Part shown: piece after piece, positions 1 through 64,000 of the stretch
Layout of the letters: the number at the start of each line of letters is the position of its first letter
Numbering within the stretch: position 1 is the stretch's first letter
NCBI RefSeq assembly: GCF_016469335.1
Contig: NZ_CP059888.1
Coordinates: 1,612,001-1,676,000, forward strand
DNA length: 64,000 nucleotides
From: Flocculibacter collagenilyticus
GTDB taxonomy: Bacteria; Pseudomonadota; Gammaproteobacteria; Enterobacterales; Alteromonadaceae
Reading direction: 5' to 3'
Translations under genes and position numbers: made by a program
The notes under the pieces: generated by a model
What the model saw: only the letters and a program-made list of their open reading frames with translations
What the model was told of the DNA's origin: nothing
Databases searched by the model: none

Positions 1-137
1 AGCATAATATTTTGAAACAGTTAAAATCTAGTGGGTTAATAAATACTATTCAAAATGTATATGTAACCGATTTGACGGTTGAATTTGTTGGCGCTAATCG
101 TGCTACGGTATTTGTTAAGCCTCAAAAAGGGTTTTGA
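1..137 (+). CDS. Partial cassette gene (C-terminal 44 residues), duplicate of 3421-3813
   Basis: The window opens inside a coding region. Reading from base 3 to the TGA at 135-137 gives 44 residues that match the C-terminus of the 130-residue secreted protein at 3421-3813, except for Thr-to-Ala and Glu-to-Gly changes. DNA identity continues through the following attC (only a few substitutions up to about 232), so the whole cassette is duplicated. The full protein has a signal peptide and no recognised domain. Function unknown. Confidence 0.85.
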   Translation, partial: HNILKQLKSSGLINTIQNVYVTDLTVEFVGANRATVFVKPQKGF

Positions 138-145
138 TAAAATAA

Positions 146-239
146 ACATAACAAAAACATCAAGTGGACATAAGTAGCTTGGCTCGCGCTTCGCGCAGTA
201 TAGCCAAACCATTTATGCCGCTTATATTAATAGTTAGGC
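146..239 (+). other. attC site of duplicated cassette 0
   Basis: R'' core ACATAAC at 146-152 and R' core GTTAGGC at 233-239. Between them are complementary arms (AAGTGGACATAA against TTATGCCGCTT, with an unpaired base, and a GGCT/AGCC inner stem around a CGCGCTTCGCG loop). This is the imperfect hairpin with extrahelical bases expected of an attC substrate of an integron integrase. Recombination cuts between G233 and T234. Confidence 0.9.
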
Positions 240-262
240 TTCATACAAGGGTTTAATCAAAT

Positions 263-808
263 ATGGAAAAAATAGACTTTTATAAGCAATCAATAGGCAA
301 GTTTATCTTCACTGAGTTCATAGTCTTCCTATCTCAGGTAGCTGTATTTTTTTCTGTCGCTGTTTTTACGTCCAACTTTTTAAGTAGTGAAGAGAAATTA
401 GTCAAATTCTCTGAGCAAAAAATAAATGACGGTACTTTAGGAGAGCTAGGACTTACCTTTGTAGCAATTCTTTTGGTAATTGGTTTCTTTTCAGCAATTG
501 GCAGGGTCTTTGATAACAAATATGTAGAGCCCTACATAAACGAAATACTGTGTGAAATGCCAAAAACAATATATGTATTTGGCTCCAGTGCTACAGGAGT
601 CATGGCAGCTATATCACTATTTATACACTTAAACCCGGATTCTAATTCTTCAGCGCAGGCACAAGGATTTGCCGTAATGACCCTATTCTTTGCGATTATG
701 ATGTTTATATATGGCTGCGCATTTAGCTATGCGTTTAAACGAAAAACGCACATAAAATCAGAGCCTAACAATTCAATCCAGCCGACCGCTGACGCGTCGG
801 CTGATTGA
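263..808 (+). CDS. Cassette 1: hypothetical polytopic membrane protein
   Basis: A 181-residue protein starting 29 bp after the cassette boundary. Four hydrophobic segments are visible at roughly residues 14-36, 60-82, 103-122 and 136-157, so it is probably an inner-membrane protein. The basic stretch at about 158-165 suggests an inside C-terminus. The last ~12 residues (NSIQPTADASAD) are encoded by the attC itself, because the stop at 806-808 lies inside the recombination site. I do not recognise a family. Cassette genes of this kind are usually carried as single mobile genes read from an upstream promoter. Confidence 0.75.
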   Translation: MEKIDFYKQSIGKFIFTEFIVFLSQVAVFFSVAVFTSNFLSSEEKLVKFSEQKINDGTLGELGLTFVAILLVIGFFSAIGRVFDNKYVEPYINEILCEMPKTIYVFGSSATGVMAAISLFIHLNPDSNSSAQAQGFAVMTLFFAIMMFIYGCAFSYAFKRKTHIKSEPNNSIQPTADASAD

Positions 809-818
809 GGCGTTATGT
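763..818 (+). other. attC of cassette 1 (short, overlaps the gene)
   Basis: R'' GCCTAAC at 763-769 is the exact reverse complement of the cassette's own start (GTTAGGC at 233). R' GTTATGT is at 812-818. The arms AGCCGAC and GTCGGCT form a short stem flanked by TTCAATC/GATTGA. At 56 bp this is a short attC, and it encodes the C-terminus of the preceding gene. Confidence 0.85.
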
Positions 819-838
819 GTCGGTCTACAGGAGAGTAT

Positions 839-1186
839 ATGAAAACTTTTGGTACTATAATTCTAACCATAATTGGTGTAGCACTTTATATCCTCGCTGT
901 TCTTTATGGTAATGCAACATACTACTCATATTATTCTTGGACTATTATGCCTGCATTAGCGGCGATGTCTTCGGTAGGAATATTCTTTTATTTGGGTTAT
1001 AAAGTGTTTAAGAAATTACCGCCAATGTTTCTAAATAGTTATGATGCTGCTTCTTTGTCACACTTAAATTTAATTATTATGAATGACCAATGTGCTATTG
1101 ATGCGGCAATTGCAAATTACCATATAAAGGTTGATCTTAATTCAACCTTTACCCCGTTTTATGCACCATCGTGTTCCTACACATAA
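839..1186 (+). CDS. Cassette 2: hypothetical small membrane protein
   Basis: I chose the ATG at 839 because AGGAG lies 5 bp upstream. An in-frame ATG at 815 lies inside the R' core and would add 8 residues. The 115-residue product begins with two hydrophobic segments (about residues 4-24 and 28-52) and a short basic loop, then a soluble tail of about 60 residues. The TAA stop is part of the R'' core ACATAAC of its attC, which is interrupted by the IS element one base later. No family recognised. Confidence 0.7.
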   Translation: MKTFGTIILTIIGVALYILAVLYGNATYYSYYSWTIMPALAAMSSVGIFFYLGYKVFKKLPPMFLNSYDAASLSHLNLIIMNDQCAIDAAIANYHIKVDLNSTFTPFYAPSCSYT

Positions 1187-1192
1187 CACATA

Positions 1193-1203
1193 TGAACCTT
1201 CTC
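1193..1203. repeat. Subterminal inverted repeat, left, IS copy 1
   Basis: TGAACCTTCTC is the exact inverse of GAGAAGGTTCA at 2764-2774. It lies 5 bp inside the left boundary. Subterminal rather than terminal repeats separate IS1111 types from classic DDE insertion sequences. Confidence 0.85.
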
Positions 1204-1661
1204 GGGTCAAGTAAGCATAACGATTCTTTTTAGCTGCTTTTAAGCAGCTAATTTGTTTTAGCAATCTTTTAAATCTATTCAACTTCGCTATGTCGGGTAG
1301 CCGTTAAAATCGTTTACGGCAAACACATATTGAGGCTCTCTTATTGCGAGCTCATCGCTGCCTAAATCAGTCGATACAGCTGTCGTTTAGGGGCACTAGA
1401 CATTCATCGGTTAACCTTAGTCTGGCACTACTCAAGGGGATGGCTCTTTCGTCCAGTTAGTTAAAGGCTCAGCTAAGGTGCAAACGATTTAATGCATTGC
1501 TTAAATTAATGCGCACCAATGGGGTGTCTAATCAAGGCCAAATAGCTTATTACTTCGACAATACTTACCTGTAACGTTCAACTTTTGCTGACTTAAACAC
1601 AAATAGTACATGGTTGTTCATGGCTATCTAGTTAGGTATAGAGCTCATCCCATTGTGCGAC
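1204..1661 (-). ncRNA. Candidate guide (bridge/seek) RNA region of IS copy 1
   Basis: This 458-bp stretch downstream of the transposase has no plausible open frame and is conserved at all but three positions in the second copy. IS110-family elements are known to use an RNA from a non-coding end to pair with target and donor DNA, and IS1111 members place it downstream of the transposase. Local foldable structure includes a hairpin at 1230-1251 (ten-base arms) and another at 1300-1320 (GCCGTTAAA/TTTACGGC with one bulge). The string AACACATAT at 1322-1330 repeats the left element junction at 1185-1193, a possible donor-recognition segment. RNA ends, strand and guide loops are inferred. Confidence 0.55.
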
Positions 1662-2705
1662 TTAACTTTTTAAAAATCGATCATCATCAAATACCGTTTT
1701 GTTTTTCAACATGAAATAAACACAACGACCAAGCTTATGAGCAAGCACAGATAATGCTTTGGCTTTACTCATACGTTTTTGTAGCTTGTTTAAATAACGC
1801 CTTGCTTTGTCGTTTCCACGTAAATAAAGCACTGCGGCTTCACTGAACGCCCATTTTAAGTGACCATTGCCAATCTTGTTGCCGCTAGTGCCATAAGTTT
1901 TGCCAGCAGATTCCGCTTTACACTTTACAAGCCGACAATAAGACGAAAACTTTTGTACAGACTCAAATCGATTAATGTCACCAATTTCATACAAGATAGT
2001 CATCGCTAGAATGAGACCAATGCCAGGTATAGTACGTAGCTGTGCGTAATAGTTTGGTTGATGCTTTTTAGCTTTACTCTCTAAATAGTATTCAAGCTTT
2101 TTAAGTTCCTCGGCGTAGGCATCGAGGATGGCTAAATCAAAATTGACATTGCGTTGAACAGCTTGGTCGTCAAAACGCGTTTGAAACTCTTGGCGAACAC
2201 ATTTGTTTTTCATATGCAGTTCAAGAGGCGGATAGTTGTATTGGCTGTTTGTATTAACAATATGCGCTTTAAGTTGCGCACCATGTTGAACAAGCCGTGT
2301 TCTTCTACGAAGTAAATCACGAGTTGAGCGCATTTGAGCAGGATAATTGTAAGCCAGTGGAAAGTTGCCTCCACGCAATAGGCTAGCAATTTTATAAGAA
2401 TCAATCTTATCGTTTTTGGCTTTACCACCGTGAATGGCTTTCATGTACAGCGCATGACCAAGTACAAAATCGATATTATGCTCGGCACATAAATCACTGA
2501 CCCAATACCAGCAATGCATGCATTCAACACCAACAACAATATCTTCAAGATAAGGTAAAATCAGTTTAAGTAATTCATGTTTATCGGCTTTTATTTTCTG
2601 ATGAACAAGCTTACTGCCACGCTCATCAAGAATGCAAACGTATAAAATGCGTGCATGAAGGTCAATTCCACAATAATATTTGTTGAAAGTAGTATAGAAT
2701 TTCAT
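1662..2705 (-). CDS. IS110/IS1111-family transposase, copy 1
   Basis: A 347-residue DEDD recombinase. The N-terminal RuvC-like DEDD_Tnp_IS110 domain shows Asp15 (in GIDLH), Glu61 (GVECMHCW), Asp99 and Asp102 (KNDKID). The C-terminal Transposase_20 domain begins near LRTIPGIG and has the GTSGNKIGNGHLKWAF stretch that normally carries the catalytic serine. The ATG has a clear AGGAG upstream on the minus strand. The gene runs opposite to the cassettes. It differs from copy 2 at one residue (Ala40 here, Val in copy 2). These enzymes excise a circular form and reinsert it under RNA guidance. Confidence 0.95.
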   Translation of the reverse strand: MKFYTTFNKYYCGIDLHARILYVCILDERGSKLVHQKIKADKHELLKLILPYLEDIVVGVECMHCWYWVSDLCAEHNIDFVLGHALYMKAIHGGKAKNDKIDSYKIASLLRGGNFPLAYNYPAQMRSTRDLLRRRTRLVQHGAQLKAHIVNTNSQYNYPPLELHMKNKCVRQEFQTRFDDQAVQRNVNFDLAILDAYAEELKKLEYYLESKAKKHQPNYYAQLRTIPGIGLILAMTILYEIGDINRFESVQKFSSYCRLVKCKAESAGKTYGTSGNKIGNGHLKWAFSEAAVLYLRGNDKARRYLNKLQKRMSKAKALSVLAHKLGRCVYFMLKNKTVFDDDRFLKS

Positions 2706-2735
2706 TGAGCTTTCTCCTTTTGGTTTGGTCGCCTT

Positions 2736-2760
2736 GAAGTTTAGCTGTTCGCTAAACTTC
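2736..2760. promoter_or_regulatory. Perfect hairpin between transposase start and element end
   Basis: GAAGTTTAGC and GCTAAACTTC form a 10-bp perfect stem with a 5-base loop, 30 bp upstream of the transposase start on its transcribed strand. It recurs in copy 2 at 59910-59934. Possible roles are a block on outside transcription entering the transposase gene, or part of end recognition. Neither can be settled from sequence. Confidence 0.5.
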
Positions 2761-2763
2761 GGG

Positions 2764-2774
2764 GAGAAGGTTCA
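2764..2774. repeat. Subterminal inverted repeat, right, IS copy 1
   Basis: GAGAAGGTTCA is the inverse of the left repeat at 1193-1203 and lies 9 bp inside the right boundary. The unequal offsets (5 and 9 bp) match the asymmetric ends of IS1111-type elements. Confidence 0.85.
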
Positions 2775-2783
2775 ATAAGTATC

Positions 2784-2890
2784 AAGGTCATCATAGGGAC
2801 ATTGTTTGCTCCGCGGCGCTTTGGGGTGGCTTCGCCACTTTACCCCAAAGCACCACTCCACAAACAATGCCCCATATGGCGGCGTTATAT
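2784..2890 (+). other. Distal part of the IS-interrupted attC of cassette 2
   Basis: The R'' half (ACATAAC, 1181-1187) is separated by the IS from the rest of the site. What follows the IS is a normal attC body: AAG, then GGGACATTGTTTG pairing with CAAACAATGCCCC, an inner CTTTGGGGT/ACCCCAAAG stem around a GGCTTCGCC loop, and R' GTTATAT at 2884-2890. The 1.6-kb insertion lies in the short spacer beside R'', so the core sites remain but are no longer adjacent to the stem. Confidence 0.85.
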
Positions 2891-2917
2891 TTTTTTGCAG
2901 TCATCAAATAAGGAACA

Positions 2918-3283
2918 ATGATGAAAAAAGCTCTTATCTCAATCACATACGTTGCGTTACTTGCAGGTTGCACATCCGCAGATGTTTTACGACATCCTGG
3001 CGAAGTTGCAAAAACTAGCAAATATGCACCTCAAAACGAAAGAAAAACTGAAAATAATATTGGTGTTATGCGTTATTTAAATGAAGGAGCCTCTTTTGTG
3101 CGAGAGGCTAGACGTGAAGATGCATACAAAAAAATGTTTACTATGTGTGAAGGTAAATACGACATAATCGCTGAGACAGATTCCGAAACAACACCTATTA
3201 CTTATACTTCGGAGACTAATACTGGCTTTGTTTCACAAACAGTTTCCTCTTCTTATCGATATATTCACTTTAAATGTGTATAA
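2918..3283 (+). CDS. Cassette 3: hypothetical lipoprotein
   Basis: A 121-residue protein with a lipoprotein signal peptide. Basic MMKKA is followed by a hydrophobic run ending in the lipobox LLAGC, giving Cys at about position 18. Consecutive ATG codons at 2918 and 2921 follow AAGGAAC; either may be used. The rest is a short soluble domain rich in charged residues, with two later Cys and no recognised family. Expected location is the inner leaflet of the outer membrane or the inner membrane. It is a single-gene cassette with its own attC. Confidence 0.75.
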   Translation: MMKKALISITYVALLAGCTSADVLRHPGEVAKTSKYAPQNERKTENNIGVMRYLNEGASFVREARREDAYKKMFTMCEGKYDIIAETDSETTPITYTSETNTGFVSQTVSSSYRYIHFKCV

Positions 3284-3284
3284 A

Positions 3285-3387
3285 ATATAACAAGCAACTA
3301 AAGCGGGACTGCTAACGCTTGGCACGGTTCCGCTTCGCTCCACAAGTATAGCCAAGCATTATCAGCCCCTTAGTGTGGACGTTATGT
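3285..3387 (+). other. attC of cassette 3
   Basis: R'' ATATAAC (3285-3291) is the reverse complement of the cassette's own start GTTATAT (2884). R' GTTATGT is at 3381-3387. Arms CTAAAGCGGGACTG and CAGCCCCTTAG plus GCTTGGC/GCCAAGC make the usual bulged stem. Length 103 bp. Confidence 0.9.
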
Positions 3388-3420
3388 TTATCTAAAGTTC
3401 AGTGTTAATAAAGGAGTATT

Positions 3421-3813
3421 ATGAAACTTTTAACTTTTTTATTTGTGTTTACGATTTTCTCCAGCTTGTTGTATGCAAATTCTATCGAAAGCTTTAATCG
3501 AATTGAGGTTAATCCATATGATGATTCCGCACATAAGGTCATTGCCTCAATTCATTTAGTTGTGGATTCTCCTCTTGCTGACGCAGCAGATGTTTTGGCT
3601 GCCAGAGAGATTATTGCAATATCTTTGAGCTCATTGTCATTACAAGAGTTAACAAAGAATGGAATTGATAATGCCAAGCATAATATTTTGAAACAGTTAA
3701 AGTCTAGTGGGTTAATAAATACTATTCAAAATGTATATGTAACCGATTTGACGGTTGAATTTGTTGGCGCTAATCGTACTACGGTATTTGTTAAGCCTCA
3801 AAAAGAGTTTTGA
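3421..3813 (+). CDS. Cassette 4: hypothetical secreted protein
   Basis: The 130-residue product starts at an ATG preceded by AAAGGAG. Residues 1-19 form a signal peptide (hydrophobic core LLTFLFVFTIFSSLLYA, cleavage likely after YANS), so it is exported. The mature part of about 110 residues has alternating hydrophobic strands and no motif I recognise. A second copy of this cassette lies at the left edge of the window (1-233), two residues different over the visible 44. Function unknown. Confidence 0.8.
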   Translation: MKLLTFLFVFTIFSSLLYANSIESFNRIEVNPYDDSAHKVIASIHLVVDSPLADAADVLAAREIIAISLSSLSLQELTKNGIDNAKHNILKQLKSSGLINTIQNVYVTDLTVEFVGANRTTVFVKPQKEF

Positions 3814-3821
3814 TAAAATAA

Positions 3822-3915
3822 ACATAACAAAAACATCAAGTGGACATAAATAGCTTGGCTCGCGCTTCGCGCAGTATAGCCAAACCATTTATGCCGCTTA
3901 TATTAATATTTATGT
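3822..3915 (+). other. attC of cassette 4 with a mutated R' core
   Basis: Same attC as at 146-239 with only a few substitutions, R'' ACATAAC at 3822-3828. The R' core reads TTTATGT (3909-3915), so the invariant G at the cut site is T. This should impair recombination there and may lock cassettes 4 and 5 together. Confidence 0.8.
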
Positions 3916-3936
3916 GCCAAGGAGGAGGTTTGAGTT

Positions 3937-4371
3937 ATGGACGTTAAACTAGCAGTTGGAGTATTGACATTTTTCGGCGTTATTATTGGGGCGACGCTCC
4001 AATACTTTTTTACCAAGCATGTTGAAAGTTTAAAACATGCGAAAGAATTGAAATCCAAAGCTTACGCGGATTACTTAGATGCTATTTCCGAAGATGCCTC
4101 ATATAATCACGAAATTGGCAGTAGAGCACAAAAAAGAGTTTATGCCAAAATAGCTGATGCAAAGGCCAGAATCTGTCTTTATGGCTCTAGTGAGGTTATT
4201 ACAGCTTACTCTGAATTCCTTGCACTAGGCGGTGTATTTAATTCTCAAAAACAGAAAGACGCTTTCACAAAGATGTTTTCTCACATGCGAAAGGATTCAG
4301 GGGGAAGTGAAATTTTGAATCTTCAGGAAATCGAAATCATACTCCTAGGACATCCAAACGATGACACATAA
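3937..4371 (+). CDS. Cassette 5: hypothetical membrane-anchored protein
   Basis: A 144-residue protein with a strong AAGGAGGAGG ribosome site. One N-terminal transmembrane segment (about residues 4-26, GVLTFFGVIIGATLQYFF) is followed by a cytoplasmic-looking helical domain rich in Lys, Glu and Ala. Single-span proteins with a short helical tail are common in integron cassettes, but no function is known to me. The TAA stop is part of the R'' core of its attC. Confidence 0.75.
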   Translation: MDVKLAVGVLTFFGVIIGATLQYFFTKHVESLKHAKELKSKAYADYLDAISEDASYNHEIGSRAQKRVYAKIADAKARICLYGSSEVITAYSEFLALGGVFNSQKQKDAFTKMFSHMRKDSGGSEILNLQEIEIILLGHPNDDT

Positions 4372-4470
4372 CAAAAAATAAAGTCACTCACTTCGTTCGC
4401 TGGGACGTATACACGTGGGCTGCTTCGCATTTTAGCCCACGCGTCTGCGCCCCTTATTTAAAAGTTATAT
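4366..4470 (+). other. attC of cassette 5
   Basis: R'' ACATAAC (4366-4372) matches the cassette's own start TTATGT. R' GTTATAT is at 4464-4470. Arms GTGGGCT and AGCCCAC around a GCTTCGCATTTT loop form the inner stem. 105 bp. Confidence 0.88.
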
Positions 4471-4479
4471 GGCATAAAT

Positions 4480-4836
4480 ATGGTTCGGTGTTTATTTTTC
4501 ATCATTGTGATATTTTCCACGCAAGCAAGCGCAAAGGAAATTTGTGATGCTAATTCTGGAAAATGTGAAAAAGTGAGTACTGGCGGAGCTTGGATGTTGT
4601 CGATAATTGAAACATCTGTAATTCCTTGTGGTAACCATACTGTAATCACAAACTGGTTAGCCGAGCATGAGTGGCTACTTGATACAGTGAGAGCTGAATC
4701 AACTGAGTATGATTATCTATTAAAAATGCAAAAAAAATCATTTTGGGGTGCTGACAATAACGGTAAAGATCAACAGTGCTCAAAGCTCATTACATTAATA
4801 AAAAATGGCAACCCGTTAAACTCAAATCTAAGGTAA
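4480..4836 (+). CDS. Cassette 6: hypothetical secreted protein, attC lost
   Basis: A 118-residue protein starting 15 bp after the cassette boundary without a strong ribosome site. Residues 1-18 form a signal peptide (cleavage near QASA). The mature protein has four Cys, including a CDANSGKC pair, suggesting disulfides in the periplasm. No family recognised. The cassette starts with GTTATAT, so its attC should begin ATATAAC, but no such core follows the stop. Only a vague repeat CCATAC/GTATGG (4850-4867) and GTTATTT at 4903 remain before the chromosomal gene. It is probably the broken last cassette of the array. Confidence 0.7.
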   Translation: MVRCLFFIIVIFSTQASAKEICDANSGKCEKVSTGGAWMLSIIETSVIPCGNHTVITNWLAEHEWLLDTVRAESTEYDYLLKMQKKSFWGADNNGKDQQCSKLITLIKNGNPLNSNLR

Positions 4837-4903
4837 GTGCCATACAAGAGACTATGGCGCTCGTATGGTCTGCTGGGATGCAAAAGTGTGGGCTCACAGT
4901 CTG

Positions 4904-5419
4904 TTATTTTTTAGTTTCTTTTTGACTTTGTTGTTTCTTTATTCCTGCTAAGTCTTCCCTTAGTGTGGCTTCATTATCTTCAGTAAATGATTTCATTTTT
5001 ATGGCGTATTTTTGTAAGAGTTTATCTTCTTTGTTTTTTGGTTCCCAAGAGGGAACGGAGACAGGGTATCCGGCTTCGTCGGTTGCGATAAATGAGATAA
5101 AACAGTGATTGGTTTCTGCAAAAGCGGCGCTTTTGGGATCGCGGCTTTTTACTGATACATATATATTCATACTGGTGTTGCCAGTGTGAACAATTTTGGC
5201 ACTTACCTCGACTAAATTACCGACTAATACTGGTCGATAAAAACGAATATTACCAACAGATATTGTTACACAGTATTTACCACTCCAACCAGCAGCACAT
5301 GCATACGCTGCTTGGTCTATCCATTTCATAATAATGCCACCGTGTACTTTGCCACCAAAGTTTACATCGGTAGGTTCTGCTAAAAACCGAAACTGTATTT
5401 CCCTAGATCGATCGCCCAT
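4904..5419 (-). CDS. Acyl-CoA thioesterase, hotdog fold (BACH/YciA type)
   Basis: Hydrolyses acyl-CoA to free fatty acid and CoA. The 171-residue protein is a single hotdog domain. The segment N20FGGKVHGGIIMKWID35QAA carries the Asn and Asp typical of this family's catalytic site, and SVGNIRFYRPVLVGNLVEVSAKIVHTG is the conserved CoA-side strand region. The C-terminus is a charged, Lys-rich tail. It is cytoplasmic and transcribed toward the cassette array, and its stop abuts the array's end. The best match by eye is the acyl-CoA hydrolase group with broad medium/long chain use; the exact substrate is unknown. Confidence 0.88.
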   Translation of the reverse strand: MGDRSREIQFRFLAEPTDVNFGGKVHGGIIMKWIDQAAYACAAGWSGKYCVTISVGNIRFYRPVLVGNLVEVSAKIVHTGNTSMNIYVSVKSRDPKSAAFAETNHCFISFIATDEAGYPVSVPSWEPKNKEDKLLQKYAIKMKSFTEDNEATLREDLAGIKKQQSQKETKK

Positions 5420-5699
5420 TTTTTACACTTACTTGTAGTTGTTTAGCTAAAGTATTGTATAAAAATAAGAAATTACAATGTGCTGATTTAATACTCTGCT
5501 GAAAGAACTTGTGGAGATTGCATAACAAGGTGAAGAGATTCAAGGTATGTTTTTTTCGGTAATCATATATTGGTTTTATTAATTTCTCTTTGTTTTTTAA
5601 TGACTTTTATTATTTATTAAGGCAATGTAAGGGGTATCAACAAATTAAATATTAAGATAAACACAAATAGGTAAACAGCGTGTTTTTTGTTAACCGAAC

Positions 5700-6371
5700 G
5701 TGGCCGTTATTTTTATATGTGGTAGAAGAACATTGAATCAACCTATTTTTTATTCAGAAAGCACTTCAGAGCTAGTCGAATTTACTCGCCTATATTTAGC
5801 TGTTTTTTATTCGTTTGTTGCTGCTTTTTATACGGTTAGAATTGTAGTGCTGAAAAGGCGTATTAAGCGGGAGCTGGTATTTCCGGGTAGTCGTTTTTGC
5901 GCAACATGGTGGAACCATTTATCGTTTCGTATTTTCAGAGCTACAATCTGGATGGTATGTGTGGTTCGCTTTTTTTTCCCTACCATTGATGATTACTTAG
6001 GCGTCATAGCCGACTTGCATAATGATTATGCCATGCTAGCTGGTTTAATCTTATTAACGTCAGGATTTGTTTTCACGATAGCAGTTCACTTAAGTTTAGG
6101 TAGTGAATGGCGTTCTGGTATCGACCCAAATGGTCCTAATGTGCTTATTTCAAATGGCTTTTATAGCTACTCGCGTAATCCAATGTTCTTTGGGGTGGCC
6201 GTTTCTCAATTAGGCTTTTTTTTAGCATTGCCGTCAATCTTTTCATTGGTTTGCTTAATCGTTGGTTTATTTACGCTACATAGACAGACTCTTGCTGAAG
6301 AACAATATTTATCAGCACGATTCAGAGGCGAATATCATTCTTACACCTTGAAAGTGAGAAGGTGGATATAA
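5700..6371 (+). CDS. Isoprenylcysteine carboxyl methyltransferase-like membrane protein
   Basis: A membrane protein of up to 223 residues with about five hydrophobic segments. The C-terminal half carries the ICMT/PEMT-type signature: a Gly-Pro-Asn stretch then NGFYSYSRNPMFFG, and a terminal E...Y.....R.W.. pattern. That region binds S-adenosylmethionine and methylates isoprenoid or lipid substrates in characterised relatives. In bacteria the substrate is normally unknown. The GTG at 5700 is the only early start in this frame and has no good ribosome site, so the true start may be further inside. The 280 bp upstream show no clear signal. Confidence 0.72.
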   Translation: MAVIFICGRRTLNQPIFYSESTSELVEFTRLYLAVFYSFVAAFYTVRIVVLKRRIKRELVFPGSRFCATWWNHLSFRIFRATIWMVCVVRFFFPTIDDYLGVIADLHNDYAMLAGLILLTSGFVFTIAVHLSLGSEWRSGIDPNGPNVLISNGFYSYSRNPMFFGVAVSQLGFFLALPSIFSLVCLIVGLFTLHRQTLAEEQYLSARFRGEYHSYTLKVRRWI

Positions 6372-6485
6372 AACACTGAATAACAGCGATTATTTTATTA
6401 ATTTAAAGCTGTATTTATTTGCCTGAGGTTACTATATTTACCAAGCAAATTACCTATATTTTTACCAAAACACAGGAGCTAAATT

Positions 6486-6839
6486 ATGGATTATATAGAT
6501 GGTTTTGTTGCCGCTGTTCCTACCGAAAATAAAGATATATACATGCAACATGCTAAAGAGTACGCCCAGATATTTAAAGAGTACGGCGCGAAAAAGTTAG
6601 TAGAGTGCTGGGGAGATGACGTACCTGATGGTGAAGTTACATCGTTTCCTATGGCAGTAAAGTGTGAAGAGAATGAAACGGTGGTGTTCTCTTGGGTTGT
6701 TTGGCCGTCAAAAGAAGTCAGAGATGATGGTATGAAAAAACTGATGGATGACGAGCGTATGGACTTGGAAAAAAATCCTATGCCGTTTGATGGAAAAAGG
6801 CTAATTTATGGCGGCTTTCAAATGATCGTTAATGAGTAG
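6486..6839 (+). CDS. ybaA: DUF1428 family protein (YbaA-like)
   Basis: The 117 residues align along their length with E. coli YbaA as I remember it: MDYIDGFVAAVP at the start, LVECWGDDVPDGEVTSFPMAVK in the middle, and MPFDGKRLIYGGF near the end. The fold is a ferredoxin-like alpha/beta (dimeric barrel) type. Biochemical function is unknown. AGGAGCTAAATT precedes the ATG. It is a single-gene unit with a possible promoter in the 110-bp upstream gap. Confidence 0.85.
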   Translation: MDYIDGFVAAVPTENKDIYMQHAKEYAQIFKEYGAKKLVECWGDDVPDGEVTSFPMAVKCEENETVVFSWVVWPSKEVRDDGMKKLMDDERMDLEKNPMPFDGKRLIYGGFQMIVNE

Positions 6840-6911
6840 CATTTATATTTAAACAATTGAAGATGTTGCTAGAAACGAGCAGTTGATTCTTTTCATTGTT
6901 CAAGGGTAGTT

Positions 6912-7241
6912 ATGAAGATCTTGCTTTATTCAGTCGCTTCATTTGTAGCGGGTGGGGTTGTGACTGTTTTGATTGCAATGAGCTTTATCACAAGCACATT
7001 GCAGAGTAGCGTTTTAGCGCAAAACGACATTTATGCACTTGTATTGGAGTCGTTAGCTGCTGAAAAAGAGGATGAGCTACGAGCAAGAAGCTGCATGGCA
7101 TTAAGACACGGCCTAGATAACTACGAAGAAATTGCGAATAGTATGTGGGCTCTCGATGCACCGTATTACAGTGAAGAGAGGGTAGCTGAAATAAATAGTA
7201 GGGCAAATCTACTTATAAAAAGTGGCAGTATTTGTAAATAA
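6912..7241 (+). CDS. Hypothetical membrane-anchored protein
   Basis: 109 residues. A signal anchor occupies residues 4-29 (hydrophobic, with GGVV), followed by a periplasmic helical domain that contains two Cys (CMALRHGLDNYEEIANSMW and a C-terminal GSICK), which could pair. No family recognised. The stop codon lies within the rho-independent-type hairpin at 7232-7270. Confidence 0.7.
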   Translation: MKILLYSVASFVAGGVVTVLIAMSFITSTLQSSVLAQNDIYALVLESLAAEKEDELRARSCMALRHGLDNYEEIANSMWALDAPYYSEERVAEINSRANLLIKSGSICK

Positions 7242-7270
7242 GCCAACTAATAAAGTCGGCTTATTTACAA
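7232..7270. terminator. Bidirectional terminator hairpin
   Basis: TTGTAAATAAGCC (7232-7244) pairs perfectly with GGCTTATTTACAA (7258-7270) around a 13-base loop, between the convergent gene at 6912 and ETF-QO. The AT-rich outer stem supplies U-rich ends in both directions. Confidence 0.7.
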
Positions 7271-7298
7271 GGTATATGTTTAATTCAAATTAAATGAA

Positions 7299-8948
7299 TT
7301 ACATATTTGGGTAGTTAGGACCGCCTGTTCCTTCAGGTGTTACCCATGTGATATTTTGGCTAGGATCTTTAATATCACACGTTTTACAGTGAACACAGTT
7401 TTGCGCATTAATTTGGAATTTAGGCTCGCCTTGTTCGTCTTCTATCACTTCATAAACGCCAGCTGGGCAATAACGTTGAGCTGGTTCGTCATACAGTTTT
7501 AAATTAACATTAATTGGAATGCTAGGATCTTTCAGCTTAAGGTGACAAGGCTGTTCTTCTTCATGGTTGGTATTTGATAAGAATACCGATGATAATTTAT
7601 CAAAACTAAGTACACCGTCAGGTTTAGGGTAATTTATCTTATTAGCATCGTCTGCTTTTTTAAGCTGCTCATGGTCTAATGTTTCATCTTTTAATGTAAC
7701 TGGAATTTTTCCACCAAACCAATTTTGATCAATAGTATTAAATGCACCACCTAATATAGTGCCAAACTTGTGCAAGGCAGGGCCGAAGTTTCTTGAACGG
7801 AATAATTCATCATATAACCATGAATCTTTAAACGCTTGCTCGTATTGAGTTAAATCTTGACCGCCTTGATCATCTTTAGCTAGCGCGTCAAAAATAACTT
7901 CTGCGGCAATCATGCCCGATTTCATTGCAGTGTGATTGCCTTTAATTTTCGCGTAATTTAACGTACCCGCGTCGCAGCCAACTAGCATGCCGCCCGGGAA
8001 TGTCATTTTAGGTAATGAGTTAAAGCCACCTTTTGCAAGTGCACGCGCTCCATAAGAAACACGCTTTCCGCCTTCAAGATATTGCTTATAAAGTGGGTGA
8101 TGTTTCATCTGTTGGAATTCATCAAATGGGCTTAGGTAAGGGTTTGAATAATTCAAATCAATGATGATGCCAACAACAACTTGATTATTTTCAGCGTGGT
8201 AAAGATAGGAACCACCGCTAGTATCGCTAGATAATGGCCAGCCAGCAGCATGCACTACTAAGCCTTCTTTATGTTTACTTGGGTCAATATCCCAAATTTC
8301 TTTAAAGCCAATACCATAATGTTGAGGTGACTTACCTTCGTCTAAATTATATTCAGCAATAAGCTGTTTACCTAAATGACCGCGGCAACCTTCAGCAAAT
8401 ACGGTATATTTTGCGCGTAATTCCATACCTGGCATATATGAATCTTTTTCAGAACCGTCAGCGGCTATACCCATATCGCCAGTAATAACGCCTTTTAATG
8501 TACCTTCTTCAATAATAAGCTCGGCGGCTGGAAAGCCTGGAAAAATTTCAACCCCCAGCGCTTCAGCTTGTTCGGCCAACCAACGACACACATTACCCAT
8601 TGAAACAACGTAATTGCCTTCATTGTGCATGGTTTTTGGTACAGAAAAATTTGGTAAACGTGTAGCGTTACTGTCTGAACGCAATAAATAAATTTCATCA
8701 CCAGTAACAGGGGTATTGAGTGGCGCTGACTTTTCTTTCCAATCAGGGATAAGCTCATTCAGGGCTTTAGGCTCGAATACCGCGCCGGACAAAATATGTG
8801 CACCAACTTCAGAACCCTTCTCAACAACACACACCATGAGCTCTTGTTCTTTTTCTTGTGCTTGTTGCATTAGTCTTATTGCCGTCGATAAGCCTGCTGG
8901 TCCTGCTCCTACGATGACAACGTCAAATTCCATTGATTCACGTTCCAC
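7299..8948 (-). CDS. Electron transfer flavoprotein-ubiquinone oxidoreductase
   Basis: Passes electrons from reduced ETF to ubiquinone, linking acyl-CoA dehydrogenases to the respiratory chain at the inner membrane. The 549-residue length is normal. An N-terminal FAD site (VVIVGAGPAGLSTA, residues ~9-22), a central GGFNSLPKMTFPGG region, and the C-terminal 4Fe-4S binding region (CPAGVYEV, then CVHCKTCDIKDP) are visible. The GTG at 8948 has AAGAGG upstream; an ATG five codons later (8933) is an alternative. It is divergent from etfBA and probably controlled together with it. Confidence 0.95.
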   Translation of the reverse strand: MERESMEFDVVIVGAGPAGLSTAIRLMQQAQEKEQELMVCVVEKGSEVGAHILSGAVFEPKALNELIPDWKEKSAPLNTPVTGDEIYLLRSDSNATRLPNFSVPKTMHNEGNYVVSMGNVCRWLAEQAEALGVEIFPGFPAAELIIEEGTLKGVITGDMGIAADGSEKDSYMPGMELRAKYTVFAEGCRGHLGKQLIAEYNLDEGKSPQHYGIGFKEIWDIDPSKHKEGLVVHAAGWPLSSDTSGGSYLYHAENNQVVVGIIIDLNYSNPYLSPFDEFQQMKHHPLYKQYLEGGKRVSYGARALAKGGFNSLPKMTFPGGMLVGCDAGTLNYAKIKGNHTAMKSGMIAAEVIFDALAKDDQGGQDLTQYEQAFKDSWLYDELFRSRNFGPALHKFGTILGGAFNTIDQNWFGGKIPVTLKDETLDHEQLKKADDANKINYPKPDGVLSFDKLSSVFLSNTNHEEEQPCHLKLKDPSIPINVNLKLYDEPAQRYCPAGVYEVIEDEQGEPKFQINAQNCVHCKTCDIKDPSQNITWVTPEGTGGPNYPNM

Positions 8949-9280
8949 GCCATATACCTCTTATTGTTCTATATTAATTGTTCTGATCAGATAGGGTCTG
9001 ATGACCTAGTATAGGTTGTTTTGGTTGTTATATTTAAACAAATCTTAATCAGTGCTGTGTTACTAGAAAATTTGAAAGTAAGTTTCTGTATTCAAATTAC
9101 GCTAGTTAATAATCAAATGATGGTTGAAAAGAGTATCAATCATCAAAATTCAAACGGATGTTTTAAATTTACTGGTTTCTTAATTAAAGTGCTAGCTTTC
9201 TATCTAAAATCATTTAAGAAAAAAATAGTTAAAAAGAACGTTTAGTTTACGTTTTTTAGTGATAAAAAGCGGCTTTAAGT
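8949..9280. other. Intergenic region upstream of ETF-QO, no supported gene
   Basis: AT-rich spacer between divergent ETF-QO and etfB. The 10-bp palindrome TCTGATCAGA (8982-8991) lies just upstream of ETF-QO and could be an operator. An open frame at 9021-9245 has an AT-driven composition, no ribosome site and no recognisable domain, so I do not call it. Confidence 0.6.
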
Positions 9281-9294
9281 TGACGTGCACGTCA
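9281..9294. promoter_or_regulatory. Palindromic operator 1 upstream of etfBA (LiuR-like)
   Basis: TGACGTGCACGTCA is a perfect 14-bp palindrome sharing the ACGTGCACGT core with the operator at 9342-9359. The centres are 63 bp apart, about six helical turns, so two bound dimers could face the same side and loop the -10 region between them. Confidence 0.65.
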
Positions 9295-9332
9295 GCCTCA
9301 AGTAGATTGTGCACACTTTAAAACCATGATCT

Positions 9333-9338
9333 TATAAT
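9333..9338 (+). promoter_or_regulatory. Probable -10 element of etfBA
   Basis: A consensus TATAAT 43 bp before the etfB start. A matching -35 is weak (TTGTGC at 9307 is 20 bp upstream). The downstream operator begins 4 bp after it, covering the likely transcription start, which fits repression. Confidence 0.5.
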
Positions 9339-9341
9339 AAA

Positions 9342-9359
9342 GTTTACGTGCACGTAAAC
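9342..9359. promoter_or_regulatory. Palindromic operator 2 of etfBA (LiuR-like)
   Basis: GTTTACGTGCACGTAAAC is a perfect 18-bp palindrome placed over the expected transcription start. It resembles the TTTACGTNNACGTAAA-type motif described for LiuR, a MerR-family regulator of branched-chain amino acid catabolism in gammaproteobacteria, which fits control of ETF. The regulator assignment is inference; no regulator gene is in the window. Confidence 0.7.
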
Positions 9360-9380
9360 CAAGAGATGATCGGAGAAAAA

Positions 9381-10130
9381 ATGAAGATACTCGTCCCCGT
9401 AAAACGTGTTATCGATTATAACGTGAAAGTGCGCGTTAAAGCCGATAATTCAGGTGTTGATTTAGCCAATACCAAAATGTCTATTAACCCTTTCTGTGAA
9501 ATTGCTGTAGAAGAAGCTGTTCGTTTGAAAGAAAAGGGTGTTGCGACTGAAGTTGTTGTTATTTCTATTGGTACTAAAGAGTGCCAAGAACAAATAAGAA
9601 CAGCATTAGCTTTAGGTGCGGATCGAGGCATTCAAATAGACACGGATGCCAATTTAGGTTCACTACAAGTTGCTAAGTTGCTAGCTAAAGTGGTTGAAGA
9701 AGAGCAGCCAAACTTAGTGATATTAGGTAAGCAATCAATTGACAGCGATAACAACCAAACAGGTCAAATGTTGGGTGCACTTACGAATATGCCACAAGGT
9801 ACATTCGCATCAGAAGTAGTTGTTGACGGTGAAACGGTAAAAGTGACGCGTGAAATTGACGGTGGCCTACAAACAGTTGCGCTAAATTTACCTGCAATTG
9901 TTACTACGGATTTACGCTTGAACGAACCACGTTACGCTAAGCTTCCTAACATTATGAAAGCTAAGCGCAAGCCATTAGATGTTAAGCCTGCGGCTGACTT
10001 TGGTATTTCACTAGAGCCAAAAGTAGCGGTATTAAAGGTTGAAGAACCTGCGAAACGTGGTGGCGGTGTTAAAGTTGAAAGTGTTGACGAGCTAGTTGAA
10101 AAATTGAAATCTGAAGCGAAGGTGATCTAA
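9381..10130 (+). CDS. etfB: Electron transfer flavoprotein subunit beta
   Basis: AMP-binding subunit of the soluble ETF heterodimer, which collects electrons from acyl-CoA and other flavin dehydrogenases. The 249-residue product begins [12 protein letters not shown]. The adenine nucleotide alpha-hydrolase-like fold is seen in [26 protein letters not shown] and in the [16 protein letters not shown] signature. The ATG at 9381 has CGGAG 5 bp upstream; an upstream GTG at 9348 lies in the operator and is rejected. The stop overlaps the etfA start (TAATG). Confidence 0.96.
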
Positions 10131-11056
10131 TGAGTATTTTAGTAATCGCAGATCATGACAATCAAGCATTAAAAGCTGATACTCACAAAGCGGTACATGC
10201 TGCTGTTGCAATTGGCGGTGATGTAGACGTTCTGGTTGTGGGTAGCAATGTGTCAGCTATTGCTGAAGAAGCAGCAAAAATATCAGGTGTTTCAAAAGTT
10301 ATTTGCGCTGATGCTGCTGAATATGAACACCAGCTTGCTGAAAATGTTGCTGAGTTAGTTGCAGAAATGGGTAAAGCTTATAGCCACATTTTAGCGGCGG
10401 CAACCACTACAGGTAAAAACTTTATGCCTCGTGTTGCAGCTTTATTAGATGTAGAGCAAATTTCAGATATTATCAGTGTAGAGTCGGCTGATACATTCAA
10501 GCGCCCAATTTATGCAGGTAATGCAATCGCTACTGTTCAATCGAGCGACGACATTAAAGTAATCACTGTACGTAGTTCAGCATTTGATGCAGCAGGTACT
10601 GATGGCTCAGCTAGTGTTGAGTCAATTGCAACTGTTAAAGCGTCAGCAAACTCTTCATTTGTTAGTGCAGAGTTAACAGAGTCTGAAAGACCTGAGCTGA
10701 CAGCCGCTAGAGTTGTTATTTCTGGTGGTCGTGGCATGCAAAATGGTGAAAACTTCAACTTACTTGAAGGTATTGCCGACAAACTTGGTGCTGCAATTGG
10801 TGCGTCTCGTGCAGCAGTTGATGCTGGCTTCGTTCCTAATGATATGCAGGTAGGCCAAACAGGTAAGATAGTTGCACCTGACCTATATATTGCTGTAGGT
10901 ATTTCTGGTGCCATTCAGCACTTAGCGGGTATGAAAGACTCGAAAGTGATTGTTGCAATCAACAAAGATGAAGAAGCGCCAATTTTCCAAGTTGCAGACT
11001 ATGGATTAGTAGGCGACTTGTTTGACGTATTACCTGAATTAGAAGGTAAGTTATAA
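10130..11056 (+). CDS. etfA: Electron transfer flavoprotein subunit alpha
   Basis: FAD-binding subunit of ETF, 308 residues. The N-terminal domain is followed by the C-terminal FAD domain with [53 protein letters not shown] and a final [19 protein letters not shown], all hallmarks of EtfA. Its start overlaps the etfB stop, so the two are translationally coupled in one operon, with a terminator at 11088. Confidence 0.96.
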
Positions 11057-11087
11057 GCTTTATCGTTGTATATCACGTTTAAAGCTA

Positions 11088-11127
11088 AAAAGCCCATTGC
11101 AAACTAATGCATGGGCTTTTTTTATTT
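11088..11127 (+). terminator. Rho-independent terminator after etfA
   Basis: AAAAGCCCATTGC pairs with GCATGGGCTTTT (one bulge) around an 8-base loop, followed by a T run ending at about 11124. Confidence 0.85.
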
Positions 11128-11230
11128 GTGTTTAACACGCTCTGCTAATAGTTAAGCTTCTAAATTTACTCAAGTTAGATGTACTCAAGCTTATCTAGCA
11201 ACTCGCATAGCACTTGGTTACTTAACGAAT

Positions 11231-12772
11231 TTAATCATTTTGAGAAGTTGGCAAGGCGAAGCGTTTAATCTGATTCACACCGTCCACTAATGTGGGATAG
11301 TTAACGTTATAATCAAGCAATTTAAATCCCGAAGCAGAGTGAGTGTTTATCTCACCATTGCTATACACTAATGAAATTTTATCTTTCTGCATAACAACCA
11401 AGGTTTGCTCGGTGAAATTTGCACTCACAATATTTTTATTGCGCTTAAATAAGTCAATGCCAAGCATGATTTTATTTGCTAATTCACTGCATCCTAACCA
11501 GCGCCCCAGCACAGTATGCGGTACATCGTAAGGCTGGGTTATCTTATTACGAATACGATAACGCGTATCTGACTTTATCCCTAAAACATGCCTAGAAATA
11601 ATGTTATCGCTTGGAAATAACACCAATAAAAATTGGTCCACATCATTTAGACTTTGAATTGGATTCTGTGTTGTTTTATCCCATGCTTTGAGATGCATTT
11701 GTGCTGGCGAATTAGAGTTGCGCGTTACAGTCAAATTAGCCAGTAAATCAGTCTCGTTAGTGACTGAGAGTAATTTCATACTGGTAAGAGCGGGGGCATT
11801 CTTCTCAAGGTGGTAGTTATAGTTGGCAGGTAAGCCGTAAACTAAATTAAAAGCATGGTCATCAAGGTTGCTAGGGCCATAATATTTGTCAAATAACTGA
11901 TATCCTAATGCGTCTAGCTTAAATTCTACGTCGTTAATGGCAGTATCATTGTCAGCAATATAAACGTCGATGAGTACAGGTTTCATGCTGTCTTTATTGC
12001 ATTGTTGTGCAGGATTTAACGATAGGTTTTGTAGCTGATGCTCCGTTTCAAATGTGTCATGATTGATGAGTCCTTTACTGCCATTCGTCAGTAGCCCATT
12101 TTTCGTAAGTAATGTTTTAGCAGTACTCGGGTATGACAACGGGAACATATTGTCTTGCTTAGTCACATCATAAAGGTTTTTTGCATCTGCCCAAATATGT
12201 AAAGAGTGGCTCGAAATAAAACAAATTAAATAAAATGCCGTTGCATATTTGCCCCAAGAAACCTGCCTTAATTGGCCAATACGTTTCCAAACTAAATTAC
12301 TAAGCGTGATTTGTACCACTAATATTGTTGATGTTAATACGCCTAAAACGGCTACAAACCTTAACGGATGCACTTTAAGGTTATGCTTGAGTAATTCAAT
12401 CGCTTGGATATAAGAGTTTGGCCCTAAGTGGTAGCCCAGTTTTTGATATGTAAATATATCAACGCAAAGAATAAGAAACGCAATAGTTGTGAGAACAGCA
12501 CCAAGCCCACGAACATGCCGTAGATAAGGAAACAGTAAAGTAGCGGGAAAAATAGTAAAAAGAAAAACTATAAAAGTAAGAAAAGCTGTATGGCCAATCC
12601 AATTAGTCAGTAAATAAGCTGTGCCTAGTAGGGTAGTTGGCAACGGTTCTGCAAAAACGTATAAAAGCGAAATAACAGCACAGAGAAAAATATTAAAAAA
12701 TACAAACCAGTGGCCCCAACTCATCAGTTGTTGAACTTTTGAGACAAAGCCATGGTTAGGGTTAATTAACAT
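11231..12772 (-). CDS. yejM: YejM-like inner-membrane protein (DUF3413), shortened periplasmic domain
   Basis: The N-terminal ~190 residues match the five-helix DUF3413 domain of YejM (PbgA/LapC), the inner-membrane protein that controls LpxC turnover and lipid A supply in E. coli. The rest (about 320 residues) is the periplasmic pseudo-sulfatase region, here weakly conserved. Length is 513 against about 586 in E. coli, and the usual sulfatase metal-site motifs are not evident by eye. It lies 4 bp after yejL in one operon and divergent from yejK, as in E. coli, which supports the call. Confidence 0.82.
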   Translation of the reverse strand: MLINPNHGFVSKVQQLMSWGHWFVFFNIFLCAVISLLYVFAEPLPTTLLGTAYLLTNWIGHTAFLTFIVFLFTIFPATLLFPYLRHVRGLGAVLTTIAFLILCVDIFTYQKLGYHLGPNSYIQAIELLKHNLKVHPLRFVAVLGVLTSTILVVQITLSNLVWKRIGQLRQVSWGKYATAFYLICFISSHSLHIWADAKNLYDVTKQDNMFPLSYPSTAKTLLTKNGLLTNGSKGLINHDTFETEHQLQNLSLNPAQQCNKDSMKPVLIDVYIADNDTAINDVEFKLDALGYQLFDKYYGPSNLDDHAFNLVYGLPANYNYHLEKNAPALTSMKLLSVTNETDLLANLTVTRNSNSPAQMHLKAWDKTTQNPIQSLNDVDQFLLVLFPSDNIISRHVLGIKSDTRYRIRNKITQPYDVPHTVLGRWLGCSELANKIMLGIDLFKRNKNIVSANFTEQTLVVMQKDKISLVYSNGEINTHSASGFKLLDYNVNYPTLVDGVNQIKRFALPTSQND

Positions 12773-12776
12773 AATG

Positions 12777-12989
12777 CTACTTAGCTGCGTCTTTTAATGC
12801 GGCAGAAAATGATTCAGCTATTTGTTCACGGGTCTGTTTTGGGAAGTTATCTTTAATTATAATGCTTGCCGCATTTCCTAAACACATTAGGCTTAGTTCG
12901 GCACTTGCATTATTTTTTTTAAGCGTTGCTAATAGCTCGGCTATAATCTGTTCTACTTCTTGATTAGAATACTTAGAAATGATTGGCAT
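12777..12989 (-). CDS. yejL: YejL family protein (UPF0352)
   Basis: A 70-residue helical protein starting MPIISKYSNQEVEQIIAELL, matching the YejL family along its length. An in-frame ATG 36 bp upstream would add 12 residues (to 13025), but relatives start at the internal Met, so I chose 12989. Neither start has a strong ribosome site. Function unknown. It is the first gene of the yejL-yejM unit. Confidence 0.85.
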   Translation of the reverse strand: MPIISKYSNQEVEQIIAELLATLKKNNASAELSLMCLGNAASIIIKDNFPKQTREQIAESFSAALKDAAK

Positions 12990-13057
12990 GAATGTACTTA
13001 TGTCGTAAATAATAATACGCAGCATTATTACAAAAACTTAGGGTAATTAAAACGCAG

Positions 13058-14077
13058 ATGTCTATAGAAGTTAATCGATTGGTCATAAATTATCTTGAAA
13101 AACGCGAAGACGGTGATGTAATTTCCCGAATTCGTGAACAAGATTTATTAATTAACGAAAAAGTAGCCGCATTAATGGAAAAAATCCATTTTGCTTATAA
13201 CAGTAAACCAGGCAAAGGCTTTTGTTGTTTTTCAGATGAAAAAAGTGGCTTGTTTGCCTCCACATTAGAGAGCTACCACACAAATGAAATTAGTTTTCAT
13301 GACTTTGCGGGCAGTGCTACCCAGCAATTAGGTGAAGAATTAAAAAAGTATGCGTTCGACGAAACAGGCTATTTATTAGTTGCTGATTATGAATACCTTG
13401 CTACGCGCTATGTATTCATTATGCTATTAAACATCCAAGAACACTTTAGTGTTTCCGCAGAAATGGATATTTTAACTTCCCGTCATTTAGATTTATCTAA
13501 AATGCAACTGGCTGCACGTGTTGATCTCACCGAATATAAAACTAACCCTGAAAGTAATAAATACATTTCATTTATTAAAGGGAGAGCAGGCAGAAAAGTA
13601 TCTGATTTCTTCCTAGACTTTTTAGGGTGCGAAGAAGGGGTAGATGCCAAGCAGCAAAGCAAAGTAATGCTAGACGCAGTTGAAGACTTTATCTCAACTA
13701 CTGAATTGGATCATGGTGAAAAAACAGCAGCCCGAAAAGAAGTATACGACTACTGTAATGAGCGAGTTCAACTAGGAGAAGAAGCAAACGTTAATGAGCT
13801 TTCAAGCACATTGAACAGCAAAGTTGATGAAGACTTTTCTTCGTTTTACAAAGAGCAGGGTTACGAATTAGAAGAGCAATTCCCTGTTGATAAAAAAACC
13901 ATCACCACACTCGTAAAGTTTAGTGGCCAAGGTGGCGGTTTAAGCTTAGGTTTTGAGAAAAAACTGCTAGGCGATCGCATCATTTATCAACCAGAAACCG
14001 ACACCATGATTATCAAAGGGCTGCCACCTAATTTAAAAGACCAGTTAATGCGTTATTTGACGCGAGGTGATGAATAG
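13058..14077 (+). CDS. yejK: Nucleoid-associated protein YejK (NdpA)
   Basis: A 339-residue cytoplasmic DNA-associated protein. It has the YejK/NdpA signature, including MSIEVNRLVINYLEK at the start, the YISFIKGRAGRKVSDFFLDFLGC segment and the FSGQGGGLSLGFEKKLLGDRI motif near the C-terminus. It is divergent from yejL-yejM with a 68-bp shared regulatory gap, and convergent with pdsS 27 bp downstream. Confidence 0.92.
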   Translation: MSIEVNRLVINYLEKREDGDVISRIREQDLLINEKVAALMEKIHFAYNSKPGKGFCCFSDEKSGLFASTLESYHTNEISFHDFAGSATQQLGEELKKYAFDETGYLLVADYEYLATRYVFIMLLNIQEHFSVSAEMDILTSRHLDLSKMQLAARVDLTEYKTNPESNKYISFIKGRAGRKVSDFFLDFLGCEEGVDAKQQSKVMLDAVEDFISTTELDHGEKTAARKEVYDYCNERVQLGEEANVNELSSTLNSKVDEDFSSFYKEQGYELEEQFPVDKKTITTLVKFSGQGGGLSLGFEKKLLGDRIIYQPETDTMIIKGLPPNLKDQLMRYLTRGDE

Positions 14078-14104
14078 TCACTTATCACCTGAAATAATAA
14101 CTTA

Positions 14105-16321
14105 TTACTCACTAGATAAAGGCAGTGTTACCATTATCGTAACACTGTTCTCCTCACAGTTATTTGTGCCTGAAATAGCCCCTTCATGAAAAAGAGTGAT
14201 CATTCTGGCAATATACAAGCCAATACCTAAATGAGGCTGTTGCTGCTGGTTTTGAGAGCGAACGGATACCATTGAGTCGAATATTCTATCTTTCATTTCA
14301 TTAGGTAATTGAGCGCCATAGTTGGTGATGCTGAATATTGCCTGATTACCTTGTCGGAAAAGTGTTACTTCAATTGGACTGTTGTCAGAGAAATCACACG
14401 CATTGGCGACTAATTTATCTAGTAACTGGGCAATATAGTCTGGGCAACCTACCACAGATAAAGGCTGGTCTGTTAATTCAAGCTCAAATGCTGTATCACG
14501 GTAAGCTAGCTGGTAGCCTTGCATGCATCCTGTTACTACATCAGTTAAATTAAATGGAATGCGTTCAGAGTCTTTTAGTGTTTGTTCTAAACGTGTTGCT
14601 TCACTCATGTTCGTTAAAATCGTATTTAAGCGGCTTATACCTTCTTGTGCACGAGCCATATATTTTTGATTTTCACTGTCTTTTAAGTTCATTGCTAAGT
14701 TATCTAGTGAAGATCTGACAACAGCAACGGGCGTGCGTAGCTCATGAGACAGTCGGCTAGACATATTTTCAAGATAATGGGTATATTGCCCTAATCTGGA
14801 AACAACGCTAGCAAAGCTTCTGCTTAGGTCGCCAATTTCGTCATGGCTTTTTGAGGCATGGATAATATCTGTAATGCGTCCTTGTGCGTCAATGGCCTGT
14901 TCTGCTTGATCACGCAAATGCCTTATACGTGAAGAAATACGAGATGCAAATAAGAATAAGACAAGGGTACCTACACATAAAACCGCTAAGATGACGTTAA
15001 AAAGCTTTTCTAACGCCTTATTTCTCAGGGTTCGAATGCCATTTGTGGTTTCTTCTGCAATAACGGCACCCATCACTTGACCATCTATCCATATTGGATG
15101 AGCGGCAGATAATATTACCGCTTGATTGTCTGACGATAATCGCCAGTGCGATCCTGTTTGGCCGTTTAATGCATGAGATATATGTTTGCCTTCCAGTTGA
15201 GCGGAATCGTACAGTTGATCAACGAACGACTCAGGAGGGCGAGTTAAAACGCGATAATAAAGAGGATGTAAGTATTGTTGTTCAAACGTATGCCACCAAG
15301 AGGCAGGCGCCGGATGTTTGTTTTGGCTACTCCAAATACCATGAGACTGAGTTAAATCTCCAGAACTGGCTAGTACTCGGCGGTGTTTGTCTACAACCCA
15401 AATACGAGATTCAGACTGTGCCATCCCTTTAATAATACGTTCTATTTCAGGTGATGGAACTAACACAGAGCCTAAATTATCAGGAGTTTGAGTATGTGCT
15501 GTGCCAATCACGTATTTTGGTGCTTGATTGCCTTTTTGTTCATCAAACGGCGCGTCATAGTCTGCAATCGCGAAACTAAGCTTGTGGCTAAACAAGCTTA
15601 ATGGCATACGCAACTCTATGTTGTAGCCTTGATCTGTTTGCCGCCAATAACCTTGTATGTTGTTACTAAACTTGGCGGCCAATAAGCGGGAACGATCATC
15701 AGAAAGGGTATAAGCGTTAATCCAGCCAGCTTGTTTGGGGGAAATAATAAAGCGTTCAAATTCTCCACTTGGTGTTAAAACACTAATACGAAGGTGATCG
15801 TTTTGGTCAACACTTAATAAATTGCTTGGGCGATAAATAACGTTATTATCAGTGACCTCAAAATAGGCGTATAAATAGTTACCATATTGACCCACTAAAT
15901 GAATGAAAGATAAATCTTCCGATTGATATTCCTGTACAAGGAGTTGCTGGTCACTTGGTTGCTCAGTTAATTTATTATGCTCGATTATGTTTTGTTCACT
16001 ATACATTAGCGCATGCTTTTTATAGTGATTCCAATCTTTTAATTTACCATCTAGTTGAATGGCAGAGTTTATTGGGTAGGCGTAAAGGTCTTTCCCTTTT
16101 TCAACTTGTTGCAAAAAGCTGGCTTTGGTATTAAACAGGTTAGGTCGTTCGTGAAGAGCTGTTGCCAGCGCAGAAACAGTACCCGTTAATGTTTTTTCTT
16201 GTCCTTCACGTAAAAACTTTTCCATTTCCCAAACATATTGGTAACCCAGCCAAGGAATGGTAAATAAAAAGCCTGATAGTAAAACAAGCTTAAAGCGCAA
16301 CCCCAAAAAAAACTTAAACAT
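14105..16321 (-). CDS. pdsS: Sensor histidine kinase PdsS (proteobacterial dedicated sortase system)
   Basis: The ~738-residue kinase has an N-terminal transmembrane helix, a large periplasmic sensor region (about residues 35-440), a second helix, a HAMP-like linker, the H-box LSHELRTPVAVV, and a HATPase domain ending in GIGLYIARMI. Length and layout fit the TIGR03785 type (PdsS) that accompanies marine proteobacterial sortases. I start at ATG 16321, which overlaps the last 8 bases of pdsR (ATGTTTAA); an ATG at 16354 would overlap by 41. It is co-transcribed downstream of pdsR. Family assignment relies on recall plus the PdsO neighbour. Confidence 0.8.
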   Translation of the reverse strand: MFKFFLGLRFKLVLLSGFLFTIPWLGYQYVWEMEKFLREGQEKTLTGTVSALATALHERPNLFNTKASFLQQVEKGKDLYAYPINSAIQLDGKLKDWNHYKKHALMYSEQNIIEHNKLTEQPSDQQLLVQEYQSEDLSFIHLVGQYGNYLYAYFEVTDNNVIYRPSNLLSVDQNDHLRISVLTPSGEFERFIISPKQAGWINAYTLSDDRSRLLAAKFSNNIQGYWRQTDQGYNIELRMPLSLFSHKLSFAIADYDAPFDEQKGNQAPKYVIGTAHTQTPDNLGSVLVPSPEIERIIKGMAQSESRIWVVDKHRRVLASSGDLTQSHGIWSSQNKHPAPASWWHTFEQQYLHPLYYRVLTRPPESFVDQLYDSAQLEGKHISHALNGQTGSHWRLSSDNQAVILSAAHPIWIDGQVMGAVIAEETTNGIRTLRNKALEKLFNVILAVLCVGTLVLFLFASRISSRIRHLRDQAEQAIDAQGRITDIIHASKSHDEIGDLSRSFASVVSRLGQYTHYLENMSSRLSHELRTPVAVVRSSLDNLAMNLKDSENQKYMARAQEGISRLNTILTNMSEATRLEQTLKDSERIPFNLTDVVTGCMQGYQLAYRDTAFELELTDQPLSVVGCPDYIAQLLDKLVANACDFSDNSPIEVTLFRQGNQAIFSITNYGAQLPNEMKDRIFDSMVSVRSQNQQQQPHLGIGLYIARMITLFHEGAISGTNNCEENSVTIMVTLPLSSE

Positions 16322-17003
16322 TCCAGCGGTAGCCCATGCCGTAAACCGTATCAATACAATCGAATTGACTGTCTACTGCGATAAACTTTTTACGAATTCT
16401 TTTGATGTGTGAGGTAATGGTGCTGTCGTCCACAACAATTTTTGATTCAGCCATTAAATCATCTCGGCTTTTTACATGGCCTACGTGCTTTGCTAATGCA
16501 TAAACCATCCAGAATTCAGTTACAGTTACATCTATCAAGGTATTTTGCCAGCGCACTTCCATACGATTTGTATCAATGGTCAGGCTTCCTTGCTCAAGCA
16601 ATGCATGTTGCTGTGGTGGCTGTTCCATTGCTTCAAGGCGACGAAATAACGCTGCAATACGTGCAATAAGGTGAGGGAAGCTAATATCTTTTGTTAAATA
16701 ATCGTCCGCCCCCATGCGTAAACCGCATACGGTATCAAAGTCGTTATCGCGTGCTGTAAGAAACATAATTGGCAAGGTTGGCGAAAGTGTTCTTAAGTGC
16801 TGGCATAATGCAAATCCACCATCTATTTCATCCTCTAGTCCAATATCAATGATGGCTAAATCAGGCAAGCGAGTATTAAAAGCATTAGACGCTGATTCAC
16901 GGTTGGCATAGGCTGAAACTTGATAGCCTTGCTTGGTGAGTACGTCGGTATAGTTCTCTCTGATTGCTGCTTCGTCTTCTACTATTGCGATTCTTTTAGG
17001 CAT
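16314..17003 (-). CDS. pdsR: Response regulator PdsR (OmpR/winged-helix type)
   Basis: 229 residues. The receiver domain has acidic residues in IVEDEAA, the phosphoacceptor Asp in LAIIDIGLEDE, and Lys in GADDYLTKDISF. The C-terminal winged helix (VTVTEFWMVYALAKH ... VDDSTITSHIKRIRKKF ... DTVYGMGYRW) binds DNA. It pairs with PdsS, translationally coupled. In other marine genomes this pair sits beside a class GN sortase and its target; here only the OmpA-like pdsO is present, divergently. Confidence 0.85.
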   Translation of the reverse strand: MPKRIAIVEDEAAIRENYTDVLTKQGYQVSAYANRESASNAFNTRLPDLAIIDIGLEDEIDGGFALCQHLRTLSPTLPIMFLTARDNDFDTVCGLRMGADDYLTKDISFPHLIARIAALFRRLEAMEQPPQQHALLEQGSLTIDTNRMEVRWQNTLIDVTVTEFWMVYALAKHVGHVKSRDDLMAESKIVVDDSTITSHIKRIRKKFIAVDSQFDCIDTVYGMGYRWNV

Positions 17004-17247
17004 AACTTTTTACTTAATCATGTTTCAGCACTTTTGTTAGGCGCAATATACCTATGGTTGGAATGAAATTATACCCCAAACAATACATTGCCATTTTTTT
17101 GCCATATTTCATCGTTGTATTCGCTTTTTCTTTCCCTGTCATTGCAATGTTGCAAGTGTTTAATGTGTTCCATCGAAACAAAACACAACTTCAGGTGACG
17201 AGAAACATTCTTGCACCAAGACAAATAAAAAGTAGAAGGGTATTACC

Positions 17248-18018
17248 ATGAAATTAACCACTATCGCATTAGCACTTTCTTTAGCAGTTTCACCATTTAT
17301 CACTCCGCCGGTTTACGCAAATAGCCATACTTCAGAATTTACAGTGCCTGCCAAAGATGACTCAGGAAAAGAAGAACTAATAGGATTTGGTACTGGCGTA
17401 TTAATTGGTGCCGCAATTGCTGGACCAGTTGGCGCGGTTGTAACCGGTGTATTTGGCATCATGATGGGTAATCAAGTTAATGAGCACGAGCACAAAAAGG
17501 AACTGGAAATTGCGCTAATGGAAACAGGGAACGATTTAGTCGCAGCAAGACAAGCGGCACAATCACTATCTGATGAGTTAGAAAATAAAAACGCCTTGTT
17601 GGCTAGCCAAAGTGAACGTTATCAAAATTACCTTGATGAGAAAAATGCTGAATTAATGAATATTCCAGTTGCAATGCAATTTAAAACGGGTTCGGCAAAA
17701 GTAGAGCCTGTTTATCAAGCGTACCTAGCTGAGGTTGCAGAAAAATTACAAAAAGAGCCAGATATGCATATTAAATTATCTGGATTTGCAGACCGAAGAG
17801 GCGATGAAGCATTTAACCATAAATTATCAATGCAACGTGCCAGTGCTGTAAAAAGCTACCTAATAGGCCAAGGAGTAGCTGATAGCCAAATTAGCCTTTC
17901 AGCGTATGGTGAAAGTCAACCGCTTCAAACCAACCAATCATATGAGAATGATTTCTTTGATCGAAGAGTATCTATTGAACTCATTAACAAACAGGAGGAA
18001 ATGGCACAAAATAGATAA
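17248..18018 (+). CDS. pdsO: Sortase-associated OmpA-like protein PdsO
   Basis: The 256-residue product has a signal peptide to about residue 25, a glycine-zipper region (GFGTGVLIGAAIAGPVGAVVTGVFGIMMGN), a helical coiled-coil stretch, and a C-terminal OmpA peptidoglycan-binding domain (MQFKTGSAKVEPVYQ ... LSGFADRRGDEAFNHKLSMQRASAV). This matches the PdsO type (TIGR03789) found with proteobacterial sortases. AGAAGGG lies 9 bp before the ATG. The 244-bp gap to pdsR is a likely target of PdsR; it contains TTGCAATGTTGCAAG, a repeated TTGCAA. No sortase gene follows. Confidence 0.82.
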   Translation: MKLTTIALALSLAVSPFITPPVYANSHTSEFTVPAKDDSGKEELIGFGTGVLIGAAIAGPVGAVVTGVFGIMMGNQVNEHEHKKELEIALMETGNDLVAARQAAQSLSDELENKNALLASQSERYQNYLDEKNAELMNIPVAMQFKTGSAKVEPVYQAYLAEVAEKLQKEPDMHIKLSGFADRRGDEAFNHKLSMQRASAVKSYLIGQGVADSQISLSAYGESQPLQTNQSYENDFFDRRVSIELINKQEEMAQNR

Positions 18019-18063
18019 TTATAATATTTACTTAATTCAAAGCCGAAATTTAGAGTGTGTGAT

Positions 18064-18097
18064 GCTCAGTTAGCCTACGACTAACTGAGCACTTTTT
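18064..18097 (+). terminator. Terminator after pdsO
   Basis: GCTCAGTTAG (18064-18073) pairs perfectly with CTAACTGAGC (18081-18090) around a 7-base loop, then ACTTTTT. It lies between convergent pdsO and the DUF2797 gene. Confidence 0.8.
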
Positions 18098-18110
18098 ATG
18101 TATTCTAACG

Positions 18111-18929
18111 TCAATCGAGCATTTCAATCTCGTATGAAGTGAATTTTCGAATATTGATTACCCCTGTATCAAGCAACAAATATTGCCCCTTTATACCTTG
18201 TAGTATTCCACTAACTTCAGGGTGCTTATCTAAGTTGAACGAGGTTATTTTAGTTGGGAATTGGTCTACCGGATAGTCAATATTAACAATGTCTTCTTCA
18301 AGTTGTTGAACCGCTTCTTCTCCAAACTCAAGCTGAATCTGTTCCAATCGTGCTGCAATTTGCGGAATTAACTCGTTGGCATGCTGCTTTAAATCCATGC
18401 TCTCGTTGTTGCCTTTTAACATTGCTCGCCAATTTGTTTTGTCAGCAATAAACTCGCCCAGTGCAGTTTCAACTAGCCCTGACTGCAAGCGGGTATTTAC
18501 TTTAAAAATAGGCAGAGCTTGAGTGGCACCTTGGTCAATCCAACGTGTTGGCACTTGACTATGGCGAGTAATACCCACCTTTAAACCTGAGGTATTAGAT
18601 AAGTATACAAAATGAGGGATCATGCAGTTTTGCTCACCCCACTCAGGCTCGCGACAGGTTCCTTGTGCAAAATGGCATGTTTCCGGTTTTAAAATACACA
18701 TATCGCAGCTTGCTAGTTTTTGCATGCATCTGAAACAATGGCCCTGCGAGAAACTTTTTTTTGTTTTTTTGCCGCATGAACTGCAAAAAATTTGTCCTGT
18801 ATGTTTAAAAGCAATGTGTTTGCCTAGCAGTGGGTTGAGTGGGACTAAATGTTCGCCAATGGGCAGGTTATACTCAACACTATTGTTTTGGGTTAGTGAT
18901 GATTTCATTTTTGACAAAGTGCCGATCAT
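18111..18929 (-). CDS. DUF2797 family zinc-binding protein
   Basis: 272 residues. An N-terminal zinc-finger-like region has the CSSCGKK, CFRC and CDMC pairs and further Cys/His (CHFAQGTCREPEWGEQNC). A GIY-YIG-like core follows (HFVYLSNTSGLKVGITR, then TRWIDQGA). This is the DUF2797 layout. GIY-YIG relation suggests nucleic-acid handling, but no activity is established. It is the last gene of its own unit, convergent with pdsO. Confidence 0.85.
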   Translation of the reverse strand: MIGTLSKMKSSLTQNNSVEYNLPIGEHLVPLNPLLGKHIAFKHTGQIFCSSCGKKTKKSFSQGHCFRCMQKLASCDMCILKPETCHFAQGTCREPEWGEQNCMIPHFVYLSNTSGLKVGITRHSQVPTRWIDQGATQALPIFKVNTRLQSGLVETALGEFIADKTNWRAMLKGNNESMDLKQHANELIPQIAARLEQIQLEFGEEAVQQLEEDIVNIDYPVDQFPTKITSFNLDKHPEVSGILQGIKGQYLLLDTGVINIRKFTSYEIEMLD

Positions 18930-19124
18930 GATGTGTTCTCTTAGTTTTATATGATGCTAATGGTACATAAATTACGATTTAATACCAAAAATACTGATAT
19001 CTATATTTTCTTAAATAGGCACAAAATAAAAAATTAGCTATATTTGAATAAAAATTGAACCAATAGCATTTTTGCTTCGTAATATTGTTTGTACCTCATC
19101 AGTTTTAGGTATAAGGAGTTATTT

Positions 19125-19559
19125 ATGCAGTTAACACATTTAATTTATTGTAGTGCCACTACTGAAGAAAATATCAGTAAAGAAGCACTTGAAGCTTTAT
19201 TAGAGTCGAGTAGACAGAATAATAAAAAAATAGATGTAACAGGCATCCTTCTTTTTCACAAAGGTTCATTCTTCCAAGTGTTGGAGGGAGACAAAGAAGT
19301 TATTAATAATCTTTATAACAAGATTTCGCGCGATCCACGCCACACAGACATCAAAAAGGTAGTGGAAGAGCCTATTGAAGAAAGAGCGTTTGAGAAATGG
19401 TCTATGGCTTACCCAAAAGTGACCACAGACGATTTAAGATCGATTAAAGGGTTAAACGACTTCTTCTTGGCGGGTAATTCATATTTAGATTTAGGCGAGG
19501 GAAGGGCAAAAATTCTTCTAGCTGCGTTTAAAGACGGTAAATGGCACCCTGCGAATTAA
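19125..19559 (+). CDS. BLUF-domain blue-light sensor protein
   Basis: The 144-residue protein is a lone BLUF (FAD-binding blue-light) domain with a short C-terminal helical cap. Key residues of the flavin site are visible: Tyr8 (LIYCS), Asn32/33 (SSRQNNKK), Gln51 (GSFFQVLEG), and Trp92/Met94 (EKWSMAY). The ATG at 19125 has AAGGAG 7 bp upstream; an earlier ATG at 19089 has none. With no fused output domain it must signal through a partner protein. It is a single-gene unit. Confidence 0.93.
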   Translation: MQLTHLIYCSATTEENISKEALEALLESSRQNNKKIDVTGILLFHKGSFFQVLEGDKEVINNLYNKISRDPRHTDIKKVVEEPIEERAFEKWSMAYPKVTTDDLRSIKGLNDFFLAGNSYLDLGEGRAKILLAAFKDGKWHPAN

Positions 19560-19571
19560 TCCTACTTTCCT

Positions 19572-19598
19572 GCAAGCATGTACCAGTTACATGCTTGC
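19572..19598. terminator. Hairpin between convergent BLUF gene and rsmF
   Basis: GCAAGCATGTA (19572-19582) and TACATGCTTGC (19588-19598) make an 11-bp perfect stem with a 5-base loop. There is no strong T run on either side, so termination is likely but not certain. Confidence 0.6.
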
Positions 19599-19614
19599 GT
19601 TAACGTTATTTGTC

Positions 19615-21060
19615 CTACTGAATTACTCGGCTATTTTTTACTAGTTCTCGTGGCAAAGTATTTTTAATTTTACGTTTTTGCCATTTACCCAACCCAATGG
19701 GCGCGTTATTCAACATCAATAATACTTCTCCCGTATCTGGCACTAGGTCATTAAGCTGTACGTCTTGCCCTTTAAAGTAATTAACGGCTTGATCTGCGTT
19801 TAATTGGTATATATTTTTGATGAAATGCTTACCAAAAGTAATTGCTACTTGGTGATGTGTACGAAACCCTTTTTTATGCTCGTCAGCTAACTTAATACCT
19901 ACGCGTTGGTATTTTACTTTTTCAATATGTGGCAAAGCAGCATGAGGAAATAACCAATATTCGTTATCCCTAATCATTACTTTACCTAGTTCATCCGTTA
20001 AGTTTAAGCCAAACTGATTATTGAAATAAGTAGCAAGCGCGTTGGTTTGTTTTTCTTTTGCAGGCTCAAATGGAAATTTACCTAGCTTCTTTTTGGTGGG
20101 CCGATTATCTTCCAGTGAGCCAGTTTTTCGTATGCGTGCTGCAAAGAATCCTTCACTATCAAAGATTTGTGGCCAAATGTGTAAAAAGCCTTCAGGGGTT
20201 GTTGCTTTGCTGGCATCTGTGAACATATTTTGAAGCGACTCAAGTTCGACTAATTCAGGATAGGTCGTCTTTAAGTGTTGGCAAACCTGCTGATTTTCTT
20301 CAAGGTTTAATGTGCAAGTAGAATAAATAAGTACACCATTAGGTTTTAATGCTTTAAATGCACTTATTATTAATTCTTTTTGCAGAACAGCAACTTCGTC
20401 TAAGTGTGCCTGATTCCAATTTTTTAATGCGTCGGGATCTTTTCTGATTGTACCTTCACCAGAGCAGGGGGCGTCTAACAAAATAGCATCAAAACTCTCG
20501 GGCATATAATCGCCAAATACCCGCCCGTCAAAGTGAGTTAAGCCAATATTCTTTACTCCACATCGCTCAATATTTGAATACAACACTTTTACGCGACTTG
20601 CCGATAACTCGTTAGCAACGATAAAGCCATTGTTATTCATATAAGCTGCTAATTGGGTAGTTTTAGAGCCGGGTGCTGACGCAACATCGAGTACGGTTTC
20701 AGCATCAAGAGATCCGTTTGTAAGCATGGCGAATGGAGGTAGCATTGAGCTTGCTTCTTGAACATAAAATAAGCCAGCTAAGTGCTCTTCAGTATTACCG
20801 AGTTGTAATATAGCTTCTTCCTCTTTTGGCCTTTCCAACCAATAACCTTCAGTACACCACGGAATAGGAGATAATTGCCAACCTTTGCATTTGACTTTGT
20901 CGATAAAGGCGGCACAGCTTATTTTAAGCGTGTTAACTCTAATACTTCGTCTAAGAGGTTGTCGACAGCTACGTATGAAATCATCAAGGTTTAAATGTTC
21001 CGGAATTATTTCTTTTACTTTTTTTATAAACGATTCAGGAATATAACTATTTTCGTTCAC
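19615..21060 (-). CDS. rsmF: 16S rRNA m5C1407 methyltransferase RsmF
   Basis: 481 residues, the usual length. The SAM site DVASAPGSKTTQLAAYMNN, motif IV DAPCSGEGTIRKD and the catalytic Cys of YSTCTLNLEENQ are all present, followed by the RsmF-specific C-terminal region. It uses SAM to methylate C1407 of 16S rRNA. Divergent, by 62 bp, from the nucleoside-recognition membrane protein. Confidence 0.93.
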   Translation of the reverse strand: MNENSYIPESFIKKVKEIIPEHLNLDDFIRSCRQPLRRSIRVNTLKISCAAFIDKVKCKGWQLSPIPWCTEGYWLERPKEEEAILQLGNTEEHLAGLFYVQEASSMLPPFAMLTNGSLDAETVLDVASAPGSKTTQLAAYMNNNGFIVANELSASRVKVLYSNIERCGVKNIGLTHFDGRVFGDYMPESFDAILLDAPCSGEGTIRKDPDALKNWNQAHLDEVAVLQKELIISAFKALKPNGVLIYSTCTLNLEENQQVCQHLKTTYPELVELESLQNMFTDASKATTPEGFLHIWPQIFDSEGFFAARIRKTGSLEDNRPTKKKLGKFPFEPAKEKQTNALATYFNNQFGLNLTDELGKVMIRDNEYWLFPHAALPHIEKVKYQRVGIKLADEHKKGFRTHHQVAITFGKHFIKNIYQLNADQAVNYFKGQDVQLNDLVPDTGEVLLMLNNAPIGLGKWQKRKIKNTLPRELVKNSRVIQ

Positions 21061-21122
21061 TTATAACCTCAGGTAGACTATCAAAAAATTGCATTCTAGC
21101 ACGAGATAAATAGGAACACCTT

Positions 21123-22352
21123 TTGTTAAATAAGATCTGGTTAGCATTTTTCTTTATTGCCTTTAGTTCTGGTGTCTTTCAATGGTTGGTAAACGGCGAT
21201 AGCTTAGTTTTCGAGCGCATCGTTGGCTCAGTATTCTCTATGTCTAAAATTACGGTAGAAATAGCAATTGGCTTAGTGGGTGCACTGAGCTTTTGGTTAG
21301 GCGTAATGAAAATAGCCGAAAAGGCAGGGCTAGTAGACAAAGTGTCAGTGGCGTTAACACCACTTTTTGTAAGACTAATGCCGGGTGTGCCAAAAAATCA
21401 TCCTGCGATTGCCAGTATGACAATGAATTTATCTGCCAATGTACTTGGCTTAGATAATGCCGCCACGCCAATGGGGATTAAGGCAATGAAAGACTTACAA
21501 ACCTTGAACCCTGAACCTGAAAAGGCAACTAACGCGCAAATTTTATTTTTAGTGTTAAATACATCTTCGGTAACTATTTTTCCTATCGCTGTGTTTGTTT
21601 ATCGCGCTCAACAAGGAGCTGTTGAGCCTACTGATGTTTTTCTTCCTATTTTACTTGCCACATCGGCTTCTTCTTTTGCGGGATTATTGGCGGTCGCGTT
21701 TGTTCAAAAAATCAAGCTCACAAATTTTGTGGTACTTTTATATTTAGGCAGTTTTGTGGCACTGATAATGGGCTTAATAGGTTATTTTGCAACGTTAACG
21801 GCTACTCAACTTTCTCAGCAATCATCATTGTTAAGCAACTTTTTAATCTTTGGCTTTATAGTCTTTTGCTTGGCAGTAGCCGCTAGAAAAAAACTGGATG
21901 TTTACGATGCATTTGTTGATGGTGCAAAAGAAGGGTTCAGTTTAGCCATTTCATTAATTCCTTATTTATTGGCAATGCTAGTGGCGATTGGTGTGTTAAG
22001 AGCCAGCGGCACACTTGATATATTAATCGATTCAATTCGGTTTCTTGTTGCCGCTTTGGGGGGGGATACCCGGTTTGTAGACGCACTACCTACCGCACTG
22101 ATTAAGCCGCTAAGCGGCAGCGGTGCTCGAGCCATGATGATAGAGACAATGTCTACACATGGGGCAGATTCCTTTGTCGGTCGAATTGCCTCAACCATTC
22201 AAGGTTCAACAGAAACAACATTTTATGTGTTAGCAGTGTATTTTGGCTCTGTAGGGATAAAGCATGCACGCCATGCAATTGCATGTGGCTTAATTGCTGA
22301 TGTAGCCGGTATAACTGCTGCAATTGCGGTATGTTATTGGTTCTTTGGCTAG
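21123..22352 (+). CDS. Nucleoside-recognition (SpmA/SpmB-like fusion) membrane protein
   Basis: 409 residues with about ten hydrophobic segments and two nucleoside-recognition (gate) regions: one near residues 40-140 (GLVGALSFWLGVMKIAEKAGL, SANVLGLDNAATPMG), the other in the C-terminal half (PYLLAMLVAIGVLRASG, IKPLSGSGARAMM, STETTFYVLAVYFGSVG). This looks like SpmA and SpmB fused, as often in Gram-negatives. Transport role is unproven. The start is a TTG after TAGGAA; no ATG is better placed. Confidence 0.82.
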   Translation: MLNKIWLAFFFIAFSSGVFQWLVNGDSLVFERIVGSVFSMSKITVEIAIGLVGALSFWLGVMKIAEKAGLVDKVSVALTPLFVRLMPGVPKNHPAIASMTMNLSANVLGLDNAATPMGIKAMKDLQTLNPEPEKATNAQILFLVLNTSSVTIFPIAVFVYRAQQGAVEPTDVFLPILLATSASSFAGLLAVAFVQKIKLTNFVVLLYLGSFVALIMGLIGYFATLTATQLSQQSSLLSNFLIFGFIVFCLAVAARKKLDVYDAFVDGAKEGFSLAISLIPYLLAMLVAIGVLRASGTLDILIDSIRFLVAALGGDTRFVDALPTALIKPLSGSGARAMMIETMSTHGADSFVGRIASTIQGSTETTFYVLAVYFGSVGIKHARHAIACGLIADVAGITAAIAVCYWFFG

Positions 22353-22515
22353 ATTTATCTTATTAATATTCAACGGTTTTTATTAGTATTTATTGTACTT
22401 AATAGCAGGTTCATTCTATAACTTTATTACTTGTTGGCATACGTAGGCGTATTGATGTTGTTGCTAGCTTTATGCGCTAAAAGCACGCCACTTAATGAAA
22501 TGAATGTAGGATTTT

Positions 22516-24006
22516 ATGAGTAAAGCAGAAACGGCTGATACCAATCGCCGTCCAGATTACGATCACGAAATACAAGATATTGTTGATTATGTGCTGAGTT
22601 ATCATGTTACGTCTGAAGAGGCTTTGAATACAGCTCGTAATTGTTTAATTGATAGTTTAGGTTGCGCATTGTTAGCCCTTCGTTTTCCTGAGTGTACAAA
22701 GCACTTAGGGCCAATTGTGGACGGCACGGTTGTCCCAAATGGCGCTCGTGTGCCGGGTACGCAGTTGAAACTAGATCCGGTAAAGGCGGCGTGGGATATA
22801 GGTTGCTTGGTTCGATGGTTAGACTTTAATGATACTTGGTTAGCTGCTGAGTGGGGACATCCTTCTGACAATTTAGGTGCAATTTTGGCTGTGTCAGATT
22901 ATGCCTCGCAGGTAAGAATGGCGAAAGGGTATCCCCCTTTGAAAATGCAAGACGTTTTAGAATCAATGGTGCTAGCGCATGAGATCCAAGGGGTATTAGC
23001 ACTTGAAAATAGCTTCAACCAAGTTGGCTTAGATCATGTTGTTCTTGTAAAAGTGGCTTCAGCAGCGGTCGCTGGAAAAATAATGGGGGCTACTCGTGAA
23101 GAACTACTTTCTGCCGTTTCACATGCTTGGGTAGATGGGCAGGCGCTACGAACATATAGGCATGCACCAAATGCAGGCTCACGGAAATCGTGGGCTGCGG
23201 GTGATGCAACATCCAGAGCCGTTCGGCTGGTAGACATGGCTATGCGAGGTGAAATGGGTGTTCCTAGTGCGCTAACAGCTGAGCAATGGGGGTTCTATAA
23301 TGTGCTGTTCAGTAAACTTAACCAAGATAACAAACTAAAGCCTAGTGAACAAAGTAAGTTTAAGTTTCAGCGCGAATATGGCAGTTATGTGATGGAAAAT
23401 ATTCTATTCAAACTGTCTTTTCCTGCGGAATTTCATGCACAAACAGCATGTGAAGCTGCTGTTACATTACATGCAGAAGTGAAAGATAGGCTAAAAGATA
23501 TTCATAAAATTGTGCTAACGACTCATGAATCGGCCATTCGAATTATTTCAAAAGTTGGTGATTTAGCAAATCCAGCAGATCGAGATCACTGCTTACAATA
23601 CATGGTCGCGGTTTCATTGATATTTGGTAACCTACGTGCTGAATATTATGAAGATTCATTTCATGCAAGTAATCCGTTAATAGATGAATTAAGAAGTAAA
23701 ATGGAAGTGGTTGAACGTGAAAGTTATAGCAAGGATTATCTTAACCCTGAAAAGCGCTCAATTGCTAACGCAGTTCAAATATATTTTAGCGATGGAACAA
23801 GTACCGATAACGTAGAAGTTGAATATCCAATCGGGCATCGTTTTCGTCGCGATGAAGGTTTGCCCATTTTAGAACAAAAATTTAAAGATAACCTAGCAAC
23901 CCGCTTTCCTAAATGGCGCTGTGAAGAGATATTTGAATTGTGTGCGGATCAAGATGAGCTATCTGAAATGTCAGTTAATGAATTTATAGATATGTTTGTT
24001 ATTTAA
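22516..24006 (+). CDS. prpD: 2-methylcitrate dehydratase
   Basis: Converts 2-methylcitrate toward 2-methylaconitate in propionate catabolism. The 496-residue protein has the MmgE/PrpD features: [65 protein letters not shown], and [17 protein letters not shown]. The ATG has AGGA 5 bp upstream. prpB, prpC and prpF are not adjacent, so either they lie elsewhere or this copy acts alone; the protein is also known as a citrate/aconitate dehydratase. Confidence 0.9.
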
Positions 24007-24147
24007 AAGGAAAGGTGATGAATAAGTACCAAACAAGTGAAATCTATTTCAAATAAATACCTATGAGTTCAGTCAAGGTTCACTTCTGAAGATTTAAGCT
24101 TATAAAGGGCGTACATTAGTACAGGCTTAATTTGTGATTTAAAAACA

Positions 24148-24861
24148 ATGGGACAAACTATGAATAATTTTTTTAGTCGAACTAAGGTTTTGGTGCAATT
24201 TATATTTTTATTTTCACTACTGGTTGGGACGTGTGGTGTTAATGCTGACACGAAAGAAACGAAAGTCATCGAAGTATCTGGTAAAGGCATGGTTTATAAC
24301 AAGCCAGACCGTGCAAGTGTGGTGGTGTTAGTTGAACAAATGTCTCGTGTAGCGGAAAAAGCCAAAGCAGTTGTTGACGGAGATACAAAGCAAATAACCC
24401 AGTTTTTATTAAATCAAAATATCGATGAAACCGCGCTAGATACATCTAGTTACAATATTTATCCTCAATATAATTATAAAGAAGGTAAAGATTTAATTGG
24501 TTACCGAGTATCAAGAAAGATTAGCTTCACGCTTAACGATACTGGAAGTTTGTTTAAAGTTATTGACGGTTTAACACGTCGTGGCGCATCGCAAATACTC
24601 CAGCAAAACTTATATTATTCACAGGCAGACAAAGCGTATGAAAAAGCGCTAGAGCTAGCATTCTCTGACGCAAAAAAGAAAGCTGGGATTATTGCAAAAA
24701 AGAGTAACGCATCAATTTTGGGTGTTCATAACGTTATAGAAATGAGTCAGGCACAAGGCATAATGATGGCAGATGTACAGGCTTTTAAAAGTGCAGAAAG
24801 TATGCAAGTAGCACTTCGTCCTGTCGAAGCAAGCTTAAGAATTCGCTTTGAAATTAAATAG
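24148..24861 (+). CDS. SIMPL domain protein (DUF541), periplasmic
   Basis: 237 residues with an N-terminal signal peptide (hydrophobic VQFIFLFSLLVGTCGV, cleavage near NAD) and a single SIMPL domain, from VIEVSGKGMVYNKPDRASVVV to VEASLRIRFEIK. SIMPL proteins form ring-like oligomers in the envelope, with poorly known roles. Two start candidates exist, ATG 24148 and ATG 24160; the second gives a typical signal sequence (MNNFF). No operon partner is seen. Confidence 0.85.
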   Translation: MGQTMNNFFSRTKVLVQFIFLFSLLVGTCGVNADTKETKVIEVSGKGMVYNKPDRASVVVLVEQMSRVAEKAKAVVDGDTKQITQFLLNQNIDETALDTSSYNIYPQYNYKEGKDLIGYRVSRKISFTLNDTGSLFKVIDGLTRRGASQILQQNLYYSQADKAYEKALELAFSDAKKKAGIIAKKSNASILGVHNVIEMSQAQGIMMADVQAFKSAESMQVALRPVEASLRIRFEIK

Positions 24862-24970
24862 TTATACGCTTAATGAGTTAATATAAATTAAAAAAATAGC
24901 GCTAAAGACTTTAATTTAGTTACTAGAAAGAGTACCTTTACCGCAATTTTAACAATTCGAATGATGATTA

Positions 24971-25438
24971 ATGAATAGTTCGAAACATGAAACCTACTCG
25001 CTATTAGCGAAACAAGTAGAGGCTTTAACAAGCGGAGAGCCAAACTTAATTGCCAATTTAGCTAACGTTAGTGCTTTAATTTTTGAAGCCTTGGAAGACG
25101 TTAATTGGGCTGGCTTTTATTTAAAAGACAGTGAAAGCGAACTCGTACTTGGCCCATTTCAAGGCAAGCCCGCATGTGTTCGTATTCCTGTTGGAAAAGG
25201 GGTATGTGGCACAGCATTTTCTGAAGATAAAACATTATTAGTAGAAGATGTACATCAATTTGCTGGCCATATAGCTTGTGACAGCGCAAGCAATTCTGAA
25301 ATCGTTTTACCACTTCATAAAAATGGTGAACTGATTGGTGTTTTAGACATAGATAGTCCGTTATTAAGCCGTTTTGACCATGAAGATCAATCTGGTTTAG
25401 AGGAAGTAATCACTGTGTTAGAGCGTATGCTGCAATGA
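24971..25438 (+). CDS. msrC: Free methionine-R-sulfoxide reductase
   Basis: 155-residue GAF-domain enzyme that reduces free Met-R-sulfoxide with thioredoxin. The three Cys sit at 69, 79 and 103 (PACVRIPVGKGVCG, HIACDSASNSE), with the same 10 and 24 residue spacing as in the E. coli enzyme. The stop overlaps the start of the next gene (ATGA), and the gene order msrC-X-proQ-prc parallels the yebR-proQ-prc order of E. coli. Confidence 0.92.
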   Translation: MNSSKHETYSLLAKQVEALTSGEPNLIANLANVSALIFEALEDVNWAGFYLKDSESELVLGPFQGKPACVRIPVGKGVCGTAFSEDKTLLVEDVHQFAGHIACDSASNSEIVLPLHKNGELIGVLDIDSPLLSRFDHEDQSGLEEVITVLERMLQ

Positions 25439-25713
25439 AAGAACTAATAGATATTAGGGATTACTTGTTTACATCTATGGATGTAGGCGATTGGGAAGGT
25501 GAAGAAGAAATTGTGGCCGACAGGCTCAATGAAATGCTTTATTTGGCATGGAATCATCTTCCCGAGGATATTTCCACGGAAAAAGCTGATACAATACTGG
25601 CTGGAATTTGGGAGCAGTTTCGTGGTGAAACGGCCATATTAGAAGCAAGCTTAGACGACTTGTTGATGTGGACTGAGCAGTACGTTGAGCAATGTAAACA
25701 GAATGAAAATTAA
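25435..25713 (+). CDS. Conserved hypothetical acidic protein between msrC and proQ
   Basis: A 92-residue acidic, helical protein starting in the ATGA overlap with msrC and ending 20 bp before proQ. It contains DYLFTSMDVGDWEGEEEIVADRLNEML and many Glu/Asp and Trp. No domain recognised. Translational coupling to msrC and tight spacing to proQ point to one operon, but the sequence gives no function. Confidence 0.8.
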   Translation: MKELIDIRDYLFTSMDVGDWEGEEEIVADRLNEMLYLAWNHLPEDISTEKADTILAGIWEQFRGETAILEASLDDLLMWTEQYVEQCKQNEN

Positions 25714-25733
25714 GGTTTTAAGGTAATTGTCTG

Positions 25734-26396
25734 ATGGATGACAACCAAAAATTAAAAGATGTAAATGAAGTACTGACGTTTTTGTCAGAAAAATTTCCGC
25801 AATGTTTCACTTTAAAAGGTAAAGCTAAGCCATTAAAAATTGGTATTTTTAAAGAAATTGCAGAAAAAACTGAAGACGAGCCAAAAGTTAGTCGTACACA
25901 GTTAAGGCAGGCACTAAGAAGATATACTGCTTCTTGGCGTTATCTAGAATGTGTAAAAGAAGGCGAACACCGTATTAACCTTGAAGGTGAACAGTGTGAA
26001 AAAGTTGAAGCTGAACATGCAGAGCATGCAGCTAAAGCGCTGAAAGAGAGTAAAGAGCGTTACGAGCAGCGCAAAAAAGAAAATGCGGCTAAACGTAACG
26101 AAAAGAAATCTTACAAAAATAGTGCAAGCAAAACTGGCACAGTTCCACCAAAGGGCGCAAAATCGAAAAAGAGAGAAAACGCTCCTGCTAAAGTTCAAAA
26201 GAAAACAGTTAAACCTCAAGTTGAACTATCTAAGCTAGATGAGTCTCTAATGAAGGTCGGTACTAAGGTGCATGTGAAATTAGGCAAGTCACCAATGAAA
26301 GGTACTATTACTGAAGTAGCAAAAGACGACATACATGTTCAACTAGACACAGGTATGGTTGTCAAAACGAGAGCTGAGAGTTTGTTCACGGCCTAA
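25734..26396 (+). CDS. proQ: RNA chaperone ProQ
   Basis: 220 residues. The N-terminal FinO/ProQ domain (FLSEKFPQCFTLKGKAKPLKIGIFKE ... ALRRYTASWRYLECV) binds sRNA and mRNA 3' ends. A Lys/Arg/Glu-rich linker (residues ~85-165) and a C-terminal Tudor-like domain (GTKVHVKLGKSPMKGTITEVAKDDIHVQLDTG) follow. It lies 11 bp before prc, so they are probably co-transcribed. Confidence 0.95.
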   Translation: MDDNQKLKDVNEVLTFLSEKFPQCFTLKGKAKPLKIGIFKEIAEKTEDEPKVSRTQLRQALRRYTASWRYLECVKEGEHRINLEGEQCEKVEAEHAEHAAKALKESKERYEQRKKENAAKRNEKKSYKNSASKTGTVPPKGAKSKKRENAPAKVQKKTVKPQVELSKLDESLMKVGTKVHVKLGKSPMKGTITEVAKDDIHVQLDTGMVVKTRAESLFTA

Positions 26397-26407
26397 TTGG
26401 AGGAATT

Positions 26408-28441
26408 ATGGGTAAAGTATTGAGTTGTTTAATTGGGGCCGTTAGTGTTGTTACACTTCCCAGTTTTGCAGTAAAAGTAAATTCAACCGTTTCTATTAAC
26501 GAGCTACCCGTATTGAGTCAAGAACAGCAACACACCGCTGCGATAAAACGGTTGACTCAGCACTTTACCCGTAATCACTACATTGAAGTAGAATTGTCAG
26601 ACACATTGTCTGAAAAAATTTATCATCGATATTTAAAGTCGCTTGATAGTAACAAAAGCTATTTTTTAGCTGATGACGTCAAAAAATTTGATCATTTAGA
26701 GAAATCTTTTGATGATGCAATAGAAAAACGCAAGCTTGAAGATGCATACTCTATTTTCAACTTAAACATGAAGCGTCGTTTTCAGCGTTTTGAATACGCA
26801 CTTTCACTTCTAGATAAAGAAATGAAGTTTGACGTAAAAGATGAATATTTTTACGATCGAGAAGATGCCGACTGGGCTGCAAACGAAGCTGAGTTAAATG
26901 AAATTTGGCGTCAAAAAGTTAAGTTTGACGCGTTAAGTTTAAAGTTAACGGGCAAAGATTGGAGCGAAATAAAAGACGTTCTTACTAAACGTTATAACAA
27001 TGCGATTAAGCGTTTAAGCCAATCCCAAAGCGAAGATGCCTTCCAAATCATAATGAACGCTTATGCAAGAAGCATTGAAGCGCACACCTCATATTTATCA
27101 CCAAGAAATGCAGACCGTTTCCGTATGGAAATGAACCTTTCATTAGAAGGTATTGGGGCTGTATTACAATCAGATGAAGACTACACAGTTATTAGGAGCC
27201 TAGTACCAGGCGGACCTGCTGATAAAACTGAACAGTTAAAGCCTAAAGACAAAATTATTGGCGTTGCACAAGGTGACGAAGAATTTGTTGATATCATTGG
27301 CTGGCGTTTAGATGATGTTGTTGAATTAATTAAAGGACCAAAAGGAACGTCGGTTAAGTTACAAATTATCAGTGGTGAAAAAGCATCAAGTGATAGCACT
27401 AAAGAAGTTGTTATCGTACGAGATAAAATTAAACTTGAAGACAGAGCTGCTAAGTCTGAAGTATTTGAGCCAACCTATTCTAAAATTGACGCCAAACTGG
27501 GTGTAATTACTATTCCTAGCTTTTATAACAATTTAGCTAGAGACGTTAGACTTGAAATAGACAAGCTTTTAAAAGAAAAAGTAGACGGCATAGTTATCGA
27601 TTTACGAGATAATGGTGGCGGTTCATTAGAAGAAGCCACTCGTTTAACAGGTTTGTTTATTGACAAAGGGCCTGTAGTACAAATACGAAGCGGCCGAGGT
27701 AATGTTAATGTTAAAAAAGACCATGATGGCAGAACGTTTTATGATGGTCCATTAACGGTTTTAGTAAATCGCTACAGTGCATCAGCCAGTGAGATATTTG
27801 CAGCTGCTTTACAGGATTATGGTCGTGCGATTGTTATTGGTGAGCAAACCTTTGGTAAAGGTACTGTTCAACAACATCGTGGTTTAAGTCGAGTATTTGA
27901 TCTTTATGATAATAAGCTGGGCAGCGTACAATACACCATGGCGAAGTTCTATCGGATTAATGGTGGCAGCACCCAACACAAAGGGGTTATTCCTGATATT
28001 CAATTCCCATCAGCAATTGATCCAAGTGAATGGGGTGAAAGCCAAGAAGAAAACGCTTTGCCTTGGGATAGTATTGGTAAAGCGGGATATATTGCTCAAG
28101 GTGAAATGAATCAATTAGTGAATAAGCTGGAACAAGCGCATCAACAGCGTATAAAAAGTGAGCCAGAATTTAAGTATTTGGCTAACGATATTGAACGTTA
28201 TAAAACGGAAAAAGATAAGAAGTCTATTTCTTTAGTTGAAGCAGAGCGTAAAGCTAAACGTGAAGATAATGAAAAAACTAACTTGGTTAGGGCGAATGAG
28301 CGACTTGAACGCCTTGGTTTAGAAAAAGTTAAATCATTAGACGACTTGCCTAAAGAAGTAGAAGAAATCGATCCATTTTTAGAAGAGGCAGCGAATATTA
28401 CTGCCGATTTAATAATGTATGATAAATTAGCTAAAAAATAA
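26408..28441 (+). CDS. prc: Tail-specific periplasmic protease Prc
   Basis: 677 residues, signal peptide to about 21. A PDZ domain is at about 240-330. The catalytic dyad is Ser459 (SASASEIFAA) and Lys484 (GEQTFGKGTVQ), 25 residues apart as in E. coli Prc. The C-terminal Lys/Glu-rich domain is typical. It trims C-termini of periplasmic proteins, including those acting on peptidoglycan hydrolases. GGAG lies 6 bp before the ATG. Confidence 0.95.
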   Translation: MGKVLSCLIGAVSVVTLPSFAVKVNSTVSINELPVLSQEQQHTAAIKRLTQHFTRNHYIEVELSDTLSEKIYHRYLKSLDSNKSYFLADDVKKFDHLEKSFDDAIEKRKLEDAYSIFNLNMKRRFQRFEYALSLLDKEMKFDVKDEYFYDREDADWAANEAELNEIWRQKVKFDALSLKLTGKDWSEIKDVLTKRYNNAIKRLSQSQSEDAFQIIMNAYARSIEAHTSYLSPRNADRFRMEMNLSLEGIGAVLQSDEDYTVIRSLVPGGPADKTEQLKPKDKIIGVAQGDEEFVDIIGWRLDDVVELIKGPKGTSVKLQIISGEKASSDSTKEVVIVRDKIKLEDRAAKSEVFEPTYSKIDAKLGVITIPSFYNNLARDVRLEIDKLLKEKVDGIVIDLRDNGGGSLEEATRLTGLFIDKGPVVQIRSGRGNVNVKKDHDGRTFYDGPLTVLVNRYSASASEIFAAALQDYGRAIVIGEQTFGKGTVQQHRGLSRVFDLYDNKLGSVQYTMAKFYRINGGSTQHKGVIPDIQFPSAIDPSEWGESQEENALPWDSIGKAGYIAQGEMNQLVNKLEQAHQQRIKSEPEFKYLANDIERYKTEKDKKSISLVEAERKAKREDNEKTNLVRANERLERLGLEKVKSLDDLPKEVEEIDPFLEEAANITADLIMYDKLAKK

Positions 28442-28460
28442 GTTGTTTATATCATTTAAT

Positions 28461-28494
28461 AACTAAAAAAAGCGCTTAGGCGCTTTTTTTAGTT
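28461..28494 (+). terminator. Terminator after prc
   Basis: AACTAAAAAAAGCGC pairs with GCGCTTTTTTTAGTT around a TTAG loop; the T run is inside the 3' arm. It ends the msrC-proQ-prc operon. Confidence 0.9.
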
Positions 28495-28998
28495 TTAGAA
28501 GTTAGAAAAGGAATGATATGTTGAGTTTAGTCAAAATTTATGAATATCTATATTTAAATAAATTAAGCCCAATTCTCATGTTTTATTCATTATATGGTTG
28601 TCAGAAACAGCTGCAAATACTATGATACGCACCGCAGCTTATGCCTATTACCGTCATGGTCATTAGACCACTTCTGGGTAGATTTACAAACCTGCTGCAT
28701 ATCTAATAATTACAAGATTAAATAGCATAATAACTAAATAACCTTAATTCTGGACGGGTAAAACATCACAATATTACAATTTTAAGCTTGTTAGTCATAA
28801 AAATGAAATAAGTAGCCTGTAGCTATTTGTATTTTCATTGCTTAAGATTTCAGTCTGTGAACGATGCTCATGAAACCTCTGAATGAAATTATATTTCATT
28901 TCCTCTGGTCAAAATTCAGGTTTAAAACTGCAAAATGTATTTATTATTCCGCTGTTTATATTTAAAAGACATGAAGTTAAGTGGTTGGTACTAATTAA
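28495..28998. other. 504-bp intergenic region before nhaC
   Basis: AT-rich with no supported gene. The only candidate structure is a loose repeat of GGTCATTAGACC type around 28657-28671. A promoter for nhaC is expected in the last 150 bp, but no convincing -35/-10 pair stands out. Confidence 0.5.
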
Positions 28999-30468
28999 AT
29001 GAATGAAACTGTGAAAAAACCGAGTTACTCTGATGCGTTTATACCGGTTATATTTTTAATCGTTCTTCTGTCAGCATCTGTGGCATTGTTTGGTGGAGAC
29101 TCGTCTTATGGGCCTAATCAGATTGCGTTAATTCTTGCAGCGCTAGTTGCATCAGTTATCGGCTTAAAAAATGGCTATAAGTGGAAAGACATTGAACAAG
29201 CAATGGTCGATGGTATTTCTATTTCGCTTGGTGCGATACTGATTTTACTATCTGTTGGTGCGTTAATCGGCACTTGGTTGTTGTCTGGTACGGTTCCAAC
29301 GCTTATTTATTATGGTCTACAGATACTAGATCCTAGCTGGTTTTATGCCGCGTCGTGTATTTTGTGTGGTGTTGTTGCAATGAGTATTGGTAGCTCTTGG
29401 ACAACTGCTGCAACAATCGGTGTGGCTTTGATTGGTGTGGCAACAGGGCTAGGATTATCGCCAGCTATTACGGCAGGTGCAATCATTTCAGGTGCATATT
29501 TTGGTGATAAACTGTCACCATTATCAGAAACAACAAACTTAGCACCTGCGGTAGCAGGCACAGATTTATTTAGTCATATTAAGCACATGCTATGGACCAC
29601 AGTGCCATCGTTTATTATTGCTATTATTATTTTTGTCGTAATCGGATTAACTGAAACAGTTGATGGGAATGCGGATAACGTGGCGGTTTTGTCTAACACA
29701 CTTCAAGCGCATTTCAATATCAACTTAGCCATGCTAGTGCCATTGGTCGTACTATTAGCCATGGCCATTAAAAAAGTACCCGCTTTTCCAACCGTTTTTA
29801 TTGGCGCGCTATTGGGAGGGCTTTGGGCTGTTCTTTTTCAAGGTGATGTAGTGGCTAACATGTCGGGGGCAGACTCGGCATCTTGGGTTAACTATTTAAA
29901 AGTTGTATGGGAAACATTATTTAATGGCTTTTCTATCGAAACAAGCAATGCTCAGTTAAATGACTTGTTAAGCCGTGGTGGCATGTCCAGTATGTTAAAT
30001 ACGGTATGGTTAGTGATGATGGCACTAACGTTTGGCGCAGTGATGGAAAAAGTTGGCTTACTACAAAAGCTACTTGAAGCTATTCTAAAAGCAGCAAGAT
30101 CAACAGGGTCATTAATTACGAGTACGCTACTTACAAGTTTAGGCACAAATGTTATTGCGGCTGACCAATATATGGCGATAGTGATGCCAGGTAGAATGTT
30201 CAAAGAAGAGTACGAGCGTAGAGGGTTAGATAGCGTAAACCTTTCTAGAACACTGGAAGACGGTGGCACTATTACTAGTCCATTAATCCCATGGAATACC
30301 TGTGGTGCCTATATGCAAAGTGTGCTATCTGTTAATCCTCTTGATTACATGTTTTATTGCTTCTTTAATCTTATCAATCCTCTGCTAGCCATTATTTATG
30401 CTTATTTAGGCTACAAAATTTTACGTATAGAACCTAAACACTTAATGCGTGAAGAGCAAACAGCGTAA
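28999..30468 (+). CDS. nhaC: NhaC-family Na+/H+ antiporter
   Basis: 489 residues with about 11-12 hydrophobic segments. Family signatures include GSSWTTAATIGVALIGVATGLGLSPAITAGAIISGAYFGDKLSPLSETTNLAPAVAGTDLFSHIKHMLW, whose SPLSETT segment is conserved in NhaC proteins, and TSPLIPWNTCGAYM near the C-terminus. The exchange is Na+ out for H+ in, useful at sea-water salinity; some relatives carry amino acids with malate instead. The ORF is monocistronic with a terminator right after it. Confidence 0.9.
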   Translation: MNETVKKPSYSDAFIPVIFLIVLLSASVALFGGDSSYGPNQIALILAALVASVIGLKNGYKWKDIEQAMVDGISISLGAILILLSVGALIGTWLLSGTVPTLIYYGLQILDPSWFYAASCILCGVVAMSIGSSWTTAATIGVALIGVATGLGLSPAITAGAIISGAYFGDKLSPLSETTNLAPAVAGTDLFSHIKHMLWTTVPSFIIAIIIFVVIGLTETVDGNADNVAVLSNTLQAHFNINLAMLVPLVVLLAMAIKKVPAFPTVFIGALLGGLWAVLFQGDVVANMSGADSASWVNYLKVVWETLFNGFSIETSNAQLNDLLSRGGMSSMLNTVWLVMMALTFGAVMEKVGLLQKLLEAILKAARSTGSLITSTLLTSLGTNVIAADQYMAIVMPGRMFKEEYERRGLDSVNLSRTLEDGGTITSPLIPWNTCGAYMQSVLSVNPLDYMFYCFFNLINPLLAIIYAYLGYKILRIEPKHLMREEQTA

Positions 30469-30475
30469 TGGAACT

Positions 30476-30503
30476 GCCTACCACCTCTGGTAGGCTTTTT
30501 CTT
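30476..30503 (+). terminator. Terminator after nhaC
   Basis: GCCTACC (30476-30482) and GGTAGGC (30489-30495) with a 6-base loop, then TTTTTCTTT. Confidence 0.88.
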
Positions 30504-30689
30504 TAATAAGCCAAATTTAACGTAATACAATATACTTATTTCCAATCTAAATTATTTCTAATATTCCGATTCGAAATGATAAATCCTGTATTACTTTTAA
30601 GATGAGCTGCCTTTCCATTATTTATCATCATCAAGACAAGGAAAATCAGCTTACTACACATCAAGTAAATAATTTTGTTTGGGGTACAC

Positions 30690-33293
30690 ATGACCACTGA
30701 AGCTAAGTATTTAAAAGATTACCGACAGTCAGATTTTTTAATCAATCATATCGATCTTACTTTTGAGTTAGACGACCACCAAACTGTTGTAACAGCCGTT
30801 TCTCAAATAGAGAGAGTTAGCGCTGAAAGCTGTACGTTAGAATTAGACGGTCATGAAATGGAATTGAAAAGCATCGCTATTGATGGCAAAACCATCAAGT
30901 CAGATGATTATCGGCTAACGGATGAAAAATTATATATTAATACAGGTAAACAGTCTTTTACGCTTACAATTGTTACTCATATTGACCCTGCTAATAATAA
31001 GTCCCTTGAAGGATTATATAAATCTGGTGGTGCGTACTGTACTCAGTGTGAAGCCGAAGGATTTAGAAAGATAACCTATTACTTGGATCGTCCCGATGTG
31101 ATGGCCAAATTCACCACTAAAATTATTGGTGACGCAGAAACTTACCCACAGCTTTTATCTAACGGCAATAAGGTTGGTGCTGGCAAATTAGATAATGGTA
31201 AGCACTGGGTGCAATGGGAAGACCCCTTTAAAAAACCATGCTATTTATTTGCACTAGTTGCAGGTGACTTTGATTTGCTTTCAGACACATTCATCACATG
31301 CTCTGGAAGAGAAGTGCAGTTAGAAATTTATGTTGATAAAGGTAATCGACATAAAGCGACTCATGCCATGGCATCGCTGAAAAAATCGATGCAATGGGAT
31401 GAAGAAGTGTATGGTCTTGAATATGATTTAGATATTTACATGATTGTTGCTGTTGATTTTTTCAACATGGGCGCGATGGAAAATAAAGGCTTAAATATCT
31501 TTAATAGTAAATATGTTTTAGCAAGTGAAGATACAGCTACTGATACAGACTTTGATAACGTAGAAGCTGTGATTGCTCACGAATACTTCCACAATTGGAC
31601 GGGTAATCGAATTACGTGCAGAGATTGGTTTCAATTAAGCCTTAAAGAAGGTTTGACAGTATTTCGTGATCAAGAGTTTAGCGCCGACATGGGCTCGCGT
31701 GCCGTTAATCGTATTCATCAAGCAATAGGCATGCGAACGGTACAGTTTAAAGAAGATGCAAGTCCAATGTCTCATCCTATTCGTCCTGAAAAAGTAATAG
31801 AAATGAATAATTTCTACACCGTTACAGTGTACGAAAAAGGTGCTGAGGTGATCAGGATGCTTTATCGTTTATTAGGTAAAGATAACTATTATAAAGGCAT
31901 TGACTTGTACGTTGAACGACATGACGGGCAAGCGGTTACCTGTGATGATTTTGTAAAAGCACTTGAAGATGCATCAGGCATTGACTTGTCACTCTTTAGG
32001 CGCTGGTACTCGCAATCAGGCACGCCCACAGTTAAATTTGAGTTACAGCAAGAGCGCACTGAAAATAGCCTCAAGCTAATCCTACAATGTAAACAAGTAA
32101 ACTTACCGACGGCTGATCAAAAAGAAAAACTTCCTCTGCATATTCCTATCGACTTTTCATTACTCGCTGACGACGGAACTGTACTTGAACAGCTGTTACT
32201 TGAATTAAAGGCTGAGCAACAAACGTATGAGTTTGAGTTTAAAGATGTGAAAGCCGTTACGCCTGTGTTTAACCGAGGTTTTTCAGCGCCAGTGCAGATC
32301 GCATACTCATATGGCATGGATGAGCTAATTCGTATAATGAAATTTGAAGAAGATGAGTACGCAAGATGGGATGCAACACAACAAGTTTATCTTGAAGTAC
32401 TAAAGAGCAGGGTCGCACAAGAAGAAAGTAGCAAGCTTGAAAGCGAGTTAAAGCAGGCGCTTAGTTATTTATTTAGTAACCTGCCAGAAGATAAGCAGTT
32501 TGCGGCTGAATTATTTTCATTACCAAGTTTTGATGCTTTAGCGGCGCAATATCAGATTATTCAACCAGCGCTTCTGACAAATGCTATTGAGCAGTTAGAG
32601 AAAAATATTGCAAATTGGTTCGACGCTGAGTGGTTGTCGTTATATCAATCATTGGAAGAAGCATCTACAAAGAATACCAACGCAACCGATTCGACAATTA
32701 ATAAACAAATTAGAAGTTTAAAATCGGTTTGTTTGAAATATATGCTTAACGTTGATTCTGAAACGCAAATACGTCTTGCAAAAGAGTTGTACCGAGCCAC
32801 CGGAAATATGACCGATAAGCTGGCGGTGTTAGCTGGGGCTAAATCGGCCAATAAAACGTTATTTAACGAACTAATGAGCGAATTTGAGCAGCAGTGGATT
32901 GACGAGCCTTTGGTCATGGATAAATGGTTTGCGTTACATGCGACGGTAAATAGTGAAGAGACTTTATTGACCATAAAAAACCTTATGACGCATAAAGCAT
33001 TCAATCTTGAGAACCCTAATAGAACTCGGTCGCTAGTTGGCGCATTTGTAATGCGTAATCCTGCACAATTCCATAAGCAAGAAGGTTATGCTTTCTTAGA
33101 AGATATTATTATTCAACTGAATGCTGTGAATCCTCAAGTAGCAGCTAATCTGATTACTCCGTTATTGTCATGGAGAAAGTACCCTGAATCAAACCAAGCA
33201 TTAATGAAGCAAACATTAAGAAGGATAGAAGCACTTGAAAGCTTGTCTAGTGATTTGTATGAAAAGGTGCAAAAGGCGTTAGCTGAAAACTAG
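30690..33293 (+). CDS. pepN: Aminopeptidase N
   Basis: 867-residue M1 zinc aminopeptidase. The GAMEN exopeptidase motif is at 261-265 and the zinc site H297-E298-x-x-H301 with Glu320 (LSLKE) 19 residues on. The C-terminal helical DUF3458-type domains complete the fold. It removes N-terminal residues from peptides in the cytoplasm. I start at the ATG at 30690; an upstream TTG would add five residues. Followed 12 bp later by the DUF2835 gene, a common pairing. Confidence 0.96.
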   Translation: MTTEAKYLKDYRQSDFLINHIDLTFELDDHQTVVTAVSQIERVSAESCTLELDGHEMELKSIAIDGKTIKSDDYRLTDEKLYINTGKQSFTLTIVTHIDPANNKSLEGLYKSGGAYCTQCEAEGFRKITYYLDRPDVMAKFTTKIIGDAETYPQLLSNGNKVGAGKLDNGKHWVQWEDPFKKPCYLFALVAGDFDLLSDTFITCSGREVQLEIYVDKGNRHKATHAMASLKKSMQWDEEVYGLEYDLDIYMIVAVDFFNMGAMENKGLNIFNSKYVLASEDTATDTDFDNVEAVIAHEYFHNWTGNRITCRDWFQLSLKEGLTVFRDQEFSADMGSRAVNRIHQAIGMRTVQFKEDASPMSHPIRPEKVIEMNNFYTVTVYEKGAEVIRMLYRLLGKDNYYKGIDLYVERHDGQAVTCDDFVKALEDASGIDLSLFRRWYSQSGTPTVKFELQQERTENSLKLILQCKQVNLPTADQKEKLPLHIPIDFSLLADDGTVLEQLLLELKAEQQTYEFEFKDVKAVTPVFNRGFSAPVQIAYSYGMDELIRIMKFEEDEYARWDATQQVYLEVLKSRVAQEESSKLESELKQALSYLFSNLPEDKQFAAELFSLPSFDALAAQYQIIQPALLTNAIEQLEKNIANWFDAEWLSLYQSLEEASTKNTNATDSTINKQIRSLKSVCLKYMLNVDSETQIRLAKELYRATGNMTDKLAVLAGAKSANKTLFNELMSEFEQQWIDEPLVMDKWFALHATVNSEETLLTIKNLMTHKAFNLENPNRTRSLVGAFVMRNPAQFHKQEGYAFLEDIIIQLNAVNPQVAANLITPLLSWRKYPESNQALMKQTLRRIEALESLSSDLYEKVQKALAEN

Positions 33294-33305
33294 GCTTGGC
33301 GAAGG

Positions 33306-33527
33306 ATGAAAGTACACTATTTTAACTTAACATTAAGCTATAACGAGTGGTTACCGTTTTATCGAGGTGATTACCATTCAGTTATTGTTAAGGATGATTA
33401 TGGTAAAAGAATTCAGTTACCCGCGAATAGGTTACGGCCGTTCGGATCTTCCTTAGGAATTAGAGGCCGTTTTAAACTTGTTCTTACTGAAAACAATGCA
33501 TTTGTGACGTTAGAAAAACTGAATTAG
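33306..33527 (+). CDS. DUF2835 family protein
   Basis: 73 residues matching DUF2835 along its length (LSYNEWLPFYRGDYHSVIVKDDYGKRIQLPANRLRPF then GIRGRFKLVLTENNAFVTLEKL). Small beta-rich protein of unknown role, encoded just downstream of pepN and probably co-transcribed. GGCGAAGG precedes the ATG. Confidence 0.85.
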   Translation: MKVHYFNLTLSYNEWLPFYRGDYHSVIVKDDYGKRIQLPANRLRPFGSSLGIRGRFKLVLTENNAFVTLEKLN

Positions 33528-33782
33528 TAACAGGTTTGACTGGTAAGATGTCTAGCCTGTTGATTTAAAAAGAAATTTAGCAAACTAATGTTATTAAGCT
33601 TGAGAATAGCTAGAGAAATTTGATAACAAAATCAAGGCATAAACTTGAAATTTACAAGTGGTTAGACCTTGCTAATCACTATAAATGATGTAATTATTGC
33701 CTTAAATTGCCGCTTAATGTGGCTAAAATAATAAAAGCAATATAAAACAATAAACCTGCAGGGACAGGGGGAGACAGAAAAT

Positions 33783-35939
33783 ATGAACAAAGGGCCAGGC
33801 TATTTTGCGAAAAAGCCGTTAGCCGTAAGTGTTGCCTCTGCAATACTGGCGCTCGCAAGCACACAAGCTTCAGCAGTCAACTTTGATGTTGGCGACTTTC
33901 AAGTCAGTTTCGACTCAACCTTTTCACTTGGCGCTGCATGGCGCGTAGAAGACCGAAATTTTGATTTAATTGGTAAGTCAAACAACCCGTCATTTGACTG
34001 GAGTAATTATAACCCAGCACTTGGCGCTGCTTATCAAAATACTCCTTTATATTTAAGCGCGCAAAAATATAGCTCTGCCGATGTGTGGAATACACCAACG
34101 GGTAGCTACTCAAATAATGGCGATGCAGGTAACCTAAATTGGGATTCAGGCAGCGCTTTCTCTCAAATCTTTAAAGGTTTGCACGAATTATCAATCAATA
34201 AAGAAGACTATGGCTCAGTAATGAGCAATTACGGTTTATTTACCCGTTTTATGTACTTCTATGATTTTAAAATGAAGAATGGTGGCGGTTCGTACGTTAA
34301 CCCTACTTCAGGAAAAGAATTAGATCCTTGTCGTGATTCTGACGCATCAGATTTATCATGTTCTGACATTCGCTTATTAGATGCGTTTGTATACGCTGAT
34401 TTTGATTTTAATGATGGCGAGACACCAGTATCAGTTCGTATCGGTAATCAAGTGTTAAGTTGGGGGGAAAGTACCCTTATTTCTCACGGTATTAATATTA
34501 ACCCTGTAGATATTGCCCGTTTACGTGCTCCAGGTGCAGAGTTAAAAGAAGCATTCATACCTGTGGGTATGGTTTGGGCTTCAGTTGGCATAACTGAAAA
34601 TATTTCAGCAGAATTTTTCTATCAGTATGACTGGCAAGAAACTTACCTTCCGACACCAGGTTCATATTTCTCAACAAACGACTTTGCTGGTGAAGGTGGT
34701 TACCTAAATAACATCCAACTTGGCTTTACTGCTAACCCTGATATTGACTTAGACTTCTTGATTGAACGTTTAAATGGTTTACAAGGTGACTGGATGACTG
34801 CAATGGCTACTCTAGGTGTTGATCCTTCATCGCCACAAGCACAGCAGTTATTAACTAAGATGTACATGACTTATCCGACTAAAGTTACTTTACGTCCACA
34901 GGATGATTTGCAGGTTGCAGGTTTTGACCAATACGGTGTTAATGAGCCAAAGGATTCAGGTCAGTACGGTGCTAAATTAGCTTTATTCGCTCCTCAGCTT
35001 AACGATACAGAGTTTGGTTTATACTACGTAAATTATCACTCAAGACGTCCGGTTATTTCTGGAATCTCCGCTGACTTTAGGCTTCCTGCACTACAGCACG
35101 ATTTACAAATGCTAACCACGAAGGAAATCACGAAAGACAACGTTACTGAGCTTAAAGCTTTCAGTAAAGGTGTTTTAGAGTACCCTGAAGATATTAAGTT
35201 ATACGGTTTAAGTTTTAACACCACAATTGGTGAAACAGCTGTTTCAGGTGAGTTAGCTTATCGTCAAGATGAGCCACTCCAAATTGATGATGTTGAAATC
35301 TTATATGCAGGTATGCCAGAACAGCTTGCTAATGCTGGGTTACGTCCTGATTTAGCAGGTATTTCTCAAGTAGATGGTATTGGCTCTGGTCAATATGCAA
35401 AAGGTTATATTTTAAGTGATACTACCCAGCTACAATTTACGTTTGCGCACTTATTTGGACCTACGTTAGGTTCTGATAATTTTGCAGTGGTTGCAGAAGT
35501 AGGTGGTGTAACAATTAATGATATGCCTGCATTTGACGAACTGCGTTTAAATGGCCCTAATACTGCGCGTACAGCTGCATTGGATACTGGTGTAGCAGGT
35601 TTACACACTGGGCTTTCCAACGGCGCTGAAACAAACCCATTCCCGACTAAAAATTCTTGGGGTTACCGTTTAATTGCTAAAGCCGATTATAACAACGTGT
35701 TTGCCGGTGTTAACGTGTCGCCTAAAATTGTTTTCGCACACGATGTAAGTGGTATTACACCAGATCCACTATATCTATTTGTTGAAGACAGAAAATCTGT
35801 TGGTGTGAGCATTAACTTTGACTATCAAAGTAAAATCTCAGCAGACTTCTCGTACAACTCTTTCTGGGGTGGCCAAGGCACTACAAATAATTTTGCTGAC
35901 CGTGACTACGTTTCGTTCAGTATTAAGTATTCAATTTAG
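33783..35939 (+). CDS. DUF1302 outer-membrane-type protein
   Basis: 718 residues. A signal peptide (residues ~1-31, ASTQASA) is followed by a long Gly/Asn/Asp- and aromatic-rich sequence ending in Phe-Ser-Ile-Lys-Tyr-Ser-Ile, typical of beta-barrel or barrel-like envelope proteins. Family: DUF1302, with FQVSFDSTFSLGAAWRVEDRN near the start and VSVRIGNQVLSWGESTLISHGININPVD in the middle. It is first of a four-gene cluster with DUF1329, a YCF48 propeller and an RND transporter, spaced 14, 71 and 14 bp. Substrate unknown; expected to sit at the outer membrane. Confidence 0.85.
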   Translation: MNKGPGYFAKKPLAVSVASAILALASTQASAVNFDVGDFQVSFDSTFSLGAAWRVEDRNFDLIGKSNNPSFDWSNYNPALGAAYQNTPLYLSAQKYSSADVWNTPTGSYSNNGDAGNLNWDSGSAFSQIFKGLHELSINKEDYGSVMSNYGLFTRFMYFYDFKMKNGGGSYVNPTSGKELDPCRDSDASDLSCSDIRLLDAFVYADFDFNDGETPVSVRIGNQVLSWGESTLISHGININPVDIARLRAPGAELKEAFIPVGMVWASVGITENISAEFFYQYDWQETYLPTPGSYFSTNDFAGEGGYLNNIQLGFTANPDIDLDFLIERLNGLQGDWMTAMATLGVDPSSPQAQQLLTKMYMTYPTKVTLRPQDDLQVAGFDQYGVNEPKDSGQYGAKLALFAPQLNDTEFGLYYVNYHSRRPVISGISADFRLPALQHDLQMLTTKEITKDNVTELKAFSKGVLEYPEDIKLYGLSFNTTIGETAVSGELAYRQDEPLQIDDVEILYAGMPEQLANAGLRPDLAGISQVDGIGSGQYAKGYILSDTTQLQFTFAHLFGPTLGSDNFAVVAEVGGVTINDMPAFDELRLNGPNTARTAALDTGVAGLHTGLSNGAETNPFPTKNSWGYRLIAKADYNNVFAGVNVSPKIVFAHDVSGITPDPLYLFVEDRKSVGVSINFDYQSKISADFSYNSFWGGQGTTNNFADRDYVSFSIKYSI

Positions 35940-35953
35940 GGGATAGGAAAATA

Positions 35954-37318
35954 ATGAAAAAAATCACCCTCATTTCAGCAGCTATAACGTTTGCATTAAC
36001 ATCTATTTCTGTTAATGCAAAAGTTTCTCAAGAAGAAGCTGCACAACTTGGCAAAGAGTTAACGCCAATGGGAGCGACAGTTGCAGGAAATGCTGATGGC
36101 TCTATTCCTGCGTGGACTGGTGGTATTAATAAATTACCGAAAGGATTTAGTGCTGGTGATCATCACCCAGATCCGTTCGCTGACGACAAAATTAAGTTTA
36201 CTATTACAAAAGATAATCTTGCGGAATATCAAAATCATTTATCAGCGGGTCAATTAGAGCTATTTAAGCTTTATCCTGACACGTTTAAAATGCATGTATA
36301 CCCAACACGTCGTTCTGCTAGTTACCCAGAGTTTGTGTATGAAGCAACAAAGAAAAATGCAGTAAATGCAAGGCTTGTTGAAGGCGGAAATGGTTTGGCA
36401 GATGCTGCAATTGGTATTCCATTCCCTCTACCTAAAAACGGTATAGAAGCGATTTGGAACCATATTGTTCGTTATCGTGGTGCATCGGTGAAGCGTTTTG
36501 GTGGACAAGCAGCACCAACGGCTTCTGGCGATTATACAATTATTGGTTTTGATGAAAAACTAATGAATAAATATGGTGATAAAGATGCCACTGCAGAAGA
36601 GCTAGGTAAGGAAAATATCTTATTTAGATTTAAGCAGAAGGTAACAGAGCCAGCGCGTTTAGCCGGTACTGCACTATTAGTTCATGAAACAATGGATCAG
36701 GTTAAAACACCTCGTTTAGCTTGGACATATAACACTGGTCAACGCCGTGTACGTCGTGCGCCAAATGTAGCTTATGACGCACCAGGTACAGCATCTGATG
36801 GTTTAAGAACAACCGATGATTTTGACATTTTTAACGGCTCACCAGACCGTTATACTTGGGAACTAAAAGGTAAGAAAGAACTTTATATTCCTTACAACAG
36901 CTATAAGCTTCATAGCAAAGATTTAGCATATAGCGATATTCTTCATGCTGGTCATATTAACCCAGAACACGTTCGCTGGGAAAAGCACCGTGTATGGGTT
37001 GTTGAAGCAAACTTAAAAGATGGTATGCGTCATGTTTATAAGAAGCGTAAGTTTTTCATAGACGAAGATAGCTGGCAGATCCATGTTGCAGATCTATACG
37101 ATAACCGTGATGAGCTTTATCGTGTGGCATTTGCTTATGGTCTGAACTATTATGAAGTACCAACTCATTGGAGTACGTTAGACGTTTATCATGATCTGAA
37201 CTCTCGTCGTTATATTGCCATTGGTTTAGATAACGAAGAGAAGATGTACGATTTTCAGGTTAACTTCGATGACCGAGAGTTTACGCCAGCAGCGCTGCGT
37301 AGAGAAGGTCGAAGATAA
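35954..37318 (+). CDS. DUF1329 periplasmic protein (LolA/LolB-like)
   Basis: 454 residues with a signal peptide to about 22 (SVNA|KVSQEEAA). Family signatures: LTPMGATVAGNADGSIPAWTGG at the N-terminus, TWELKGKKELYIPYNSYKL and HVRWEKHRVWVVEANLKDGMRHVYKKRKFFIDEDSWQI in the core. DUF1329 is related by fold to LolA/LolB, periplasmic lipid carriers. It follows DUF1302 by 14 bp. I infer a role in carrying a lipid between membranes; the substrate is not shown by sequence. Confidence 0.85.
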   Translation: MKKITLISAAITFALTSISVNAKVSQEEAAQLGKELTPMGATVAGNADGSIPAWTGGINKLPKGFSAGDHHPDPFADDKIKFTITKDNLAEYQNHLSAGQLELFKLYPDTFKMHVYPTRRSASYPEFVYEATKKNAVNARLVEGGNGLADAAIGIPFPLPKNGIEAIWNHIVRYRGASVKRFGGQAAPTASGDYTIIGFDEKLMNKYGDKDATAEELGKENILFRFKQKVTEPARLAGTALLVHETMDQVKTPRLAWTYNTGQRRVRRAPNVAYDAPGTASDGLRTTDDFDIFNGSPDRYTWELKGKKELYIPYNSYKLHSKDLAYSDILHAGHINPEHVRWEKHRVWVVEANLKDGMRHVYKKRKFFIDEDSWQIHVADLYDNRDELYRVAFAYGLNYYEVPTHWSTLDVYHDLNSRRYIAIGLDNEEKMYDFQVNFDDREFTPAALRREGRR

Positions 37319-37326
37319 TATCGACG

Positions 37327-37352
37327 AACGGTTGGCTTAGGCCAACCGTTTT
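37327..37352 (+). terminator. Hairpin terminator inside the envelope cluster
   Basis: AACGGTTGGC (37327-37336) and GCCAACCGTT (37341-37350) around TTAG, then TT. It lies between DUF1329 and the YCF48 gene, so it may lower expression of the two downstream genes rather than end the operon. Confidence 0.6.
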
Positions 37353-37389
37353 AATTTCAATTTAACACCTGAGTAAATGCTCTATTAAT

Positions 37390-38394
37390 ATGAATAAATT
37401 TGCTATCCATTTTCTTTGCTGTTCTGTTGTATTGGTAAGCTCAATCTTTGCAAAAGCGGCACCTTCAGTTGAAGCACAACTTGCGTCTAAATCTTTACTT
37501 ACTGACATTGTAAAAACTTCTCAAGATCACCTTATTGCTGTTGGTGAACGCGGACACATTATTAAATCAGAAGACGGCATTAATTGGTCTCAGAAAAATG
37601 TTCCAGTAGATGTATTACTTACTGCAGTATTTTTTGTTAATAATAATATTGGCTGGGCTGTAGGTCATGATGCAACAATCTTAAGAACAAATGATGCGGG
37701 TGAGCATTGGTTTGTGCAACAGCATTTGCCAGAAACAGATAAACCACTATTAGATATTCATTTTCGTAATGAAAATGAGGGCATTGCAATAGGTGCTTAC
37801 GGCCTCTTTTTCAGAACAACAAACGGTGGCATTACTTGGCAAGAAGAGTTTCAGTCTGAATTACTGATAGAAGATGATCAAATTTATTTGGAAGAATTAA
37901 AAGAAGAAGATGTTGAAGCATATAACTTAGAGAAAGAATTCATATTGCCTCATTTCAATAGATTATATGCAGATGGCGTAACCTTGTTTATGGTTGGTGA
38001 AGCAGGCTTTATGGCAAAGAGTAATGACTTTGGCAGTAATTGGGAGCGCTTACCTGAAATTTATATGGGATCATTCTATGACATCATCAGAACGCCTAAG
38101 TCTAGTATCATTGCGATAGGCCTACGCGGTAATATTTTTCGCAGTACAAATAATGGCGTTGATTGGGAACAAGTAACTTCACCAATTACCGCATCACTAA
38201 ATAGTGCATTCGTCGATCAATTTAATCGGGTGGTATTGGTCGGTAACGCCGGTGCAATTTTAATTAGTGAAGATGATGGCAAGTCGTTCAAGTTGATAGA
38301 ACAAGCAGATAGAAAGGCGATTTTAAACGGTATTATTTACAATAAAAATCTCCTTTTAGTGTCTGAAGTTGGTATTAAACAAGTTAACTCTTAA
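37390..38394 (+). CDS. YCF48/Hcf136-like beta-propeller protein, periplasmic
   Basis: 334 residues, signal peptide to about 24 (FAKAAPSVEA). Repeated WD/BNR-like blades are visible: DHLIAVGERGHIIKSEDGINW, NNIGWAVGHDATILRTNDAGEHW, EGIAIGAYGLFFRTTNGGITW, TLFMVGEAGFMAKSNDFGSNW and SIIAIGLRGNIFRSTNNGVDW. Each ends in a W after a DG/NG turn, as in YCF48/Hcf136 propellers. It is exported and lies 14 bp before the RND gene, and probably helps assemble or gate that pump. Confidence 0.86.
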   Translation: MNKFAIHFLCCSVVLVSSIFAKAAPSVEAQLASKSLLTDIVKTSQDHLIAVGERGHIIKSEDGINWSQKNVPVDVLLTAVFFVNNNIGWAVGHDATILRTNDAGEHWFVQQHLPETDKPLLDIHFRNENEGIAIGAYGLFFRTTNGGITWQEEFQSELLIEDDQIYLEELKEEDVEAYNLEKEFILPHFNRLYADGVTLFMVGEAGFMAKSNDFGSNWERLPEIYMGSFYDIIRTPKSSIIAIGLRGNIFRSTNNGVDWEQVTSPITASLNSAFVDQFNRVVLVGNAGAILISEDDGKSFKLIEQADRKAILNGIIYNKNLLLVSEVGIKQVNS

Positions 38395-38408
38395 AAATTA
38401 TAAGTATT

Positions 38409-40739
38409 ATGAAATCAAACTCGGTTATTTCTTTCTGTGAACGATTCGTATTTCGTCATCGTTTAGCTGTTATTTTTGTTTTTTTACTGGCAACGGTTTT
38501 CCTTTGCTATAAAGCAACACAAATTAAACTTGATGCTGCGTTTACTAAAAACATCCCACTAAAGCATGAATACATGCAGACGTATTTAAAGCACCAAAAA
38601 GATTTTGGTGGCGCGAATAACATCTTAATCAGTGTGTGCGATACGCGTGGAAATATTTTTAATGAAGAGTTCTTCACCTCGTTAAAAGGCGTGCATGATC
38701 AGCTTTTCTTTATTAGTGGTATCGACCGAATTCAAGTTAAATCATTATATTCGCCAAGTACGCGTTTTATTGAAGTTGTGGAAGACGGTTTTGCCGGTGG
38801 ACCTGTTATACCAGCTGATTTTCAACCTACACCAGAAGGCATGAAAATTGTTAAAGGTAATATAGAAAAAGCTGGAATAGTAGGGCGCTCAGTTTCTGAC
38901 GATTACAGCTGCGCAATGGTGACAGCACAACTCCTTGATATTGACCCTAATACTAAAAAGAAAGTAGATACGATTACTTTCGCTGAAACACTCGAAAGAG
39001 ATATTAGAGAAAAGTACGAGAACGATAATATTTCTGTGCATATTATTGGTTTCTCTAAAATGGTTGGTGATGTTGCCGAAGGTGCCAAAGGCGTTGTTGT
39101 CTTTTTTGCGATTGCCATCGGTATCACCGCATTGATGGTACTGTTCTTTTCGAAGTCTATCTTACTGACAGTACTACCCATTGTATGTTCATTAATTGCT
39201 GTAGTTTGGCAAATGGGTCTATTGTCTGTGATTGGCTTTGGTATTGATCCAATGTCAATTCTTGTGCCGTTTTTAGTCTTTGCCATTGGTGTGAGTCACG
39301 GTGTTCAGATGATCAACTCCGTGGGTAAGCAAGTTGCGGCTGGCGATGACTCTAAAATGGCAGCGCAAAAGAGTTTTAACCGTTTATTGGTACCAGGTGG
39401 TATTGCCTTACTTTCTGATACAGTAGGCTTTTTAACGCTATTAACTATAGAAATTGGCATTATTCGAGAACTTGCCATTACTGCAAGCTTAGGTGTAGCG
39501 GTTATTATTTTAACCAACTTAATATTGCTACCTGTGCTGATGTCTTACATCAAGTTCTCAGAACGATTTAAAGCAAACGTAAGTAAGCCGAATCATTTTG
39601 CTGATGGTGTTTGGCAGTTAATCAGTGGTTTTGCTAAGCCAGTACCTGCAATGATTGTTATTTTGTGTGTTTCTGTGCTGTTTTATATTGGCCATCAACA
39701 AAGTAAAGACATGAAAATTGGTGACCTTCATGCAGGAGCACCTGCGCTTCATGAAGAGTCTCGCTATAACCAAGATACTTTCTTAATTACCGACAGATAC
39801 GCCATTTCTGTTGATTATATGAGAGTCATTGTTGAAGCAAAGCCTGAAGCGTGTACATATCATGATGTAATGGAAAGAATTGATAGATTCCAGTGGCGTT
39901 TAGAAAATGTTGCAGGTGTTCAGTCGGCTATTAGTTTAGCGTCGGTGTCAAAGCGTGTTAACGAAGGTTTTAACGAAGGTAATCCAAAGTGGCGTACGAT
40001 ACCTCGCAACACACAGAGTTTGGTTCAGGCAACTTCTCGCGTAGAAACATCAACAGGCCTATTAAATAGAGACTGTAGCGTTATGCCTATTATTCTGTTT
40101 ATGGAAGACCATAAAGCAGAGACCATTGAGCGTGTTGTGGCTAAAGTAAAAGAGTTAAAGCAAGAATTTGATACTGACAATATAAAATTCCAGCTAGCAT
40201 CAGGTCCAGTTGGCGTAATGGCAGCTACTAATGAAGCCGTAGCCGCAGCACAAGAACCTATGATGTACTATGTATATGGGGCAGTGGTGCTACTTTGTTT
40301 ATTAAGCTTTAGATCCATTAGGGCAACCATCGCGGTTGTGTTACCACTGTTTGTTGTATCAACCCTTGCGCAAGCACTGATGACTAAACTTAATATTGGC
40401 TTAACGGTATCAACACTACCAGTTATTGCACTTGGTGTTGGTATAGGCGTTGATTACGGTATTTATATACTTTCAAGCATGGTTGGGCTAATTAACCAAG
40501 GAAAAACGATTCCAGAGGCGTATTTAGCTGCGTTAAGAGAGCGTGGTAGTGCGGTATTCTTTACCGGGATTACGCTGGCAATTGGGGTAAGTACGTGGGT
40601 GTTATCTGCACTTAAATTCCAAGTTGATATGGGTATATTGCTTACCTTTATGTTCTTGGTGAATATGTTAGGTGCCGTTATTGTGTTACCGGCGATTTCA
40701 GCGATTTTATGGCCGAAGCCTAAAAATAAGAAAAAATAA
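38409..40739 (+). CDS. RND/MMPL-family transporter
   Basis: 776 residues with an N-terminal helix (residues ~15-37), a large periplasmic loop, a five- or six-helix bundle, a second periplasmic loop, and a second bundle near the end. Sterol-sensing/RND elements: FFAIAIGITALMVLFFSKSILLTVLP ... FLVFAIGVSHGVQMINS and the second VIALGVGIGVDYGIYILSSMV, the family's conserved GxxxDY/H positions in the proton-relay helix. Such proteins move lipids or hydrophobic compounds across the inner membrane with proton force. It is the last gene of the cluster, followed by a strong terminator. Confidence 0.88.
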   Translation: MKSNSVISFCERFVFRHRLAVIFVFLLATVFLCYKATQIKLDAAFTKNIPLKHEYMQTYLKHQKDFGGANNILISVCDTRGNIFNEEFFTSLKGVHDQLFFISGIDRIQVKSLYSPSTRFIEVVEDGFAGGPVIPADFQPTPEGMKIVKGNIEKAGIVGRSVSDDYSCAMVTAQLLDIDPNTKKKVDTITFAETLERDIREKYENDNISVHIIGFSKMVGDVAEGAKGVVVFFAIAIGITALMVLFFSKSILLTVLPIVCSLIAVVWQMGLLSVIGFGIDPMSILVPFLVFAIGVSHGVQMINSVGKQVAAGDDSKMAAQKSFNRLLVPGGIALLSDTVGFLTLLTIEIGIIRELAITASLGVAVIILTNLILLPVLMSYIKFSERFKANVSKPNHFADGVWQLISGFAKPVPAMIVILCVSVLFYIGHQQSKDMKIGDLHAGAPALHEESRYNQDTFLITDRYAISVDYMRVIVEAKPEACTYHDVMERIDRFQWRLENVAGVQSAISLASVSKRVNEGFNEGNPKWRTIPRNTQSLVQATSRVETSTGLLNRDCSVMPIILFMEDHKAETIERVVAKVKELKQEFDTDNIKFQLASGPVGVMAATNEAVAAAQEPMMYYVYGAVVLLCLLSFRSIRATIAVVLPLFVVSTLAQALMTKLNIGLTVSTLPVIALGVGIGVDYGIYILSSMVGLINQGKTIPEAYLAALRERGSAVFFTGITLAIGVSTWVLSALKFQVDMGILLTFMFLVNMLGAVIVLPAISAILWPKPKNKKK

Positions 40740-40772
40740 TTTATCCTGCATATTCATGCAATATTTGATAGA

Positions 40773-40799
40773 AAAGTGGCCTTTTGGCCACTTTTTATT
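40773..40799 (+). terminator. Terminator of the envelope cluster
   Basis: AAAAGTGGCC (40773-40782) and GGCCACTTTT (40787-40796) around TTTT, with T's following. Confidence 0.92.
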
Positions 40800-41009
40800 T
40801 TTGAAGTAAGAATAAAATCCTCATTTTCACTCAGTTAACTCCACCGACCATTACAAAAGTATTAAAAAAAGCTCGAAAAGCGCTAGCTTTCTTAATAAAC
40901 TCCGCATGTTAGCAGTCAAAGCGAGAGAATACGCCTATACTATTGGGTGGTTAAGCTTAGAAATTAAGCTTGCTTCAAAAACAGGGCAAGAATTAGAAGG
41001 TAAAAATAT

Positions 41010-44000
41010 ATGGCGCTTATCGATGGTCAACCCTCAGTGTTATTAGAAAATGTCATCAATTTAATTCGTAAGAAAGTGAAAGGCGATCAAACGTCTTTAA
41101 TCGAAAAGTTCGCTACTATTTTTTATGGCAATATGTCGAAAGAAGATTTAGCGAATCGTAATGATAGCGATTTATATGGCGCAGCATTAAGTTTATGGAA
41201 TGGGTTAAACCAAGATAGTACAAAACCAACCATTAAAGTGTATAACCCAGAGTTATCTAAACACGGTTGGGAATCTCAACATACCATCGTTGAACTTATT
41301 ATTGAAGATATGCCATTTTTAGTTGACTCTGTGCGCATGTCTCTTAACCGCTTAGGTATTACTGCTCACTTGTTAATGCATTGCCCACTTAAATTATTTA
41401 CTGATAAAAGTGGAAAAATAACAGACTTGGCAACAGGCAGTGCAGCACAAGGTTTTGACAAAAATAAAACGGTATTTTTAATTGAAGTAGACAGGCAGAC
41501 TAATACCAAAACATTGAAAGCAATCACAGAAGAACTACAGTCAGTAGTTGTTGATGTGTCTGTTTCTGTTTCTGACTGGCAAGCAATAAGTGATCGCTTA
41601 AAAGAAGTGATTACAGAGATACCTAAATCTGCTGGAAAAAATTCAAAAGCAAAAATAAAAGAAGTTCAAGATTTCCTAAAGTGGGTTGCAGATCATAACT
41701 TCACCTTAATGGGCTACCGTCAGTACACAGTTAAACCTGTTAAAGGTGACCATGAGCTGTCTGGCGTGAAGGGTACCAGCTTAGGCTTAATGAAAAACTC
41801 AGTATCGAACAAGGTACGGAAGTTTAGCGAATTACCTACATCAGCTCGAAAAGAAGCACTAAGCGATAACCTATTAATTTTAACGAAAACGAATTCTAAA
41901 TCTCGCGTTCATCGTCCTGCTTATATCGATTATATTGGCATTAAGCGCTTTGATGATGAAGGTAATGTTATTGGCGAAGATCGCTTTATCGGTTTATTCT
42001 CCGCTTCATTTTATAATAATCGCGCGTCTGATATCCCACTGATAAACAACAAGCTTAACCGTATTATGGATAGCTTTGACTATGAAAAAGATAGTCATGC
42101 ATACAAAGCGTTGTTAAATATCTTAGAAACATATCCAAGAGATGAGTTGATTCAAGCAAGTGAAGCTGAATTAAAAGATGTGGCTCAAGGCGTATTACAG
42201 ATGCAAGAGCGTGACATGTCGCGCTTATTTGTTCGCAAAGATATCTTTGGACGCTTTTTCTCTTGTATGGTGTATGTACCGCGCGAGCGCTATAACACCC
42301 AACTACGTCGAGATACGCAAGCGTTATTCAAAAAAGCGTTTGGCAGTGACGAATATGTTGAGTTTACAACATACTTCTCAGAATCGGTATTAGCCAGAAC
42401 TCATTACATTGTACGAGTTCAAGATAATAATAAAGAAATTGATGTGAAAGATATTGAAAATAACTTAAGAGAAGCTGCGCGCACTTGGGATGATAAATTA
42501 CACAGTGCATTACTTGAATCTTTTGGTGAAGCTACAGGCAAAGAGCTTGCTCGCAAATACTCAAACGCATTCCAACGTAGTTATAAAGAAGATAACTTAC
42601 CATCAGCATCGTTAGTCGATATTGATAAATTAGAACTACTGAATGATGACAACAAACTTGAGATGCTTTTTTATCAACCGCAAGAAGAAAAGCTTTCTAA
42701 TAACCTTGTAAGGCTCAAGTTATATCATAAAGATGAACCTATTCACCTTTCAGATGTTTTACCTATGCTTGAGAACTTTGGTTTAAGAGTTATTGGTGAA
42801 ACGCCATCAGAAGTTCACACGTTAGATGGAAGTGTAAACTGGATACTTGATTTCTCGATGATGATTAACTCTGGGGCAGAGTTTGACCTAGAGAAAGCAC
42901 AAATTCGTTTTCAAAACGCATTTGCTAAAGTCTGGAGAAATAACCTAGAAGATGATGGTTTTAACCGACTTGTATTAGGGTCTGACTTAACGGGTAGAGA
43001 AGCTTCTATTCTTCGTGCTTACGCAAAGTACTTTAGACAAATTGGTGGTACATTCAGCCAAAGTTATATTGAAAGCACGTTTGCAAATTACCCGCATATT
43101 GCCGGTTTGATTGTTGAAGTATTTAAGCGCAAGTTTTCTCCTAAAACTAAAGCTTCACCTAAAACAATTGAAAAACTTCTTAAGCAAATTAACGAAGAGT
43201 TAGACAATGTTGCAAACCTAGATGACGACCGTATTATTCGTCGCTTTGTTGATATGGTAAATGCAACATTGCGTACCAACTACTACCAAAAGAATGCTGA
43301 AGGTAACTTCAAGTCGTATATTTCTTTTAAGCTACAACCTAAGCTAATTCCAGAAGTTCCTAAGCCTTTACCTGAGTACGAGATTTTTGTTTACTCACCA
43401 AGTGTTGAAGGTGTTCACTTACGTGGCGGTAAAGTTGCACGTGGTGGTTTGCGTTGGTCAGATCGTATGGAAGACTTCCGTACAGAAATACTTGGCTTAG
43501 TAAAAGCGCAACAAGTTAAAAATACTGTCATTGTGCCGGTTGGTGCAAAAGGTGGCTTTGTATGTAAGCAACTGCCAACAACTGGTGGACGAGAAGCATT
43601 TTTTGAAGAAGGTAAAGCGTGTTATAGAACCTTCATCCGCGGTCTATTAGATATTACTGACAATATTGTTCATGGCAAAGTTGTTTACCCTCAAGATGTA
43701 GTAAGACTGGATGGAGACGATCCATATTTAGTTGTTGCTGCGGATAAAGGAACAGCCACATTCTCTGATATTGCCAACGGCATTGCTGACGAATATAACT
43801 TCTGGCTGGGCGATGCGTTTGCATCAGGTGGTAGCGTTGGTTATGACCACAAGAAAATGGGTATCACTGCCAAAGGTGCATGGGAATCGGTTAAACGCCA
43901 CTTCAGAGAGTTAGGTGTTGACTGCCAAACAACTGATTTTACCTGTATAGGTATAGGCGATATGGCCGGCGATGTATTCGGTAATGGCATGTTGCTTTCA

Positions 44001-45857
44001 AAGCATATTCGCTTAGTCGCAGCGTTTAACCATATGCATATTTTCATTGATCCGAATCCTGATGCTGCAACCAGTTATAAAGAGCGTGAGCGCTTATTCA
44101 ACTTGCCACGTTCATCGTGGGAAGATTACAACGCAGAATTAATTTCTCAAGGCGGTGGTATTTTTTCTCGTGCTGCTAAGTCTATTAAGCTTACACCAGA
44201 AATTAAGAAGCTAATTGGCTCACAAAAAGCATCGCTAACACCAAATGAGCTAATCAAAGCGTTATTAAAAGCGCATGTTGATTTAATCTGGAATGGTGGT
44301 ATTGGCACGTACGTTAAAGGTACTAAAGAAACTGATACTCAAGTAGGTGACCGTGCAAACGATCCATTGCGCGTTAACGGTAACGAGTTAAATGCAAAAG
44401 TATTTGGTGAAGGCGGTAATTTAGGTGTTACTCAGTTAGGTCGTATAGAATTTGCTGCTAACGGTGGCAAAATGAATACCGACTTTATTGATAATGCTGG
44501 CGGTGTAGACTGCTCAGATAATGAAGTAAATATCAAAATCTTGCTAAATGGTTTAGTTGCCGATGGTGATATGACCCGTAAGCAACGTGATCAATTACTA
44601 TATGATATGACTGACGATGTGGGTGAAGTTGTTCTACAAGACTGTTATCGCCAAACTCACTCTATTTCAATTACGCAACTTAAAGGACCTGAGCACCTTA
44701 AAGAGCAAATTCGATTTGTTCATGAGTTGGAAAAGGATGGTTACTTAGACCGAGAATTAGAATTCTTACCAACTGATGAAGAATTATCAGAACGTGCGAT
44801 AACAGGCCAAGGTTTCACACGACCAGAACTTTCAGTACTTATTGCATATGGCAAAATGGTAATGAAAGAGTGGTTTGTTGTTGACGAAATTACAGAACAT
44901 CCTTATTTCCAAAGCTTACTTATTGGTGCTTTCCCTCAGAAATTACAAGAAAAGTACAGTAAGCAGATGGCTCAGCATCCACTTAAATCAGAGATTATTG
45001 CAACTAAGCTTGCTAACGAAATAATCAATGATATGGGTCTTAATTTTGTGCATCGCATGAAAGAAGAGACAGGTGCGACAGTATTTGAGATTGCTAGCTG
45101 TTATGTAATGGCACGAGAAATATTTGAGCTTAGAGAAACATGGGAAGCAATTGAAGATCTTGATAACAAGATACCGGCTATTGTGCAAACAGAAATGCTG
45201 TTCCAATTACGTCGTACTATCCGTCGTGCCACACGTTGGTTCTTGCGCCACAGAAATAAAGCGATGGATATTGTTGAAACCATCAATTTCTACGCTCCTG
45301 CGTTTAAAGAAATTTCATCTAATTTAGATGATTACTTGGTTGAACAAGAAGTTTCACAATTACAACGCTCTGAGCAAGACTTAAAACGTGAAGGTGTGCC
45401 AAAAGATATTGCACGTAGAATCTCGCAATTAAGTAGCCTGTTCTCGGTAATGGATTTAGCGCAAATTGCGAACTTAGAACAAAGAAATATTAATTTAGTT
45501 GCTGATATCTACTTCAAGTTAGGTGCAACAATGGACTTACACTGGTTCTTGGATCAAATTACCAATCAACCAGTAGCAAATCATTGGCAGGCATTAGCTC
45601 GCTCGTCTTATCGTGAAGAGCTTGACTGGCAGCAACGTGCATTAACCTCTGTTGTATTACATTCAACAAGTAAAACTGATCCAAAAGATGCACAAGAATT
45701 AATTGATCAATGGGTTGAAGAGCACTCGTCATTACTTGAACGCTGGAATCACATGTTAGCTGAGTTTAAAACAACTCAGAGCCATGAGTTTGCTAAGTTC
45801 TCGGTTGCATTGCGTGAGTTAATGTTATTAAGTCATAACTGCGACACTTCTATTTAA
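41010..45857 (+). CDS. NAD-specific glutamate dehydrogenase (large, 180-kDa class)
   Basis: 1615 residues, the usual length of the L-GDH180 type. Catalyses oxidative deamination of glutamate to 2-oxoglutarate with NAD+. The N-terminal third is the family-specific ACT/regulatory part. The dehydrogenase core is central (GGKVARGGLRWSDRMEDFRTEILGLVKAQQVKN and the NAD-fold GIGDMAGDVFGNGML), with a C-terminal helical domain. The ATG follows AGAAGG by 8 bp. The 270-bp upstream gap is AT-rich. It is monocistronic with its own terminator. Confidence 0.95.
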   Translation: MALIDGQPSVLLENVINLIRKKVKGDQTSLIEKFATIFYGNMSKEDLANRNDSDLYGAALSLWNGLNQDSTKPTIKVYNPELSKHGWESQHTIVELIIEDMPFLVDSVRMSLNRLGITAHLLMHCPLKLFTDKSGKITDLATGSAAQGFDKNKTVFLIEVDRQTNTKTLKAITEELQSVVVDVSVSVSDWQAISDRLKEVITEIPKSAGKNSKAKIKEVQDFLKWVADHNFTLMGYRQYTVKPVKGDHELSGVKGTSLGLMKNSVSNKVRKFSELPTSARKEALSDNLLILTKTNSKSRVHRPAYIDYIGIKRFDDEGNVIGEDRFIGLFSASFYNNRASDIPLINNKLNRIMDSFDYEKDSHAYKALLNILETYPRDELIQASEAELKDVAQGVLQMQERDMSRLFVRKDIFGRFFSCMVYVPRERYNTQLRRDTQALFKKAFGSDEYVEFTTYFSESVLARTHYIVRVQDNNKEIDVKDIENNLREAARTWDDKLHSALLESFGEATGKELARKYSNAFQRSYKEDNLPSASLVDIDKLELLNDDNKLEMLFYQPQEEKLSNNLVRLKLYHKDEPIHLSDVLPMLENFGLRVIGETPSEVHTLDGSVNWILDFSMMINSGAEFDLEKAQIRFQNAFAKVWRNNLEDDGFNRLVLGSDLTGREASILRAYAKYFRQIGGTFSQSYIESTFANYPHIAGLIVEVFKRKFSPKTKASPKTIEKLLKQINEELDNVANLDDDRIIRRFVDMVNATLRTNYYQKNAEGNFKSYISFKLQPKLIPEVPKPLPEYEIFVYSPSVEGVHLRGGKVARGGLRWSDRMEDFRTEILGLVKAQQVKNTVIVPVGAKGGFVCKQLPTTGGREAFFEEGKACYRTFIRGLLDITDNIVHGKVVYPQDVVRLDGDDPYLVVAADKGTATFSDIANGIADEYNFWLGDAFASGGSVGYDHKKMGITAKGAWESVKRHFRELGVDCQTTDFTCIGIGDMAGDVFGNGMLLSKHIRLVAAFNHMHIFIDPNPDAATSYKERERLFNLPRSSWEDYNAELISQGGGIFSRAAKSIKLTPEIKKLIGSQKASLTPNELIKALLKAHVDLIWNGGIGTYVKGTKETDTQVGDRANDPLRVNGNELNAKVFGEGGNLGVTQLGRIEFAANGGKMNTDFIDNAGGVDCSDNEVNIKILLNGLVADGDMTRKQRDQLLYDMTDDVGEVVLQDCYRQTHSISITQLKGPEHLKEQIRFVHELEKDGYLDRELEFLPTDEELSERAITGQGFTRPELSVLIAYGKMVMKEWFVVDEITEHPYFQSLLIGAFPQKLQEKYSKQMAQHPLKSEIIATKLANEIINDMGLNFVHRMKEETGATVFEIASCYVMAREIFELRETWEAIEDLDNKIPAIVQTEMLFQLRRTIRRATRWFLRHRNKAMDIVETINFYAPAFKEISSNLDDYLVEQEVSQLQRSEQDLKREGVPKDIARRISQLSSLFSVMDLAQIANLEQRNINLVADIYFKLGATMDLHWFLDQITNQPVANHWQALARSSYREELDWQQRALTSVVLHSTSKTDPKDAQELIDQWVEEHSSLLERWNHMLAEFKTTQSHEFAKFSVALRELMLLSHNCDTSI

Positions 45858-45875
45858 TTGAAAAATCATTAGAAT

Positions 45876-45904
45876 AAGCCCCGGCATTAGCTGGGGCTTT
45901 TTAC
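45876..45904 (+). terminator. Terminator after NAD-GDH
   Basis: AAGCCCC (45876-45882) and GGGGCTT (45893-45899) around a 10-base loop, followed by TTTT. Confidence 0.88.
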
Positions 45905-45918
45905 TATTAGGGGAAAAT

Positions 45919-46929
45919 ATGTTTTACGACTTAACCAGAAAGTTACTATTCACTCAAGACGCTGAATGGTCGCATGATTTTACTCTTAATAATTTAAAAC
46001 GGTTTGCTAATACACCAATTGAAAATATGTGGCGACAGTCGGTAGAGGCTAAACCACGCGAAGTATGTGGTATCGAGTTTAAAAACCCAGTTGGCTTGGC
46101 GGCTGGCTTAGACAAAAATGCCGAATGTATTGATGCATTTTCTGCAATGGGCTTTGGCTTTATAGAAGTTGGTACTGTTACCCCTAAGCCGCAAGATGGA
46201 AACCCTAAACCGAGAATGTTTAGGTTGCCAGAGGCCAATGCGATTATTAATCGTATGGGTTTTAATAACCATGGCGTTGATGCGCTTGTATCTAATGTTA
46301 AACAAGCAAAGTATAACGGTGTGCTTGGCATTAATATTGGTAAGAATAAAGATACGCCTAACGAAAAGGGTAAAGATGATTATATTACTTGTATGCGCAA
46401 AGTCTTTACGTATGCAGATTACATTACGGTAAATATTTCATCACCGAATACACCTGGGCTTCGCGACTTACAATATGGTGAAGCATTAGACGAGTTACTG
46501 TCATCACTAAAAAATGAACAACTTGATTTAATTAATCATCACAATAAGCAAGTTCCTTTGTTTGTTAAAATAGCGCCAGATTTAGATGACATTCAAGTAG
46601 AGCAGGTTACATCGTCATTAATTGAAAATAACATTGATGGTGTTATTGCCACGAATACAACATTAGATCGTAGCGACGTTCAGCATTTGCAATATGCAAA
46701 TGAAGCTGGCGGGCTAAGTGGTGCACCGGTTAAAGAAAAAAGCACCAACGTTATTCAAAAGATTAATCAACTATCAAATGGATCATTGCCAATTATCGGA
46801 GTAGGTGGGATCGATTCTGATCACGCAGCTCAAGAAAAAATAGCAGCGGGTGCATCGTTAGTGCAGGTTTACACAGGCTTTATTTATAAAGGGCCGAACT
46901 TGATCAAGCAGATCGTTAATTCGTTATAA
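45919..46929 (+). CDS. pyrD: Dihydroorotate dehydrogenase (quinone), class 2
   Basis: 336 residues. Fourth step of pyrimidine synthesis, dihydroorotate to orotate, passing electrons to quinone at the inner membrane. The N-terminal amphipathic helix ([20 protein letters not shown]) marks class 2. FMN-site signatures are [41 protein letters not shown] and [34 protein letters not shown]. The ATG has GGGG close upstream. Next to zapC, as in E. coli. Confidence 0.96.
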
Positions 46930-47038
46930 GGATCAGTAATGCTTGGGCTTTATTCATTCCAAAATATTCTTTTGTGTATTGTTGCTAAGTGCCATATACA
47001 TTACGGTATGCTAAGCAAAGTAATGTTAGGAAAGTAGT

Positions 47039-47569
47039 TTGAATCCCACTAATCAATGGCGTTGGCAATTATGTAAACACTCTTCATCACTTATTTTGGA
47101 CATGAGTGATGAGATGGCGTTTTTAACGCCTTATCAATCTTGCCAACTAACGAATGAGATTCATGTTGATGACTCGTTTAACGTAGAAGACGCGAATTAT
47201 TTTACCTATTTGCAAGATACGCTGTTGAATTTAAATCTTTGGTCTCGGGCTTTTTGTACGCAAACTGCGTTAAATGCAACAGCGGTAAAACGCTTTTATA
47301 AACCTGTTATGCCTAAGAGTTGGCATTTTAAAGTAAATAATCAACAAAGGCGGGCGATTCCGCTATTGGTTGCGTTATATTCGGATTTTGCTTTTTCCAC
47401 CTGTATAGTGCTTGAAGCGAGTACGAATTTTGTAATGTTACTTATCGTTGAAGATCAGTTTCAAGTATCAGATACCAAGTCGTTAAAGCAATTTGATGTG
47501 ATTAAAGTGTCTATAGATCGTATTTACGATATTCAATTAACGCCAAGTGTATCCAAACAATCTGCTTAG
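47039..47569 (+). CDS. zapC: Cell division protein ZapC
   Basis: 176 residues resembling E. coli ZapC (NQWRWQLCKHSSSLILDM at the start, YKPVMPKSWHFKV in the middle). ZapC stabilises FtsZ polymers at the Z ring. The start is TTG, with TAGGAAAG before it; there is no nearby ATG in frame. pyrD-zapC linkage is conserved in gammaproteobacteria, which supports the call where the sequence is divergent. Confidence 0.8.
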   Translation: MNPTNQWRWQLCKHSSSLILDMSDEMAFLTPYQSCQLTNEIHVDDSFNVEDANYFTYLQDTLLNLNLWSRAFCTQTALNATAVKRFYKPVMPKSWHFKVNNQQRRAIPLLVALYSDFAFSTCIVLEASTNFVMLLIVEDQFQVSDTKSLKQFDVIKVSIDRIYDIQLTPSVSKQSA

Positions 47570-47739
47570 TTTCCGTTTTTTAAACCACATTACGTTGGTA
47601 AATTATTCTTTATAATGTACAAAAGCTAAAGCCATCGATGATCTGGTTGTTAGCGGTACTGCAGTTAATATCGATAAGATAGAGAATGAGATTTAATTAA
47701 GTAAAGTAAAAGGGGAATAGAAAGAAATATAGAAAGAAT

Positions 47740-47816
<77 letters not shown>

Positions 47817-47861
47817 TCCGAATGATATAGCCCTAAAAGTTTTAATTCATTTTAGAAGAAT

Positions 47862-47938
<77 letters not shown>

Positions 47939-47983
47939 TCCGAATGATATAGCCCTAAAAGTTTTAATTCATTTTAGAAGAAT

Positions 47984-48060
<77 letters not shown>

Positions 48061-48104
48061 TCCGAATGATAAGCCCTAAAAGTTTTAATTCATTTTAGAA
48101 GAAT

Positions 48105-48181
<77 letters not shown>

Positions 48182-48199
48182 TCCGTTAAAGCGGGGTGC

Positions 48200-48227
48200 A
48201 TACTACCATTATTAATCATTATGACAA
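48200..48227 (-). promoter_or_regulatory. Promoter of the initiator tRNA cluster
   Basis: On the minus strand TTGTCA (48222-48227) and TAGTAT (48200-48205) are 16 bp apart and upstream of the first tRNA. A G+C-rich stretch (GCACCCCGC) follows the -10, typical of stringently controlled stable-RNA promoters. Confidence 0.75.
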
Positions 48228-48413
48228 GCCCAAAGTGAAATTATTTTTCAAAAAACGACTGTTTACTCAAATATCGTTCGATAAATGATCGCATTCATAC
48301 AGTTTTGTAATATTCGTGTTTGATTTTTAATCTATCAGTTCGTATTTAATATTGCTCGCCAATTTCTTGTTGTTTCCTGCTATAATTCGCGCCTTATACA
48401 TACTGGAGTCATC

Positions 48414-50549
48414 ATGAAATCTTATATCGCACTAACATCTAAAGGTATTGAATCATTATTACAAGACGAAATAGAGCGTCTTGGTGGTGAAATAGATAAA
48501 ACTAGCTTAGGCTCAGTTGAATTTAGAGCTGAATTAGATGTTGCTTTTAAAGTCGTGTTAAGAACGCGTTTAGCAACGCGTGTGATGCAAAAAATAGCAA
48601 CGGTTGACTCTGTTGAAAATAAAGATGAGTTAGTAGCATCGTTAAAAAATAAAATAAATTGGTCAAAGTTCCTCAATGAAAGAAGTACGTTTTCTACCGA
48701 ATTTGTAGGAAAGAATAAACTTGTACAAAATAGTTTATTTGGTGGCTTACTAATAAAAGATGCCATTGTAGATTTCTTCAGAGATAAATGCGGTTCAAGA
48801 CCAAACGTAGATAAAGAGCGCGCTGAATATGTATTTCAAGGGCGCTTAATACAAAATAAATTGCACATTTATCGCGACTTCTCCGGAAATGCTTTATCGC
48901 AACGAGGCTATCGTGTTGCGCAGGGTAAAGCCCCCCTTAAAGAAAACTTGGCAGCGGCACTTGTGATCCGTAGTGGTTGGATAAACGATATGTCACAACC
49001 ACTGATTGATCCATGCTGTGGCTCAGGTACGATATTAATTGAAGCCGCACTAATGGCAGCCAATATCTTTCCAGGTTATCTTCGTGTTGATGAATATGCA
49101 TTTGAACGCTTCCCAGACTTTGACGAGCAAGCTTTTCAGCAAGAAAAACAAGCAATTTTTGACCTAGCTGATACTAAAGCAATTGATAACATTCAAATAA
49201 TTGGTACTGATATCAATTCGCATGTGCTTGATAAAGCAAGAAAGAATGCAAGCGTAGCCGATGTTGCACAATATATTGAGTTTAATGTTGCCGATGCTGC
49301 AGATACAAATAATGTGTATGGTGATAGCGGCACTATTTTATCTAACTTACCTTACGGCGAGCGTTTAGGTGATTTGCCTCAGCTTATTCATTTACACGCA
49401 TATCTAGGGCTTAACTTAAAACGCAATTTTAAGGGCTGGAATGTTTCGTTATTTACCAGCAATTTAGATGTGTTGCGCAGTGTGAAGTTAGGTAAACAAA
49501 AAGAATACAAATTATCGAATGGGCCATTAGATTGCGTATTAACAAATTACTATCTTGATGAACGCCAAGTAACACTTAAACCATATGCTGAAGAATTACC
49601 TATTTATTTTGAAGAAAGTTTGTCTTTTGCTAACCGGGTTAAAAAGAATTTAAAACCAGTAAGAAAGTGGGCTAAGTCAGAAGGGATAGAATGTTACCGT
49701 GTTTATGATGGCGATATTCCAGAATATAATTTTGCAATAGATGTTTATGCCGACCACTTAGTTATAAACGAATATGCGCCACCAAAAACAGTTGATATGG
49801 ATAAAGCGAGAAAACGTTTAGAAGACGCTTTACTTATTGCTGTGAATATACTTGACGTAGATATTAATAAAGTTAGTTTAAAGGTGCGTCAAAAACAAAA
49901 AGGTAGCCATCAATATACTGCCATTGATAAACGTGACGAGCGTTTTGCGGTAAAAGAATATAACGCTGAGTTTTGGGTTAACATTTACGACTATTTAGAT
50001 ACAGGTTTGTTTTTAGATCATCGTATTACGCGCCACAAATTGCAAAAAATGGCAGAAGGTAAGCATGTACTTAACTTATTCTGCTATACGGCTACAGCAT
50101 CAGTACACATGGCTTTAGGTGGTGCAAAATCGGTCACATCGGTAGACATGTCTAAAAAGTATTTAGATTGGGGCAAAGACAACTTTAAGTTAAACCGCTT
50201 GTACAGCAAAAACTATCAATTTGTTCAAGCCAACTGCTTAGAGTATATTGAAAAGGCAAATGAGTTTTTCGATTTAATATTTATCGACCCACCAACTTTT
50301 TCTAATTCAAAAAGAATGGAAGACAGTTTAGATATTCAACGAGATCATCTAGAGATACTTTTAACGTTGAAAAAACGCTTGATGGCGGGTGGCGCGATTA
50401 TATTTTCAAACAACAAACGTAACTTCAAAATGGATATTACTGCACTGCAAGACGCAGGCTTTAATGTAAAAGAAATTACTAAACAAACCATACCACTGGA
50501 CTACAAGCGCAACCACAAAATACATAATTGTTGGGAACTTACGGTGTAA
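48414..50549 (+). CDS. rlmL: Bifunctional 23S rRNA methyltransferase RlmKL
   Basis: 711 residues. The N-terminal THUMP domain is followed by the RlmL SAM domain (PCCGSGTILIEAALMAANI, ILSNLPYGERLG) that makes m2G2445, and the C-terminal RlmK domain (LNLFCYTATASVHMALGGA, IFIDPPTFSNSK) that makes m7G2069. The ATG has CTGGAG 6 bp upstream. The stop overlaps the following glutaredoxin start. Confidence 0.96.
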   Translation: MKSYIALTSKGIESLLQDEIERLGGEIDKTSLGSVEFRAELDVAFKVVLRTRLATRVMQKIATVDSVENKDELVASLKNKINWSKFLNERSTFSTEFVGKNKLVQNSLFGGLLIKDAIVDFFRDKCGSRPNVDKERAEYVFQGRLIQNKLHIYRDFSGNALSQRGYRVAQGKAPLKENLAAALVIRSGWINDMSQPLIDPCCGSGTILIEAALMAANIFPGYLRVDEYAFERFPDFDEQAFQQEKQAIFDLADTKAIDNIQIIGTDINSHVLDKARKNASVADVAQYIEFNVADAADTNNVYGDSGTILSNLPYGERLGDLPQLIHLHAYLGLNLKRNFKGWNVSLFTSNLDVLRSVKLGKQKEYKLSNGPLDCVLTNYYLDERQVTLKPYAEELPIYFEESLSFANRVKKNLKPVRKWAKSEGIECYRVYDGDIPEYNFAIDVYADHLVINEYAPPKTVDMDKARKRLEDALLIAVNILDVDINKVSLKVRQKQKGSHQYTAIDKRDERFAVKEYNAEFWVNIYDYLDTGLFLDHRITRHKLQKMAEGKHVLNLFCYTATASVHMALGGAKSVTSVDMSKKYLDWGKDNFKLNRLYSKNYQFVQANCLEYIEKANEFFDLIFIDPPTFSNSKRMEDSLDIQRDHLEILLTLKKRLMAGGAIIFSNNKRNFKMDITALQDAGFNVKEITKQTIPLDYKRNHKIHNCWELTV

Positions 50550-50782
50550 TGAAAACGCAGATACTGTATTCAACCGACGGCTGCCATTTATGTGAACAAG
50601 CTTGGCAGCTGATAGCCAATCTGAGGCAGGCAGCAATATTTGAAGTCATAGATATTGCTAAAGATGATCAACTAGTTGCTGAATTTGGTGTCCACATTCC
50701 GGTGATTGAAAATAAAGAACAAAAACTGCGATTATACTGGCCATTTACAGAGCGTCAGTTAGCCGAATTTTTAGAGTTATAA
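50549..50782 (+). CDS. Glutaredoxin-like protein (DUF836 type)
   Basis: 77 residues, thioredoxin fold. The CxxC is C12-H-L-C15 in YSTDGCHLCEQAW, followed by VIDIAKDDQLVAEFGVHIPVIEN with the usual cis-Pro. The start (TAATG) overlaps the rlmKL stop. It lies 4 bp before uup, so rlmKL-grx-uup form one operon. A thiol-disulfide role is likely; the partner is unknown. Confidence 0.86.
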   Translation: MKTQILYSTDGCHLCEQAWQLIANLRQAAIFEVIDIAKDDQLVAEFGVHIPVIENKEQKLRLYWPFTERQLAEFLEL

Positions 50783-50785
50783 AAC

Positions 50786-52717
50786 ATGGATTTAATAAGA
50801 ATAACCAATGCTGACTTAGCATATGGCACAACGCCTTTACTCAAAGATGCTGAGTTTAAAATTGCTAAGGGCGAGCGTGTTTGTATTGTTGGCCGAAATG
50901 GCACAGGTAAATCAACGCTACTCAAAGTCATTAATAAAGATGTGGCGCTAGATTCAGGTGAAATTAACCGCGTTAAAGATTTGACTGTAGCGCGATTAGA
51001 GCAAGACCCACCTAAATCTGCACAAGGGCTAGTGTTTGACTACGTTGCTGAAGGGTTACCTGAAGCAGCTGAATTACTGAAGCGCTATCATCATATCAAT
51101 GACCTAATTGTTAACGACCCGTCTGAGCAAAACCTAAAAAAATTAGAACGTGTTCAACATGAGTTAGACGTTGCTGATGCGTGGAAGCTAGAATCTAGAA
51201 TTAAGTTAGTATTAACGCGTTTAGGACTTAATTTAGAAAGCCAATTGGAATCATTATCAGGTGGATGGTTAAGAAAGGTTGCGTTAGCAAGGGCGTTAGT
51301 ATGTGATCCTGACATTTTGCTACTTGACGAACCAACAAACCACTTAGATGTAGCAAGTGTAGAATGGCTTGAAAGCTTCCTTAAAGATTTTAAAGGTGCA
51401 ATTCTCTTCATTTCCCATGACCGTGCATTCATACGTGCACTAGCAACAAGAATTGTTGATTTAGATCGTGGTATTGTAAAAAGCTATCCGGGTAATTACG
51501 AAACTTACCTAGAGCAAAAAGAAGAATGGCTAAAAGTTGAAGAACAGCATAATGCAGCGTTTGATAAAGTGCTTGCTCAAGAAGAAACTTGGATTAGACA
51601 AGGAATAAAGGCAAGACGAACCCGTAATGAAGGCAGAGTTCGTGCGTTAAAGCAGCTTCGTTTTGAACGCAGCCAGCGTATTGAGCGACAAGGCACAACC
51701 GACTTTAACATTGAAACCGCACAAAAGTCGGGCAAACTAGTGTTTGAAGCGACAAATGTTAGCTTCAAATATAACGATAAAACGCTTTTTTCTGACTTTT
51801 CTACACTGGTTATGCGTGGCGATAAAATTGGTATTTTAGGGCCGAACGGTGTTGGTAAAACAACATTAATTAAAGTGTTATTGGGTGATTTAGCGCCAAC
51901 TAGCGGTAAAGTTAAGCAAGGCGTTAATTTAGATGTTGCCTACTTCGATCAATATCGTAATCAACTTGATGAAGAATTATCCGTTCAAGAAAACGTGGGC
52001 GAGGGCAAACAAGAAGTCATGGTTAACGGCCGCTCAAGGCATATACTAGGCTACTTGCAGGATTTTTTATTCAGCCCATTACGAGCAAGAACGCCAGTGA
52101 AGGCGTTATCAGGTGGTGAGAAAAATCGTTTATTACTGGCTAAATTATTTTTAAAGCCAAGTAATGTGTTGATTCTGGACGAGCCAACGAATGACCTTGA
52201 TGTAGAAACGTTAGAGCTACTTGAAGATATTTTAGATAGCTATGATGGCACGGTATTAATTGTTAGCCACGACCGAGAGTTTATAAATAATACTGTAACT
52301 AATACCTATTGTTTTGAGCCTGATGGTAATTTAGTAGAGATTGTAGGTGGCTATGAGGACTATTTAAGATATAGCGAGCATAAAAAGTTTCATACAGGCT
52401 CATCTAAAGAAAAGCTTACCGAATCAAATCAAGAAAACACTAAACCAGTAAATAAAGAGATAAAAGGTTCAGCACCTAAGCAGAAAAAGCTATCATACAA
52501 GTTAAAATTGGAGTTAGAGTCGTTACCTGCTGAAATTGAACAACTAGAAAACAAAATTGAAGCGTTACAGCAAGACGTTAATGACCCAGAATTTTTCAAA
52601 CAATCTTCAGAAGAAACACAAGCTAAATTGAACGAACTTGCAGAAAGTGAGTCGAAGCTTGAGTTTGCATACGGCAGATGGGAAGAATTAGAAGATCTAC
52701 AAAATAGTAGTAGTTAG
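50786..52717 (+). CDS. uup: ABC-F ATPase Uup
   Basis: 643 residues, two ABC domains without membrane segments. Walker A GRNGTGKST (~residue 36) and GPNGVGKTT; signatures LSGGWLRK and LSGGEKNR; Walker B LLLDEPTNHLDV and LILDEPTNDLDV. A C-terminal coiled-coil (ELESLPAEIEQLENKIEALQQDV) follows, as in Uup. ABC-F proteins act on ribosomes or replication intermediates. In an operon with rlmKL. Confidence 0.94.
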   Translation: MDLIRITNADLAYGTTPLLKDAEFKIAKGERVCIVGRNGTGKSTLLKVINKDVALDSGEINRVKDLTVARLEQDPPKSAQGLVFDYVAEGLPEAAELLKRYHHINDLIVNDPSEQNLKKLERVQHELDVADAWKLESRIKLVLTRLGLNLESQLESLSGGWLRKVALARALVCDPDILLLDEPTNHLDVASVEWLESFLKDFKGAILFISHDRAFIRALATRIVDLDRGIVKSYPGNYETYLEQKEEWLKVEEQHNAAFDKVLAQEETWIRQGIKARRTRNEGRVRALKQLRFERSQRIERQGTTDFNIETAQKSGKLVFEATNVSFKYNDKTLFSDFSTLVMRGDKIGILGPNGVGKTTLIKVLLGDLAPTSGKVKQGVNLDVAYFDQYRNQLDEELSVQENVGEGKQEVMVNGRSRHILGYLQDFLFSPLRARTPVKALSGGEKNRLLLAKLFLKPSNVLILDEPTNDLDVETLELLEDILDSYDGTVLIVSHDREFINNTVTNTYCFEPDGNLVEIVGGYEDYLRYSEHKKFHTGSSKEKLTESNQENTKPVNKEIKGSAPKQKKLSYKLKLELESLPAEIEQLENKIEALQQDVNDPEFFKQSSEETQAKLNELAESESKLEFAYGRWEELEDLQNSSS

Positions 52718-52726
52718 GTATAACAC

Positions 52727-54433
52727 ATGAAATTAAATAGTATTGCAGCAATATTCGCATTAAGTGGTGTCACTCTTTCAGTCAATGCTGCTGTGTATCA
52801 AGTAGCAGAAGTAAATAACACTAGCACTCATACACAGAGTGTAGCAGTTGATATTAATAATAACGGTACAATGGTTGGCTCTCAATCAGGTAGATTTAAC
52901 TTCCCGATTGATTATGTAAATTTAGATTATACTAACGCCACAATTGCCAGTATAGAAAGTGTAGAAGATGTAAAGGCTGGCACGATTAACGCGGATGCGT
53001 TAGCGACAATTAAATTATATTTAAAGCCCCCAATAACACGGTTAGACCCTACTCCTGTCATATACAATACGCCAACAGCACAAAAAGTTGGTGATAATAG
53101 TGTTTTCATCTTGAAGCAAAGCGGGTTGGAACAACAGGTTATTTTTGATGTGGAAGAGCCTGCTCTGAATAATTCCCTAACTTATAGCACGTTCGACTAT
53201 GTTACAGCGATAAATAATAATGGGATATTTGTTGGATTTGCTTCTGATCCATATCAACAAATTCAGTTCACAACTACACCAACCGATGACACAGATCCAG
53301 TTGATAGAGTACTGTGGGAAAGTGAGTTTGGTAAACGCGGATTCTATGTAGTTAATGGTGAAGCTTTCCCCGTGATGCCTGAAGATACTAGCCATGGCGG
53401 CAATTCTGGTGTGCTTGATATATCAGATAGCGGCTACATGGTTGGCTATAGCAGCGTGTCGGTGCTCAGCTTTTTTCCTACTTTAGTTGAAAACTGTGAT
53501 GAGAACCTACTTCCCTTGACTGTTTGTGAATGGAGTTTAAAAGGTGGACACTTATCTTATAATTCGTTTGGTGATGAGCCATACCAAATAAGAGCTTACC
53601 GCTGGAAGCTAGATGAAAACAACCAAATTGTTGAGTCAACAAACCTAGGTTTGGCATTAACGCCAGAAGCTGATAGCTCAACAAAATATACCAGCGTTGC
53701 TTTAGCAGTAAATGAAGCGGGAACTGCGGTGGGATATTCGTCAGCATTGTTTGTAGAGGGTGAAGAAAGAGTGTTGACTTACCCTGCAATATTCAACAAT
53801 GGTGAAGTATTAGATTTTATTGACCATACAGATATATCAGGCGGTAGAGCCACTGACATAAACGACAACAATACGGTTGTTGGATATATCTCAAAGCGCG
53901 TCAATGGGTTCTTTCGTACCAAGTTTTTCACTTACGATATTGCTACAGAGCAAACAACATTTCCTAGTGACTTTTTTAATGGCTCGGCAAGTATTCCGCA
54001 TGCCATCAATAACCTTGGTCAAGTAGTAGGTGAGGGTGAAGTTGAAACTCAAACTCAAGTAACTAGACGACGTCACGGCTTTTTATATGATATTAATACC
54101 GACACGTTTACAGACTTAAACGACTTTTTAGCGTGCGACAGCCCTTACACAATAGTGAGTGGCCGAGGCATTAACGACAATGGTGAAATATCAGCAACAG
54201 CATTAGTAACTGTTGAACAAAAAGACGAAAAAGGTGAAGTGGTTAAAGACGATGATGGTAACACAGTGATGGTTGATACATTGCGTGCCATTAAACTAAC
54301 ACCAATTGCCAATGGCGAAAAAGAAGAATGCGGAACACCTGATAATGTTCAAACAGAGCGTAAAGGGGCAAGCATATTCTGGCCATTTGGCTTGTTATTA
54401 TTAGGCGCGCTAGGCTTTAGAAGAAGGTCTTAG
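52727..54433 (+). CDS. DUF3466 secreted protein with C-terminal membrane anchor signal
   Basis: 568 residues. Signal peptide to about 22 (SVNA|AVYQ). The main part shows repeated 'DINNNGTMVGSQ / AINNNGIFVGFA / AVNEAGTAVGYS / DINDNNTVVGYI / AINNLGQVVGEG' motifs, the repeat signature of DUF3466. The C-terminus GASIFWPFGLLLLGALGFRRRS is a short hydrophobic helix plus basic tail, like GlyGly-CTERM or related sorting tails. 9 bp after uup; gene order is conserved in related bacteria. Confidence 0.86.
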   Translation: MKLNSIAAIFALSGVTLSVNAAVYQVAEVNNTSTHTQSVAVDINNNGTMVGSQSGRFNFPIDYVNLDYTNATIASIESVEDVKAGTINADALATIKLYLKPPITRLDPTPVIYNTPTAQKVGDNSVFILKQSGLEQQVIFDVEEPALNNSLTYSTFDYVTAINNNGIFVGFASDPYQQIQFTTTPTDDTDPVDRVLWESEFGKRGFYVVNGEAFPVMPEDTSHGGNSGVLDISDSGYMVGYSSVSVLSFFPTLVENCDENLLPLTVCEWSLKGGHLSYNSFGDEPYQIRAYRWKLDENNQIVESTNLGLALTPEADSSTKYTSVALAVNEAGTAVGYSSALFVEGEERVLTYPAIFNNGEVLDFIDHTDISGGRATDINDNNTVVGYISKRVNGFFRTKFFTYDIATEQTTFPSDFFNGSASIPHAINNLGQVVGEGEVETQTQVTRRRHGFLYDINTDTFTDLNDFLACDSPYTIVSGRGINDNGEISATALVTVEQKDEKGEVVKDDDGNTVMVDTLRAIKLTPIANGEKEECGTPDNVQTERKGASIFWPFGLLLLGALGFRRRS

Positions 54434-54968
54434 CCGCTCATTTTAACTGTGCCTCAAGTCAGTTTTTCTGGCGGGGCACAGTGCACATGAACATAAGTAA
54501 ACTTAACCAAGGATAAGATAACTTAAATTGGTTTAGCTGTATTTTACTGTGCCGCATTTTAAATTTTTTTTAATTCATTTTTTTATTCTCTACCCTGAAC
54601 TTATTGACTACGTCCATTGATCGTATAGATCGCTAAAGCCACACCAGAGTCTATGGCATCAACATTTAAATGATAATTTCTAGGTGTTACAAAGCTGACA
54701 TCTTCTGCCGAACATCAACTCTGCAATTTGTTAGAAAGAAAATTATTAATAACATTCATTGCTAAACAAATACTGGTTTTTCTTACAGCCACTATCATAA
54801 TGTCAAATAACAGCAGATATAAGACAAAATGTCTTTTTTAAACGTACAAAAAACAGACAGGCCGGAAAGCGTTATTGAATATAGCCTGTAGCCGTGGTAA
54901 AAACGCACATGAATATTATTTACCACTTTGGGGTGTTTAAACACCCCAAAATGGGATCCAATAAATTG
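54434..54968. other. 535-bp region between core chromosome and right cassette array
   Basis: No supported gene and no integrase. CTGTGCC (54446-54452) with GGCACAG (54474-54480) may end the uup operon. It ends at GTTATAT (54968-54974), the start of the first cassette. Whether the left flank is an attI site or the stump of a lost attC cannot be decided by eye. Confidence 0.55.
54927..54950. repeat. Perfect 24-bp palindrome before the first right-array cassette
   Basis: Arms TTTGGGGTGTTT and AAACACCCCAAA meet at the centre, 17 bp before the cassette start core. It has no T run for termination and no extrahelical base, unlike an attC. Role unknown. Confidence 0.75.
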
Positions 54969-54993
54969 TTATATTGCTTAGAGGAATGGAGTA

Positions 54994-55365
54994 ATGAAGC
55001 ATTTTTCTTTTGTGCTCTTGGATGATTTAGATCTTACATTACTAAATGACCTAGAGTCGCGAATTGAGCATCAAGAAACGATATGTTTGAAGTCGGAACA
55101 GGAGTTAATGATATTGCTTAATTGTTTTAACTCGTCAGTTTCAAATGACTCGTTACCTCAAATCGATGATGTAGATTCAAGTTTTATTTTAAATGAGTAC
55201 CCAACTCCCATTGCGGATGGAAGTTTTGATGATTTTTACTCGACTTGGCTAAATAAAACGAATCGTGAAAACGACATGGACGAGTACGGTCAACTAATAT
55301 GTTTAAACAGCTTTTTATCATCAAATAGTAGCAACAAGGTGGTTGTATTAAGTGAAGCAATATAA
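54994..55365 (+). CDS. Right cassette R1: hypothetical acidic protein
   Basis: 123 residues, very acidic, cytoplasmic, with no signal peptide or membrane segment. No domain recognised. GAGG and GGAG lie just before the ATG. The cassette starts at GTTATAT (54968) and its stop TAA is within R'' ATATAAC, the matching complement. Confidence 0.75.
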   Translation: MKHFSFVLLDDLDLTLLNDLESRIEHQETICLKSEQELMILLNCFNSSVSNDSLPQIDDVDSSFILNEYPTPIADGSFDDFYSTWLNKTNRENDMDEYGQLICLNSFLSSNSSNKVVVLSEAI

Positions 55366-55458
55366 CAAACCATTCAACCGGACCCAAACTCGCTGGCTTA
55401 GCTCATTCTTCGCAAAGTATAGCCAGCAAGTCTGGGCCGTTTAATAGGGGCGTTAGCT
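55360..55458 (+). other. attC of cassette R1
   Basis: R'' ATATAAC (55360-55366), R' GTTAGCT (55452-55458). Arms CCGGACCCAAACTCGCTGGCT and AGCCAGCAAGTCTGGG, with the CTCATTCTTCGCAAAG loop. 99 bp. Confidence 0.9.
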
Positions 55459-55523
55459 GCCTGTCTGAGCTTCGAGTTGTAGTCGGATGCATTTTATGAA
55501 TACTTTTACTTTAAGGAATAGCT

Positions 55524-56375
55524 GTGAAAAAAATATGGATTTTAATTAGTTTGCTTTCTTTATCCGTTTTGGGTAACAAAGGTTTTAGCCAAAATGATAG
55601 CTTAGTTATTAAAGGGGCTTATTTAGGGCAGCAGCCTCCGGGGGAAAATGCTGAAATTTTTGCACCTGGTATTGTTTCGACAGAACATCGAGATTTTAGC
55701 GGCTTTTTTTCGCCAGATATGCAAGAGTTCTATTTCACAAGGATGGATAATGAAACAGAAGAGTGGACATTGATTGTTTATAAAAATGAAAATAATCAAT
55801 GGCGCGAATCTACAGTCGGCCCACGAGTTGGTAGGCCGATCCTCTCTCCTGATGGTAATACGATGCATTTAGGGAAGCACTACATGGAGCGAACCGAGAT
55901 AGGTTGGTCTGATATAAAGAGTCTTGGGCCAATGTTTGATAGAGAAGATTGGGGCATAATGCGGCTTTCTGCCTCTGAAAATGGAACTTATGTTTTAGAT
56001 GATTATAAAAATGGTGATGTAATACGTATATCTACTTTTGAAAATGGCAAACGGCAACCACCTCGAAAAATGCCTCCCATGATCAATGCTGGTAAATATA
56101 GTGCACATCCATTTATATCACCGGATGAAACTTATCTAATTTGGGATGCTGAAAGAGAAGAAGGGTTTGGCGAATCTGACCTCTATATCAGTTTTAGACA
56201 AAAAGATGGATCATGGGGAAAGGCCATCAACTTGGGAGATAAGGTCAATTCAGAATCATGGGAGGCCGTTGGGTATATAACTCCTGATGGTAAATATCTA
56301 TTTTTTAATAGACACCATGACATGTATTGGATTGATGCAAAATTTATTGAAGATCTTCGACCTAAGTTTGATTAA
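55524..56375 (+). CDS. Cassette R2: PD40/TolB-like beta-propeller, secreted
   Basis: 283 residues starting at GTG with AAGGA 6 bp upstream. A signal peptide spans about 1-22 (LSVLGNKGFS). The mature part has WD40-like PD40 blades: FSGFFSPDMQEFYFTRM, RPILSPDGNTMHLG, SAHPFISPDETYLIWDAE, GYITPDGKYLFFNRH. Each SPDG turn is followed by a strand. Such propellers lie in the periplasm and bind proteins or sugars. The family is often found in Bacteroidota, so transfer by the cassette is plausible. Confidence 0.82.
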   Translation: MKKIWILISLLSLSVLGNKGFSQNDSLVIKGAYLGQQPPGENAEIFAPGIVSTEHRDFSGFFSPDMQEFYFTRMDNETEEWTLIVYKNENNQWRESTVGPRVGRPILSPDGNTMHLGKHYMERTEIGWSDIKSLGPMFDREDWGIMRLSASENGTYVLDDYKNGDVIRISTFENGKRQPPRKMPPMINAGKYSAHPFISPDETYLIWDAEREEGFGESDLYISFRQKDGSWGKAINLGDKVNSESWEAVGYITPDGKYLFFNRHHDMYWIDAKFIEDLRPKFD

Positions 56376-56384
56376 TTAAGCGGC

Positions 56385-56484
56385 AGCTAACAAGTTACTC
56401 AAAAGGACGCAAAACGCTTGGCTTGCGCTCCTTCGTCGCTAATTGTAGCCAAGCATTTATGCGCCCATTAGTAAGGCGTTAGGC
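56385..56484 (+). other. attC of cassette R2
   Basis: R'' AGCTAAC (56385-56391) matches the cassette start TTAGCT; R' GTTAGGC (56478-56484). Arms GCTTGGCT/AGCCAAGC around GCGCTCCTTCGTCG. A decayed relative of this site lies at 61903. Confidence 0.9.
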
Positions 56485-56491
56485 TTTCACG

Positions 56492-56932
56492 ATGGTTCGA
56501 TGTAATGTTGCATACGCATTTCTCCAAGCTTTACCTTCTGGTGTAGTTAGTTTAGAAGACATTGTTAAGTGGGCGGATACTGCGATTGTTGAAGAAGATG
56601 AACCGTGTATCGAAATCATAGAATTATCTGCCGCCCAAAAAGAAAGCGAAGCTCTTCTTCAATTAAAGATTTTGTCAGCGGGCTATGACGAAGAAAAAGC
56701 AATGAAACTCTTTTTTGACTTATGCTATGAAGCTTTAAAAAATGGCGTTGCGAACTATTCAACAGTAGCCCGACGGTTATTTTTTTGGTCAGCATATGAA
56801 ACATCGTTGGAGGGCTATTCAGGCTTTGTTTCATTTTGGGACTCGCTAGATCTTGCATATGATTGTGTTTACGGGAATCCGGAAGAAATAGAGAGGGAAA
56901 TGTTGGCCTACTTAGGTGAAAAGAAAGCCTAA
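56492..56932 (+). CDS. Cassette R3: hypothetical protein
   Basis: 146 residues, soluble, rich in helices and acidic residues. No signal peptide and no recognised domain. The ATG lies 8 bp after the cassette start, with only a weak ribosome site, so translation may depend on coupling from the cassette before. Stop TAA is inside R''. Confidence 0.7.
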   Translation: MVRCNVAYAFLQALPSGVVSLEDIVKWADTAIVEEDEPCIEIIELSAAQKESEALLQLKILSAGYDEEKAMKLFFDLCYEALKNGVANYSTVARRLFFWSAYETSLEGYSGFVSFWDSLDLAYDCVYGNPEEIEREMLAYLGEKKA

Positions 56933-57026
56933 CAAGCGCATCAAAAATGACGTCAAACGCTTGGCTGACGCTCATTCTTCGCGAATTATAGCCAAGCATT
57001 ATCCGCATTTTATGCGGGCGTTATGT
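56927..57026 (+). other. attC of cassette R3
   Basis: R'' GCCTAAC (56927-56933), R' GTTATGT (57020-57026). Arms AACGCTTGGCTGA and AGCCAAGCATT around CGCTCATTCTTCGCG. 100 bp. Confidence 0.9.
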
Positions 57027-57042
57027 TTCGTAAGGTGGGAAT

Positions 57043-57531
57043 ATGAAAATAAGAGAAGCAACAGAGAATGACTTCGATAGGATATGGCCTATATTCGAGG
57101 AGATTGCACGTGCCGGAGAAACATATGCTTATCCAACGGACATATCTAAAGATGAAGCTAAAGGCTTATGGATAGACTATCCACGTAAGACGTTCGTCTT
57201 TGAAGACGAAGATGGGATTATGGGCACCTATTACATAAAAACTAATCAATCTGGCCCTGGTCAGCATGTTTGTAATTGTGGCTATATGGTGTCTTCGAAA
57301 GCTAGAGCTAAAGGTATAGCAACAAAAATGTGCGAGCACTCGCAGATTCAAGCACTAGAACTTGGTTACAAAGCTATGCAATTCAACTTTGTAGCTTCTA
57401 CTAATGAAGGTGCAGTAAGGCTTTGGAATAAACTTGGTTTTGAAACAGTGGGCCGATTGCCAAATGCTTTCTCGCATCCAAGTAAAGGGTTTGTTGATGC
57501 TTTGGTAATGTATAAGTGGCTGTCAACATAA
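57043..57531 (+). CDS. Cassette R4: GNAT-family N-acetyltransferase
   Basis: 162 residues with one GNAT domain. The CoA-binding motif A is R88-A-K-G91-I-A93 (SSKARAKGIATKM). A GNAT end pattern NEGAVRLWNKLGFETVGRLPNAF follows. Moves an acetyl group from acetyl-CoA to an amine; the substrate is unknown. GGTGGG precedes the ATG. GNATs are common cassette cargo, some conferring resistance or protein modification. Confidence 0.9.
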   Translation: MKIREATENDFDRIWPIFEEIARAGETYAYPTDISKDEAKGLWIDYPRKTFVFEDEDGIMGTYYIKTNQSGPGQHVCNCGYMVSSKARAKGIATKMCEHSQIQALELGYKAMQFNFVASTNEGAVRLWNKLGFETVGRLPNAFSHPSKGFVDALVMYKWLST

Positions 57532-57581
57532 CAAATAAATCAACCTGACCCCTGGCGGGGCAGGTCATTTAGGCGTTAGCC
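57526..57581 (+). other. attC of cassette R4 (short)
   Basis: R'' ACATAAC (57526-57532), R' GTTAGCC (57575-57581). Stem CCTGACCC/GGGGCAGG with a CTGGC loop and one extra base. 56 bp. Confidence 0.85.
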
Positions 57582-57625
57582 GTATCTCGGGTTCGGAGTA
57601 TTTCAAAGTGAGTAAGGAGTTTTAA

Positions 57626-58360
57626 ATGGATTGGAAATTTTGGTCGTTCTTAGTTGCTTTTGTTGCATTGATTTTGTCTCAACTCCCACCGATTAGACTT
57701 TGGTTTAAAAAAGCCAAGTTGGATCTTGAACTGTATTCAAGAGTTCATATAACACACAAAGTTGGAAACCCTAATATTCAAACACATCTCATTTTAAGAA
57801 ACATTGGTGGCCGTAATACTAGAATTAAAGAAATTAGTATTGATATAGAAAGAGATGGTAAATTTTTAGATACATTAATTGCACAAAATTACCTACCTGA
57901 TGCATTGAACAATCAAAGCGTTTTATTTACAAATTTCTCACTTTCTCCAAATGATGAGTGGTCAAATAGGGTTAACTTGTTGAATTATTTTGACAGAGAA
58001 GAAGAGAAGTCATTTAAAGCTTCTGAGAAAGCTTTGAGAGAGGAAATAATAAGATTAAGAGAACCATTAAAAGATGGTGATAAAACCAACGTAAAAGTTA
58101 CAGACCAATTTGTTGAACCATTTACCCAAATGTTCAAAAATAAGTTTATATGGAAACCAGGAGACTATCAGTTTCATATAAATGTTAAAACACTCGACCA
58201 AAAAGCTGATATAAAAAAATCATTTAGGTTTATCTTATTTGAGTCTCAATCTGAAGATTTAGAGTCATATGTTAAAGACTTTAATATAGGCGCAGGTATT
58301 TCTTATGATGTTAATGATCATAGTGGTGTCTTAGTGCAGGTAGAAGAAATATCCGGCTAA
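57626..58360 (+). CDS. Cassette R5: hypothetical membrane-anchored protein
   Basis: 244 residues. An N-terminal helix (about residues 5-25, FWSFLVAFVALILSQL) anchors a soluble beta-rich domain. No motif recognised. AAGGAG precedes the ATG. The stop TAA lies within R'' GGCTAAC, the match of the start GTTAGCC. The second IS copy is inserted one base later. Confidence 0.75.
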   Translation: MDWKFWSFLVAFVALILSQLPPIRLWFKKAKLDLELYSRVHITHKVGNPNIQTHLILRNIGGRNTRIKEISIDIERDGKFLDTLIAQNYLPDALNNQSVLFTNFSLSPNDEWSNRVNLLNYFDREEEKSFKASEKALREEIIRLREPLKDGDKTNVKVTDQFVEPFTQMFKNKFIWKPGDYQFHINVKTLDQKADIKKSFRFILFESQSEDLESYVKDFNIGAGISYDVNDHSGVLVQVEEISG

Positions 58361-58377
58361 CACATATGAACCTTCTC

Positions 58378-58835
58378 GGGTCAAGTAAGCATAACGATTC
58401 TTTTTAGCTGCTTTTAAGCAGCTAATTTGTTTTAGCAATGTTTTAAATCTATTCAACTTCGCTATGTCGGGTAGCCGTTAAAATCGTTTACGGCAAACAC
58501 ATATTGAGGCTCTCTTATTGCGAGCTCATCGCTGCCTAAATCAGTCGATACAGCTGTCGTTTAGGGGCACTAGACATTTATCGGTTAACCTTAGTCTGGC
58601 ACTACTCAAGGGGATGGCTCTTTCGTCCAGTTAGTTAAAGGCTCAGCTAAGGTGTAAACGATTTAATGCATTGCTTAAATTAATGCGCACCAATGGGGTG
58701 TCTAATCAAGGCCAAATAGCTTATTACTTCGACAATACTTACCTGTAACGTTCAACTTTTGCTGACTTAAACACAAATAGTACATGGTTGTTCATGGCTA
58801 TCTAGTTAGGTATAGAGCTCATCCCATTGTGCGAC
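58378..58835 (-). ncRNA. Candidate guide (bridge/seek) RNA region of IS copy 2
   Basis: Same 458-bp non-coding stretch as at 1204-1661. The hairpins corresponding to 1230-1251 and 1300-1320 and the AACACATAT string are intact. Three single-base differences lie outside those parts. Confidence 0.5.
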
Positions 58836-59879
58836 TTAACTTTTTAAAAATCGATCATCATCAAATACCGTTTTGTTTTTCAACATGAAATAAACACAAC
58901 GACCAAGCTTATGAGCAAGCACAGATAATGCTTTGGCTTTACTCATACGTTTTTGTAGCTTGTTTAAATAACGCCTTGCTTTGTCGTTTCCACGTAAATA
59001 AAGCACTGCGGCTTCACTGAACGCCCATTTTAAGTGACCATTGCCAATCTTGTTGCCGCTAGTGCCATAAGTTTTGCCAGCAGATTCCGCTTTACACTTT
59101 ACAAGCCGACAATAAGACGAAAACTTTTGTACAGACTCAAATCGATTAATGTCACCAATTTCATACAAGATAGTCATCGCTAGAATGAGACCAATGCCAG
59201 GTATAGTACGTAGCTGTGCGTAATAGTTTGGTTGATGCTTTTTAGCTTTACTCTCTAAATAGTATTCAAGCTTTTTAAGTTCCTCGGCGTAGGCATCGAG
59301 GATGGCTAAATCAAAATTGACATTGCGTTGAACAGCTTGGTCGTCAAAACGCGTTTGAAACTCTTGGCGAACACATTTGTTTTTCATATGCAGTTCAAGA
59401 GGCGGATAGTTGTATTGGCTGTTTGTATTAACAATATGCGCTTTAAGTTGCGCACCATGTTGAACAAGCCGTGTTCTTCTACGAAGTAAATCACGAGTTG
59501 AGCGCATTTGAGCAGGATAATTGTAAGCCAGTGGAAAGTTGCCTCCACGCAATAGGCTAGCAATTTTATAAGAATCAATCTTATCGTTTTTGGCTTTACC
59601 ACCGTGAATGGCTTTCATGTACAGCGCATGACCAAGTACAAAATCGATATTATGCTCGGCACATAAATCACTGACCCAATACCAGCAATGCATGCATTCA
59701 ACACCAACAACAATATCTTCAAGATAAGGTAAAATCAGTTTAAGTAATTCATGTTTATCGACTTTTATTTTCTGATGAACAAGCTTACTGCCACGCTCAT
59801 CAAGAATGCAAACGTATAAAATGCGTGCATGAAGGTCAATTCCACAATAATATTTGTTGAAAGTAGTATAGAATTTCAT
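58836..59879 (-). CDS. IS110/IS1111-family transposase, copy 2
   Basis: 347-residue DEDD recombinase, one residue different from copy 1 (Val40). Asp15, Glu61, Asp99, Asp102 and the Ser-containing GTSGNKIGNGH region are all kept, so it is probably active. Same upstream hairpin (59910-59934) and ribosome site. Confidence 0.95.
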   Translation of the reverse strand: MKFYTTFNKYYCGIDLHARILYVCILDERGSKLVHQKIKVDKHELLKLILPYLEDIVVGVECMHCWYWVSDLCAEHNIDFVLGHALYMKAIHGGKAKNDKIDSYKIASLLRGGNFPLAYNYPAQMRSTRDLLRRRTRLVQHGAQLKAHIVNTNSQYNYPPLELHMKNKCVRQEFQTRFDDQAVQRNVNFDLAILDAYAEELKKLEYYLESKAKKHQPNYYAQLRTIPGIGLILAMTILYEIGDINRFESVQKFSSYCRLVKCKAESAGKTYGTSGNKIGNGHLKWAFSEAAVLYLRGNDKARRYLNKLQKRMSKAKALSVLAHKLGRCVYFMLKNKTVFDDDRFLKS

Positions 59880-59957
59880 TGAGCTTTCTCCTTTTGGTTT
59901 GGTCGCCTTGAAGTTTAGCTGTTCGCTAAACTTCGGGGAGAAGGTTCAATAAGTATC

Positions 59958-60053
59958 AAGCTAATTAAAGTGGACAAATAACAGCTTGGCTTTTGTTCAC
60001 TCCGTTCACTATTTTAGCCAAGTATTATTTGCCCATTATTGTGGGCGTTAGGC
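59958..60053 (+). other. Distal part of the IS-interrupted attC of R5
   Basis: The R'' half is at 58355-58361 (GGCTAAC). The rest resumes with AAG, then stem AGCTTGGCT/AGCCAAGT around TTTGTTCACTCCGTTCACTATTT, and R' GTTAGGC at 60047-60053. Confidence 0.85.
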
Positions 60054-60086
60054 ATAGGGCGTATTTCCAAATAAGCGGTGTTACAT

Positions 60087-60767
60087 ATGAAAAAACAAAT
60101 TTGTAATAGTTGTGATAATGAGATGCCGTTTTTTAGATCTGAAGATGGAGGAGAAACCGACGGTATTAGTTATTGTACGAATATTGAGTGTGAACTTTAT
60201 GATATGCAACAGCCTAAATTTGATGGGCAAAGTATTGTCAGCTTCGCTCAAAATGGTGGAATTAAGACTATTCGTAAAGGGAGGTTTTCCGTTAATGAGG
60301 AAAACCTTGGAGTTGTTAGTGAAAGGCTTAATAAACATTTTAATTTAGACAAAAAGATAGAGGTGACTTCAGGAGATAATGAAACGGGAGCTGACTTAGT
60401 ATTTTCGTGCTCCAGTTGCTTTGGAACAAGAGATATCCAAGTAACAAGAATATTAGATTCAGAATATGCAAGATCTGCAAGTAATAACGATGTTGTTTGG
60501 AAAACTTATGAAACTGAGGAAGCTCTTAATTTGATAGCGAGCTCTATTGAAAAGAAGACCCGTAGATATGCTCCTGAAATTGTTAAAAAAATGTGTCTTG
60601 TATTGGAGCCAACTGTGGATACGTTTTGGACCGTTATCTATAAGACTAATCTAAAAAAACTTAAGGGACACTTTTCAGGTCAGCCTTGGTTTAGCATTGT
60701 CTTAGTTAGCCCCAATAATGTAATTTTGCTATCAGGTGCAGAGTTAAATGAATGGTGTCAGTGCTAA
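60087..60767 (+). CDS. Cassette R6: hypothetical zinc-ribbon-like protein
   Basis: 226 residues from the ATG at 60087 (a GTG nine bases upstream is the alternative). N-terminal Cys6, Cys9, Cys30, Cys35 form a zinc-ribbon-like set, and a CSSC pair occurs in the middle. The C-terminal domain is alpha/beta with no recognised family. Cytoplasmic by lack of a signal. attC follows 13 bp after the stop. Confidence 0.7.
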   Translation: MKKQICNSCDNEMPFFRSEDGGETDGISYCTNIECELYDMQQPKFDGQSIVSFAQNGGIKTIRKGRFSVNEENLGVVSERLNKHFNLDKKIEVTSGDNETGADLVFSCSSCFGTRDIQVTRILDSEYARSASNNDVVWKTYETEEALNLIASSIEKKTRRYAPEIVKKMCLVLEPTVDTFWTVIYKTNLKKLKGHFSGQPWFSIVLVSPNNVILLSGAELNEWCQC

Positions 60768-60780
60768 CCGTATAAAAAAT

Positions 60781-60883
60781 GCCTAACAAGAGGCATTAAA
60801 GTCGGGCTCGTAACAGTTTGCTCGGTTCCACTTCGTTTCACATTATAGCAAACTGTTTCTCACCACTTAATGCAGCGTTATAT
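60781..60883 (+). other. attC of cassette R6
   Basis: R'' GCCTAAC (60781-60787) matches the start TTAGGC; R' GTTATAT (60877-60883). Arms AGTTTGCT/AGCAAACT around CGGTTCCACTTCGTTTCACATTAT. It is the last clean attC in the window. Confidence 0.9.
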
Positions 60884-60909
60884 TAACCAATTATCATCGG
60901 AGTCTTGTT

Positions 60910-61062
60910 ATCAAAAAAGTTATCTACATAGTCGCACTTATTTTAATGTTTGGTTGTTCTGATACAGAACAGTGGCAACCCAAAATAGAAAGGATGGTTG
61001 CTGATTCGCCAACCAAAGCACAAGTTATTATTTCCCGCTCTGATCATGAAACTATCATTTAG
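60910..61062 (+). pseudogene. Lipoprotein cassette gene with lost ATG start
   Basis: A frame of 50 codons starting ATC-AAA-AAA reads I/M-KKVIYIVALILMFGCSDTEQW, a lipoprotein signal with a FGC lipobox. GGAG sits 7 bp before the ATC, just where an ATG would be expected. So the start codon probably changed from ATG to ATC. AUC initiation is possible but rare. The rest is short and ends at TAG. No attC follows. Confidence 0.55.
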
Positions 61063-61077
61063 TTCAATTTATAATGA

Positions 61078-61304
61078 TCTTGCCCTGTCCACAAGGGTAG
61101 TTTCAGATTTATTAAACTTGTATTTTGGTTATACATTGTGCAAATATTAGGGGTTGAAACCTCTAATTATGCGTTCTCTATAACGCTAGGGTTTAGTTTA
61201 ATATTAGATGGTCTGCCAACGATATAAGTATTATTATCAACTTATTTGCAGTCGTTATGTCGTTAATAATTTATAAGGCAATGAGTAGCGATTACGAAAA
61301 CTAA
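61078..61304 (+). pseudogene. Frameshifted small membrane-protein remnant
   Basis: One frame reads FRFIKLVFWLYIVQILGVE then TSNYAFSITLGFSLILDGLPTI to a stop at 61225-61227. A frame shifted by one base continues as SIIINLFAVVMSLIIYK to the TAA at 61302-61304. Together they give a three-helix-like membrane protein broken by a frameshift. It has no clear start. AACTAAC at 61299-61305 and the following AAAAAATCAAGT resemble an attC beginning that was cut short. Confidence 0.5.
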
Positions 61305-61424
61305 CAAAAAATCAAGTTGTCTACTGTGCAGGTAAGGATGCAAACACGAAAGATCGCCTTGCTATTTCACCCTACGGACAGCTCCCTTTATTTAGAAGTC
61401 AATAGCATTTTTAGATTTGAGTTT

Positions 61425-61895
61425 ATGGAAGTATTTGTTAAGTACCTTTTAAGTTATTTGTTGCTTCGTTCAATCATATTTAATTTGGTTGGTATTCTTA
61501 GTAGTCTTTTTACTTGTACTTGGAATAAAGTTCCAGCGTCTCTGATTCACACGAAAATTGAAGCGTCACGAGCTGCGAAAGGTGTTAAGGTTTATGATGT
61601 CGATATTTGGTATTCTTATAGTTACGAAAGCGAAAATTTTACATCTAAACGGTTTGCCTTTAACTACTCAAGTAACTCATTCAGCTCATTGCATAAAATC
61701 ATACTTAGGCGATTAAAGAATAAAAAACAAATTTTTGCTTGGGTTAATCCAAAAGATCCAAATCAAGCAGTACTATTTTCAGGCGTTAATTTGTTTCACA
61801 TTGTAAATTTATGCTTGCCTATTATTTCTGGCCCATATCAGTTTGTTGAAATGAAGACTTTAAAAAATTTATTTAAAAAGGTGATGCTTCGGTAA
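61425..61895 (+). CDS. DUF3592-like membrane protein
   Basis: 156 residues from the ATG at 61425 (earlier starts are weak). A hydrophobic segment at about 6-30 is followed by a beta-rich part (KVYDVDIWYSYSYESENFTSKRFAF) and the IFAWVNPKDPNQAVLFSG pattern typical of DUF3592, then a second hydrophobic segment (FHIVNLCLPIISGPY). Function unknown. Its attC is broken. Confidence 0.65.
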   Translation: MEVFVKYLLSYLLLRSIIFNLVGILSSLFTCTWNKVPASLIHTKIEASRAAKGVKVYDVDIWYSYSYESENFTSKRFAFNYSSNSFSSLHKIILRRLKNKKQIFAWVNPKDPNQAVLFSGVNLFHIVNLCLPIISGPYQFVEMKTLKNLFKKVMLR

Positions 61896-61902
61896 ATAAA
61901 AC

Positions 61903-61960
61903 TGCTAATCAGTTACTCAAAAAGGCGCATAACGCTTGGCTTGCGATCCTTCGTCGTTGA
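61903..61960 (+). other. Truncated attC remnant
   Basis: About 55 bases match the first half of the R2 attC (AGTTACTCAAAA, GCTTGGCTTGCG, TCCTTCGTCG). R'' is changed to GCTAATC, and the whole 3' half with R' is missing. Confidence 0.7.
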
Positions 61961-62021
61961 TTTGATAGCTTTTGTAATTAACAGAGCTATAAAGGAATTT
62001 AAAAAATGAAAATGGTTAAAT

Positions 62022-62465
62022 TTGTCTCAGTTTATAGACTGGACATATGAGACGGGTAGGAAAGGGCAGGGAATCGGTACGCCATTAGATGAAAAAGAGC
62101 TATTACTAGCGGCTGAAATCGGGATTGAGCACCCAGAAAAAGTAAGAAGTATTTATGTTGATGAAGTTCCTTACCCACATAAAAATGTTGCATTAAAATT
62201 TATTGGTGAAGCTGTCGGGCTTGTTGGTGAAGGAATAATTAATAATGCACAAGTTTGCGGTTACTCAATTTATTCGCGAAAAGACTTTGTGTTAAATAGA
62301 CCAAAACTAGCTCATGAGTTGGTGCATGTGTTGCAGATTGAAAGATCCGGTTTAGACAATGTAGTAACTCAACATTTTTCTGATATGGCAAAGTATGGAT
62401 ACGATAAAGCACCGTCAGAAGTTGAAGCTTCTGAAGCCAACAAAAAATACAGTGCCAACTGGTAG
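62022..62465 (+). CDS. HExxH metallopeptidase-like cassette protein
   Basis: 147 residues from a TTG. The zinc motif is H98-E99-L-V-H102 in KLAHELVHVLQIERSG, followed by Glu-rich helices, as in DUF4157-like putative metallopeptidases. A well-placed ATG (62006) with AAAGGAAT before it is in another frame, separated by one base, so either the TTG is the start or a one-base change has broken the natural start. No signal peptide. Substrate unknown. Confidence 0.6.
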   Translation: MSQFIDWTYETGRKGQGIGTPLDEKELLLAAEIGIEHPEKVRSIYVDEVPYPHKNVALKFIGEAVGLVGEGIINNAQVCGYSIYSRKDFVLNRPKLAHELVHVLQIERSGLDNVVTQHFSDMAKYGYDKAPSEVEASEANKKYSANW

Positions 62466-62629
62466 CCAAAAATGATTTTTTGCTACGTACAAACCTTGCA
62501 AATTAATTAAGGTGCTAAGCTAGGCTCAGTTCAACTTTTGATATACATCTTAGCCTAGCGTTACCAGCATCATAGTGGGGAATCCTAAAGTGGGGCATGT
62601 ATTTCAAAATTTGTTGGAAGGACGTCATA
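62466..62629. other. Gap with attC-like inverted repeat
   Basis: GCTAGGCT (62519-62526) pairs with AGCCTAGC (62552-62559), immediately followed by GTTACC. It may be a decayed attC, but no good R'' core is present. Confidence 0.45.
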
Positions 62630-63076
62630 TTGAAGTTTAAAAAAGGTTCGAAGCAATCGATTATGTTTGTATTTGAATTTCAGTCTTTACCTTCTCTTCG
62701 AGCTGGATTTAAGAAGCATTATGAACGCTTATCTCAGTATGAACCTTCGATAATGCAATTAGATAATGGCACTTTTCATTTGAGAATTACCAAACTTGTA
62801 AGTTATGAAGAAAGCGAGATATTAAAAATTAAAGAAGAGCTGGTCGAAGATACAAAATGCTATGGTGGTAAGTTTGTAGAGTGGAAAGTACACAAGGTAG
62901 TCAAAGGAAACTCTTTTAAAAATAAGACGGTTAGTATTAAGTCTAAAATAGTAAACATTTTTACTGTCGCAGATGATGCTAGGACTTCGAGAGTTTATAA
63001 AATGCCTTTTTATTCAATTCTGGCAATTTTGATTATTGTTTTAATTAGCTCTATCGTTAGGTATTGGGTAATTTAA
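62630..63076 (+). CDS. Cassette gene: hypothetical C-terminally anchored protein
   Basis: About 148 residues from a TTG at 62630 preceded by GGAAGG at 8 bp; an in-frame ATG at 62597 has no ribosome site. A soluble domain of about 120 residues is followed by one membrane helix near the end (YSILAILIIVLISSIV). No recognised domain. Its following attC is decayed. Confidence 0.6.
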   Translation: MKFKKGSKQSIMFVFEFQSLPSLRAGFKKHYERLSQYEPSIMQLDNGTFHLRITKLVSYEESEILKIKEELVEDTKCYGGKFVEWKVHKVVKGNSFKNKTVSIKSKIVNIFTVADDARTSRVYKMPFYSILAILIIVLISSIVRYWVI

Positions 63077-63079
63077 ATT

Positions 63080-63165
63080 TACCAAGCACATCAAAAGTAA
63101 ACGTACGAAGCTGGACTGTCGCTCATTCTTTGGGTGAGAGTCGGTCGGCAAGTAATTACCCTTTA
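63080..63165 (+). other. Decayed attC remnant
   Basis: ACCAAGCACATCAAAAGT resembles the start of the R3 attC (AACAAGCGCATCAAAAAT), and GCTCATTCTT is the usual loop, but both core sites are lost. Confidence 0.6.
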
Positions 63166-63194
63166 AGTAAACTGTAAGTGGAGAATAAAATATT

Positions 63195-63650
63195 TTGAGA
63201 ACAGTCAAAGGTGACCTGCTTAAATTAGCTAAAAAAGGACAATTCGATGTGATTGTTCATGGCTGTAATTGCATCTGTACTATGGGAGCAGGAATAGCTA
63301 AACAAATTAAATCACAATATCCCTCCGCTTTCGAGGCAGACTCAAAGACCATTAAAGGGTCAAAAGAAAAACTAGGCACCTTTTCATCGTCAACAGTCAC
63401 GGTTGGAGACCATCAGCTAACAATCGTAAATGCTTATACTCAGTACCATTGGCGGGGTAATGGAAATAAAGCTGACTATGGAGCAATAAGAAGTGTTTTT
63501 AAGCAAATAAAGCAGGAGTTTGGTGGTCTTAAAATTGGCTACCCTATGATTGGTGCTGGCTTAGCTGGCGGTGACTGGTCGGTAATTTCAAGTATTATTT
63601 GTGAAGGGTTACAAAATGAAAATCATACTTTGGTGCAGTATGCTCCCTAA
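63195..63650 (+). CDS. Macro-domain protein (ADP-ribose binding)
   Basis: 151 residues from a TTG, a single macro domain of the Poa1/OARD1-like type: VKGDLLKLAKKGQFDVIVHGCNCICTMGAGIAKQIKSQYPSAFEAD, IVNAYTQYHWRGN and IGYPMIGAGLAGGDW. These hold the ADP-ribose loops. Relatives remove ADP-ribose from proteins, nucleic acids or phosphate. GGAG is 13-16 bp before the TTG, farther than usual. A role in countering ADP-ribosylating toxins is possible but not shown. Confidence 0.85.
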   Translation: MRTVKGDLLKLAKKGQFDVIVHGCNCICTMGAGIAKQIKSQYPSAFEADSKTIKGSKEKLGTFSSSTVTVGDHQLTIVNAYTQYHWRGNGNKADYGAIRSVFKQIKQEFGGLKIGYPMIGAGLAGGDWSVISSIICEGLQNENHTLVQYAP

Positions 63651-63752
63651 AACTCAAGTTAGACTATTCGTTCACGCTTATTCTAGTGCCAACACATCCG
63701 CGGCTTCGTCATTTTAGTATATGTATCTGCGCTTCATATTTAAATGTTAGGA
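63651..63752 (+). other. Decayed attC between macro gene and last ORF
   Basis: GTTAGGA at 63746-63752 resembles R', and the stretch before it (CATTTTAGTATATGTATCTGCGC) resembles the cassette 5 attC arm. R'' is not clear. Confidence 0.5.
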
Positions 63753-63763
63753 ACTTAATTGTA

Positions 63764-63901
63764 ATGGAAGATAAATTTAATTTTGATATTACAGGGTTAG
63801 TATATGGAACAAGCTACACTGATTTTGGTGCCAAGGGCTTAGGAATCGAATTCTTTCCCAAAAATACAAGTGTAATGTGGGTTGTTTCGCCACGTGTCTG
63901 A
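63764..63901 (+). CDS. Small hypothetical cassette ORF
   Basis: 45 residues from an ATG 12 bp after the GTTAGGA core, ending just before TAAC. Possibly a truncated gene. No ribosome site is strong and no family recognised. An attC-like stretch (GCTTCACCAGTATGCC) with GTTAG runs to the window end. Confidence 0.45.
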   Translation: MEDKFNFDITGLVYGTSYTDFGAKGLGIEFFPKNTSVMWVVSPRV

Positions 63902-64000
63902 TAACTCAATGAACTCGCCCATTTTGTTCGTTGGGACGCATACATCTAAGGCCGCTTCACCAGTATGCCTTGCATGGCTAGTATGTTATTGAATAGTTAG

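What the first reader, a model, noticed from the sequence alone, without database searches (positions are those of the whole stretch)
1188..2783. IS1111-type element inserted at a fixed point of attC, with a likely guide RNA
Seen: the element sits between AAC and AAG directly after the R'' core of a cassette attC, and deleting it rebuilds the usual TAACAAG. The ~460-bp non-coding tail downstream of the transposase is nearly identical in both copies. Known: IS110/IS1111 transposases use a guide RNA for target choice, and IS1111-attC elements insert in attC. Inference: this RNA reads the R'' core, so the element can spread through the whole array because every cassette carries the target.
Basis: partly seen in the sequence, partly recalled or inferred. 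Interest (0 to 1): 0.85.

Follow-up and report, generated by a model that had tools for sequence, protein, structure and literature searches.

The report
attC-targeting IS with double-loop guide RNA
A jumping gene inserted in integron gene-cassette attachment sites appears to carry a large structured guide RNA with two loops that read the attachment site and one that reads its own end, and it belongs to a transposase lineage far from ISPa21, a known element that hits the same site.

Summary
A 1,596-bp IS1111-type element (1188-2783; second copy 58362-59957, 4 differences) sits between AAC and AAG at the R'' end of attC; removing it rebuilds TAACAAG. Insertion of IS1111 elements in attC, and guide RNAs for two of them (ISKpn4, ISPst6), are already published, so the broad idea is known. 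What looks new: (1) this transposase shares only ~17% identity with ISPa21, a known attC-targeting element inserted at the same end of attC, so two distant lineages hit the same site; the relatives in this clade with both ends found (mostly marine gammaproteobacteria) nearly all sit at TT|GTTA, mostly in attC. (2) The ~460-nt tail encodes a strongly covarying RNA with three domains. Domains I and II each hold CUAAC (pairs with GTTAG) and CUUG (matches CTT|G), i.e. two target-reading loops. Domain III holds AUAUGUG, which matches the right end and changes with it (T/G/A). (3) Distant relatives with other targets keep the two-module layout with guides fitting their own targets (0 of 50,000 permutations). 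RNA expression, transposition and the need for two loops are untested. Verdict: new variant of a known kind.

The parts
1188..2783 (-). IS1111-type element, copy 1 (transposase orientation is -)
   Evidence: exact repeat with copy 2, ends and flanks
58362..59957 (-). same element, copy 2 (4 substitutions)
1662..2705 (-). transposase, 347 aa, DEDD + Transposase_20; D, E, D, D and S positions conserved in the alignment
58836..59879 (-). transposase of copy 2
2763..2783 (-). left end GATACTTATTGAACCTTCTCC with subterminal inverted repeat
   Evidence: conserved in relatives
1188..1203 (-). right end GAGAAGGTTCATATGT with subterminal inverted repeat
   Evidence: conserved in relatives
1511..1661 (-). 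RNA domain I: 15-bp lower stem, internal loop with target guides, hypervariable upper part
   Evidence: covariation, helices 1-4
1631..1635 (-). right-target guide 1, CUAAC, complementary to GTTAG
   Evidence: TAAC invariant in 52 of 52
1533..1536 (-). left-target guide 1, CUUG (in UUUGGCCUUG), same sequence as CTT|G
   Evidence: TTGATTA block invariant or nearly so in 52 relatives
1413..1480 (-). RNA domain II: second target module
   Evidence: covariation, helices 7-9
1456..1460 (-). right-target guide 2, CUAAC
   Evidence: TAACTG invariant in 52 of 52
1433..1436 (-). left-target guide 2, CUUG
   Evidence: TTG invariant in 52 of 52
1319..1408 (-). RNA domain III: donor module
   Evidence: covariation, helices 10-13
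1324..1330 (-). left-donor guide AUAUGUG, same sequence as right end ATATGT|G; its position -3 changes together with the right end (T/G/A)
1181..1187 (+). R'' end of the interrupted attC, copy 1 (ACATAAC); attC continues at 2784, R'-like GGCGTTA at about 2881
58355..58361 (+). R'' end of the interrupted attC, copy 2 (GGCTAAC); attC continues at 59958, R'-like GGCGTTA at about 60044

Best explanation
This is an autonomous IS1111-type element whose DEDD recombinase is guided by a ~410-nt RNA transcribed from the tail downstream of tnp. The RNA has three stem-loop domains. Domains I and II each display a target module of the form [right guide]-UGG-stem-CCA-[left guide]; [quoted passage not shown] with the R'' end of attC. 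Domain III displays AUAUGUG, which pairs with the element's right end, and its next bases match the target, like the handshake guides of IS621. The circle formed from the abutted ends is recombined into CTT|GTTA, giving a fixed position and orientation in attC. Shown here: structure conservation, guide-DNA matches, matching natural changes. Inferred: RNA expression, complex formation, transposition, and that both target loops are used.
For: Fixed insertion point in all three near-complete own copies. In nearly all relatives where both ends were found the junction is TT|GTTA: over 68 sites, T at -2 in 67 and at -1 in 68, G at +1 in 67, T at +2 and +3 in 68, A at +4 in 66. attC hallmarks at these sites: AACGYY upstream in 47 of 65 against 4 of 65 in the right flank, GTC at the L'' position in 47 of 65 against 0. 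RNA: 92.9% of cells paired in the model structure, 58 of 101 pairs with changes on both sides, covariation score 0.359 against 0.162 shuffled (0 of 500), 31-40% paired when slid. Guide letters TAAC and TTG are invariant or nearly so in both modules among 52 sequences while the apical stems vary freely. The donor guide changes with the right end at position -3: T/T 63, G/G 6, A/A 2. Distant relatives (26-32% identity to this transposase where measured) with different targets carry guides fitting their own flanks, e.g. L163 right flank GACCCCGTT with AACGGGGUC and left flank GAGTCT|G with GAGUCUG, while L162, with a similar tail, has right flank GACCCTAA with UUGGGGUC. Own against swapped flanks: 145 against 116.9 +/- 5.7, 0 of 50,000 permutations; module 1 alone p 1e-4, module 2 alone p 2e-4. 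Right guide 5', left guide 3' is the IS1111 order reported for seekRNAs (PMC11187229). NCR-derived RNAs of ISKpn4 and ISPst6, which target attC, co-purify with their transposases (PMC11187229).
Against: No transcript data. Guides in this clade are short (5 nt right, 4-5 nt left). The right-donor guide could not be established: GAAUGUC pairs only partly with GATACT and mostly does not follow changes of the left end. In several distant relatives module 2 fits the target less well than module 1, and L165 and L161 fit poorly, so module 2 may be partly degenerate. Right ends with G or A at position -1 (L095, L103, L073) and L172 have an unmatched loop. The model structure was derived from largely the same sequences on which pairs were counted.
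Confidence: 0.82

Rival explanations
1. Only one module (domain I) is the target-binding loop; domain II is a duplicated relic or a structural platform that keeps guide-like letters for another reason.
For: In distant relatives module 1 usually holds the longer and more variable match (L123, L124, L127, L131, L162, L163), and L162/L163, with similar tails, differ in module 1 guides but hardly in module 2.
Against: In the clade of this element the target letters TAAC and TTG of module 2 are invariant in 52 of 52 sequences; module 2 alone fits own targets better than swapped ones (p 2e-4), with the better match in L126 (right guide) and L164 (left guide).
Confidence: 0.35
2. The tail yields two separate short seekRNAs, one per module, instead of one large RNA.
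For: Published IS1111 seekRNAs are 70-100 nt with a longer precursor (PMC11187229); each module is about 70-150 nt.
Against: A long-range helix (alignment columns 205-224 with 477-498) encloses domains II and III and has two-sided changes, which argues that at least these two act in one RNA.
Confidence: 0.25
3. The element recognises the folded attC hairpin (like the integron integrase) or a protein-read site; the RNA match is incidental.
For: Most sites are attC.
Against: Only about 6-7 bp are constant at the sites; some copies lie at TT|GTT sites without recognisable attC (L110, L116/L117); relatives with other targets show matching guides.
Confidence: 0.06
4. The tail is a conserved regulatory or messenger-protecting structure, not a guide.
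For: Strong conserved structure alone would fit.
Against: Loop letters match target and right end and change with them.
Confidence: 0.04

Closest known systems
IS1111-attC group (ISPa21, ISKpn4, ISPst6, ISPa25; Tetu and Holmes 2008, Post and Hall 2009)
   Same: IS1111-type ends with subterminal inverted repeats, NCR downstream of tnp, insertion at the same end of attC in the same orientation (checked on ISPa21 in plasmid pME-1a)
   Different: Transposase only about 17% identical to ISPa21 (local BLAST 25% over 85 aa); NCR 474 nt against about 260 nt; two target modules, where only one is apparent by eye in ISPa21
seekRNA of ISKpn4/ISPst6/ISEc11/ISPa11 (Siddiquee 2024, PMC11187229)
   Same: RNA from the NCR downstream of tnp; top-strand match 5' of bottom-strand match
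   Different: Published seekRNAs are 70-100 nt (long form 154 nt in ISEc11) with one pair of matches; here a structure of about 410 nt with two pairs plus a donor guide
IS621 bridge RNA (Durrant 2024, PMC11208160; Hiraizumi 2024, PMC11208158)
   Same: Separate target- and donor-binding loops; extra bases of the donor loop matching the target resemble handshake guides
   Different: IS110 guide order is reversed and the RNA lies upstream of the recombinase; one target-binding loop there, two here

Membership tests
IS1111 group of the IS110 family | DEDD (RuvC-like) domain plus C-terminal PF02371 domain, 330-350 aa | tested here: met
   PF01548 and PF02371 over cut-off, 347 aa
IS1111 group of the IS110 family | subterminal inverted repeats | tested here: met
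   GAACCTTCTC/GAGAAGGTTC, 10 nt inside the left end and 6 nt inside the right end
IS1111 group of the IS110 family | long non-coding region downstream of tnp | tested here: met
   474 nt downstream, 78 nt upstream
IS1111 group of the IS110 family | C-terminal GL-P----S(T)G motif | tested here: inconclusive
   aligned serine present but the stretch reads RLVKCKAESAG
IS1111 group of the IS110 family | circular intermediate | not testable with these tools
   needs PCR of the end junction
IS1111-attC group | inserts at one fixed point of attC, one orientation | tested here: met
   own copies and relatives; same end of attC as ISPa21
IS1111-attC group | transposase close to ISPst6/ISKpn4/ISPa21/ISPa25 | tested here: not met
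   17% to ISPa21; the other members were not in hand; nearest plasmid hits outside the own clade are about 33%
bridge RNA / seekRNA systems | NCR RNA with guides to both strands of the target | tested here: met
   complementarity and own-against-swapped test
bridge RNA / seekRNA systems | guide to the donor end | tested here: inconclusive
   left-donor guide changes with the right end; right-donor guide not established
bridge RNA / seekRNA systems | RNA is expressed, binds the recombinase and is needed for transposition | not testable with these tools
   no expression data

The most novel reading that the evidence does not exclude
A distinct lineage of IS1111 elements uses one large bridge-type RNA with two target-reading loops and one donor-reading loop; the pair of target loops may let one complex hold two target duplexes (for example two attC sites, or target and flanking site during excision) or tolerate varied targets, and attC targeting arose independently of the known IS1111-attC group.
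Probability: 0.5. Interest if true: 0.72.

Novelty: new variant of a known kind. Interest (0 to 1): 0.56.

Why it matters
It gives a large natural data set in which RNA-guided recombinases of one lineage were re-aimed many times, with two target loops per RNA, an arrangement not found in the bridge-RNA and seekRNA papers read here. If both loops work, it bears on how IS1111 complexes pair DNA ends and offers a differently built programmable recombinase. It also suggests that integron attC sites were chosen as a landing site by at least two distant IS1111 lineages, which matters for cassette-array decay.

Tried and rejected
Rfam at gathering thresholds: no match in the element. Viral contigs: no relative. 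Testing attC by requiring R' to be the exact complement of R'' failed (2 of 68, no more than chance), probably because in arrays the outer bases of R' come from the next cassette; it was replaced by core motifs, chosen after seeing the sites. Blind search for long complementarity between this NCR and one target gave chance-level hits; the signal appears only through conservation and relatives. A right-donor guide (GAAUGUC against GATACT) was considered and left unestablished: L035 fits, but L037, L044, L073, L092, L102 and L110 do not. An early idea that UAAUAAG/AAGUAUUG were guides was dropped: that stretch is hypervariable across relatives. A dedicated covariance model was not built because three domains exceed the practical calibration size.

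Full report
What is there. The window holds two copies of a 1,596-bp element (1188-2783 and 58362-59957) that differ at four positions. Each lies directly after the R'' end of a cassette attC, with AAC on one side and AAG on the other; joining the flanks rebuilds TAACAAG. The same genome (3.97 Mb, one contig) has a third copy at TTAAC|AAT with a deletion inside tnp, a truncated copy at ATAAC|, and a 71-bp remnant. The 347-aa transposase has the DEDD_Tnp_IS110 and Transposase_20 domains, the ends carry subterminal inverted repeats, and 474 nt of non-coding DNA lie downstream of tnp. By these features it is an IS1111-type element.

Relatives. A scan of species genomes gave 80 relatives of 63-94% identity, mostly in marine gammaproteobacteria; plasmid hits include decayed copies in Candidatus Manganitrophus, a nitrospirote. 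Then comes a gap: outside the clade the best plasmid hits are about 33%. Where both ends could be placed the junction reads, in transposase orientation, nTT|GATACT...CATATGT|GTTA with few departures; the search patterns for the ends allowed mismatches but did assume this general form. Over 68 sites the constant letters are TT|GTTA with C favoured at -3. The left flank has attC hallmarks: AACGYY upstream in 47 of 65 against 4 of 65 in the right flank, and GTC at the L'' position in 47 of 65 against none; 66 of 73 sites have at least one looser hallmark. A few sites, such as L110 and L116/L117, show no convincing attC but still have TT|GTT.

Relation to the published attC-targeting elements. ISPa21 was read from plasmid pME-1a, where it sits after the smr cassette (the record names it only as an IS110 family transposase, the name ISPa21 comes from the paper on that plasmid). 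It occupies the same end of attC in the same orientation, with the crossover within about 1-2 bp of this element's as far as the sequence allows. Its transposase shares 17% of aligned residues with the window's, as distant as IS4321 (19%). So attC was reached by two very distant IS1111 lineages.

The RNA. Aligning 68 tails gave a consensus fold with three domains. On a separately made alignment of 52 of these sequences, 92.9% of cells form standard pairs, 58 of 101 pairs have changes on both sides, and no shuffle reached the observed values; sliding the partners drops pairing to 31-40%. Domain I (window 1661-1511) and domain II (about 1480-1413) have the same plan: a lower stem, a 5' loop strand ending in CUAAC, an apical stem starting UGG and ending CCA (UAG/CUA in domain I of this element), and a 3' loop strand ending in CUUG. 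These guide letters are invariant or nearly so, while the apical parts are hypervariable. CUAAC is complementary to GTTAG on the right of the insertion point, CUUG equals CTT|G on the left: the R'' end of attC is read from both strands. Domain III (about 1408-1319) carries AUAUGUG, identical to the right end ATATGT|G.

Natural changes as the test. The third-last base of the right end is T, G or A; the loop of domain III has the same letter in 63, 6 and 2 elements respectively. More distant relatives (26-32% identical to this transposase where measured) have quite different targets, yet show the same two [guide]-UGG...CCA-[guide] modules at similar places in the tail. Their guides fit their own flanks: for ten lineages outside the clade the summed match to own flanks is 145 against 116.9 +/- 5.7 for swapped flanks, with none of 50,000 permutations reaching it; module 1 alone gives p 1e-4 and module 2 alone p 2e-4. 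Between similar tails the change is direct: L162/L163 and L127/L131 differ in target flank and in guide letters together. The bases after the left-donor guide (GUU, GUC or GAC) tend to equal the first bases of the target's right side, which resembles the handshake guides described for IS621 (PMC11208158); this was noted by eye, not tested statistically.

How it most likely works. The recombinase binds the large RNA; the target loops select CTT|GTTA, the donor loop selects the abutted ends of the excised circle, and recombination puts the element in one position and orientation at the R'' end of attC. The structure and the matches are computed results; expression, binding, transposition and the role of the second target loop are inference. 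The effect on cassette recombination is unknown; insertion separates R'' from the rest of attC, so loss of that attC is likely. No intact integron integrase was found in this genome (best match 82 bits against a cut-off of 265, with a stop), so the arrays look like cassette clusters without an integrase.

Weak points. Guides in this clade are short; the right-donor guide is not established; some relatives fit poorly; sequences are related, so counts of elements overstate independent events (the G and A changes at the right end may be one event each). The structure was derived from sequences that are also counted. The idea of the guides was formed on the same data before the permutation test, although that test searched the tails blindly. 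The literature held here is partial: the 2008 paper on the IS1111-attC group could not be read, so whether any member of this clade was already listed there is unknown.

Noticed in passing
window 1-236 and 3677-3912: A cassette stretch with its attC is duplicated at 98% identity on either side of the element.
   Followed up: no
window 47743-48181 (-): Four tandem tRNA genes in 122-nt repeats.
   Followed up: no
G000:C1:3139222-3139461 (L105): Only a 5' remnant of an integron integrase gene with an internal stop, plus C-terminal scraps near 2.62 Mb; the cassette arrays seem to lack a working integrase.
   Followed up: partly
G000:C1:1517337-1517407 (L011:7337-7407): A 71-bp right-end remnant of the element next to GTTAC, apparently not within a cassette array.
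   Followed up: partly
L010:14497-15651: A second IS110-type transposase (384 aa) a few hundred bases from the third copy.
   Followed up: no
L116, L117, L118: Plasmids of Candidatus Manganitrophus (Nitrospirota) carry decayed members of the clade with right end TATAAGT and matching loop AAUAAGUG.
   Followed up: partly
window 58354-58361: The stop codon of the 244-aa cassette ORF overlaps the R'' end used as target by copy 2.
   Followed up: no
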